A DNA stretch of 64,000 nucleotides, from positions 682,001-746,000 of the forward strand of contig WPIO01000111.1 of NCBI GenBank assembly GCA_009760855.2, given 5' to 3'. Made by a program: the position numbers and the translations under genes. The notes under the pieces are model-generated. The model did not search any database. It had not been told where the DNA came from and worked only from the letters and a program-made list of their open reading frames with translations. The stretch is from Cristatella mucedo. Its lineage: Eukaryota > Bryozoa > Phylactolaemata > Cristatellidae. Positions within the stretch are counted from its first letter, which is position 1; each line of letters begins with the position of its first letter. Positions 1 to 64,000 of this stretch are shown piece by piece.

Positions 1-65
<65 letters not shown>

Positions 66-81
66 AAGAGAGAGAGAGAGA
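1..81. repeat. (AG)n microsatellite
   Basis: Almost pure AG dinucleotide run with one short A-rich interruption near 61-67. It begins at the window edge, so its full length is unknown. Confidence 0.97.
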
Positions 82-689
82 TTGCCTAGCTCAGCACTGT
101 GCCGGTGAAACATGTGTGTGTCGAGAGGTGCCCCCAGAAAGATCTGGCGATCAATTGTGTTAGATACTGTGATTTGGCGATCAGCTGTGCTAAATACTGC
201 TGAGAGATATGATAACTTGCAGAGATATCCTAACAGGATCAGTATTGCTCGAATGGTCATTATAAGCAGAAGCAGAGCCGATTTTGAGGTACTGCTAGCC
301 ATAAATTTCAAATAGCGCCAGTAAGTTCTAAAGAACTCATGTAATAGTGCAGGTGCTGGGCTACCACCCGTTCAAGCGTTCTGGATAAAAATAGCAGATA
401 ATAGACTGGACAGAAGTTGCTCATGTTCACACTATCTTTAGATGCTTTTTGTGAGTAGCCTGACAGCGACTATTTTTAGGCGGAAAATGACTTCCCAGAA
501 TTTCAGTGCTATATTTCTAATTGTCACGGTGGGCAGCTACAATTCTATTCATAGTATATACGTGGTTGGGGCAGGCTACCACTAACCATGTGATCATGCT
601 TCCTTTGCAGCAAATGTGAAGTGCCGAGAAAGAGAGACTGAGATCCGAGGAACGCTAGAAAATAATGTATTATTTTTTTTTAAACAGGC
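82..689. other. Unassigned intergenic DNA
   Basis: No ORF with recognisable motifs and no clear repeat structure apart from a short poly-T run near 671. Nothing supportable seen. Confidence 0.5.
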
Positions 690-1070
690 CTTCGGACAAG
701 TGGTTTAGGTAGCTGAAAAAGACTCGCAGCTGATGACTCGGCAGGCAGCCAAAAATCCTTGCATAAGCAGCATCAGTCACGGCATCCATTGACGCCGACT
801 GCCACCAGCTTTCGAGAGGTTTCGGAACCGAAGACTTGTGGTTCAAAATAATGCGTCAGCGGTTCAAAATAATGTGCAGATGGAATAACCGGCTGCCGAA
901 GGAGTACGAGGGTGCGGCAAGATTCTTCCATGCCGCTGGGGCGGTCGAGAGTGTGTAGACTGGGCTTGGTCTGTGCGGTTTTGCGAATGAAGTGATGGAC
1001 GTTGGAGTCAGGAGACTTGTCGCTCGGTCGCGCTACTAAGGCTGACGACAAATTGTCAAGAGGCTGTCAC
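690..1070 (+). repeat. LTR-like dispersed repeat, copy 1
   Basis: This block shares ordered landmarks with blocks near 3.8-4.6 kb and 32.7-33.1 kb. These are GATGACTCGGCAG at the left, a GTTTCGGAACCGA-type stretch, GGAATAACCGGCTGCCGAAG, GTGTAGACTGGGCTTGG, and TCGCTCGGTCGCGCTAC near the right end, followed by GGCTGTCAC. The size of about 380 bp and an A/T-rich site in the middle of the right half (an AATAAAGG in copy 3) would fit a solo LTR. No target-site duplication or paired LTR was established, so the class is inferred. Confidence 0.5.
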
Positions 1071-2095
1071 GTTTGGTGGCTCAGTGGTGAAATCAAGGAC
1101 GGGCGCTGGCATCGGGAGTCGACGTGAATAGAAGCGTACAGTAGATGACTTTTGCAGTGATATTTTAGAGCCCTCTGTTTTGAACCGTCAAGAAACGATA
1201 AGCCCTAATACGTCAAAAGAGCTCTTGAGAGAACCCCTAGACGTTCAAGTCTTCTGCGGCTCTTTAAGCGGCAGCAGCAAAAGGAAGAGGAGTGAAACGC
1301 CGAGCCGGAGGAGTAGCACGGGAGGCAGAATGCAAAGAGCAGGAGTGGCCACGATCGACAAAAGAGAGCAGCGGAAACGAGAGGCGCTGGTACAGTCACC
1401 ACAGAGAAGGCGGGAGCTGTTACTGCCAGGGTCGAGCGAGGCGAGGCAAGTTGGAGTAAGAGTCTAAACGATTGAAGCAGCAGTTCCGGTACCTGAAAAT
1501 GAGCTGCTACGTACCGACGTGTTACAGCACCAAGATGCTCAGTGCGTGGCTCTGCCGATCACGCTGGACTGACCGGCGAGCCGTAACAGAGCACAAGCCC
1601 AGGCAAAGCCTGGGCAAACGAGGCAAGAGACGAGCAGTATTTGACCCAGCAGCAATGGTCAAGGACAGCAGGATCAATACCAAACGAAGATCCGGAGGCA
1701 CAAGAGGTGCCGCTAGAAGAAGCCTGTGACGAGAGGAAGCTCCTCCTGAAGCTGGCGTGAGGGCAGGAGACTTGACCGGCGAGAGAAGCAAAGAGGAAGG
1801 AAACAAGAATGAGCTGAAGTGGAAGAACTTCACTGGAAAGAGCTGAGCGAGTGGTGGAGTGCTGGACCTGCTGTCATCAGATAGCTACTCACGCCTCGAG
1901 CGAAGTTCGTCCAAACGTAGCAAGATCGCGCTCCTGGCCTTTGCCTCGAGAGGTATTTCTATAAATAAAATGCCGGACAGTTGCAGGTGCTAAACAATGG
2001 ACATGGCTTACATCAGTCTCCTGATGACATAAATCCCTCAGCATAAATGTCCAGGCCTTCCAGCGAATGCCGCTGAATGCCTATCTTATGGCGTC
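1071..2095. other. Purine-rich unassigned DNA downstream of LTR-like copy 1
   Basis: Rich in AG/GA-type codons, with overlapping open frames of 60-100 codons on both strands (for example 1180-1467 plus and 1522-1833 minus). None shows a recognisable domain. Being adjacent to the LTR-like block, it could be decayed internal sequence of an LTR element, but no protease, RT or zinc-knuckle motif is visible. Confidence 0.35.
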
Positions 2096-2099
2096 GGCA

Positions 2100-2660
2100 C
2101 CTGTTGGTCCTTTTTTGTAACTCCGTCTGTAACTCCACAAAGTCACAAAGACCATGTGGGTGTTAGCAGGAGAGTTTTGTATAGCGCACTCACAGCCTAA
2201 GCGGCTTTCGGTACGCATTCGGTAGCCAACAGACTTCGTCTAACGCAAAAAAGAGAAAGTGGGAAGCATAGCAGAGTCAGGATAGCAGTTGAGGAAGTGA
2301 GTAGCATAGAAGTAGCAGCTCAGGACCGCTGAAAAAGATGTGCCATAGTCTGCAGTAGGAGAGTAGTTGTCGTTGCACAAGAATCGTGGAAGCGTGTTCC
2401 ACAGTCTAGGACTTGCAGAGCTCAAGCTTCAATCGCCAACTGTCTTTAAGCTGAGGAATGGAACAGCTAATTTATTGTCCACACAGGACCTCAGGGCACG
2501 AACAGGCTGAAACTGAAGTAGCAGTTCAACTAGGTAGGAAGGAGCCAAGCCGTGGCGGGCCTTGTGGGTCCTTGGCAGTAGATAATCTCAAAATTGGCTC
2601 CAAGCTGCTACAATTCAAGAGCCTCAGATAAGGAATATCAGTCAAAATCTAGCTGAATTA
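2100..2660 (-). mobile_element. LINE-B 3' fragment (RT C-terminus and tail)
   Basis: On the minus strand this encodes the C-terminal tail of a CR1/L2-like reverse transcriptase, including PRLWNTLPRFL and a following [14 protein letters not shown] stretch. It then runs into the family's 3' UTR (GCCGCTTAGGC and the GTGGAGTTACAGACGG-type end at the low-coordinate side). The same sequence recurs near 10.1, 11.0, 24.0, 27.1, 28.9, 31.6 and 61.6 kb. It is 5' truncated and not coding-competent. Confidence 0.8.
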
Positions 2661-3049
2661 GCTCACCGTTGTTTCAGTGTTTCTCGATTCAAACGACATA
2701 ACTTGGCCTGGTTTGCTGATCCGTCTGCAACTGCCGTCTATGGCCACTGCTGCTACCTGCGGGCTTTTGCTTCTGTAGATGACACGTGGGTGAGTACGTG
2801 GCACGAGACATGGCACGCTTCGGTGTATTGTCAGCTGTCGCCGTTTTTGCTGCCGTCGCCGACGTCGGCTTTTACTTCTATAGACGACTTGGGAGTGAGT
2901 AGTTTTCCGAGCTACTAGATTGCTTCTCGCTGGGCCACTAGAGGCGCCGACCAAGTCACGACCAAGCCACGACACAAGCTCCGAGAGTCTGACACAGGAC
3001 TTCAGGAGCTAGTGCGAAGGGTGCTCGAGCCCGTAGCCGAACAAAGACA

Positions 3050-3335
3050 GGTATAATAACAATAATAGTAATAACATTATTATTAATATATTTGTATAGC
3101 ACCCTCAGATAACTTAATTTATATGCACTCAACGTATGCTTTATTGTAAGCATGATCAAATGGTTAGTGGTAATATGCACAATGTCAACAAGTGCGACAC
3201 ATGCACAGTTTCAACATTTAAGATGCGGTTAGTGCAGTGGTAGCATGCAGTGTCAGCATACATACAGCACACAAAGGACAGATCACAAGGACCCACTTAA
3301 TGCTGTAATCAACAGATTGTTTTATGTTTCTTTTT
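3050..3335 (-). mobile_element. LINE-A 3' tail, degraded
   Basis: Starts with AAT-type repeats. It then continues through the reverse complement of the LINE-A 3' UTR (a GCACCCTCAGATAACTTAAT-like block, repeated GGTTAGTG/AGTGTCAGCA motifs and GACCCACTTAATGCTGT). It is more diverged than the next copy, which abuts it directly at about 3336. Confidence 0.65.
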
Positions 3336-3760
3336 AATAATAATAATAATAAACTTGATTCAACGCCTCAGAGAACTCAATCTCTTTCTAGGCACTATAC
3401 ATTTACTGCAAATGAAGCACGATTGTATGGTTAGTGATAGCATGCTCAATAAACAAGAATAGCATGGTTAGGGGTGACATGCACAGGGTCAGCATGCAAG
3501 TATGGTTAGTGGCAGCATGCACATTGTCAGCACGCATAAGCACTGAAAAGTCTAAGCACAAGGAACTATTAAATGCTGTGAAAAATAGGTGCGTTTTAAG
3601 TTTCTTTTTAAATGTCGTTAGGTCAGGAGATGTCGTGACACTAAATATCGTCATGTCAAAGGGATTCCGTTATGTCAGTCGGAGTGAGTTTAATACTTTG
3701 GGAGGATACGAACTAAAAGCATGGTCTACAAACGCTTCAAGATTGGTTTGAGACATAGCA
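3336..3760 (-). mobile_element. LINE-A 3' fragment
   Basis: Begins with (AAT)n and CTTGATTCAACGCCTCAGAG. On the minus strand it reads into the last codons of the LINE-A ORF (SPDLTTFKKKLKTHLF), then breaks off near 3760. It is a 5'-truncated copy typical of target-primed reverse transcription. It lies in tandem, same orientation, with the preceding more decayed tail. Confidence 0.8.
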
Positions 3761-3789
3761 AAGCAATCGAGTCAAACTAGCCGGTGAAG

Positions 3790-4615
<826 letters not shown>

Positions 4616-7069
4616 CTGCGTTCGCAGCTTGGATCCGTTCGGATGTGGAAGGCGTTAGGCCCGTAAGTAACGCAGGAGTAATTAACGAAAAGTATCCGTG
4701 GTGCATTGCTTCCGGAGTCTCCTAGCTGTTTACTTAGCTCGTAATACCCTGCTGCTCTGAGCCAACAGAGCGCTATAGTGGCCAGACCTCAAAACGGGAT
4801 CTTAGTCGATAGCTGTACGACATCCCTACTTGACTTGTATAAATCCCGTCTAGCAGGCATTCGTGCTTTCGCAACTGGGATGCTTTTGTAGGCGGAGCCA
4901 AGCTAAGTCGCTAGGCTTGAAGATGTCGAATGGGTCCTACTGCTGGCTACTGTACACCACTTCTCTCTAACCTGCATTGACAATTCATTAGGTAAAGCAC
5001 TAACTTCATTGTTCTGGCATATTCAAGTTATCTCATTCTCTTAATCTGGCTTACCTATTTGAAATATCCAGTCACTAGGCTGACCCTCATGCCACATTCT
5101 CTGATCCTACTCACCGAGCTGTTCCTTAAAACGACCCTAAATCCTTTGCAATCCGAGCCTCAGTTCATATGCACCAAAGGCCTAGGACTAGCTACCGACT
5201 TTGATAACGACATCTCCTGACTTTACGATACATAAAGCATAGCTAAGCAACCTTTCTATTCTTCATAGCATTCGCTTTGTCTTTGCAAATCATAGTTGAG
5301 TTGCTAATGCATTGTGAAATCAGGCATTCGTGTCTTGGTGTAGCCTTTTTCGGAATTATATATTGGCCGATAAGGGGAGAGATCTTGAAACCTCAGGTTT
5401 ACTGGTGCAGAGCTAGCTCAAGGGAGCTTCCCGGACTGCTCTTCTTATGGCGTTCAGCATGGATTGCTTTTATATCAGGTATTATTTACCACATGCCGCA
5501 TTCGAACACAGGGTGTATTCAACACGTCAGAATACTACGCCGCCTTTTTTATTACAACTCGAGCCAAATCCCAGTACACTGTCCGGCTCAATATAGTTAG
5601 TGCGGTTGCAGCAGTTTTGGTGCCAAGCTGCAGCCCTCTGCTATCCGTTGCCACCACCAGCGATCAGTGAGCCGATCAGTGGCAATTCGATCTACGCCGG
5701 TGTAGATAGGCATGAGGGAAACTCTCGCGACATTTCACGCCCCCCACCCCCCCCCCCGGTGAGACGCACAAAGGCAGCGAGCGATAGCAGGAAGCGCAAG
5801 ATGAAAAAGTGGATGCAAACGGAGCTCATCAGCTCCTCGCCCATTTGTAAACCGACACAGTGCAGGACTAGTAGGCGACAGCTCTCTGTTTGTCGATTCT
5901 CGCCGGCCGAGCATGAGTGGACACGAGTCGACCGAGCGACATGCTCCAGTGGGATCGAGATGGGAACGTGACATTTTTTTCTGCAGCCACTCTCTTGTCG
6001 CGAGTATGTGCTCAAGTGCGTGCCGTGTCGTTCTCAGCGCACGAACGCACACACGCACGCCACCACCCAGCTGCCAGCACCAGCGTGGCTCAGCGCTGTT
6101 TTGTCTTCTTTGAGGGAATCGCGGGTAGACATATGATATGAACTAGTGGTCGGAATGCAGTGGTCGGAAGCCTGGGTGAACCTCTCTCGGATGACAGAAT
6201 TGCTGTCGACATTTGCGATTCGTCTAAACAATTACGCTTTTGCAAACTTAAGAAAAAATTTAGTGACTGAAAGCAAAATGCCCTTTGTGGCTAGCTGTAC
6301 GCTGGCTGCTCTTTGAGGCAGGCCCTGATGCAAAATTTCCAAACTCCGGTCTTCACTTATTTATATTTACTTCGGCTTATTTATATTTACTTCAAAGTCT
6401 GCTGGCCTGGTTTTCGCCATTATTCTCCCTTTACTTACGTATATCTCGTGGGTCGGAAGGTAGTGGCAACTAGCACTATTAGCTACCGATTGCTCAGCAA
6501 GTACCATTTTGGCTGTGAGTGGGATTAGAGAGAGAGAGAAAGTCAAGTAAAATGCTGCTAGAAGTTTGTCTTCTGTGGTGCAGATTTATGTACAAAAAGA
6601 TACATTACAATCACCGGTTAAAAATTATGATTGCATTTTTCAAGTACATTACGGTATGTGTTCCGATAAAACGCATATAAGACGAATCAATGGTACCGCT
6701 TGGCTATGAAGAGGTAAAATCTGGGGGCCTGAGACTCTCCACAGGATTATATACCTGGCTCTAGAACCAGCAGAATGGCAACAGTTAGTTTACGGTGAGG
6801 ATGATCTTGAATGCTAAGGATGCATTTAGGTTGGAAAAAGTTTGCAATCAATTTGCCAAATTCAGGTCACACATTTGATTTGATTTTTTACTGACCTCTA
6901 TGAGCAGACAGCGATTTTTCAAGATGCCACGGCCACACCCTCGAGCGGCTAAATTCACCTGTGCCAATGCTGCCATTAGAGGCGCCGATAACCCCAGCAG
7001 CACTACATGTTTCCATCCTCTCAAAAGTGCTAAGTAAGTTACTCCGACGGGCTCTTTCGGGGCACTACA
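4616..7069. other. Unassigned DNA
   Basis: No coding sequence I can recognise. It contains a poly-C run at about 5745-5757 and several overlapping 60-120 codon open frames between 5600 and 6230 on both strands. None has a signal peptide, a domain motif or consistent codon use. A duplicated ATTTATATTTACTT-type stretch lies near 6358-6390. Confidence 0.45.
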
Positions 7070-8850
7070 CCTTTATCAGGCACGTCACTTGTGATCTCGT
7101 CCTGAAGTTTATATCCCAATCAAGGAAGACAACAAGTTCTTTGGACCCTATTCCCACTGTCCTGCTCCTACGTTGCGTTGATCTGCTGCTGCCATGCTTG
7201 ACTAGCATTATTAATATGTCATTAGCCTCAGGTCATGGCCTAGCACCTTTCAAAAAAGCTGTAGTCAGGCCACTTCTCAAGAAAGCGACACTAGACCAAG
7301 TGAACTTAAGCAACTACCGCCCAGTCTCACTTCTACCATTCCCTATCAAAGACAATGGAACTGGTCGTGGCACACCAGCTGAACTCATAGATCGAAACCT
7401 CACACCTTGCTAGTAAGTTCCAGTCTGGCTTTAGAGCTAATCACTCCACAGAGTCAGCGTTGCCTAGGGTATACAACAACCTACTTAAGAATGCAGACAT
7501 GGGTAGAGTGTCTCTGCTTGTTTTGCTCGATCTTTCGGCAGTTTTTGATACTATCGATCACAAAGTTCTTCTAGAGCACCACTCATCTCGCCTTGGCATC
7601 ACTGGCACTGCTCTGCAGTAGTTCAGGTCCTATCTCAGTGGGAGACTCCAGAGTATTGACGTAAATAGAAAAGATCATATTAAGTACCTCTGAAATATTA
7701 GAGTACCTAAGGGCTCCGTGCTAGGTCTGGTTCTTTTCATGGTTTACAATCTCCCTCTTGCTGATGTGATTGCCAAGCACAATCTGGGCTTTCACTTCTA
7801 TGCGGATGACGCTCAGTTGTACCTTTGCTTTGATCCCTCCCAGCCTTCGAGCACCTCAAATTCTCTCAAGTCACTTGCTGCATGTATGGATGACGCCCAC
7901 ACATGGATGGCAACACATTTTCAAAACTAAACGATGATAAAACTAACTTACTAGTTATGGGCAAACCAAGTGTGATTCAGAGATTGGAAAGGCTGACTCT
8001 CAAAATTGGCTCTGCCAGCATATCTCATGTTGAACCAGCTCGAAATCTAGGTGTCATATTCCAAAGCAACCTCTCGTTAGACGACCATATCAGCTTCACA
8101 GTCAAATCTGCCTATTTTCAGCTTCATAACATTGCTAAAATTCGTAACATTCCGTCTCGACTTCTGCAACTCACTGCTTACTGGCCTGCCAGCATGTGCG
8201 ATCAGGCAATTGCAGCTGGTGCAAAACTCCGCAGCTATGCTTGTCTGTCGTGAGCGTCGCAGTTGCCACATCACACCACTTCTCGCCGACCTGCACTGGC
8301 TACCAGTCAAGCAACGGATTGACTTCAAGGTTTTGTCGCTCACTTTTAGGTCACTTAATTCTTTGGCTCCAGCCTATCTCTCAGATCTACTACCCCACCA
8401 GGCCCAAGCATCGTACCACCAGCTTTTCGGAATCCAACAGTTTACCAATACCTTGTACAAACCGCAAATCCTTTGGAGACCGTGCATTTAGTTGGTACGC
8501 TCCCAAAGCATCGATCTCACTACCAAGTTGCCTCAGAACATCTCCTGACTAGACCACATTAAAAAAAACTTAAAAGCACGCCTATTTAGGACAGCATTAA
8601 CTGAATCCCTATGATTCGTTCTTCATGTGCTTATGGGTGCTGACACTGCATGCTGCCACTAACCAAGCTTGCATGTTGACCCTGTGCATGTCACCTATAA
8701 CCATGTTATTCATGTTATTTATCAAGCATGACATTACTCACGATTCAATCGCGTTTCCCTTGGCAGCGAATGCAAAGCGCCTAGAAGGAGATTGAGGTCT
8801 CTGAGGGCGCTTTATCAAGTGCATTATTATTATTATCATTATCATTGATG
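7070..8850 (+). pseudogene. LINE-A copy, decayed reverse transcriptase
   Basis: Plus-strand sequence follows the LINE-A ORF from the pre-RT region (DLVLKFISQS near 7085) through the RT blocks (NYRPVSLLPF, the FDTID-type block near 7545, GFHFYADDAQLY near 7790). It continues through the C-terminal region to the 3' UTR hairpin and an ATT-repeat tail at about 8822-8850. Frameshifts and stops split it into pieces of about 70-150 codons, so it is inactive. It is 5' truncated inside the linker between endonuclease and RT. Confidence 0.88.
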
Positions 8851-9690
8851 ACTGCAGTGGTACTTAAATGGGTCCATGCCAATATGTTTGGATAATCTGT
8901 TGCGAGCAAATGAGGTTTTACCTCATGTACCTTAACATTGGGGATTATGGTGATGAAATTCTAGTATTAAGAACCGCATCGCTGACAGACGTTCTTCCTT
9001 CGGTTGGATAGATCGGTCGAAGTCAGCTGCAGCACACTTCCTAGCGACGGTTTGAACTGCCTGATAATTTCGCTGTGACAACGAAGGGCTAAACCTACAG
9101 CTACGGATTCTGTCTCATAATTTCAAGAGAACCTCGTAGCCTCTTCGTGATTCAAAGAGGACTCATGCTTCAGTGTTGGCCATTGCAGACGCCTATGCCC
9201 TCTCTGGCTAACCAATTGAGGACTTTCGCTGCCCTACTTCCACCCCCCCCCCTCGCCCCCTCAAAAAGCTTTTTTACTGCCGCCGTTAGCAAGATCAAAC
9301 AATTAATATAAGCTAGGTTTGCACACACCGGTCGCCTTTTTCTTCCTCCAGCATGTGGTAATCAATTTTGGAGATCGTCAATGTCCGGATGCAGCACGCT
9401 TGAGTACCAAGTGAGACATTTCACAGCCACTGATCTAAAGCAGGTCATGTCGCTATCCGTCACCAATTTAACGGCTCCATCGCGGCTGTCGAAGAACGCT
9501 GAGTAGGCAAGGATGCACGGCCTCCTGCCTCTGCCTTGATTCTGACCGATTGCGTGAAATTTCTATAGCAAAAAAAAAACGAAACGGAGCCGTTCATCAA
9601 CACAGCTCGTCACGCAGACTCATGACTCGTGCAAGCGAAAAGATCGCGCCTCTCGTATCTGCCTCTACTGCCGCAGCATCGCTCTTCTAT
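8851..9690. other. Unassigned DNA
   Basis: No gene or clear repeat. There is a poly-C run near 9241-9255 and a poly-A run near 9570. If the exon candidate at 9699-9881 is real, this is the start of its downstream intron. Confidence 0.4.
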
Positions 9691-9698
9691 CCACTGAC

Positions 9699-9881
9699 CT
9701 GAGGCTCCGCGAAGCTCGTTGGCTTTTCATAGTGCGTTTCGTTGTAGAACCGTTGGGACAGCTGCGGCGAAGGTGGCGTCCTGCTATAATATTGGTACGG
9801 CCAAAAATGCCAGCAGGTTATGAGTGCTACCGTTAGAGCTGTTATTGCTGCGATAGCAGCCGCTTTTTTACTAGGTAGCAT
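9699..9881 (-). CDS. Candidate first coding exon of a type II membrane protein
   Basis: Seen: an ATG with G at -3 opens a 61-codon stretch beginning MLPSKK. A hydrophobic segment of about 20 residues follows (roughly residues 8-27, AAIAAITALTVALITCWHFW), then a Tyr/Pro-rich luminal stalk with an N-E-T glycosylation sequon. The frame stays open to CAG|GTCAGT at 9699/9698, a good splice donor; unspliced it stops three codons later. A short basic N-terminus, one anchor and a Pro-rich stem are typical of Golgi type II enzymes. The downstream exons were not identified, so the family is unknown and the whole call could be chance. Confidence 0.35.
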
Positions 9882-10019
9882 TCCGTTTCCGGCTACAAGA
9901 GCCTGCCGGTAGCCGTGCTCTTCTCTCAAATCGACGACCTTAAGGCTAGTGCTTCCTGGAATGTAGAGCAGTCTCAATAAGTATCTAGATTATGAATTAG
10001 ACATGCGGCACGTCGATAA

Positions 10020-10215
10020 AGTGTTTTTAATCTCAACTGCACTCCTGACTCTGCTATGCTTCCCACTTTCTCTTCGTTGCGTGCGACGAAGTCCGCTGGC
10101 TACCGAATGCGTACCGAAAGCCGCTTAGGCTGTGAGTGCGCTATACCAAGCTCTCCTGCGTAACACTCGCGTAGTGTTTACGATTTTGTGGAGTTACAGA
10201 CGGGAATACATTACA
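10020..10215 (+). mobile_element. LINE-B 3' tail
   Basis: Matches the other LINE-B tails: CTCTGCTATGCTTCCCAC, then the GGCTACCGAATGCGTACC block, GCCGCTTAGGCTGTGAGTGC, CTCTCCTGCGTAACAC and GTGGAGTTACAGACGG. It ends in ATTACATT-type repeats. It contains only the last few ORF codons plus the 3' UTR. Confidence 0.75.
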
Positions 10216-10539
10216 TTAAATTACATTTTAAACTGAAAATGAGGCTGACGGTGGAATAAATGACTGAGTACTCGTACTCTCCGAATCGGGGGGGGGCTGA
10301 CCTTGGGATGGCCGAAGTAAAGTGCTCGCATTTTTAAAGTGCGTGAGATTATTGATAACTACACGACGTTCAAAAACTATTTCAGAGCGAGTTTTTTCGA
10401 TGCCACTCGTAGGTTTACATTTCCTCGGTTCGCAAGCTAACCAAACCGATATTTCCCTATTTACTAACATCAGGACGTCTATTGGCTTGGTATTTAATTC
10501 AGTAGTAACGAGAAACCTGCTCCTGGAGAGCGTTAGCTA

Positions 10540-10757
10540 CCCCTCGTTCTGCATTATCCCCTCGTTCTGCATTATCCCCTCGTTCTGCATTATCCCCTCG
10601 TTCTGCATTATCCCCTCGTTCTGCATTATCCCCTCGTTGTGCATTATCCCCTCGTTCTGCATTATCCCCTCGTTCTGCATTATCCCCTCGTTCTGCATTA
10701 TCCCCTCGTTCTGCATTATCCCCTCGTTGTGCATTATCCCCTCGTTGTGCATTATCC
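10540..10757. repeat. 18-bp minisatellite, about 12 copies
   Basis: Tandem array of the unit CCCCTCGTTCTGCATTAT with a C/G variant at one position (TTCTGC or TTGTGC). Because the unit is a multiple of three, both strands stay open (SFCIIP on plus, MQNEGI on minus), which explains the ORFs here. No reason to consider either translated. Confidence 0.97.
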
Positions 10758-10954
10758 GCTTCCTTACTGCGCTTAGGCGCGCGCTTACGCTATGCTCGCG
10801 TTACTGCTAAACAGTAGACATTCTTCCTAGCCAGCGCATACAAATCTATTTCGCCCACACTTAACTCTCTTGGCACGTCACGCGTGCTCTACAGGAGCTA
10901 GGTCATTTACTTAGCGATATAAATGCTCAGTGTTAGCAAATACAAGCAGATGCT

Positions 10955-11151
10955 ACTTCTATGCTACTCACTACCTCAACTGCTCTCCTAACTCTGCTAT
11001 GCTTCCCAATTTCTCTTTTTTGCGTGAGACGAAGTCTGTTGGCTACCGAATGCGTACCGAAAGCCGCTTAGGCTGTGAGTGCGCTACACAAAACTCTCCT
11101 GCGTAACACCCACATGGTCTTTATGACTTTGTGGAGTTACTGACGGAGATA

Positions 11152-11182
<31 letters not shown>
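10955..11182 (+). mobile_element. LINE-B 3' tail ending in (ATC)n
   Basis: Same tail block as near 10.1 kb (TACTCACTACCTCAACTGCT, the ACGAAGTCTGTTGGCTACCG block, GCCGCTTAGGC, GACTTTGTGGAGTTAC). It ends in about nine ATC triplets instead of ATTAC repeats. Confidence 0.75.
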
Positions 11183-11183
<1 letters not shown>

Positions 11184-11819
11184 CATCAGATAACGGATAG
11201 CGTTCGACCTGGTTTTCGCCCACTGTCTCAACGCTCGCCTTTAATTACCGCGGCAGTGGGCTCGAGCAATCCGGCGTACGCGAAGCCCCTGATCAGAGAT
11301 CAAGCTCTCATTTGGCGCTACGCAGGTGACCTGTGCGTGCACATAAATCCCGCCGATCCCACTACTGATGCACAAACAGGTGGATTTCTAGTTTCTGTTT
11401 AGATATCATTACGACGGTGTGGGTATCGTGATGTCAGTCGAGAGCGAGTTCCAGGTGCAATGCCGCACGATATTTGAAGATGAGCTCGACAGCTGAACCT
11501 CGATTACGAACAGTGAACTTTACCCCGGAATAAGAACCGAACCGCTTATGAAATAGCCACGATAAGCCACCAAAGGCTTAAGAGCCCGAGACATGACCTG
11601 GCTCCCATGTAAGTCGTGGGCTGACCGCAGTCGATCTCTTACTAAAATAATACAATTCATTTGACGATCGCGCGACCTTCGCCAGTTCAGGTCAAAGCAT
11701 AATATACGCAGTGTTTTTAGAGACGCAGCGCCGGCAATATTAATTGCTAAGCCCAGCAATGGCACGCCTTCGTAATCCTGCGGGTGTCCCTGACAGACAA
11801 ACACGCAGGCAGACAGACA
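11183..11819. other. Unassigned DNA
   Basis: No recognisable gene or repeat. The minus-strand 135-codon ORF (11520-11927) runs into the SINE-A copy and has no domain. Confidence 0.45.
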
Positions 11820-11965
11820 GAAGAGCTGGTTTGGTCTCGCGGTTAAGGTGCTCGTCCCGACCAAGGTCTGACTGAGGTCGTGGGCTCGAGCCCCGAGGCA
11901 TATGTGAAGCACCTGAATAGAGATCAAGTTCTCTCGGGCACTATAAAAATGAATTTAATTTTTTC
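11820..11965 (+). mobile_element. SINE-A (tRNA-derived), copy 1
   Basis: The 5' part looks like a tRNA with RNA polymerase III promoter boxes: an A-box-like CGGTTAAGGTGCTCG and a B-box-like GTGGGCTCGAGCCCC. It is followed by GCATATGTGAAGCACCTGAA and then AGAGAT...TTCTCT and an ACTATAAAAATGAATTTAA tail. Other copies lie near 18.1, 19.7, 23.4 and 54.4 kb. Confidence 0.85.
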
Positions 11966-12895
11966 TAAGAGCAAGAAGAAACGTAAGAAGAACAGGGAAG
12001 CACACGTGATTTGCCGCATATTAACGGTAATACGAAGAAACTTTCGCTACACTCCTTTCTTTACAAGCGTCCGTCAGCTTATGCTCAAATATGCATTTTT
12101 GTAAATGCTGTATTTAGCGCTCGCTGAGTCACATGTGACAGTGACGTCCTCCTCCTGCTCCTGCTACTTGCGGTGGCCTGAAGATGGACGCAATGTCACC
12201 TTTGCCGGAGAATTTCCACCGTACCACCAGGCTACCCACAATGCACAACAACGCACAACGTCCGAATGAGACTTCAATAGCTCCTTCGCACGAAAATACG
12301 TCGATGCCGCTTGGTTTGCTGGATACCACGACCGTAGTGCGTCCACGCCGCACAGGCAGCACGTGACTGCTGTCGTCTGCCCATACGCCAGAATAGCGTT
12401 CGCTTTACACGGACACTTGATGTTCCTGCGGTTCGAAGTCTCAGCGTGGGTATTCTCATTGCTTTCCCGTAGAATAGAGAAGTCCGCGATCAGCCGCGGT
12501 CCCGCCATTGACAACTAAATCCGGCCGTAGAAGGCTGCTGAAGTGCTCAATGCCGCTGACAATAATCGCCAGCTATAACTTGTGATCTGGTAGGGGCCAT
12601 AAACAAAAGTTTCAGGATAATGCATGTCTGGCCTTGACAATTGGCTTTGCTGTCCGACGGCGGAACCGCACATCCTGCACGCCTTCGTAATCCAGGCTGT
12701 GTATTTAAGACCACAACACCGGCGTTCTCATTCGTTCGGTCCGTCCGCTCTGTAAAGGTGGGTGAGAGGGTTGTATTGTTCGCGAATCATTTTGCTTTAA
12801 GACCTGTGGTTTTTCGAAAGCCTTGTCGTTTCAACCTGTTGCAACTAGGTTCATTTCAAGGACCCACGGATGAGATCTAGCGACCTCCTTCTGGC
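11966..12895. other. Unassigned DNA
   Basis: Several overlapping ORFs on both strands between 12129 and 12514, none with a recognisable domain. I see no clear exon borders. Confidence 0.4.
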
Positions 12896-12899
12896 TGTC

Positions 12900-13990
12900 T
12901 AGGCTTGTTTACAGAGAGTTTTTCGGAGTTCCTCAATACAAGATTTGCGTGCGACAGGCCGCCACTGATTGCAGGAGACTTCAGCAGCCATATTGCCAAT
13001 CCTGGCAGCAGCCAGGTCTACTCATTTCTAGACGGTAGGGAAGTTTGTACATCATGTTAATCATACCACTCACGTCGATAGCCAAATCCATAAGGAACGG
13101 CTCATCAGTCTCGTTTACAGTCTAGTTTGTTCCTGTTCAATTGCCGGATAATTTCGAGTTTTTCCTGCGATACACCATGAAAACCATGAACCGGAGAAAT
13201 TGCTTAAATCCAGTGAGGCCGGCAATCTTCGTGATCGGCACCGAGACTCGAAAAGCAGCCTCAATAGCCTCACTGACGCTACGATCATGACACTAAGGCT
13301 TGCCCTCGACAAACATGCTCCCGTACATTCTGTCCGTCCACAGAGTCGTGTTGGTTTCTTTCAGCAGTATACGAAAACAACTTTAAACGATGCACCGCGA
13401 TGAGTGCAGGCTTGAACGGCTGCTTAAAGAAGCTTGGGTCCGACCTCGATCTAGCCAATTTCAAGGACTTCCTCCGAGTCTACGTCCGGAAGCAAAACAA
13501 AAGCGAGGGCCTCCTATTTTCACTCAAAAACTGAATTCCTGCCAGTCTGACCCAAAATAGATTTATAGGACGGTGAGCAATTTGCAAGCCAATTCTAAGA
13601 TGTCTCACTTCCCAGATATTGACGCTCGGCAGACTAGTTTTACGCATTCTTCACTAACCAAATCGCCCACATTCATGCGTCCATAAAGCCTCCTCTGACT
13701 AAGCAATAGCTGAGCCGCAACCTGCGATCTTCGTTAAGAGATTTTCCATCGTTTCTTCACGCGATGTGACTACCTTTATAAAGTCTAGTAAAAAAGAGTT
13801 TGTCTCCTGGAGAACCTATACAATTCTTCCTGTGGTCTTCATTGTGAAATCGTCAAAGTGAGCTCCACAGTCTAGGACATATTCAGCAAAATCTTCTGCC
13901 GAGCCAACGGTCTTTAGGCAGAAGAGTGGAACAGCTAATCTACTTTCGATAACCGTGAGGGCACCAAAGTCGGCCGAAGCCTTTGACGCA
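12900..13990 (+). pseudogene. Decayed LINE fragment: endonuclease and linker region
   Basis: In plus-strand translation near 12920-13100 an APE-type endonuclease block is visible (PPLIAGDFSSHIANPG). A linker with ERLLKEAW and a PDIDARQT-like stretch follows near 13400-13680. Near 13860-13980 the sequence resembles the LINE-B C-terminal region in the opposite orientation (CCACAGTCTAGGACATATTC, then GAACAGCTAATCTAC). Many stops and frameshifts. Probably LINE-B or a related family, rearranged. Confidence 0.55.
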
Positions 13991-15410
13991 CGTTAGAAAT
14001 ATCTCTAACCTAACACCCGTTTATTCATTCCGGCTTTGTAGCATGACAGAAGGTTATATATTATAGTATACTAAGCACACAAGGCGTTGAAAACGACCTG
14101 TAGTATTTGAACTGGAGTTGGCTTGTAGTAGTTGAACAACAGTGCTCAAAGGTGCCAAACGCACTGAATGAAGATGGGTTGAATGACAAGCTTGAATGGC
14201 AGTTCAGGCCGTGTGCTGGAGGGATGGTGTAGGCTGGATGCACCTGAGAAGTCGGGCTCAGCCAAGAATGACTAATTACCAAGCATATAGGAGTGAACCA
14301 CAGCCCTCCCCCTCAAAGATTGGGCATAGTCCACGAGATAATAATAATAATAATAATAATGCACTTGATATGAGTAGCTTGTGGCAGCTGACCAGTGAGT
14401 AATAAATCATGCTGAGCTAGCACAGAACCGGCAGGGTAAGATGAGAAGAACGATGGTGGATGGTGGATGGATGAAGGACCGAAATGACAGTTAAATCAGT
14501 CGTGAGGCGATCGGCATGAGTGGAGTGTCTAGGGAACGTAGTGACCAGCTATCGGAATTGGAGGCTAAGTGTTGCCTGACAAACTCTGTGTTCCGTTGCT
14601 GCTGTGTGGGTGCTAAGCGTTATCTTGCCAATTCGGAACAGACTAGATTGAGATTGATGTGAGCCAAGGCAAAGCCGAGGAGTCCTATGGAGATCCCCCC
14701 CCCCCAGCTACCAACCCACAGTGTGACCTGTGTCCTGTGACCTGTGATCTGTGTCGGGGCGCCTGCCTAGCAGAGGTTTGTTTGAGAGGAGTAGAGCTAG
14801 AGTTGTAAGCAGCCGACTAGCCACTATCGTTGGGTGCTGTTTGTTGTACTTCTGTCAAACGAATACTCACACTGTAGTTAGCCAATCTCAAGAGTATCGC
14901 AGACCCAAGTGGTGTAGGCGATGTTGATTGAGTAGTCCAGCCACTAAATTTGTATTCGATACAAAGACAGAGTGAGATGAAAAGCAGACACGCAAGGCGG
15001 AAATCGCATCTAACATGGCTGTATGCAAGAGCGATCATGGAGCAACGGCACAGCAGTCCATCCTAGATGACTGTGTTGAGAGCCGCTTCGCCAGTGGGAA
15101 GCGAAACTGCACAGCAAGTATTCTGAAGCATCGGCGAAGGCGCAATTTTAAAATACAGAGAAACCGGAGGCCGTCCGCGGGTCAATGAGCGCCGAAAAGC
15201 TCGATCTCATGCAGCAACTTACCCGGCAACCTCCGCGTTCCGATCGAACTCACAGCATGCACCACTCACCCAACAGTGTTCAACACTGGGCTACGATGCC
15301 TCGGGTTATGACGCCTATGACGCATCAGCAGAATCCCAGAGCAGGATCCCTGGGTACGGCATGAGCTAATGTGCAAAAGAGCAAATTTAAAATTTCAGAT
15401 TTTCACACAA
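13991..15410. other. Unassigned DNA with small simple repeats
   Basis: Holds an (AAT)7-type run near 14339-14360, a poly-C run near 14695 and short TGTGACCTGTG repeats near 14720-14750. No coding sequence I can support. Confidence 0.45.
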
Positions 15411-16785
15411 GGTTATAATAATAATAATAATAATATTGCACTTGATAAAGCGCCCTCAGAGAACTTAATCTCTTTCTAGGCGCTTTACATTTGCTGCAAA
15501 GTGATACGCAATAGAATAGTAAGTAAAATCATGCTTGAAAAACAAACAAAATGAATAACATGGTTAGGGGTTACATGCACTGGGTCAGCATGCAAATGTG
15601 GTCAGTGGCAGCATGAACAGTGTCAGCACGCATAAGCACATCGAGGACGAATCACAAGGACCCACTAAATGCTGTCCTAAATAGGTATGTTTTTAAGTTT
15701 CTTTTAAATTTGGTCAGGTCAGGGGATGTTCTGATGCAGGTCGGGAGGGAGTTCCAGGCTGTGGGAGCATACGAGCTAAATGCACGGTCTCCAAAGGATT
15801 TAAGGTTTGTGCGAGGTATTTCTAGACTGTTGGATTCCGAAAAGCGAGTGGTACGATGCTTTGCCTGATGGGTTAGTGTATCTGAAAGATAGGCTGGAGC
15901 CATAGAATGAAGAGACCTAAAAGTGAGCGACAAAACCTTGAAGTCAATCCGTTGCTTGACTGGTAACCAGTGCAGGTCGGCGAGAAGTGGAGTAATGTGG
16001 CAACTGCGACGCTCACGACAGACAAGCCTAGCTGCAGAGTTTTGCACCAGCTGCAATCGCCTGATCGTACATGCTGGTAGGCCAGTCAGCAGTGATTTGC
16101 AGAAGTCGAGACGAGATGTCACGAATGCATGGACCAACTTGGACGTGGTATCCTTATCTAAACAAGCCCTAATTTTAGCAATGTTATGAAGCTGAAAATA
16201 GGCTGATTTGACTGTGGAGCTGATGTGGTCGTCTAACGAGAGGTCGCTTTGGAATATGACACCTAGATTTCGAGCTGATGCAACTGGAGATATGCTGGCA
16301 GAGCCAATTTTGAAAGTCAGCCTTTCCAATTTCTGAATAACACTAGGTTTGCCCATAACTAGTAGGTTAGTTTTATCATCGTTTAGTTTTAGAAAATTTG
16401 CTGCCATCCATGATCGGATGTCATCAATGCATGCAGCAAGTGAGTTGAGAGAATTTGAGGTGCTCGAAGGCTGGGAGGGATCAAAGCAAAGGTACAACTG
16501 AGTGTCATCCGCATAGAAGTGAAAGCCTAGATTGTGCTTGGCAATCACATCAGCGAGAGGGAGAGTATAAACGGTGAAAAGGACCGGACCTAGCACAGAG
16601 CCCTGAGGTACTCCATATTTTAGAGGTACTTCAGATGATCTTTGTCCATTCACGTCAACACTCTGGAGTCTCCCACTGAGATAGGACCTGAACCACTGCA
16701 GAGCAGTGCCAGTGATGCCCAGGCGAGATGAGAGGCGCTCTAGAAGTACTTTGTGATCGATGGTATCAAAAGCTGCCGAAAGATC
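15411..16785 (-). pseudogene. LINE-A copy, 5' truncated within RT
   Basis: Minus strand. An uninterrupted 333-codon frame (15652-16653) carries GVPQGSVLGPVLF, GFHFYADDTQLY and the C-terminal region ending FSGSL. It is followed by the 3' UTR and (AAT)n tail at 15417-15435. The element breaks off near 16785, inside the AAFDTID block, where the sequence turns unrelated (compare the longer copy at 41610). With no endonuclease or RT N-terminus it is dead, but the clean frame indicates recent insertion. Confidence 0.9.
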
Positions 16786-17080
16786 GACGAATCGAAAGAT
16801 CGAGGTTAAGCAACTAGGCTTCGGTCAGCGACGAGAGAGCTTATACACTGAGTGACTTACTTGGGTCCAGCCAGGTGGGATAAAGCCAAGCGAGTGGTCC
16901 ACCATTATGAAGCTACGTTGGTACACGAAGGGGCGAGGGTTGCGACCTCCGTTCTGTGTAAATAAAGGCACATCTAATCTGGTGCCCTGCGGTGCCTTAG
17001 CAAAATACGGCAGCTAGGTTAACTGGGGCGGTTCTAGGCTGAGGTGGTACCACGCCCACATGAGGAGAGTGGACAGTGGG
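16786..17080. other. Unassigned DNA
   Basis: Starts at the 5' break of the LINE-A copy. Contains AATAAAGG near 16960, a possible polyadenylation signal with no coding sequence assigned to it. Confidence 0.4.
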
Positions 17081-17085
17081 CACTT

Positions 17086-17318
17086 ATAATAATAATAATA
17101 ATAACGCACTTGATAAAGCGCCCTCAGAGAACTCAATCTCTCTCTAGGCGCTTTACATTTGTAATAATAATAATAATAATGCACTTGATAAAGCGCCATC
17201 AGAGAACTCAATCTCTCTCTAGGCGCTTTACATTTGTAATAATAATAATAATAATGCACTTAATAAAGCGCCCTCTGAGAAATCAATCTCTTTGTATGTG
17301 CTTTACATTTGCTGCAGT
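17086..17318 (-). repeat. Three tandem LINE-A 3'-tail monomers
   Basis: Three head-to-tail copies of a unit of about 75 bp. Each has (AAT)n, GCACTTGATAAAGCGCCCTC, the AGAGAAC...CAATCTCT stem and CTAGGCGCTTTACATTTG. Units one and two are nearly identical (17086-17160, 17161-17235) and the third is diverged (TTTGTATGTGCTTTACATTTG). This is the reverse complement of the terminal hairpin plus tail of LINE-A and contains no ORF sequence. Confidence 0.93.
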
Positions 17319-17424
17319 TGAAGACGCCTGAGAACGAAGTCCCTCCTATAGGAAGGCCATGGCAAGAGACTAAAGGAAGGAGCTAGTGGCAGATTCTGAA
17401 GTCGATGCACTGCTTAATAATATT

Positions 17425-17745
17425 AATAATTATAATATTATCAATACACTTGATAAAGCGCCCTCGGAGAACTCGATCTCCTTCTAGGCGCTTTACATTT
17501 GCTACAATGGGAAACGCGATAGAATGATGAGTAATATCACGATTGATAGACGACGTGAATAACATAGTTAGGGGTGCCGTGCACAGGGTCAGCATGCAAG
17601 TGTGGTTAGTGGCAGCATGCACAGTGTCAGCACGCATAAGCACATAAAGGACGAATCACAGTTACCCACCAATAAGTTCTTTTTAAATGTGGTCAAGTCA
17701 GGGCATTTTGTGACGTAAGTCGGAAAATACTTGTTGTGACGCAAG
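17425..17745 (-). mobile_element. LINE-A 3' tail
   Basis: Reverse-complement LINE-A 3' UTR: CACTTGATAAAGCGCCCTCG, the hairpin, then TTAGGGGTGCCGTGCACAGG and the repeated GCATGCA/GTCAGCA motifs. It fades near 17745 in the last ORF codons (a diverged TTTAAATGTGGTCAAGTCAG block). Confidence 0.8.
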
Positions 17746-18119
17746 TCGACTTAATGGGTAGATAGTTCAGGTCGTTGAGAATTGGTGTACTTCGGCAAGG
17801 GCGACAACCGCGACGGTAAAGCCTACCTACAGGGTTTTGATTTAACTGTGCATATCGCATCAAACAGGCTGAAAGACCTGCCAGTAGCTAGCTACGGATG
17901 GCGAATCTCGATGTCACGAATGCATGACCAGCTCGACTCTAATATTCTCGTCGAGGCAGGCCCGACTTTTTTGCCGTGGTAATTTTGTAAAAATGGGCAA
18001 ACTTTAGTTCGGAGCTGACGGGTTAATTAGTAAAGTTTCACTTTAAAGTTTCACTTAGAGTTAGTGAGCCCTTTAATCTTGGAGTAGTACTAATTAGCGT
18101 GCTCTCAAAATAGCCGAGC
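17746..18119. other. Unassigned DNA, possibly very old LINE-A remnant
   Basis: A few phrases resemble LINE-A RT C-terminal sequence in minus orientation (GGCGACAACCGCGACGGTAA near 17800, CTACAGGGTTTTGAT). No reading frame survives. Confidence 0.35.
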
Positions 18120-18262
18120 TGGTTTCCCCCCCCCCCTCTATGGTTAAGGTGCTCGCCCTGACCAAGGTCTGGCCGAGGTCGTAGGCTTGAGCCCTGTGGC
18201 ATATGTGAAGCACCTGAATAGAGATTAGGTTTTCTTGGGGTGCAATACAAATGAATTATATA
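18120..18262 (+). mobile_element. SINE-A copy 2
   Basis: GGTTAAGGTGCTCGCCCTGA, the ACCAAGGTCTGGCCGAGG block, a diverged B box (TAGGCTTGAGCCC), GCATATGTGAAGCACCTGAA and the AGAGATTAGGTTTTCTTGG tail. Preceded by a poly-C run (18127-18137). Confidence 0.82.
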
Positions 18263-18339
18263 TTGTATATATTATATATAACTAGTTTTGCAGTTTAGTT
18301 ATGTAGCTTTATCATTATTCATTTGAGACGACAGAAAAT

Positions 18340-19030
18340 CACGTGTTGACACTGCATTTTGCCATGCTTTCTTTACAGCATTTTTGACGTGCATAGAAAG
18401 AGATTTATTTCTCTGAGATGGCTATGCAAATGTCTTATTACTATTATTGTTATTATTGCTGTGATGCAAGTGTGATTGACAGCAATACATGGCGCTATAA
18501 AGTTACTGCAGCTCGTCGTACTGGAAGATATTTGTATAGTGTGCTTAAAGAACTGAATATGGTTTAGGCCCTTTGTAGATGCTGTGAAGAAAGCATGACC
18601 AAATAATCAGTTGTGACATTCGCAATGTCATCAAGCATGATATTGTAATATTTGACGATCCCAGGATCATCATGTATGTATGCGTAGTAGCAGCAATCAC
18701 TCCAGCTAAACATGCGTTCGGTTAGCTTAACTACTTTCAGCTACCTGCCGATTTCTGCTTAATTTAGTCACGATAGGTGGTTTTCAGTCGAATTGCAGTG
18801 GAAGTAAAATCTTTCATGTATTAATCCTTCAAATTTCTGTATGCTTCTTAGAAGAGCTAAATTTGTTCTAGGCCCTTAGCGAGCATACAAAATCAAGCGA
18901 CGGACAAGCCTGTCCTGCGATAGTCAGATCTTCTGCCCCTCAGTGCTCAGGTAGCATGCTCAGTAAACAGCAAGAATTACATGGTTAGGGGTAACATGCA
19001 TAAGGTCAATAAATAAGAAATGCGCTTGTC
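18340..19030. mobile_element. Degraded LINE-A tail fragments in both orientations
   Basis: At 18350-18460 a plus-orientation tail (AAAGAGATTTATTTCTCTGA then ATT-type repeats). At 18500-18680 a minus-orientation tail (TTTGTATAGTGTGCTTAAAG, AAGCATGACC, CAATGTCATCAAGCATGA). A piece with ACATGGTTAGGGGTAACATG lies near 18980. All are short and diverged, so exact borders are uncertain. Confidence 0.5.
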
Positions 19031-19261
19031 ACAGTGATTACATCGGACACTTCTGCCTAAACCGTGGTCTGCACCTTAGAGTATACGATGCTTGCTGCGG
19101 CGGCTATCCAGCCACTGTCGCAGAGTAACCTGAGAATGGTCCGACGCTGATGCCTGTCCACATCCGATGGAAACCACAACTTTGCTCGCAAAACTCTTGC
19201 TCCTTTTAACGTAGTCCTGTAATGGGCAGACGCAAGGCACACTATCCGGAAGGAAAAAGCT

Positions 19262-19330
19262 GGTACGTGACTAGTACGCGTACGTGACTAGTACTGACGC
19301 GGTACGTGACTAGTACTGAGCTGGTACGCG
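19262..19330. repeat. Short tandem repeat, about 22-24 bp unit
   Basis: Three imperfect copies of a unit containing GGTACGTGACTAGTACTGA with interspersed GCGTACGTGACTAG. GTACGTGACTAGTAC itself has partial dyad symmetry. Confidence 0.75.
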
Positions 19331-19542
19331 TAAGAGCTCGTGTGCGGCAGTGAGACGCGCTTGCTCTGGCTGCTACAGCGACCACACACGCGGTCCCCCA
19401 GCAGAGCGAAGCACGTGTACCCGAGCAGAAAGGCAGCGAGTAGCAGCAGCCCTCTTCGCATCCCGCGTCGCTGACGATCGAGGATGGACGACGCATTTGA
19501 GGAACTCGCACGCGAAAGAAGGTCACTGCTAGGATTATGCAT
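19288..19542 (-). CDS. Weak candidate: short N-terminal exon with signal anchor
   Basis: Minus-strand ORF of 84 codons starting at a true ATG. An Arg-rich stretch (RQRRGMRRG, residues about 23-31) precedes a strong hydrophobic segment of about 20 residues (LLLLAAFLLGYTCFALLG), then a Cys-containing hydrophilic tail. That is the pattern of a signal anchor or signal peptide. Its 3' third is made from the tandem repeat at 19262-19330, and no convincing downstream exon was identified. No family recognised; it may be chance. Confidence 0.25.
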   Translation of the reverse strand: MHNPSSDLLSRASSSNASSILDRQRRGMRRGLLLLAAFLLGYTCFALLGDRVCGRCSSQSKRVSLPHTSSYAYQLSTSHVPRQY

Positions 19543-19654
19543 TGGTTTCTCTTAGGCAGATAATTTAATTAGAAGGCTAGTTTAAACGTGAGGGATCAGC
19601 ATCTATCGAAATCTAGTTTGCTACGGATACGCAACCAAGGATCGTATCAAGCTA

Positions 19655-19795
19655 GGTTTGGTCTAGCGGTTAAGGTGCTCGCCCCGACCAAGGTCTAAAT
19701 GAGGTCGTGGGCTCGAGCCCCATGGCGTATGTGAAGCGCCTGAATAGAGATTAAGTTCTCTTGGGACGCTATATACATGAATTTTATTTATTTAT
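19655..19795 (+). mobile_element. SINE-A copy 3
   Basis: Best-preserved copy. It has GTCTAGCGGTTAAGGTGCTC, CCCGACCAAGGTCTAAATGA, the B box GTGGGCTCGAGCCCC, GTGAAGCGCCTGAATAGAGA, TTAAGTTCTCTTGGGACGCT and a T/A-rich tail. Confidence 0.88.
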
Positions 19796-20719
19796 ATTTA
19801 GGTGCAGGGTGGGGGAAGGCAAGCAGGATCACGTAGCAACCGACCCGCAACTAGATTCTCGGAGACGACTACAGTGGCTGACTTTTACACAGCGTGTTCT
19901 CACGTGCCATGTTCTGAACACCCCTGCCTCGCCGCCGAGTTACAAGAGCCACTTCAATTCAACCACGGCTTCCGCACACCGGGTGCTAACGTGAACTTGA
20001 TACAGCTCGCAAAAAGCGCTCAAACTACCGCACGGTCCTTGAGATGCAAGGGCGACATATCAACACGCTCTACACGGCACACTGTACGTACGTACTTTGA
20101 TTTTGTTAGCTTTCTGCGTGACATAGTTCGTGTGCGACGCGCCGATATTCCGGCAGAGCTACAGCGGGGACAAATCATCCTCAGTCAAGTGTCACGACAG
20201 TCGAGGACGTAGGGCCGACAGGCAGGAATTCATGGGCGACGGGAAGGCTGCAGTGAATAACAAAAGCTGAACAGTGCTGCTCCTGCCGATAATAAAAGGA
20301 AAAAAGAGCCGCGATGAGGCCTACGAGAGAATAGCCCGACTTGAGCGGATCAGCCGGTGAATACCTGCGAGAGCAATAACCAGCAAAGGATGTAAATAGG
20401 CTTCCGTGCAAGAATGCACGAAAGCATACCAAGAGGAGTGCAACAATAGGACCATCAGAAGTCCACGACAACCCCGTTAGTTACCCACCCCACCCCTTAG
20501 TTAAGCCAGAAAAAAGACCTGGTGGCGTTCCGAAGGCCTGCCACGAGACCAGCAAAAGGAGACGAGATGGGGTGTTTGAAGATCTTCGTAAGCTGTCCCT
20601 CCAGGCAGGGAAGACGCAAGGGCAGCTCGAACTCACGGAAATAATAGCGAAGTGCCGGCAGCCGGGAGAGGGAAATTACGGACTCGCCACGACACACCAA
20701 AGGTGGAGGCCAAGCGTGT
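19796..20719. other. Unassigned DNA
   Basis: Contains a 136-codon plus-strand ORF (19802-20212) without any motif I recognise, and minus-strand ORFs with hydrophobic stretches (20181-20471). There are no splice or family clues. It lies just upstream of the LTR-like repeat and could be part of that element. Confidence 0.35.
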
Positions 20720-20945
20720 GGTTATTTTGAGATTATGACACACTCGTTGGATTATGGGCTGCTGCGATGTATGGCACTAGTATATAAGCAACGGTGGCAA
20801 AGGCCCGACGAGTGAGATCTAGGACTTCAGGCGGGGGCTGTCGCGTAACGGTCCGCTGCGGAGTCTGTGTGAATAAACATCTTTGAGCTCGCTCCGGTGT
20901 TCTGTGCGGTATCGCGTACCTGCCGCTTAGAGAATGTCAAACTAC
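20720..20945 (+). repeat. LTR-like direct repeat, left copy
   Basis: Paired with 22803-23025. Shared blocks are GGTTATTTTGAGATTATGAC, GTTGGATTATG, GTATATAAGCAACG (TATA-like here), GCAAAGGCCCGACGAGTGAG, GTGTGAATAAAC (polyadenylation-like) and CTTAGAGAATG. A TATA box followed by a polyadenylation signal within about 230 bp is LTR architecture. The similarity runs through the ATG of the gag-like ORF, which is odd for an LTR because a primer-binding site should intervene. Confidence 0.6.
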
Positions 20946-21404
20946 GAAGCTATGTCGGCAGAAGCGACAGAGAGCCCACGCCAGGAGACGATGCTGGAAT
21001 ACCTGTATGTCGGGGACGACTTCGTAAGCTGCCTGCTCGAGTCGGAGAGAAGGCTTAATGAAAGAGGAGTCGATCCAGCTTGGTGGCACATGCACATATA
21101 TGTGTTCCTTGCGGGCGGTGCATTAACGTTCGCAGTGACCCTTCCTGACTCGGTGCAAGAGAACTTTGCCCAGCTGCGTGCAGCACTTGTAAAGGTTTTT
21201 GCAGGCCCTGACGGTGAAGAGAGGCTTCGGCGGTCGGACTTTCAGAGTGCCAGGAAAGCAGAGGCGATAGCACAGAAGCGGCTAGAGGTGGAGGTGGGTA
21301 AAGCGCGGCTGCTTCGGTCGGATTTGGCAAACGCTGGTCGGACTGAGGACGTCGACAAGAGTGACCGGGAGCGGCAGCAGCAAATGCTAACGGTGTCCCG
21401 GTAG
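20934..21404 (+). CDS. Gag-like protein, probably of an LTR element
   Basis: 156 codons from ATG (MSNYEAMSAEAT). The middle, about residues 45-90, has WWHMHIYVFLAGGALTFA followed by LPDSVQENFAQLRAALVKVF. This is the helical pattern of a Ty3-type capsid (a W...FL.G.A..W/F...LP motif, then a W/F..L...L...F helix). The C-terminal third is charged and coiled-coil-like (RLEVEVGKARLLRSDL). No zinc knuckle, protease or RT follows; downstream sequence is repetitive. Family assignment rests on pattern only. It could also be a domesticated gag-like host gene. Confidence 0.4.
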   Translation: MSNYEAMSAEATESPRQETMLEYLYVGDDFVSCLLESERRLNERGVDPAWWHMHIYVFLAGGALTFAVTLPDSVQENFAQLRAALVKVFAGPDGEERLRRSDFQSARKAEAIAQKRLEVEVGKARLLRSDLANAGRTEDVDKSDRERQQQMLTVSR

Positions 21405-21554
21405 TAGAAGGCAGAGCCAGCAGAGATGCCGCTGGAGCCCGCAGAGGCAGCGGCAGAGCTCGCAGAGGCTGCGTCCACGAGCGAGGCGGAAGCATCCGGC
21501 AACGTGACGGCAGCGTCCAGCGGAGCGACGGTTGCGTCCTGAAAAGAGACGGGA

Positions 21555-21659
21555 GCGTCTGCCAGAGAGATGGCAGCGTCTGCCAGAGAGGAAGCTCTGT
21601 CTGCCACACAGAAGGCTCTGTCTGCCCCAGAGGAGGCTCTGTCTGCCAGAGAGGTGGCG
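21555..21659 (+). repeat. Five 21-bp tandem repeats
   Basis: Unit resembles GCGTCTGCCAGAGAGGAAGC plus one base, five copies in register, encoding an ASAREEA-like heptad if read in frame. Looser versions of the same unit extend back to about 21420. A TGA near 21540 separates it from the gag-like ORF, so it is not continuous with it in the present sequence. Confidence 0.85.
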
Positions 21660-21673
21660 GCAGATTGGAAAGC

Positions 21674-22802
<1,129 letters not shown>

Positions 22803-23025
22803 GGCTATTTTGAGATTATGACACTGTCGTTGGATTATGCCACTGTCGTTGGATTATGCGCTGTTGCTATTAAGGGCAGTAGGATGTAAGCAACGTCGGC
22901 AAAGGCCCGGTGAGTGAGGTCGAGGACGCGGGGGCCAGTCATGTCCGTGTGAATAAACTTCTCTGAGCCGGCTTCGATGGTCTATGTTTTATCGTGTACT
23001 GGCCTCTAAGAGAATGTTAAACTAC
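22803..23025 (+). repeat. LTR-like direct repeat, right copy
   Basis: Counterpart of 20720-20945: GGCTATTTTGAGATTATGAC, a locally duplicated CACTGTCGTTGGATTATG, GTAAGCAACGTCGGCAAAGG, GTGTGAATAAACTTCTCTGA and GAGAATGTTAAACTAC. The TATA box is lost (GGATGTAAGC). Divergence from the left copy appears substantial, so the pair is old. Confidence 0.6.
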
Positions 23026-23424
23026 AAAGCCTCAGCCTCAGGTGTCTGACGACCGATCAGGCAAGGCTACTGCTGCAGACGCTCACTGCAGCCATGGCAG
23101 CAGACTGCAGCCACTGCCACTTGACATTTCGAGGGCTAAAGAGAGGCTTGCGGGTCACGTCGCCTCGTCTCCTCTCCTTCAGGGCCAGTCACAGGCGAGA
23201 ACGGGACCAGGCCGGCCGGTGCCACAGGTCAGCCAGTGCATGAGAAGCATGTCTGTCACGGTCAGATAGCGCCAGGAGAGCAGCAGCAGCAGCAGCCACA
23301 TGCGGTGGTGCTACCAAAGCGAATTCTCGTAATTATAGAAGCTCACTGCCGACCTGGTGCCAGCGAGCTGTCCTTTAGGCGGGTCGGCCGCCCACTTCAG
23401 CTAGGATTACGACCGGACGATGGA
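23026..23424. other. Unassigned DNA
   Basis: A CAG-repeat patch lies at about 23281-23298. No gene recognised. Confidence 0.4.
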
Positions 23425-23543
23425 CGGCACGGCTAAGGTACTCGCCCCGACCAAGGCCTGGCCGAGATCGTGGGCTCGAGCCCCGGAGCATATGCGAAGG
23501 GCCTGAATAGAGATTAAGTTCTCTTAGGCCACCATACAAATGG

Positions 23544-23547
<4 letters not shown>
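23425..23547 (+). mobile_element. SINE-A copy 4
   Basis: ACGGCTAAGGTACTCGCCCC, CCAAGGCCTGGCCGAGATCG, the B box GTGGGCTCGAGCCCC, GCATATGCGAAGGGCCTGAA, AGAGATTAAGTTCTCTTAGG, then ACCATACAAATGGATTA running into (TA)n. Confidence 0.85.
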
Positions 23548-23581
<34 letters not shown>

Positions 23582-23594
23582 CCATTTGTATGGT
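23531..23594. repeat. 64-bp perfect palindrome around (TA)n
   Basis: ACCATACAAATGGATTA (23531-23547) is followed by (TA)n and then its exact reverse complement TAATCCATTTGTATGGT (23578-23594). The left arm is the 3' end of the plus-strand SINE-A copy. Confidence 0.95.
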
Positions 23595-24428
<834 letters not shown>

Positions 24429-24467
<39 letters not shown>

Positions 24468-24615
24468 TTTGTGTAGCCCTCTTAATCTCTTCGGGTGCTT
24501 CACGTATGGCACTTACCACACGCGATCAGATCAGAGACCAGAGCTCTGGTGGTGTTGCCCAGCGCACGGCACGACTCAGCGAACAGATCAAAGGGCCGCT
24601 GGCAGTGGAGAAAGC
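24429..24615 (-). repeat. (TA)n plus second inverted SINE-A-like segment
   Basis: (TA)n to about 24463, then ATTCATTTGTGTAGCCCTCT, TTAATCTCTTCGGGTGCTTC, CACGTATGGC and on to GTGGAGAAAGCC. It parallels 23648-23801 at high identity. The pair flanks the LINE-B fragment, so the block may be a local duplication. Confidence 0.75.
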
Positions 24616-25737
24616 CAGTAATTTGCCCAATCCGTCATCGGGCAGCCGTCGGATGATGACAGTGGATTAGTGGCCTTTCACCATCTCACCCTAACTCGAA
24701 ACCACCTTACTTGATTGGCCCATGCATGCTGCGAGCGCAAGCCCAAGCGCAGTACCACTGAGCGCTACCAGCAGGCTGGAGAGGCTGGAAATTACCGTCT
24801 TCTCATTCAACGAAAGTAACTCGTTTGTCAAGTTTACTGTCGAACGCCTCAACCCCTTGGGGCACGACTGTCTAAACTTGTCGTAGGAGGCACGAATGTG
24901 CCCAATATTTTCAGTACTTCTACGAAATATCAGCTATTCTATCAAAATTAATTTGCAAGCTATACAATAAGCTAAAACGCTTGTGGTCGCCGAGGACTGG
25001 ATAGCGACTGGGTCTTCAATATCGCAATGCTTCTCGGTATGCTTAACTGCGAGAAGAATTTGAAACTTTTAGACATTAGATCTCTCGCTCAGAACAGCTT
25101 CGCTTTCTTCCAGAAATCAGTTTCTCTCGTTCCCTTTTCCTACAACATATAATCTTGCCATGAGTTAATCTGTGGCTTTTGGTGAAATACTTTTCAGCCC
25201 GGACACGGACCCGAACTGCCAACGAGTTTAAACAGGGGCAGCGCTTAACTTCCGGCAAAGTGAGCGTTTGCTTTTCGTGAAATCCAAGAACAGCCTTCTA
25301 CGTGTGGGGTCTGATTAAAAGGGCACTGTACATGGAATGGCACTGGCCCTAGTTCAAATCCTGCATTGAAAGGCACAGATCTCCAGTACGAGGTTCAACG
25401 AGACTGCCAAGAAAATTTCGCGGGTTGAGCAAGATGTTATTCTTTCAAAACATCGTTAAAGGCTTTTTATTGGAGACTCCTATGTTGGTTACAAGCGATT
25501 GCACTTCATTCAAATAAATGAATAGTTCGTGCCTAACGGTACTTAAGTCATTCACTACAAGCGTAGCAGTTGCTAGTCCAAGCAGACAGGTACACGTAAA
25601 GCCAACGCCCTGAGCACCGATGCAGATCGTAGAAGTTGCTCCTATCCGTTCAGGTCCTATCCTATTCGTTCAGCCAAAGCTGGTGGAGCTCAATAGCAAT
25701 CAAGAACGCACGCAACTTGACACCAATCCACGTCTTT
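24616..25737. other. Unassigned DNA
   Basis: AT-richer intergenic sequence with no recognised gene or repeat. One 60-codon minus ORF (25076-25258) has no motif. Confidence 0.45.
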
Positions 25738-26015
25738 GTTAATAATAATAATAATAATAATAATAATGCACTTGATAAAGCGCCCTCGGAGAACTCAATC
25801 TCTTTCTAGGCGCTTTGCATTTGCGGCAAAGGGAAATGCAGTTGAATGGTGAGTAATATCATGCTTGATAAACATGAATACATGGTTAGGGGTGACCTGC
25901 ACAGGGTCAGCATGCAAATGTAGTTAGTGGCAGCAAGCACAGTGTCAGCACGCATAAGCACATGAAGGACGAATCACATGGACCCACTAAATGCTGTCAT
26001 AAATAGGTGCGTTTG
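25738..26015 (-). mobile_element. LINE-A 3' tail
   Basis: (AAT)n, GCACTTGATAAAGCGCCCTC, the hairpin, GTAATATCATGCTTGATAAA, ACATGGTTAGGGGTGACC and GACCCACTAAATGCTGTCAT. It ends near 26015 at the last ORF codons. Confidence 0.85.
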
Positions 26016-27015
26016 TGCAGCAGCATCACGTCCAGAGAGTGGCCAGATGTGCACACCGCCAGCCGTCAAGTCAACTAATACGCCGACTTACTGTAAGTCT
26101 AAAATGGCGACGCTCATTCGATCATGGACACTGTGCCCATTTCAAGTAGAACTTAAGTTCCATGATTTCGCTCGTGAATCAAAACACGTTGCGAATATTG
26201 AAAACACGTTTTGAAACGCATACTTTGCTTAGACTTTAAGATTTCGAGTTTATGGTTTCGTTTTCATGGTTTATGGTTTCGTTTTCATGGTTTACGGTTT
26301 CGTATGGTTTTTGATTTAGGATTTAGGATTGCGAGCTCACGATTCACCGGCTTACGGCCTCTGGCTTTCACGTTGGACTCCACTATTTGCTTTGGACTTA
26401 CACGGAAAACGAAACTTTTCTCCACTAATCGAAGCCTTATTAGCTTATCAAGTACAACTAGTTAACCATCGTTCCGGGTCGTTTTTTAGACAGATCTAAA
26501 CCGAAGCTTCCTCGCCAGGAAACGTAAAGTGCCTGGAAAGAGATTGAGTTCTCTGGGGTGCTATATCAGACGTATTCTTTTTCTTAGTATTTTTATTTTT
26601 GTAAGTTATGATATATTTGGTTCCAAACGACTAAACTACAGGAGCGTTAATTATTCTCTAGCGCTTTCATAGTCTCGGCGATTTAGCATTTTAACTTTTA
26701 AAAATTAGGCACGGTTCATTCGTACCATGCGCTGGTCCCAGCTCATGGCTGCAGGATTTCATAATTTCCAAATTACACTGGAAATGAATGACATCTACGA
26801 AATTCAAGGCGCCGATCCTACCTGCAGTAGAGTCGGACGTTATTTACGAAAGCTCGAAGGCTTATTTCTGAGGCTTTGTGTAGGATTGGCGACTGCTGCT
26901 GTGAGCTACTAGTGTCCGCCTGCATGCAGGTATCGAGCTACTACGTCTACGAGTCTGGTCTTGACTTATAATGCTTCAGGCAGGGCTGGCTGATCACGTG
27001 ACTTTGAGGTCTAAT
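26016..27015. other. Unassigned DNA with a T/G-rich tract and an isolated LINE-A tail
   Basis: At about 26230-26340 an imperfect repeat of TTTCGTTTTCATGGTTTA-type units gives way to GATTTAGGATTTAGG. At about 26520-26580 there is an isolated LINE-A hairpin (AGTGCCTGGAAAGAGATTGA, then TTCTCTGGGGTGCTATATC). No gene recognised. Confidence 0.5.
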
Positions 27016-27019
27016 GCAA

Positions 27020-27255
27020 TGTCATGTATCTCCATCTGCAACGCCACAAAGCCGCAAAGACTATGCGGGTTTACGAAGGCAGGAGAGTTTTGTATAGCGC
27101 ACTCACAGCCAAAGCGGCCCGCATTCAGAAGCTGACAGGCTTCATTTCAGGCAACAAAGAGACAGTGGAAAGCATAGCAGAGCCGAGCCAGGACGGCAGT
27201 GGAGGTAGCGAGTAGCATGGAAGTAGCACCTCAGGACCGCTGGAAAAGTCTACCC
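27020..27255 (-). mobile_element. LINE-B 3' tail
   Basis: Reverse-complement LINE-B tail: AACGCCACAAAGCCGCAAAG, GGAGAGTTTTGTATAGCGCA, CTCACAGCC, GTGGAAAGCATAGCAGAG and GTAGCACCTCAGGACCGCTG. Only the 3' UTR and the last codons. Confidence 0.75.
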
Positions 27256-27892
27256 TGGAACACATTTCCGATTACCATCGTATCATAATGTTTTGGCAGT
27301 CGGGGATAATTGCCCCTTGATTTCATTAAATTTAAAAAACAGCTAAAAATCCACGCGCTTCACACAGGATCGGCTCTGCCCATGCTGTCTGTCATTTCGC
27401 CTTCTAATGCATGCCGACAATGGGGAACATTAGTGCTCACAAATCAAGCGAGCTCCCTCTTGAGCACATGTACAGGGCCCAGCGACCGACTTAGCTCTTC
27501 CAAAGTGCTCTGAAATGTCTTAGTTATCATCGCTAGTGTTATCATCACAATCGTTATTATGATTAGCCTCGTTGCACATGTCGAGTGGGAAGACCCGACG
27601 GAGCTGCTGCACTCCTCGGTAGCAGCAGCAGCGGTAGCAGCAGCAGCTCGGCTCGTCCACCTCCCGGGTTAGAGGTCAGCACGGTCAGAGGTTAGAGCGG
27701 TCAGCAGATAAGGGATTTGGAAAATCTGAAACGACCTTTACCGATTTATTACCAATCGCACTGTTATCACCAGAAGGCTGCTTGTCTCCTAGGCCACGCA
27801 TCAGGCTTCGGGCGAAGAGGGGGATCAATCAGCCACGTTGCCCACTATTGATTAGCTTAAAAAAAATGCAATGAATAAATACAAATATTGGC
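27256..27892. other. Unassigned DNA with CAG/CAGCAG patch
   Basis: Short LINE-A-like phrase near 27318-27345 (GATTTCATTAAATTTAAAAA, resembling the TTFKRNLK region) and an AGCAGC repeat at about 27618-27650. No gene recognised. Confidence 0.4.
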
Positions 27893-28045
27893 TGATTTAA
27901 CAGCCTCATTTGTACAGCCGCTAAAGAGCCGTTAAGGCTGTCGCCGCCGCTTGCAGTTGCCACTAGGAGATTGCCCACTGCATGATTCGAATCCACGACC
28001 TCGGTAGTGAAGAGCGAGCACCTTACCATCTGTTCTATCACAGCT
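27893..28045 (-). mobile_element. SINE-B (tRNA-derived)
   Basis: Reverse complement of the SINE-B consensus: TGATTTAACAGCCTCATTTG, CTAAAGAGCCGTTAAGGCTG, GATTGCCCACTGCATGATTC and GAATCCACGACCTCGGTAGT (B box region). An A-box-like AGCACCTTACCATCTG follows. Other copies lie near 29.4, 34.3, 37.4, 45.6, 46.4, 49.9 and 57.6 kb. Confidence 0.82.
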
Positions 28046-28129
28046 CCTGATATCCTGCGGAAAAGAGCACTGTCGTCGATCTGCAGACAGGGCTCTAATA
28101 GTTTGATTTTAAATCTTAGTTGTCCGATC

Positions 28130-29250
28130 GTGTTCACTTTGTATCGTGTGATGGTCAAGTATCTTCGAGCAGACCAGAATTCTACGCGATTCCACGAGGA
28201 TTGCTTCTCGGTCCTCTGCTGTTCTTCGCTTATGACAAACCTCTGGTATAAGTGGCTCCGGCTTGGTGGTCACTTCTATACTGACAACGGCCAGCTTTTT
28301 TTGCCGTTTAAACCATTGAAATACGCCGCGACCGGTCATAAACTGAATGCTTGCCTTGCAGTCATTCGATCCTGGATGTCGGCAAAATGACTTAAGCCAA
28401 ATGACGATAAATCCGTGCTCTTAATCATAGGACACCCCTACCGTACTGCTGGACTAGATGACTTTGCTCTTCTAATTGATGTTGTTGCAGGGAGACCTTC
28501 ACCGTATGCACGTAATTAACTGCTTTAAACCATCAAAAAGCTCACTGAGAAGACTGCTTCCACAGCAAGCCATCACTTTAGATCTCTGTCCAGGATTAGG
28601 GTTTCTACCACGATGACGTGCTACAAATGTAAGTAGCTCCCAAGTTCCGTCAAGGCAAGAGTACTACAATCAAGTTGTGGCTTGGGTCATTAGGTTTTTG
28701 CAGCCGATGATGAATGTGTTAAGGCTAGTTAACAAATAGCTGAGGTTCAGCCAGGTGTCTCGTTTGCTGAATGAGCGTCCTTGTCTTCCGATTGATCAAC
28801 GGCCACAGAGTACAGTTCTTACGCTGGCCCTCGAGGGCTTGGCACTTTCATATCTAGCAGAACTGCCGCACCAGAATCAGCCTTTTTGTGCCCTCAAATC
28901 CTCGACGGACAAAAATTAGCTATCACATGTCTCTGCTTACGAACCGTTGGCGACAGAATCTGTTGCTGTGCATGTCCTAGACGGTAGGACTCACTTCCGA
29001 AATTCTTCCGTAACGAATTCTCATCTACTGCTGCTGAAAACGGTTAAACCTTTACAGCCATCCTGGGCTGCTACTTCTATGCAACTCATTCCTCCGATTA
29101 CTCTGTAGACAGAGCTACGCTTCTCACTTTCTCTTTGCTGCATGCGATAAAGTGTGCTGGCTTCCGCATGCTTATTGAAAGCAGCTTAGGTTTTTTGTGC
29201 GCATTAGAAAACTCTAATGCGTAGCACTGAAACATAGTCCTCGCGGCTTC
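28130..29250 (+). pseudogene. LINE-B copy, decayed RT to tail
   Basis: Plus translation retains RT fragments (a GLLLGPLLFFAYD-like stretch across a frameshift near 28190, then GGHFYTDNGQLFLPF where a YADD box is expected, and HKLNACLAVIRSWM). It continues to the C-terminal region near 28815-29050 and a 3' UTR ending near 29250. The catalytic box reads YTDN, so it could not be active even apart from its frameshifts. Confidence 0.7.
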
Positions 29251-29354
29251 CTGCATACGGAGATAGAAGCTCGCGAACAGCGATCGCTCGATCAATGCCT
29301 TGGCTTGCCGAGCCGTAGGCTGAGGCCGAGCGCACAGCTTCTCGTTGGTGAGCT

Positions 29355-29515
29355 GCGACGGCATACCAGGTAAGGCAGTTGCTTTTCATGAGCTAGGTCC
29401 AGAGGTCGTGGGTTCGAATCGTGCAGTGTGTGATCCTTTATCGCCACTGCAAGCGGTGGCGATATCCGTAAAGGCTCTTCTGCCGCTATTCAAAAGAGGA
29501 TGTTATATCAGCCAC
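29355..29515 (+). mobile_element. SINE-B copy
   Basis: ACCAGGTAAGGCAGTTGCTT, CAGAGGTCGTGGGTTCGAAT (B box), a GTGTGATCCTTTATCGCCAC block, AAAGGCTCTTCTGCCGCTAT and a CAAAAGAGGATGTTATATC end. Confidence 0.82.
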
Positions 29516-30207
29516 AAGTCGTGCTGCGCCAGCGCCTTCGCACGGGCGCAGCACTCACTCGGCGCGACTGCCCTGCGACCTCCCATATTCAACTTCTCGG
29601 TGCCTCGTCCACATCTTCCCACAGGTATTTTCATTTACGGCGGTTCGTCGAGCGCTCCCGTCACGTAGCGTAGGCCATAAATCGGCTCGCGACCGGCTAA
29701 GAGCGTCGCGCCCGCAGCGACGGGCGCCGCCGTTTCTCTTTTTTCGATGGTAAACAGAGCAGAGCTGGCTTCGCTCCCCCCCCCCCGCAGCAGCCGCCGC
29801 GGCCTCGCCCGTTACGAGCGTCTGCTCGTGACCTTGCTCCACCGTCCGACTAGCTGGCGCGTTCTTGCTGGTAGCCGCCGCGGACGCAATGCGGCGGGCG
29901 CGTACGTGCGCGAGCGATAGAGAGCGAGCATCGGCTTGCACAGCCCGCGCTCTCGCTACCGCCTCCCGCGCATTGCGGGGCAGAGGCCGGGCCGCGGCGA
30001 ACGCCACAGTCAGCAGCCGGAGCGCCGGCGCTCAATCGTCGGGGCGCACTTCGGCGGCCAAGTCCACGCCGCCAGGATCCCGGTCACGTGAGGCCGCGTG
30101 AGTCGTGCGCCGCAGCTCGCAGCTCGCGGGAGTCGCCGCCGGCGGCCACGACGACGGATAGCCGAGCCGCATCGGCGCACGCGGCGCACACAAACGCATC
30201 GGCGCCG

Positions 30208-31002
30208 ATGACGTCGGCGACGACGGCGCCGACCGCGGCGGCGGCGGCGGGCGGGCGCGCGCGCGCGTGCGAGAAAAGCAGAGCGACGGGCGCGCGCGCG
30301 TGCGGCGCGCTCTTCGCCGTCGCGGCCGCCGCCCTCTTCCTCAACCTGGCCGGCGAGGTGCGCCAGCTCAAGCTGCAGTACGGCGAGGCGAGGCTGCAGA
30401 TCGAGCGCCTCCGCTCCGAGGTCAACGCCTACAAGTTCGACTCGCTGACCAAGCTCGCCACGCGACGCGACTTCGGCAAGCTGCTCAAGACGCTCTGGGC
30501 GAGGTGGACGCGACGCGGCCAGCCGTTCACGTTCGCCATGATCGACCTGGACAACTTGCACGCCATCAACCGTCGCTTCGGCTTCCAGGCGGGCGACGCC
30601 TTCATACGCTCGGTCGCCGCCGAGCTGCAGCGGCGCTGCAACGACTCGAACGTGTTCCGCATCGGCGGCGACGAGTTCGCCGTGCTGCGCACGCGCGACG
30701 ACGCCAACGCCACGGCGCACAGCCTGGCGGACATGCGCGGCGTGCAGTACTTCGTCGCCGCCAGCGGCGACGCGCCGACGTCGGTGAAGCGCTCGTCCGA
30801 GTTCTTCGACCTCGTCGACCGCGGCCTGATCGCGCGCAAGAAGGGCCGCCGCGACACCTGGTGGTGGCCCGAAGCGGCCGCAGCCGGCGGCGGCGGCGGC
30901 GCTTTCGCGGGCACGGCGGCGCCGCGCTCTGACGCGGCACCGAGCTCGCCCAACAGAAGCGCCTCCGGGCGGACGATGGCGAGCTTGGAACCGCGGCACT
31001 AG
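30208..31002 (+). CDS. Membrane-anchored GGDEF-domain (diguanylate-cyclase-like) protein
   Basis: Predicted to make cyclic di-GMP from two GTP, if active. From the ATG chosen here (264 codons) there is an Ala-rich basic N-terminus, a hydrophobic segment at about residues 33-49 (GALFAVAAAALFLNLAG), and a short coiled coil (about 50-77, LQIERLRSEV). A complete GGDEF domain follows: DSLTKLATRRDF at 78 onward, AMIDLDNLHAINRRFG with GD (about 110-130), FRIGGDEFAVL (GGDEF 153-157), and a C-terminal VDRGLIARKKGRRD matching the usual AD.AL..AK..GRN end. The stretch after GGDEF is shorter than usual. An Ala/Gly/Ser-rich tail follows. The frame is open upstream to 29875 without an ATG, so an upstream exon or earlier start is possible. 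No intron is needed. The frame is GC-rich unlike its neighbours. Alternatives are horizontal transfer, an old animal GGDEF family, or assembly contamination; the eukaryotic polyadenylation signal and flanking SINE/LINE argue against the last. Confidence 0.82.
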   Translation: MTSATTAPTAAAAAGGRARACEKSRATGARACGALFAVAAAALFLNLAGEVRQLKLQYGEARLQIERLRSEVNAYKFDSLTKLATRRDFGKLLKTLWARWTRRGQPFTFAMIDLDNLHAINRRFGFQAGDAFIRSVAAELQRRCNDSNVFRIGGDEFAVLRTRDDANATAHSLADMRGVQYFVAASGDAPTSVKRSSEFFDLVDRGLIARKKGRRDTWWWPEAAAAGGGGGAFAGTAAPRSDAAPSSPNRSASGRTMASLEPRH

Positions 31003-31423
31003 CGCGTCATCCCTAGCGAAGAGCCCGAGCGAAGCGCGCGCCAAGGGCGCGCAGGCCGACGTCCGGCGGCGACAGCGCTCGCGGAGCTTGCCTTCCGGTC
31101 CGAGCCGCTATCGTCGCGACGGCGCGCGTGCCGCGGCGGCGTCTGCGTGCAAACGTGTGCCGCACGACTGCTCTCGTTGCAGAGCGCTTGAGCGCTACGA
31201 GTACTCCTGCTTGAGCGCTCGGAGCGCGTGAGTCGCCTGCCTCGTGCTGTATGCAGCGGAGGCTGGGAGCGTGCGGCGGCGGAGAATGGCTCGAGCGGCC
31301 ATCATCATCCATCGACGCCCAACGGCCCGGCGACCCGATCCGAGCTGCAAGGACTAGCCGCAGAGCGGTCGAGCTGGTGACGCGCTGCTGCGAAAAGATT
31401 CGGCCTCGTGCTAGAGCGAGCGC

Positions 31424-31429
31424 AATAAA
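31424..31429 (+). terminator. Polyadenylation signal AATAAA
   Basis: Canonical hexamer about 420 bp after the GGDEF stop codon, at the edge of the CpG island and in the right orientation. A T/G-rich stretch follows near 31480-31520. It is the likely 3' end of the GGDEF transcript. Confidence 0.5.
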
Positions 31430-31499
31430 TAGTGACGATGAGTCGTGCACAGAACTAACCGGAGAAGCGCCACACACGAATGAGGTATCCCTTTCGTGA

Positions 31500-32110
31500 C
31501 TCGCGGTTTGGTAATTGTCGTTGCGTAAGAACTCTGGAAGTGAGTTTCACAGTCTAGAAGCTGCAGAACAAAAGCTACTGACTTACTATTCTTAAAGTGT
31601 AGGAATGGAACGGCTAATTTATTTTCCATAGAGAACCTGAGAGCATGAGGAGGCTGAAACTTGTACTCTAGTTAAGCTAGGTATGGAGCAGCCATGCCTT
31701 GGCGGTCCTTGTGGGTCAGCGTAATAATAATAACAATAATGCACTTGATAAAGCGCCCTCAGAGAACTTAATCTCTTTCTAGGCGCTTTACATTTGCTGC
31801 AAAGTGAAATGCAATTGAATGGTAAGTAAAATCATGCTTGAAAAACAAACAAAATAAATAATATGGTTAGGGGTGACATGCACAGGGTCAGCATGCAAAT
31901 GTGGTTAGTGGCAGCATGCACAACGTAAGAACTTTATTCTGTATCCGCCGATCAACCGGCGGCCACCCAAGCTCTCCCAGCAAAGGAGACACTTGGTCAA
32001 ACCTCTGGAATTTGTAAACTAGCTTTGCAGCCGAATTCATCGCCCGCTGCAATAGTGCCACGTGGCCTATTTCATTAGCCCAGCCAAAACGGAGTTGCAG
32101 CAATTCAATC
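31500..32110 (-). pseudogene. LINE-B fragment, split by a LINE-A insertion
   Basis: The two halves (31500-31719 and 31929-32110) are adjacent in intact LINE-B. The right half encodes QRAMNSAAKLVY and SPLLGELGWPPVDRRIQ on the minus strand. The left half is the downstream C-terminal tail (PSYL.ELL-like, then a diverged LWN region). The split falls in GGTCAGCGTAAGAACTTT, which is continuous in the copy at 23939 (as its reverse complement). Confidence 0.85.
31720..31928 (-). mobile_element. LINE-A tail inserted into LINE-B, with target-site duplication
   Basis: About 200 bp of LINE-A 3' UTR, minus orientation, from (AAT)n to GTGGTTAGTGGCAGCATGCA. It is bounded by CGTAA at 31720-31724 and again at 31924-31928, duplicated from the LINE-B target. 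Severely 5' truncated. Confidence 0.88.
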
Positions 32111-32734
32111 GAGACAGAACCGGGGAGCTACTTAAATTTTTGCCAGCCACCGAGGGAAACTGTTTTTAGATAGAACACATCCGCATAGTTGCCCAGTAAA
32201 CAAACATTTGGTCGCTCCTCCTCCTCCTCTCCCGTCGGCCTCCTACCGCTGCCTGTACGCAGTTTAAGCGGTAACTCTCCAACGAGCGGAGCCGCGAAAA
32301 AGTCTGCAGCTGCGCTAGCTTATATATAGGCGCAAAGAGGCGCCGGAGAACGAGCGACGCCCTATCTCTGCACTCGCCGGTTCGCAGCCCAGCAGCTCAG
32401 CGCGCAGCAACCTCTCTGAGTGCGACGCGCCGCAGCCGCTGCCGTCGCCCGCGAAAGGCGCCGAGCAGCTGGCAGCCGGAGGCGTGGCGCTCAAAACGCG
32501 GAACGCCGCGACGCCGCTGCCACCCGTGCGGATGCGCTCGCTGTATAGAGCGGGCGAGCAAGATCCGCCGGATGCGATCGGCGAGCGCGCTACTACGACG
32601 ATCCGCTTACGGGCGCTGGCGCGGCAGGCGGATTGAAAGGGGGCGACGCAACGACGGCCTAAGGGTCTGTGGAAGAACACGACGCTAGCAGCCTGCGAGC
32701 ACTGGGTGGAGACCTCGCGAGGGCTCTCAGGCTG
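32111..32734. other. GC-rich segment with TATA-like site, unassigned
   Basis: GCTTATATATAGGCGC at about 32318-32333 is a good TATA-like element. It is followed by about 300 bp of CpG-rich sequence open in one plus frame for roughly 80 codons, ending in TGA near 32636 (contains AEQLAAGGVALKTRNA). No family recognised. It could be a promoter with 5' UTR or first exon, or part of the LTR-like block that follows. Confidence 0.35.
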
Positions 32735-33110
32735 CCTACGAAGCCGCAAGCTCACGACCGGTGGATGGGCAGACGATGACTCGGCAGTCCTGACAAAATC
32801 CATGCATTGGCTGCATCTGTGGGTACATCAATTTACCACAAACTGCCGCCAGCTGTCGGGCAGGTTCGGAACGAACAATGGCCCGACAGTGCGAAAAACA
32901 ACGCATGCATGGAAAATAAGGGTTGCCGGAGGAGTACAACGGGAGGGGAGGGAGAGAGCCCTCGACGCCGGCAGCCGTCTAGTGCGTGTAGACTGGGCTT
33001 GGCTGGCGTTGCGTGGAATAAAGGTTTTGGTGTTGGAACCAGCAGACTTGTTGCTCGGTCGCGCTACCCAGCCCGACGAGAGGTCGTGCGGAGGGCTGTC
33101 ACAGGGTCAC
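32735..33110 (+). repeat. LTR-like dispersed repeat, copy 3
   Basis: Shares with 690-1070 the ordered landmarks GATGACTCGGCAG, CTGTCGGGCAGGTTCGGAAC, AAAATAAGGGTTGCCGGAGG, GTGTAGACTGGGCTTGG, a polyadenylation-like GGAATAAAGG, TGTTGCTCGGTCGCGCTACC and GGGCTGTCAC. Confidence 0.55.
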
Positions 33111-33445
33111 GCGCAACGAACGCACGCTCCGTATCAGTCCGAAGGCCGGGATGAGTCGGGCGGCCAGCTTCGGGTCGGCGTCGTGCGCTACGGGCGAGCG
33201 GCCGCGGCGGCCTCCATTTCCGGAAAGATCTCGCCGCCGACGCTGCGTATGTGACGTCACAGGCACTATGTACTGGCGATTCTCGCTGGCCACGGGCAGC
33301 CGGGCGTAGTGAGCGCCGGACGAAGAGAGTGCCGATACTCGCAAACACGCCGAGCGGTATTCGGGCAGCGCTCCCTATCCTGTTGGCAGCACAAATGGTG
33401 GGGCCGCAATTAGAAAAAGCTCAGAGAATTGTCTCACCGTTACGG
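33111..33445. other. Unassigned GC-rich DNA
   Basis: Short overlapping open frames on both strands, none recognisable. It may be internal sequence adjoining the LTR-like block. Confidence 0.35.
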
Positions 33446-34085
33446 CTGAAAACTCTGCAGCTCTAGACTTGTCTATCGTGAGCGTCGCAGTTGCCACTTT
33501 TCACTGCTTCTCGCCGACCTGCAGTGGCCGCCAGTCAAGCAACGGATCGACTTCAAGATTCTGAGACTCTCACTTTTAGGTCCCTTCATTCTTTGGCTCC
33601 AGCCTACCTATCAAATCTACTAACCTAACTAGGCTAAGCAGCCTACCACCCACTATCCGGAATCTAACCGTTTACCTATACCTCGTACAAACCTGAAATC
33701 CTTTGGAGACCGTGCCTTTAGTTCGTATGCTCCCAAAGTCTGGAACTCACTCCCGCCTTCCGTCACGACATCCTCTGACTTGACCACATTTAAAAAGAAA
33801 TTGAAAACGCACCTATTTATGACAGCTTTCAGTGGATCCCTGTGATTCATCCGTCATGTGCCTATGATGTGCTTCTGCGTGCTGACACTGTTGCATGCTT
33901 CCACTAACCACAAGTGCACGCCGACCCTGAGCATATCACCCTTAACCGTATTGTTCATGCTGTTTATCAAGCTGGATACCACTCACTATTCGATTTTCCT
34001 TTGCAGAAAATGTAAAGATCCTAGAAAGAGATTGACGTCTCTGAGGGTATTTTATCAAGTGCATTATTATTATTATTGTTATACT
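33446..34085 (+). pseudogene. LINE-A copy, C-terminal RT region to tail
   Basis: Starts at the CRERRSCH-type region (CTTGTCTATCGTGAGCGTCG), follows the ORF C-terminus with frameshifts (TCTGGAACTCACTCCC, ACCACATTTAAAAAGAAATT), then the 3' UTR and hairpin (CTAGAAAGAGATTGACGTCT), ending in ATT repeats at about 34060-34082. Confidence 0.85.
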
Positions 34086-34279
34086 GCAGGTGACTTCAAA
34101 AATACTTGGTCGCAAGAGTATAGCAGCTTACGCTAACACCTTAGCATCTCAACGACCGGCAGACCGTCGATCGTAAAGAGCGACTGGGGTCAGGCTCACA
34201 CTTTGTGTAGTGGCCACGTCAGCAATCTTGGTGAGCCGCGATGATGCACTCGGCGTAGCAATCGCCATGTCTTTACCAG

Positions 34280-34445
34280 AGGAAAGTCGTTATGGCGCAC
34301 TAGGTAAGGCGGTTGCTTTTCACGACCTCGGTCCCGATGTCGTGGGTTCTAATCCTGCGGTGGGCGATCCTTTATCGCCAATGCAAGCGGTGGTGATAGC
34401 CTTAAAGGCTCTTCCGTCGCTATACAAAAGAGGCTGTTAAATCAG
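34280..34445 (+). mobile_element. SINE-B copy
   Basis: GGCGCACTAGGTAAGGCGGT (A-box region), GATGTCGTGGGTTCTAATCC (B box), GGGCGATCCTTTATCGCCAA, AAGGCTCTTCCGTCGCTATA and AAAGAGGCTGTTAAATCAGC. Best-preserved SINE-B here. Confidence 0.87.
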
Positions 34446-34514
34446 CTGGTTTTTAATTTTTAATTTAATCTGTCATAAAGTGACCTCGTTCATTCATATT
34501 GCATCGATTGATCG

Positions 34515-34775
34515 CAGCATTTAGTGGGTACCTGTGATTCGCCCTTAATGTGCTTATGCATGCTGATTCTGTGCATGCTGCCACTAATCAAACTTGCAGG
34601 CTGATCCTGAACACGGCACCCCTAACAACGTTATTCCTGTCGTTAATTGAGCAAGCCACCATCAACCATCCGCTCGTGCTTCGCTTGCTGCAAATGTGAA
34701 GTGCCTAGAAAGAGATGGATTTTTTGAGGGCACTATATCAAATGCATTATTATTATTATTTTCATTATAACGGTA
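34515..34775 (+). mobile_element. LINE-A 3' tail
   Basis: Last ORF codons (GCATTTAGTGGGTACCTGTG), the 3' UTR and the AAGTGCCTAGAAAGAGAT hairpin, ending in ATT repeats near 34747-34770. Confidence 0.8.
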
Positions 34776-35277
34776 AATCGAGCTGCCCACAAGCATTGGC
34801 TTATCGAAGCTATTTCATAGCGGCTCTCGGTTCAAGTTCATCCGCCGAGCTCGTCGTTCTCAATCGCGGGGCAGTGCACCTCCGCCCCGTGCACCCCGCC
34901 CCGCCTCATGCCACTTAGCATGCAGGCAACCCAAATGCCTTTATGCAGTTAACAACAAAAGCCTTGGCTCATCGCAGCTATAAATTATTGTCGCTCAGTT
35001 TAAACTCTGCGGCCCAGCTTGTAGTTCGTGACCACTAGGCCGTGCACTAGTCCTTGCCGCCGATGCGTGATAAATTCCGCCACAGACCTGAACCTCTGAA
35101 CCGCCGCAGTGGGTCTGCTAGGTCAGGTAGGTAGATGCTGCACAAACGTGCCCATGCGTGCAGACAGCAGCGGGAAAAGGCAGGGACAAAGAGCGCACGT
35201 AGCTTGATATATTAAGTCAATTCCCGTAGCGCAAACAAACCCGTTCGACATCGACGGAGTGTCCACGGGCGCACATC
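34776..35277. other. Unassigned DNA
   Basis: No gene or repeat recognised, apart from CCCCGCCCCG-type GC patches near 34875-34905. Confidence 0.4.
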
Positions 35278-35630
35278 GCCAACCATTCAATCGTGTTTCC
35301 TTTGCAGCAAATGTAAAGCGCCTAGTAAGAGATTGAGTTTTCTGACGGCGCTTCATCAAGTATGTTATTACTATTATAATAATGTACAGCATGTCTCGCA
35401 CGAGCACTGCAGAACTGTCTGACCCGAGGTCAGAAGAGAGTAAACGACTGACTGCTAAGCGACTTCGGCCCGCTTTCATGATGCTCGGCCCTAGATTATC
35501 ACGAGACCCGTCTCCAGTCGTTACGGTCCTGGAAATATCGCACAACCGGCTCCGCGCCTAGAAAGAGATTGAGTTATCTAAAGGCGCTTTATTAAGTGCG
35601 CTAATATTAATATTATTATTTTCACGAAAG
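35278..35630 (+). mobile_element. Two isolated LINE-A terminal hairpin/tail fragments
   Basis: At 35278-35375: CATTCAATCGTGTTTCCTTT, then AAGCGCCTAGTAAGAGATTG and ATT-type repeats. At 35556-35630: GCGCCTAGAAAGAGATTGAG, AAGGCGCTTTATTAAGTGCG and an AATATT tail. The second is little more than the terminal hairpin. Confidence 0.7.
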
Positions 35631-37335
35631 AGCCACGAAACACGCATTCTGGCAGTCATAATCTGGCGCTTAGGCGTTGATCGATCGCGCCTCCATTACA
35701 AACGCATCGGCACAGCGAGCCCAAACCATTTTCAGATCCGCATCCGGTCCATCCTGTGGACCCGTAGGTTTCAGGCGTCCCCGGTGTCATGTAGTGATGC
35801 GGCAGGCCAATAAGAGACTGCAGCGCACACTGAGAGCTGCAATCCGTCGTCCGCCAAGAGTCTGCTCCGTGGTAAGGACGAATCGTAAGAACTGCTGTAC
35901 CTTCACATACGTAGCAGATGCACGCACGAGTCTTTAACACTCAAAGATCTGAGCCAGCGGTGACGATAATACCGACGCTATTCCCGGCAGTTAGTACACC
36001 CTTTTCTAATCTCAACAAAGGTTTTTCAAAAAATCGAAGCTCTCACAAACGTCGACCACAGCAACTGATGCACCTGAGACCTGGGTAGAGCATACATGTT
36101 TTTGTTTGACCTCGGAGCGACATACATTACACCAGTCAACACAGAAATAGTTATTGACTTTAAAATGCCCTTATCTGTAATATCTAGGTCTGCTGAACTT
36201 GAATCTAACCATCTATTTTTGTATTGGCTCTCTTTTTAAAGTTCATCATTATGTTTTACCGCGTATTTTTCCGTTAGGACTGCAGCAATATCCCGAATAA
36301 AGCCTAGACTCTTGTATTATTGCATCGCACTGCATAATACCATCAAGCATAAATCATCCACAGTTTTGCATCGTTTTCTGATGCAATTCAATACTACTGC
36401 CAGGCGGCTCCTGCAGTAAGCTGTCGTCGTAAAGCCAGTCGTAAAGGTTGAGCGCTTAAAGTATTTCAGACTTTTCGCGAGGCAGTTTAAGGTACTCTTA
36501 CAAGAAACCGTTGTAATTGTATCCATTGAGGTACAATACAGAACAGCTATGCCTCGAAAGTGCCGCTAATACCGTGGACAATGTTTTCTATCTTTGTGGG
36601 AAAGTGACAGTTGCCAGCGAGGAGAACTGTATCACTTCTCAAGTGAAGAAGGCGTGTCATTTTTACTTCGACTGCAAGGCTGGTTATCAAAACCAGCCGT
36701 TTCGTGGGGGCGCCGCGGCTGTAAATAAGCGTCGCTCAGTTTAAACTCTGCGGCTACTCAGAGGTTAGCTGGCGATCGCGCGACGTTGCACACGTGGTGC
36801 TCGCCGACGCGCGATACGTACCACCCTAGCGCGAACTTTCGATGGGCCGCCAGCGACCTGGAGGTGCAGCGCATGCGACGCGAGCACATGCGTGCAGACG
36901 TTAGAGGGGCTAGGCTGCGACGGAGAGTACCGGAAGGTAAATATAGCAAATCCGCATCCATAGCAAATCATCCAAATTATGGCTGGCGATGATTTTTTTT
37001 TGGCTCCTCAATTATAGCGCCTAGAAACCGGAACGAAACGCAGAGTCAGTGGCCAAGGCCACTGTCTAAAAACTTAGGCTGCGTAATTGGCAGGCATGTA
37101 TTGCCTCCGAAGTGGCATCTGCCTTGATTTGAGCCCGACGCTTTGAGCGGCAAGATAATTACTGAGAAGACAATTACGCCGGTCCTTTGCGACGCAATCG
37201 ATGCACTGTTTTCGATTGTTGTCCGTTGTTTCCGATCACCGCGGTAACGTGTGAGGACGCGACGGGTTGCCTCTAACGCTAAAACTCAGTCGAAGCTCGG
37301 CACAATGCGTTCCAAACGTCCGTCGCATGTCGTCA
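35631..37335. other. Unassigned DNA
   Basis: No domain-bearing ORF. A purine/pyrimidine-balanced GC-rich patch lies at 36765-36930, with complementary short ORFs on both strands. I see no exon that I can defend. Confidence 0.4.
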
Positions 37336-37339
37336 GTGA

Positions 37340-37485
37340 GATTGCTGCTTGTGGCCATAGAGCCTTTGAGGCTATCATCATCTTTTGCAGTGGTCAATAT
37401 GGAATCGATCACTTCGGGACTGGAACCCAGGACTCGAGTCGTGAAGAGCGAGCACCTAAACCCAGGGCTAAGACCAAAATGTATA
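37340..37485 (-). mobile_element. SINE-B copy, diverged
   Basis: Reverse-complement SINE-B features: CATAGAGCCTTTGAGGCTAT, TTTTGCAGTGGTCAATA, GGGACTGGAACCCAGGACTC (B-box side) and GTCGTGAAGAGCGAGCACCT. Confidence 0.65.
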
Positions 37486-37724
37486 TAAGCTAAGACGGCA
37501 ATCGAGTAAAGCTGCCATATTGCTGCTGATTGCTTGCTGGTGAATCAACACACAATTCCTTCATGTTGCTGCAGTGTTCAGAGAGAAATATATCCGCTGA
37601 GTCAAGCATTTATGTGCACCTTGTGACTACTAAAATGCGCATCGCATGAGCCGCGGTGCAGTCATACACGAACAACAAACCCACATGAGTAACTCGGTCT
37701 TGTCCCAGTCGACTATGCTGTCGT

Positions 37725-37805
37725 GCAGCATATGTAGACCCCTAGAAATAGATTAAGTTCTCTTAGGACGCTATAAAAATGCACTAATATTAATATTATA
37801 TAATT
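37725..37805 (+). mobile_element. Isolated SINE-A/LINE-A-type terminal hairpin
   Basis: GTAGACCCCTAGAAATAGAT, TAAGTTCTCTTAGGACGCTA, then an AAAAATGCACTAATATTAAT tail. It combines the LINE-A CTAGAAA with the SINE-A TTAAGTTCTCTTAGGACGCT. Confidence 0.55.
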
Positions 37806-38515
37806 ACCGTCCTGCCGTTTACACGTTGGTTGATCATTTCTGCCGTGAACGAGACCTTAAGAGAACACATCCTAAGTCATATACATAGCGGAATTTGCAG
37901 TCACGCAGCCGGCAAGCCTAAATACGTTCAACTATCCAGGCGTCTTGCTTCGATTCGTCCTGCATATAATGCAAGCGATCTTACGGACTATTTTCAGGTA
38001 GTATGTCTTAATACTGAGGTTTAAATCAAATAGGATTTTATTGAGACATGGCGTACATTTTAAATGCGCAATGGCAGTTGCTAACTGTATTTGAATTTTT
38101 TTTACTGAATATCGCTTTTCATTGCGTTTTTGTCGATTGCAAATTTATCGGCGCATTCATATCTACGTGGATATAATGGCGCGAATTTATTGACACGTAA
38201 TAGCGAATGTGGTTATAGGGGATGCTCATTTATAAGGAGCTGAACCGTTGTTTTCACTTTTAACTGACCAAAAATAAAGTAAAGTAACCCCAGATGTGGT
38301 GGAGAAATAACAATTAATACGGCCCTCGGTAGCTTGAAATAGTTTCCTTATTAATTTTTGTAATATGTCACTTACATCACTCATTCGTTGGCGCAGTTTT
38401 CTCGATGTGATTTTGTAAGCGCAATTTTGTCGGCACAATTTTCTCGGCGAGGTTGTGTCGATGGCGATTTTGATTGGTCACAAAAATGGTCCAATCAGCG
38501 TTTTTAGATAGTGCT
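37806..38515. other. Unassigned AT-rich DNA
   Basis: No gene recognised. Several TTTGTCGGC/ATTTTCTCGGCG-type phrases recur (38110-38470), and again near 43750-43880 (CATTTTTTGATAAT, TTTTGTCGGCACGC), hinting at a dispersed AT-rich repeat. Confidence 0.4.
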
Positions 38516-38519
38516 TCTG

Positions 38520-38830
38520 TGACGCGGCAATGTTTTTAATAGAAACTGGACTTGGCCTTATCTCAGATAGTGGTATGATCTGCAGATGTACTTGCATGCC
38601 AATCTATGAACCGGAAAATATTATTTATGCTTTTGCCATCTGATTAAGGCTTGCAGTGAACTTCATCAGGCGATACAACTGGTGCAGAATGTCAGTTAGC
38701 GTTGTATTGTGTTATTCTGCTAGTAAAAAAGTTCGGCTTAAACGTATAGCAGCAGGGAAGAGAAAGATACTTCCTGTGGACGGCATCAATGTCAAGGGTT
38801 AAGGTGTCACGCTTTGCAAACGATTCTTGA
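38520..38830 (-). pseudogene. Old LINE-A fragments, minus orientation
   Basis: Short matches to the reverse-complement LINE-A ORF: GTTTTTAATAGAAACTGGAC then TTGGCCTT (compare 42294-42318), and GGACGGCATCAATGTCAAGG (compare 42601). The distance between them is shorter than in the intact copy, so there are internal deletions. Confidence 0.5.
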
Positions 38831-38859
38831 TACTGAGGGCAAAGCAGCGGACTGGATGA

Positions 38860-40050
38860 TGGATCCACATGTGCACGATGTACACTCTACCTCTTGCTGA
38901 CGTGATTGCCAAGGCGTTCGCTTCCATGCAGACATGACACTCAGTTGCACCTTTGCTTCGATCCCTCCCAGCCCTCCTGCATGTCAAATTCTCTCAACTC
39001 CCTTGCTGTATGTATTGACAACATCGGCACATGAATGTCAGCAAACTTTCTTAAATCAAATGATGATAAAATCAGCTAACTTGCTATTCGCAATTAAGTG
39101 TGACCCAGAAATTGAAAAGGCTGACGCTCAAAATCAGCCAGGAATATCTCCTGTTGAATCTGCACAAAATCTAGTGTCATATTCCAAAGTGACCTTTCAT
39201 CAGCCGATCACATCAGCTTTACAATCAAGTCTTCCAACTTTGAGCTATATAACATTGCTAAATTTGGGATAGTTTAGACAGGGATACCACATGTAAATTG
39301 GTCAAAGCATTTGTGACATCCCATCTTCGCTTCTGTTCTATAACTCAATGCTTGCTTGTCTACCAGCCTGCGCAATTAGGCACTTGCAGGTTGTGTAAAA
39401 CTGCAGCGAGGCTTGTCTGTGGTGAGCGTCGCAGTTGCCACATCACATCACTTCTCGCCGACCTACACTGGCTACTAGTCAAGCAACGCAACGACTTTAA
39501 GGTTTTGTCACTCAGTTTACGCACTCACTTTTAGGTCCCTTCATTCTTTGGCTCCAGCATACCCACCAGATCTACTTCGCCACCAGGCCACCGTCGTGCC
39601 ACCTGCTTTTCAGAATCTAACTGTTTACCTATACCTCATACAAACCTCAAATCATTTGGGGATCTTACCTACAGTTCGCACGCTCTCAAAGCGCAGAACT
39701 CACTCCCGAGTGTGTGTCATGACGTCTCCTAACTTTTCCACGTTTAAGAAAAAACTACAAATGCATCTATTTACGACAGCATTTTGTGGGTCCCAGTGAT
39801 TTTTTCTTAACGTGCTTATGTGTGCTGTTGCCATATCTGTGACTGTGCATGATACCACTAACCACACTTGCATGCTGACCCTGTGCATGTCACCCTTAAC
39901 CACGTTATTCCTGTTGTTTATCGAGCATGCTACCACTAAGCATTTAATCGAGCTTTCTAAGAAGCAAATGTTAAGTGCCTAGAAAGGGATAGACAGAAAT
40001 TTGAGTTCTCCGAGGGCGCTATATTAAATGCATTGTTATTATTACTATGA
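38860..40050 (+). pseudogene. LINE-A copy, RT to tail, decayed
   Basis: Starts at TGTACACTCTACCTCTTGCT (the VYTLPLADVIAK region), passes the YADD region and the CRERRSCHIT-type region (39415-39450). It ends with the 3' UTR and hairpin (AGTGCCTAGAAAGGGATAGA) and ATT repeats near 40030-40045. Many frameshifts. Confidence 0.85.
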
Positions 40051-40242
40051 CATTATCAATCAAAGCATGAAGGATGATAACATTTTAGAAATACGCCAGG
40101 AGATATCTTGAACGTACCATCCATAAATCGATGCGAATAGTTGAATAGTTCTGAAACCACTTCAGGTTTGCTGCAGTACCGAACATGAATATCCTGTTGA
40201 TATCTTGATCATCCGAATCCCGAAGATTTTCAGAACGTGTTA

Positions 40243-43105
40243 ATAATAATAATAATAATTCACTTGATAAAGCGCCCTCAGAGAACTTAATCTCTCTCTC
40301 GGCGCTTTACATTTGCTGTAAAGTGAAATGCCATTGAACGGTAAGTAAAATCATGCTTGAAAAAAATAAACGAAATGAATAATATGGTTAGGGGTGACAT
40401 GCACAGGGTCAGCATGCAAATGTGGTTAGTGGCAGCATGCACAGTGTCAGCACGCATAAGCACATCAAGGACGAATCACAGGGACCCACTAAATGCTGTC
40501 CTAAATAGGTGTGTTTTTAGGTTCCTTTTAAATGTGGTCAGGTCAGGGGATGTTCTGACGCAAGTCGGGAGGGAGTTCCAGGCTTTGGGAGCATATGAAC
40601 TAAATGCACGGTCTCCAAAGGATTTGAGGTTTGTATGAGGTATTTCTAGACTGTTGGATTCCGAAAAGCGAGTGGTACGATGCTTAGCCTGATGGGGTAT
40701 TATATCTGACAGATAGGCTGGAGCCATAGAATGAAGGGACCTAAAAGTGAGGGACAAAACCTTGAAGTAAATCCGTTGCTTGACTGGTAGCCAGTGCAGG
40801 TCGGCGAGAAGTGGAGTAATGTGGCAACTGCGACGCTCACGACAGACAAGCCTAGCTGCAGAGTTTTGCACCAGCTGCAATCGCCTGATCTCACATGCTG
40901 GTAGGCCAGTAAGCAGTGAGTTGCAGAAGTCGAGACGGGATGTCACGAATGCATGGACCAACTTGGACGTGGTATCTTTATCTAAACAAGCCCGAATTTT
41001 AGCTATGTTATGAAGCTGAAAATAGGCGGATTTGACTGTGGAGCTGATATGGTCGTCTAACGAGAGGTCGCTTTGGAATATGACACCTAGATTTCGAGCT
41101 GATTCAACTGGAGATATGCTGGCAGAGCCACTTTTGAGAGTCAGCCTTTCCAATCTCTGGATCACACTGGGTTTGCCCATAACTAGTAAGTTAGTTTTAT
41201 CATCGTTTAGTTTTAGAAAATTTGCTGCCATCCATGTGCGGATGTCATCAATGCATGCAGCAAGTGAGTTTAGAGAATTTGAGGTGCTCGAATGCTGGGA
41301 GGGATCAAAGCAAAGGTACAACTGAGTGTCATCTGCATAAAAGTGAAAGCCTAGATTGTGCTTGGCAATCACATCAGCAAGAGGCAGAGTATAAACCGTG
41401 AAAAGAACCGAACCTAGCACTGAGCCCTGAGGTACTCCATATTTCAGAGGTACTTCACATGATCTTTGTTCATTCACGTCAATACTCTGGAGTCTCCCAC
41501 TGAGGTATGACCTGAACCACTGCAGAGCAGTGCCAGTGATGCCCAGGCGAGATGAGAGGCGCTCTAGAAGAACTTTGTGATCGATGGTATCAAAAGCTGC
41601 CGAAAGATCGAGCAAAACAAGCAGAGACACTCTACCCATGTCTGCATTCCTAAGTAGGTCGTTGTATACCCGAAGCAATGGTGACTCTGTGGAGTGATTA
41701 GCTCTAAAGCCAGACTGGAACTTACTAGAAAGGTGTGAGGTTTCGATATACGAGTTCAGCTGGTCCCCGACGACCCGTTCCAGTGTCTTTGATAGGAATG
41801 GTAGAAGGGAAACTGGGCGGTAGTTGCTCAAGTTCTCTTGGTCAAGTGTAGTTTTCTTGAGAAGTGGCCTGACTACTGCTTTTTTGAAAGGTGCTGGGAT
41901 CTGACCTGAGGCTAATGACATATTAATTATGTTAGTTATGCATGGCAGCAGCAGATCAATGCAACGTAGGAGCAGGACAGTGGGAATAGGGTCCAGAGGA
42001 CTCGTTGTCTTTTTTGATTGAGATACAAACTTTAGGACTAGATCACTAGTGACCTGCTTAAATGCAGACATTGAGGTGCAGCCAGGAACCGAGGAACAGC
42101 ATTCTAGTGGGGAGTTTTTCATCACAGGGATGGATTCCCTGATCTTGTCTATCTTCTGCACAAAGAATCGAGAGAAGCAATCGGCTAGATCATCATTAGG
42201 ATCATCAGGTAAGGAGCTAATCTGGGAACGGTTGAGGAGATGGTTTATTGTCGACATCAGCATTTTTGGATTGTGCATCTGTGATTCAACAATGTTTTTA
42301 TAAAAACTAGACTTAGCCTTTGCTAGGATTGATTGGTACGACCTACAGTAGTCTTCATATGCCTGTCGATGGACAGTTAGTCCTGATCTTTTGTATGCTT
42401 TTTCAAGCTTTCGTTTAGTAGACGTGGCTAGTTTAATGTCTGTGGTAAACCATAGGCCGTCTGGGCGGGGGCGCACAGTGCGCTTTGTCCGAGGGGCAAA
42501 CTCGTCTAGCGTGTCAGCTAGTGTCGTGTTGAAGCTATCTACTAATGATGACAGATCGGAGGGAGGATTGAGCAGCAGAGGTGAAGCAGATATTCTCGCA
42601 CGGACAGCATCGATGTCAAGGGTCTTGAGGTTTCGCGATTCACAGGTTATTTTAGAGGATGATGTGGGCACACACTGTAGATTGAATGAGATCTGCATGT
42701 GGTCAGATAAGCATGATTTGGTAATAATTGGTGATGACAAAGTGCAGTTATATGAGAAAATCTGGTCGAGTGTGTGACCCTTAATGTGGGTAGGGCCATG
42801 CACATGAGCCACAAGAGACAATGAGTCAGTCAATGCACAAAATTCGGTGCTGAAAGCGTCAGATAAGTTATCAAAGTGAACGTTGAAATCACCCATTACG
42901 AGGAAGGATCGATTTCTTGCACACAGAATCGAAATGAGATCGGAGAAATCTGAGATAAAGGAGGATTTGGTACCTGGTGGGCGATAGACTACTGCCACTA
43001 TCGGTACCCTGTTTTCTGGTGAGACCAAGACAATTGATTCAAAAGACTGATTTGATACCATAAGAGTATCCAGAAGAATTATATCTTGAATATAATGGGG
43101 CATGG
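40243..43105 (-). mobile_element. LINE-A, near-intact ORF2 (endonuclease C-half plus reverse transcriptase)
   Basis: One uninterrupted minus-strand frame of 875 codons (40476-43103). The N-terminal part is the C-terminal half of an APE-like endonuclease: VVYRPPG, FLVMGDFNVHFDN, THIKGHTLDQIF and the SDH of CLSDHMQISF. A linker follows, then a full non-LTR RT with NYRPVSLLPF, LLDLSAAFDTIDH, GVPQGSVLG and GFHFYADDTQLY (about residues 586-597), and a C-terminal domain with CRERRSCHITPLLADLHWLP. The order and motifs fit the CR1/L2 group of the Jockey superfamily. The 3' UTR, terminal hairpin and (AAT)n lie at 40243-40475. No ORF1 is present and the endonuclease N-half is missing; sequence resembling endonuclease continues past an in-frame TAG near 43136, so the 5' end is broken or truncated. 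The first Met shown is not the native start. Confidence 0.93.
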
Positions 43106-43135
43106 GGGTATCGACAACAGCCTTCTTTCGCTACA

Positions 43136-44224
43136 GTTCGACAGTCCCTTGACTTTCAGAATACGTCGCCCTGTGATGAGCAGCTTTCTGCAAAATTGTA
43201 AGTGGGCTGTTCTTAATAATCCGAGGAGATTTTTCCACTTCATTTGCACTGCGTTCTCGTATATTTTTAAATTTTTACCAGTGTCTGGAGCGTGCTTGTG
43301 CTCATTCTTATTTGTCAAGTGCCGCTGCATTTTCTTTAAGTCTTCCAGCACATTTTACTTACACCTCTTCATGAAGACGATCCATCTCAATTAAGCTTGT
43401 TATGGCGATATCGATATCCTTTATACAATATTTCTCCTCTTCCTTTCTGTGACCTAATAGTTTCCACGGCATAAGTAGCGCATTACTATATTAAATTTAT
43501 CTGCTGATGGCATCGTGCACTTTTACTCCGAACTCTGCTGCATTCCTCTACAGCACCGGATGTCGCCTCATCCATTTTACGCCCACGTAAAGTGGTCGCT
43601 TCAGCTTCCAGAACCTAGCTAGAAAAAAGTATTTAACATACATTTTTTATAATAAAAAAAGAAAATTGCTGATTTTTATATTCAGATTGATTTACTACAT
43701 TTTTAAATTAATTACTATTACAACTGAGTTTCATGCATCCTAATTTAGTTTTCATTTTAGCGATTTCATTGGCACATTTGTGGTGCACACATTTTTTGAT
43801 AATCAACTAGACATTTTGTCGGCACGCAGTTGCCCGTTGTGATTTTTTTGGCGCTCATTTGTCTTTTGCGATTTTGTCAGTGAAATAGTAGGGGCTCGTG
43901 GGCGTGCTGGCGGCCGGCTCGACGAAGAGCGAAGCCCCCACAAGCGAGTCGTGGTGTTATCGACGACGGCTGTATTATGTGATCTAGCAGCCGTCGTGCG
44001 TGCTGCTCCGGAGTACGAGGCGTTAAGAGAGAGAAGAGCGTGGATAGGGTGCATGCAGGCCGACGCACAGGCAGAAAGTGAATTGAGCGGCAAGGAACGC
44101 GTCACGTGCTGGCAAGGAGCGTTCCCGTTGGGCGAACGGACCATCGACTGGGGGGCGGGGCGGAACCACGTGACTGTGATGACACGCCCTCAAAATACCC
44201 TAGTGTGGTATTGTTGACCTGTGT
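43136..44224. other. Unassigned AT-rich to GC-mixed DNA
   Basis: 43400-43860 is AT-rich with no gene. 43880-44200 is GC-richer with short ORFs on both strands and no motif. Confidence 0.4.
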
Positions 44225-45320
44225 CAGCAGTCACCCTGGAATCCTGCCCTTTAATTCCGTGCTGCATTTCAATGTCTACACTAAAGTCGGCCACGACTGA
44301 CCTCATTCTGAAATTGATCTCCCTGTCAAAGAAGACAGCGAGCCCTCTAGAGCCTATTCCCACTGTACTGCTTCTATGATACATAGATCTGTTGCTGCTT
44401 CGAATAAAAACATTACTATATCATTATTCTCAGGTCACGTCCCAGCACATGTCAGAGAGGTTTTCTTGCCGTTATCGCAAAACCAAGAGAATTTGCTGTT
44501 AAATCACAAGATGCACATTAATATTCTCTTCTTGAATCTGCACAAAGTATTGGTGCGATGTTCAAAAGTGATTTTTCATTAGACGACCACATCAACTTCA
44601 TAGTAAAGTCTGCTTACTTTCAGCTACATAAAATTGGTAAAAGTTGGGCATGCTTAGACAGTGATACAACATATATAAATTGGTCCATGCATTAATGACA
44701 TCCCGTCTTGATTTCTGTAACTTCCTGATTCCTGACCTAACGGCACGTGCAATCAGGCGCTTACAGCTGGTGCAAAACTCTGCAGCTAGACTTCTCTGTC
44801 GTGAGCTTTGCAGTTGCCACATCACGCAACTCCCCCGCCTGCACTGGTTCCCAGTCAAGAAGCACATCGATTTCAAGGTTTGGTCACTTACTTTTAGGTC
44901 CCTTCATTCTTTGGCTTCAGCCTACCTATCAGATTTACTCGTTCACCAGGCTAAGCCTCGCATCGCCAGCGTTTCTGAATCAAATCACTTACATACACCT
45001 TGTTAGAACTTCAAATCTTTTGGAGATCGTGTCTTTAATTCGTGTGCTCCCAAATCCCAAAACTCACATCCGACATGCATCACGACATCCCCCAACTTGA
45101 TATTTAAAAAGAAGCTACAAACGCTTCTATGTATCACAGCATTTATTGGGTCTACGTGATTCGTCCTTTATGTGGTTATGGGTGCTGACACAGTGCATGC
45201 TGCCACCATCCATTCGACCATATTTCCTTTGCAGCATGTTTAAGTAGAAAAACAATACATTCTCTGAGTACACGACGTGGTGCTTAAAAATGTATTATTA
45301 CAATTATTGTCATTATTTTT
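44225..45320 (+). pseudogene. LINE-A copy with internal deletion
   Basis: Starts in the pre-RT linker (CTCATTCTGAAATTGATCTC then CACTGTACTGCTTCTATGAT). It jumps from the region before the RT core straight to the SARNLGVIFQSD region (GAATCTGCACAAAGTATTGG). It continues to the C-terminus and a tail with ATTATTACAATTATTGTC near 45293-45320. The RT catalytic region is deleted. Confidence 0.78.
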
Positions 45321-45549
45321 GTTACTATTATCGCTGATGCACAATAAAAAAGGCTGATGTTTACCGTCAACATCTTCTCAACTGCTTTTAAGTCAGCTGC
45401 TCACCCAGTAATCCTTTCAGTGATCATGAATATAGCCCCTCAAGATTGTTATCAGCAAACTATATGATATCAACGAGTCCATTCCTAAGGTAACAGCATC
45501 TCGCTGCACTCTCTTCCCTTAATTCTTGCAGCATGTTAATGACTATCAC

Positions 45550-45655
45550 CATGGCTTGCAGTGGGCAATAACAGATCCGCCCAGTGCACGGCTCGAACCC
45601 ATGACCCCGGTCGTTAAGAGGGAGCATCTAACCCCTAAGCCAAGATTCAGGGGCA
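45550..45655 (-). mobile_element. SINE-B fragment
   Basis: CTTGCAGTGGGCAATAACAG, CAGTGCACGGCTCGAACCCA (B-box side), GACCCCGGTCGTTAAGAGGG and AGCATCTAACCCCTAAGCC. Only the tRNA-like part is clear. Confidence 0.7.
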
Positions 45656-46960
45656 AGCATTGATGTCAATCAGGAACAGTCAATCGATGTGCCTCAAAAG
45701 CACGGGGTACCCCAGGACTCCGTACTTGGGGTTCACTTCTTTCTCAATGTATGCCTTCCATCTTGCAAAATGTAGTCGTCAAGACAAATCTGGGCTTTCA
45801 CTTCCATACAAATGACTCGCATCTGTTTCTGTGCTTTGACCCACCCATCCTTTTGCTGGATTATCAAACTCTCTCAGCTCATTGCTATTTGTATTGCTAA
45901 CATTAGCACTTGAGTTGCAGCAATTTGAATAACGGTCGTAGCAGATTACTTTCTATGGCCAGAATAATTGATATTTATAAATTCCTCAAGAAGGGCTTAT
46001 CCAATATATCTGATGTAGCATCTGCACAAAATCAAGGTGTCCTATTTCAATGTGATTCCACACGAATATCACGTGACCTTCTCTTAGCTCCACAGTCAAG
46101 TCTGCCTCATCTCAGCTGTGTGACATTACAAAATTTTGAACAAGCTTAAGACAAGGAGGCCACATCCGTTTTGATCCATGCATTTGCTACATGGCGACTT
46201 TAACTCATTACTTGCAAGTCGTCTGGCCTGTACAATAAGGTACTTAAAGTTCTTTACAACTCGAGATCCAGACTTTTTTGACGTGGAAACCAAAATTGCT
46301 ACATTACAATACTTCGCACTGACCTGCACTGTCTCCTTGGTGAGCCGTGATGGCACACTAGGTAAGGCGGTTGCTTTCACGACCTCAGTCCCGAGGTCGT
46401 GGGATCGATTCCTGCGGTGGGTAATCCTCTATCGTCACTGCAAGCGGTGCTGACAGCCGAAAAGGCTCTTCTGTCGCTACACAAAAGAGACTGTCTAATG
46501 AGCTATGATTTACTTATAAAGCAGCGTATCGGAGGCATCGAGGTTTTGTCACCCACTCTTAGTTCTCTCCACTCTCTCACCCAGCAGCAGGACTGGTCCC
46601 CATTGAGGCCAGGTATCGTCCCGAACACTGACGAAAGTCGTGTAGCTGGGGCACGAACCAGCCTCAATCATTTGGAGACTGTGCCTTAAGTTTGTATGCT
46701 CCCAAAGCCTAGAGCGCACTGCCAACTGAAGTTAGGACGCTGAAGGCAGGAAGTTAGGTTTCTGACTGGACCTAATTAAAACAGAAGCTAGAAACGCATC
46801 TATTCCTCATAGCAACAGTCTAGGTCCACGCCACTTGTCTTTTATGTGGCGATGGGTGCTTATGCTGTGCGTGCTCCAACTAACAACATTGTCGTGCTTC
46901 AATTACAGCACACGAAAAGTGCCTGGAGATATTTTCTTTACTGCTGGCGCTCTACACAAG
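45656..46960 (+). pseudogene. LINE-A copy, old, interrupted by SINE-B
   Basis: Fragments follow the ORF in order: CCTCAAAAGCACGGGGTACC (the VPLKYGVPQGS region), TGGGCTTTCACTTCCATACA (the YADD region, now decayed), and ACTTCGCACTGACCTGCACT. After the SINE-B come AGGTTTTGTCACCCACTCTT, TATGCTCCCAAAGCCTAGAG and a weak hairpin end near 46920-46960. Heavily mutated. Confidence 0.7.
46335..46505 (+). mobile_element. SINE-B inserted in LINE-A
   Basis: GATGGCACACTAGGTAAGGC, GTCCCGAGGTCGTGGGATCG (B box), GGGTAATCCTCTATCGTCAC, AAAAGGCTCTTCTGTCGCTA and CACAAAAGAGACTGTCTAAT. It sits inside the ADLHWLPVKQRID region of LINE-A, whose two sides resume on either side. Confidence 0.85.
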
Positions 46961-49407
46961 TGTATCGCCGAAGGCTCGGCGGAGCAGGCGTACCCTGCCG
47001 CTTACCAAGTGGCTTAGCGTACTGACGAATGCGATTCGGTGCACGTCTACGTGCCATAAAGACGGGTGGCCTCCCGGAAAGAGCGTTTCTGGCGCCAACC
47101 TGCTTACAGTTACTAAGGGGTTGTGAGTTCGTGGTGTGAATTAGAAAGTGACGCGAGCGAACAAGGGATTTTACTGAGCTTTATTTGCAAGCGCACAATG
47201 TCGATGGGCGTCTAGCTCAGTTTAATCCTATGCACTCCTCGCAGGCTCTCAACAGCACAGGCCCTCTTTCGTGGGAAATGCGTCCCTGCACTTAGGTTAC
47301 CTACGTCCATAGAGGGGAACGACTCAAATTGATGGAGGGGGCCGAACAACCGGAACCCAGACCCGGACCAGAGAACTAGGATTCCGCTTCCACAGTAAAA
47401 GCAGGAAAGCCTCCACATTCGCAAAAAGGCAGGAATACTGGTGGCCGTTTCACCTACGAAGAAATACCTTCTCCGCCCTGCACCGAACTACTTCTAGTTC
47501 GCAGTCGGCAAATCCATATGCCGGGATCACGTATGCCCACACACACGCAAAACACAAAATGCGAGCCATGGGCGCTATACGACCGTATTCGGTAGCTTCC
47601 ACCGAATCCTCCTAGCGCTGTCTCGTCCTGTCCCGTCAATCGCCGGCGAACAGCCCGCCCTCCTCCTTCGCTCTCAGAGAAACGAGTCCGGCAACTACAA
47701 GCGACGGCGTCGAAACGAAGCCGATGAGAGGAGCCGAACAAAAGACCTAGAGCGACCGTGGCTCTACTCTTAAATACCTAGCCGAGACACTGAGGCTTGA
47801 GCTTAGTGGGCCCGACACCGCGGCCCATTGCTGTAAGGAATTGGTATTGTTGCTCGACCACCGAATGGGCAACCCATCCAGCTTGAATGCCGAGAAGATT
47901 CCAGTTGATCATTTTTTGGACAGAGTTATGGCAGACGTTGACGGGCCAGCCAACATAGATCAGCTGCTCCTGCAGATCGATTCTGAAGGCCGAATCAGCA
48001 CAGCTTCCTGGCTTGCCCTTAAGCTCTTGCTATCTCACGGCACTGGTGCTTGCTCCTCTCTCGCTCACTGCTCCAGGACAAAGGAGTCCTCCTCCTCCCC
48101 CCCCCCCCCCCCCCCCCCCGGGCAGTGTCATGGCCGCCCCTCGCCTGATATCCAACGGTTCTTGCATCCCTTCGGCACCACGTGGTTCGCATCCGCCATA
48201 GGTAGACTTGCAGCTGCCACCGGTCGGCGGTTTTCGGCCGGCTCCAAGCACCCAAGCTGCTGGCTCGAGCCAGCAGCAGCAGCAGCCCGTGCTGCAGCTG
48301 CTGCTACTTGGCTTGCTTTGATGCACCGCGAGCTGACAAAGAGGGACAGCTGTGTCGCATGCTCCCGCCTTCCCGGTAAATGGAGTCTGATGGCAGCCGC
48401 GTCCCACTGGCCCGCACCTGCTGCAGGACAGCAGCTGCGAGCAGCTGCGGGCCAGTGGAGGGGGTGGTAGTGGTGAAGGTGATGATGCTGCTCTCTCTCC
48501 TGCAGTTCTCTTCCATGTTCGTCAAACTTTCATCAATCAAAGCGAATATCTCTGACCGTAGGCAGCCAGTGCTGTGCAGAACAGGCGATGAAGCGAACGA
48601 CGACACTTAGCCCACACAAGCTCTCGTCGGTCGACCGGCAGTCGGCGAGCCTGGCGCAACGCTAACTGGCATATACTGACCGCGAGCTTATATTTGAACG
48701 CACAGCCATACAGGAAGGGCCACATGAGTACTGACAGGCATGACAACGTCGTCCCTATGGCGCAGGCAGCCGGTGAGCGGGTGCCGTCAAGCGGGGCGAA
48801 AAGGTCACGAGGGACAGTCACCATGCTGCCAGGACCCAACGACGAAGCAAGGATGTGCCCAGCCATTGATTCGGGCCACGGTGGAATCTCAAGACAGGTC
48901 ACTCGTCCGCTCGCGGCTCGGTCTATCCTGCTTCAGGCTACAATGTGCATGGACCTGACGTTCGGCTTGTCGCCTGCTCCCCACCCCCACATCGTCGAGG
49001 TCGCGTCTGCCTGCACTGCTACCGTGCCAAGTCTGCGGATGCCCGCTCGCTTGGCGATTGAATATTTTTTTCTCCACTGAGGCTCTTAGCTGCCCGCGCT
49101 GAGCTACCACCCAGCCGAACATCCAAGGAACCAAGTATTTTCGCTCCAGTGCTGCCGCGGGCGCTCGATGTGACGTCCTGTGCACTTTTTCACGATGGCT
49201 ACGCGTGCCGGGTCAGCGGCCGAAGCTGGCAGGGCACCGCCGACGTTCAAACGAGATGGCGGCTGAAGCGAGTCGGCGGAGCGAGGCTCCACGTGTGATG
49301 GTGCAGAGCAAATGCAGAGTCGAAGGAGCTGGAGAGAACCGGTGAAGCGTGTCAGTCGGTGGCCGAGTTCGCCGTCGGCCCAGGGGCATGCAGCGGAGGT
49401 GGCGGCC
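46961..49407. other. Region downstream of the PTPRN stop codon, includes probable 3' UTR
   Basis: The part nearest 49408 should be the 3' UTR of the minus-strand PTPRN gene. The first clear minus-strand AATAAA I noticed downstream is at 47180-47185 (TTTATT on plus), which would make the 3' UTR about 2.2 kb; nearer variant signals may exist. It also holds a poly-C run of about 20 bp at 48099-48119 and a CAG/CTG patch at 48270-48305. A 209-codon plus ORF (47841-48470) has no recognisable domain and uses the poly-C and CAG runs. Confidence 0.4.
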
Positions 49408-61181
<11,774 letters not shown>

Positions 61182-61469
61182 CTGCAAAATAACCGATGCG
61201 GTCGAGCCACAGCGCCACAGCTGCAGACAATCCCCACCTAGGGCAGCTGCATTGCAGAAGATGTTGCATCATGAAATGAAATGGAGTGAGGGACAAAGCC
61301 AGAGAGAGCATCTCGGGTGGGCATCCCCAAGCAACCCCCTCCTGCTCATAGCACTAGGATGGACATCTACTGTAGTCCTGGCTCGATCTAGAGTAGCAAG
61401 CAGAGCTTGGGCATTCGAGGAATATATTTCCTACTGTCACACCCCTTTGGTCAGGGTCTCATGAGGATG

Positions 61470-61880
61470 ATGGTGATGATGTCTCTCCGTCTGTAACTCC
61501 ACAAAGCCATAAAGACTATGTGGGTGTTACGCAGGAGAGTTTCGTATATAGCATACTCACAGCCGAAGCCGCTTTCGGTAAGCATTCGGTAGCCAACAGA
61601 CTTCATCTCACGGAACAAAGAGAAAGTGGGAAGCATTGAAGAGTCAGGAGACCAGTTGAGGTTGCGAGTAACATGGAATTAGCAGCTCAGGACAGCTGAA
61701 AAGGATGTGCCATAGCCGGCAGTAGGAGAGTAGTTGTCGTTTCGTAAGAGTTGTAGAAGCAAGTTTCACAGTCTAGGACCTGCAGAGCTAAAGCTTCTGT
61801 CACCAACGGTCTTTAAGTGAAGGAATGGGACAGCTAACCTATTATCCATACAGCACCTGAGGACGAGATTTACATTAAAT
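61470..61880 (-). mobile_element. LINE-B 3' fragment
   Basis: Reverse-complement LINE-B tail and C-terminus: CTCTCCGTCTGTAACTCCAC, GGTGTTACGCAGGAGAGTTT, CGGTAGCCAACAGACTTCAT, GTTTCACAGTCTAGGACCTG and GGAATGGGACAGCTAACCTA. It lies just upstream of the first PTPRN exon seen. Confidence 0.82.
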
Positions 61881-62874
61881 ATTAATTAAATAAATATATT
61901 TTAGTTATCTTTTAGCCTAGGGTTTAGGATTTTGGGTCTAGTATTTAATGACTGCATGTTTTGGGGTTTACGGCTTATGCTTTACTGGTTGGATTTCGTA
62001 TTTTTTGGGTTTGAGTTTTTGGGTTTAAAGTCTAAGTCTTAGGGCTTAGTATTCAAGTATCAGTGAGGAACTCTTGATGAAAAAGAGAACTAAAATGTAT
62101 TTATTCAATGTAAATATAAACCTAAGCTGGCGACCATGTAGAGCAGCCCACTGCAAACACTGTGCCCACAGTAGATCTGACATTGCTGCATGAACAAACA
62201 ATGCTGTATTAGCTGAGCCAGCAGCTGGAGTAGGACAGTCCATGGCCGGATGACCACTGGCAATGTCACATGCACGCCCCCTTGCAGACGAGCTACCATA
62301 CAGATGAAGTGAGAGGGTGCGGCAGTGGCTGCTTACACGTGGCTGAAGCGCCTGCTAGCTTCGTACAGTGCAAGATTCATCTAGCCATCCATCAATCGAC
62401 CACATTCCACCAGTCTGCCCTATTGAGCAACGTAGGATCGTAAGATCCCCAGCTGGCCATTCTGGTAAGGGGTGTAAAGTCGGATGCCAAGCAAAAGTAT
62501 GTTGATCGGAAGTGAATTGCTATTGCTACACGAGGTCACTGGTGTAGCAAGCAATTGCCAAAGACATCAAGCATACCTGAGTAAGACAGTGGTGGGCGCC
62601 AGCCAGGCCACTGACTGAATTAGAAAGCCAACATGAGCTTGCTTGTTTCTACATAGAATTATAGACACATATTCACGCTAGGTGAGCTAAAGGATGCCTG
62701 CACGCACGTAGAAGCCGTGAGGAGCTGAAGGCCGATACAGAACCGGTAAGGCAACTTGCATTGGCCCCGCTGCTCAGAGGCTATTTGTGGTATCAGACCG
62801 ATCAACCAGCAGCACGGCAAGTGCTCTTTGGATGGCTGGTTGAGTAAAGCTCAAATTTATTTAATAATACTGCT
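61881..62874. other. Unassigned DNA, likely PTPRN intron
   Basis: A T/G-rich tract of imperfect GGTTTAGG/TTTTGGGTTT phrases lies at 61915-62050. A minus-strand GACATTGCCAGTGGTCAT at about 62254-62271 encodes DIASGH, reminiscent of the IA-2 juxtamembrane exon, but no splice donor follows it. Confidence 0.35.
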
Positions 62875-62917
62875 ACTAATAATAATAATGCACTTGATAA
62901 AGCACCCTCAGAGAACT

Positions 62918-62954
<37 letters not shown>

Positions 62955-63025
62955 GGCGCTTTACATTTGCTGCAAAGGGAAATGCAATTGAATGGTGAGT
63001 AATATCGTGCTTGATAACATTTCCA
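62875..63025 (-). mobile_element. LINE-A 3' tail with (CT)n expanded inside the hairpin
   Basis: AATAATAATAATGCACTTGA, then AAGCACCCTCAGAGAACTCA, then CAAT followed by about 16 CT units where other copies have CTCTTT. It continues CTAGGCGCTTTACATTTGC and GGTGAGTAATATCGTGCTTG. A microsatellite has grown from the stem of the terminal hairpin. Confidence 0.88.
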
Positions 63026-64000
63026 TTTTCAGCATCACTGCAGCCACGGTTGGATATCAGCTGCTTGCTCCTCTAACAGCTGACTCCCCTTCGAACTGAG
63101 CTGCATGCTAATCTCTCTCTCGATTAAGGCAGGCGACTAATCATGGCTGCTCATGTAGCCTGCAAGCACGAGTTTGCCACTTACTCTGCTCCACTTCATC
63201 ATTCATGGTGCATCGAACTGCAATCAGCCGTGCCAGTGGGGCGCAGCATAAGGTAATCTGCCCCTTGGGTGGACCAGCCTGGCTGCACGTGGCTAACTGA
63301 TCTTCCTATCCGAAGGCAACTCGATGGCTGAAAGACTGGCCAGACGAGGTGCTCGAGCACAGCTGCACTGCAGTGGCCTCGAAAGGCTACAGCCGGGCCT
63401 GTCAATGAAGCGTCGTCTTGCCTAGCCTCGCTGGCAGCAAGCCCGGCAGATCGCTGGGGCTCGGGAACCTGTTTGCTCTGCACCGGAAACACTGAAGACT
63501 ATGTAAGAGCTCCTGATGGGCGAGACTGCCCTGTGGAGTAGCTTGCTGGGCTATGTCGTTAACCGGCAATGGTCGGCTGACCGAAAAGGTCCATCAGGTA
63601 GGTACGTGCTATCGCCTCCTTCCTTCCTTCCCTTCTCTGTCTGTCTCTCCCTCCCTCTTTCTCCCCCCTCTCTGTCTCTCTCTGTCGGCCTGTCTGTTCC
63701 TATGTGCAAGTCTCTTTTTTCCAGTCTCTGTCACTCTCTCCTGCCGTTCTCTCTTGCCTCTCTGACTTGTCTCCCCCTTCCATGCATCCCTCTGCCTTTC
63801 TCTGTCTTTGTCTCTCTCCCAGAGTCTAGGTTTAGTTCTCTTGGCCTGATGCTATTCGGTGCCTTTCGGCCTCAAGGAGCACATCTCATGCCGACAAATA
63901 GTTTTAATTGGCCGACTCATCGACATTATTTCCTAGCTTGATCAGTAAGTGCCTCGCTAAGGTCGGCTGATTCAAAAGCTCACATTTACGCCACTGGAGC
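63026..64000. other. Unassigned DNA with CT-rich tract
   Basis: No exon supported. 63608-63835 is pyrimidine-rich (TCTCTG/CCTT repeats), giving the Ser/Leu-rich ORFs. The missing upstream PTPRN exons were not found here. Confidence 0.4.

Follow-up and report, generated by a model that had tools for sequence, protein, structure and literature searches.

Bacteria have a hallmark second messenger, which GGDEF enzymes produce, and they also possess degenerate GGDEF domains that only bind. In PleD, a conserved lysine touches phosphate; in known enzymes, the equivalents of residues Asn121 and Asp130 of the protein described here read guanine. Among eukaryotes, the precedent is dictyostelid DgcA, which was gained by lateral transfer and whose role is proven. 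It was already named in the initial annotation of this locus, and is the sole eukaryotic GGDEF case found in the available portions of the open-licence literature. Among the literature matches listed, none has a title that announces a GGDEF gene in the genome of an animal, and no description was found in the open-licence literature of the product of the compact phage GGDEF family considered below; the accessible part of a jumbo-phage review contains GGDEF only in a reference title (PMC7824862). According to the available text of one study, GGDEF genes are common contaminants of eukaryote genomes, and absence from relatives is a mark of contamination (PMC4931340). In mussel larvae, STING mediates a response to bacterial c-di-GMP, as stated in the accessible part of a further paper (PMC11190208).

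The DNA under study, called the window below, is the whole 64-kb stretch of Cristatella mucedo. The GGDEF gene initially annotated at 30208..31002 on the plus strand is borne out. It is an intact single-exon coding sequence, starting at the first in-frame ATG (30208) and encoding 264 aa followed by a stop, with no internal stops. Pfam family PF00990 (GGDEF) matches residues 77–168 with 73.1 bits (E = 2.9e-20, cut-off 23.8) and the NCBIfam GGDEF domain model TIGR00254 matches with E = 1e-18; both are far beyond chance. No sensor domain was found in the protein by Pfam. The GC content at codon positions 1, 2 and 3 is 0.65, 0.58 and 0.95 (73% overall), whereas three flanking stretches of 600 bases, two of which overlap, are flat, with 0.585–0.72 in every phase; this periodicity marks the open reading frame (ORF) as coding sequence.

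The predicted product is a membrane-anchored compact GGDEF protein, a layout shared with its relative P0001. As had been proposed, a hydrophobic anchor and a helix precede the domain. The candidate membrane segment comprises residues 31–49 (30298..30354, +), with a top 19-residue Kyte–Doolittle mean of 1.98, and is hydrophobic in P0001 too. In the window protein, its 15-residue flanks carry charges of +4 on the N-terminal side and +1 on the C-terminal side; in P0001 the values are +1 (six residues only) and +2, a balance that points to neither side of the membrane. A long helix is predicted over residues 25–76, of which residues 50–76 (30355..30435, +) form a stalk resembling phage proteins in the alignments (ERLRSEV..YKFD). 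The compact GGDEF domain occupies residues 77–215 (30436..30852, +), with the GGDEF signature at residues 153–157 (30664..30678, +), and the predicted structure has the full GGDEF fold. The tail rich in Ala, Gly, Pro and Ser (residues 217–264; 30856..30999, +) is weakly conserved from residue 222 on and is modelled mostly with low confidence, with a pLDDT of 42–50 in the last five blocks.

The relative P0001 is a 238-aa protein encoded on a contig of 1409 bases and is 75% identical to the window protein at 88% coverage. Common to both are the membrane segment, the stalk, the GGDEF domain and a TWWWP motif. Identity is highest in the core (residues 76–162; 82 of 87 sites), followed by the C-terminal lobe (45/59), the stalk (19/25) and the membrane segment (16/23). 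From membrane segment to lobe, 162 of 194 sites are identical, against 19 of 40 aligned sites in the tail (residues 222–264; Fisher p = 4e-6). Selection on the protein is likely, since such a contrast between core and tail is not expected of a decayed gene. In a search of 5.8 billion sequences with residues 44–150, 34 candidates were scored and P0001 alone passed, so close relatives are rare in that mainly prokaryotic collection.

The initial interpretation is partly supported: the GGDEF gene looks to be part of animal DNA, but the closest kin of the protein, compact GGDEF proteins of large bacteriophages, were missed. This group was recruited with a profile built from the window protein, P0001 and P0002, together with alignment-based IMG/VR scans. 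It consists of short stand-alone GGDEF proteins of 136–234 aa (median 168, 67 rows). The profile already included a compact member, P0002, and the kinship was therefore re-scored with one query sequence at a time, the targets being 226 listed proteins plus ORFs from 95 viral loci. When the window protein is the query, ranks 2–33 are all compact (several represent one contig fetched twice), led by L037 (108.0 bits) and P0134 (106.9 bits), and the first ordinary GGDEF protein, P0150, follows at rank 34 with 72.7 bits. With P0001 alone, ranks 2–37 are compact, L037 being the best at 117.1 bits, and the first ordinary protein has 71.2. A run that lacked the second batch of viral loci agrees with this. 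Identity to the window protein is 31–39% in the nearest phage proteins. IMG/VR scans with the window protein, P0001 or P0134 singly gave no confirmed relative, and the phage family was reached by alignments only. In INPHARED, tblastn searches of named phages matched 101, 72, 13, 34 and 21 records, compact and ordinary GGDEF together, all below 60% identity.

The loci carrying compact GGDEF genes look, by their sequence, like phage. The PHROGs matched around these genes include a DnaB-like helicase, a head maturation protease, ribonucleotide reductase, DNA ligase and a homing endonuclease; two of ten neighbour proteins in one set and one of ten in the other had no PHROG match. The two phage contigs nearest to the animal gene share gene order (L037:8458–16663 and L038:1855–10350; ORFs of at least 130 aa): an ATP-dependent DNA ligase, the GGDEF gene, an unknown gene, a head maturation protease-like gene and, after one or two further ORFs, ribonucleotide reductase genes. 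Compact GGDEF genes also adjoin ribonucleotide reductase genes at L042:7699–10471, assigned by PHROG, and at L001:64–3814, assigned by appearance; L001 contains, in addition, a short ORF that is HU-like by appearance. The 206-kb viral contig L058 encodes a protein of the nuclear-shell family (PHROG 4795, E = 2.8e-40). Its gene (5856–7769, −) lies near the compact GGDEF gene (9965–10477, +), with two listed ORFs between them, and a nucleus-forming phage may thus encode a cyclase of the compact type.

The active site of the window protein carries the mark of this family. Position 118 (30559..30561, +), which we take to be equivalent to Lys332 of PleD, is His in both animal-type rows (the window protein and P0001) and in 54 of the 67 compact rows, the other 13 having Lys, against Lys in all 30 ordinary rows. 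Position 117 is Leu in the animal pair and in 67/67 compact rows; the ordinary rows have Phe (21), Leu (8) or Met (1). According to counts from the alignment, both animal-type rows have 54 residues between GGDEF and the conserved Lys, compared with a median of 51 in compact rows (5–95%: 44–55.7) and 65 in the 30 ordinary rows (5–95%: 56.5–70). That lysine, Lys211 (30838..30840, +), is present in 67/67 compact and 29/30 ordinary rows. The window protein thus shares the short spacing, Leu117 and His118 with the compact family. It departs from the family's stand-alone form without an anchor, both it and P0001 carrying the hydrophobic segment.

Asp113, Asn121, Asp130, Asp155, Glu156 and Lys211 are all retained in the window protein; their roles with metal, guanine and phosphate are presumably those of their PleD equivalents. 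All six metal, guanine and C-terminal phosphate residues expected of an active diguanylate cyclase are therefore present, but the Lys at 118 is not. The initial claim that every landmark of the domain is present needs correction, since not all are canonical: at 118, the Lys that normally follows the metal-binding stretch has become His; in the HxxGD motif, Phe replaces His; at the site of the inhibitory RxxD of WspR, the alignment to WspR has a two-residue gap; and the spacing is short (54 residues against a median of 65). Likewise, the label of a diguanylate-cyclase type is right as to the domain and less certain than the list of motifs implies, because the changed active-site residue of the phage kin is carried here too. 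His118 in place of Lys may alter or abolish activity; it is common to most compact phage proteins and for that reason appears to be a family feature rather than decay.

A catalytically inactive protein that serves as a sensor of GTP or another nucleotide, as a scaffold or as a binder of cyclic dinucleotides, and that is kept for its binding, is a serious but less probable alternative. The replacement of Lys118, the loss of His from HxxGD and the shortened C-terminal lobe are what such a protein might show, and bacterial domains of this binding-only kind provide a parallel. On the other hand, an enzyme without activity should have dropped some of residues 113, 121, 130, 155, 156 and 211, all of which are kept, and the core is nearly invariant between two relatives that have otherwise diverged. 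A phage-type protein that probably still acts as a cyclase is the reading preferred here.

A phylogeny, called for in the initial annotation, was calculated from 107 rows: 37 compact proteins that the protein search had yielded, 38 short ORFs of viral loci, 30 ordinary GGDEF proteins and the two animal-type rows. The ordinary rows were chosen by identifier among the 226 P proteins listed, and only their domain was kept. The label ‘compact’ was first given to all viral ORFs of up to 205 aa, and eight of the 38 fell among the ordinary rows and were left out of the 67. In the main tree, a branch with support of 100/99 separates the 67 compact rows and the animal pair from the remainder, and the pair groups with P0134, L037 and L038 at 98/85. 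The stem of the pair is long, with 1.14 changes per column, and a tree that holds the 67 compact rows together without the pair fits no worse (p-AU 0.525). In a reduced tree of 90 rows, from which 17 long or odd rows were removed, 27 ordinary rows split off at 100/99 and the animal pair is sister to 61 compact rows with weak support (72/64). For this reduced set, the AU test does not reject the nested placement (p = 0.514) and rejects a tree in which the pair groups with the ordinary protein that matches it best (p = 0.022). In a core-only tree (two rows without the motif were dropped), which is little resolved and in which the bootstrap had not settled, P0134 and L037 are nearest after P0001. 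Judged from these trees, the animal pair can fairly be called kin of the compact phage GGDEF proteins, placed either within their clade or next to it.

The nested and outside placements fit equally well, which leaves room for a donor other than a phage, namely a bacterium or another virus with an unsampled compact GGDEF gene, the phages being cousins of the donor. This is considered rather unlikely. A first genome scan with A1 gave 126 stretches and no confirmed relative. A second, bacterial genome scan with alignment A3 gave at least 595 stretches, at least 540 of them confirmed; 80 of these relatives were kept, a share that itself speaks for the possibility of an unsampled donor. No ORF from the 80 kept loci scores as high as the best phage proteins: the best reaches 77.4 bits, against 108.0 for the best phage protein. 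It belongs to the Collinsella protein L096, which has 69.2 bits with P0001 and resembles the weaker compact members. The top-ranked ORFs of the kept loci are long (305–1453 aa) and not stand-alone domains, with one short protein, L109 (203 aa), also present. A phage or phage-like donor thus remains the preferred source, and transfer in the direction of the animal is suggested because the phage lineages are many and deep.

The gene lies within an island of about 2 kb that is rich in G+C and CpG (29500..31500). In 250-base steps across it, GC is 0.61–0.76 and the observed/expected CpG ratio is 1.22–1.51, compared with a CpG ratio of 0.86 for the whole window. The initial annotation placed the gene in the animal chromosome, citing flanking SINE and LINE copies and an AATAAA signal. 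The latter is present at 31424..31429 (+) as a candidate polyadenylation signal, and repeats that recur in the window with 69–94% identity were found at both island edges. The upstream edge carries an interspersed repeat, by appearance a tRNA-like SINE (29340..29514), which matches 46332–46489, 49904–50065, 34299–34446 and 27889–28002 at 79–86%. The downstream edge carries repeat fragments (31511..31922), of which 31518–31727 matches 23944–24154 at 78% and 31722–31922 matches 40241–40443 and 15419–15619 at up to 94%. Matches to other places in the window at 69–78% were seen for 28814–29239, on the upstream side, and for 31511–31727. No tRNA was detected in the 64 kb by ARAGORN (bacterial code), and no Rfam family at the gathering score.

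Elsewhere in the window, two exon segments of a protein-tyrosine phosphatase, presumably of the IA-2/PTPRN type, lie at 55050–55217 and 56592–56789 on the minus strand. Both are preceded by AG; the first is also bounded by GT, and the 3′ border given for the second is approximate. The third codon positions of the two segments have a GC of 0.71 and 0.95, so the 0.95 of the GGDEF gene fits in with this genome. The window also contains a reverse-transcriptase ORF (RVT_1, E = 4.3e-29). A stop-free LINE ORF of 884 aa at 40476–43130 (−), possibly a young copy, has an RVT_1 match and weaker endonuclease matches below the cut-off, and a similar-looking ORF is located at 15652–16824 (−). An ORF of 157 aa at 20931–21404 (+) has a protein-like composition and no Pfam match; 21-base and GA repeats come after it. 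Apart from the GGDEF gene, six ORFs of the window were compared with Pfam: three of them gave a match to phosphatase or reverse transcriptase, and the others gave none. The phosphatase exons and the reverse-transcriptase ORFs point to an animal, and to nothing narrower. A viral insert was considered and rejected: phosphatase and reverse transcriptase were the only matches among these ORFs, and the single-sequence IMG/VR scans had returned no confirmed relative.

Contamination or a chimeric join, with bacterial or phage DNA inside an animal contig, would be in keeping with the frequency of GGDEF contaminants described in the available text of PMC4931340, but is very unlikely here. Near-identity to a bacterial gene, which the initial annotation had set against its own reading, was not seen: apart from P0001, no row among the matches listed (120 of 211 and 120 of 2149) exceeds 48% identity over at least 30% of the query, and even the nearest phage proteins are far from identical. 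Six phage loci measured have 27–32% GC, against 73% in the coding sequence. The G+C-rich flanks of the ORF contain stops in all six frames on both sides, and repeats recurrent in the window abut the island at either edge. Absence from relatives is a contamination mark according to the accessible part of the same study (PMC4931340), and P0001 has the same anchored form elsewhere; if it truly comes from a relative, the gene is present in one. On the evidence of the sequence, the gene looks to sit in the animal chromosome, a placement supported by the repeats on both sides, host-like codon use, the conserved P0001 and the lack of a near-identical prokaryotic gene among the rows listed. The passage of an old eukaryotic GGDEF family to phages is the least credible explanation: the unrooted placement leaves the direction unfixed, but the 67 compact rows are many and deeply split against only two, mutually close, animal-type rows, a scarcity that is a weak test because the sequence collections used consist almost entirely of prokaryotes and prokaryotic viruses.

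Taken together, the gene is rather likely to be a horizontally acquired phage-type GGDEF gene under selection, whose product is probably still a membrane-anchored cyclase that uses GTP. A large bacteriophage or phage-like source would have supplied a compact stand-alone GGDEF gene to the animal. After transfer, the gene would have gained the N-terminal membrane anchor and the disordered tail, and adopted the G+C-rich codon use of the host. The anchor would hold the protein in the membrane, the helical stalk would pair two copies, and two GTP-loaded domains facing each other could join GTP into a cyclic dinucleotide. The most likely product would be c-di-GMP, because Asn121 and Asp130 are kept; classical product feedback is not expected, since no inhibitory site is recognisable.

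A more far-reaching version, in which an animal lineage took up a phage GGDEF gene, anchored it and makes its own cyclic dinucleotide as an input to STING or another receptor, with the chemistry tuned by the His, is put forward tentatively. If true, an intact and conserved GGDEF gene would give animals a possible internal source of cyclic dinucleotides that is new, and its phage kinship would be one more instance of genes passing from bacteriophages, or from close relatives of them, into animals. An endogenous cyclic dinucleotide could feed animal STING, which can respond to c-di-GMP according to the available portion of PMC11190208; the link of this protein to STING is speculation. The compact phage proteins themselves point to a family of phage enzymes whose active site is altered, one member of which is encoded in a contig with a nuclear-shell gene.

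Compared with known systems, the window protein is 15–29% identical to solved bacterial diguanylate cyclases (3ign; PleD, 2wb4 and 1w25; WspR, 3i5c; DgcB, 6ttr) among the 50 fold matches listed. It differs from them in having His for Lys at position 118, no recognisable inhibitory site, a shorter C-terminal lobe and no Pfam sensor domain. With dictyostelid DgcA, as described in the available text, it would share the acquisition of a GGDEF gene by a eukaryote through lateral transfer; DgcA, however, belongs to Amoebozoa and not to an animal, and its role is proven. The closest likeness is to the compact phage GGDEF proteins (L037, L038 and P0134, and also L001, L002, L040 and L058), which have the same stalk followed by YK[FY]D..T....R.DF, Leu117, mostly His118, a DSNVFRIGGDEF-like block and a short C-terminal lobe whose end has the form Asp, six residues, Lys. 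The aligned phage proteins show no anchor and start at the stalk or with unrelated short leaders, and the six phage loci measured are AT-rich, whereas the window protein possesses an anchor and a tail and is encoded with 95% GC at codon position 3.
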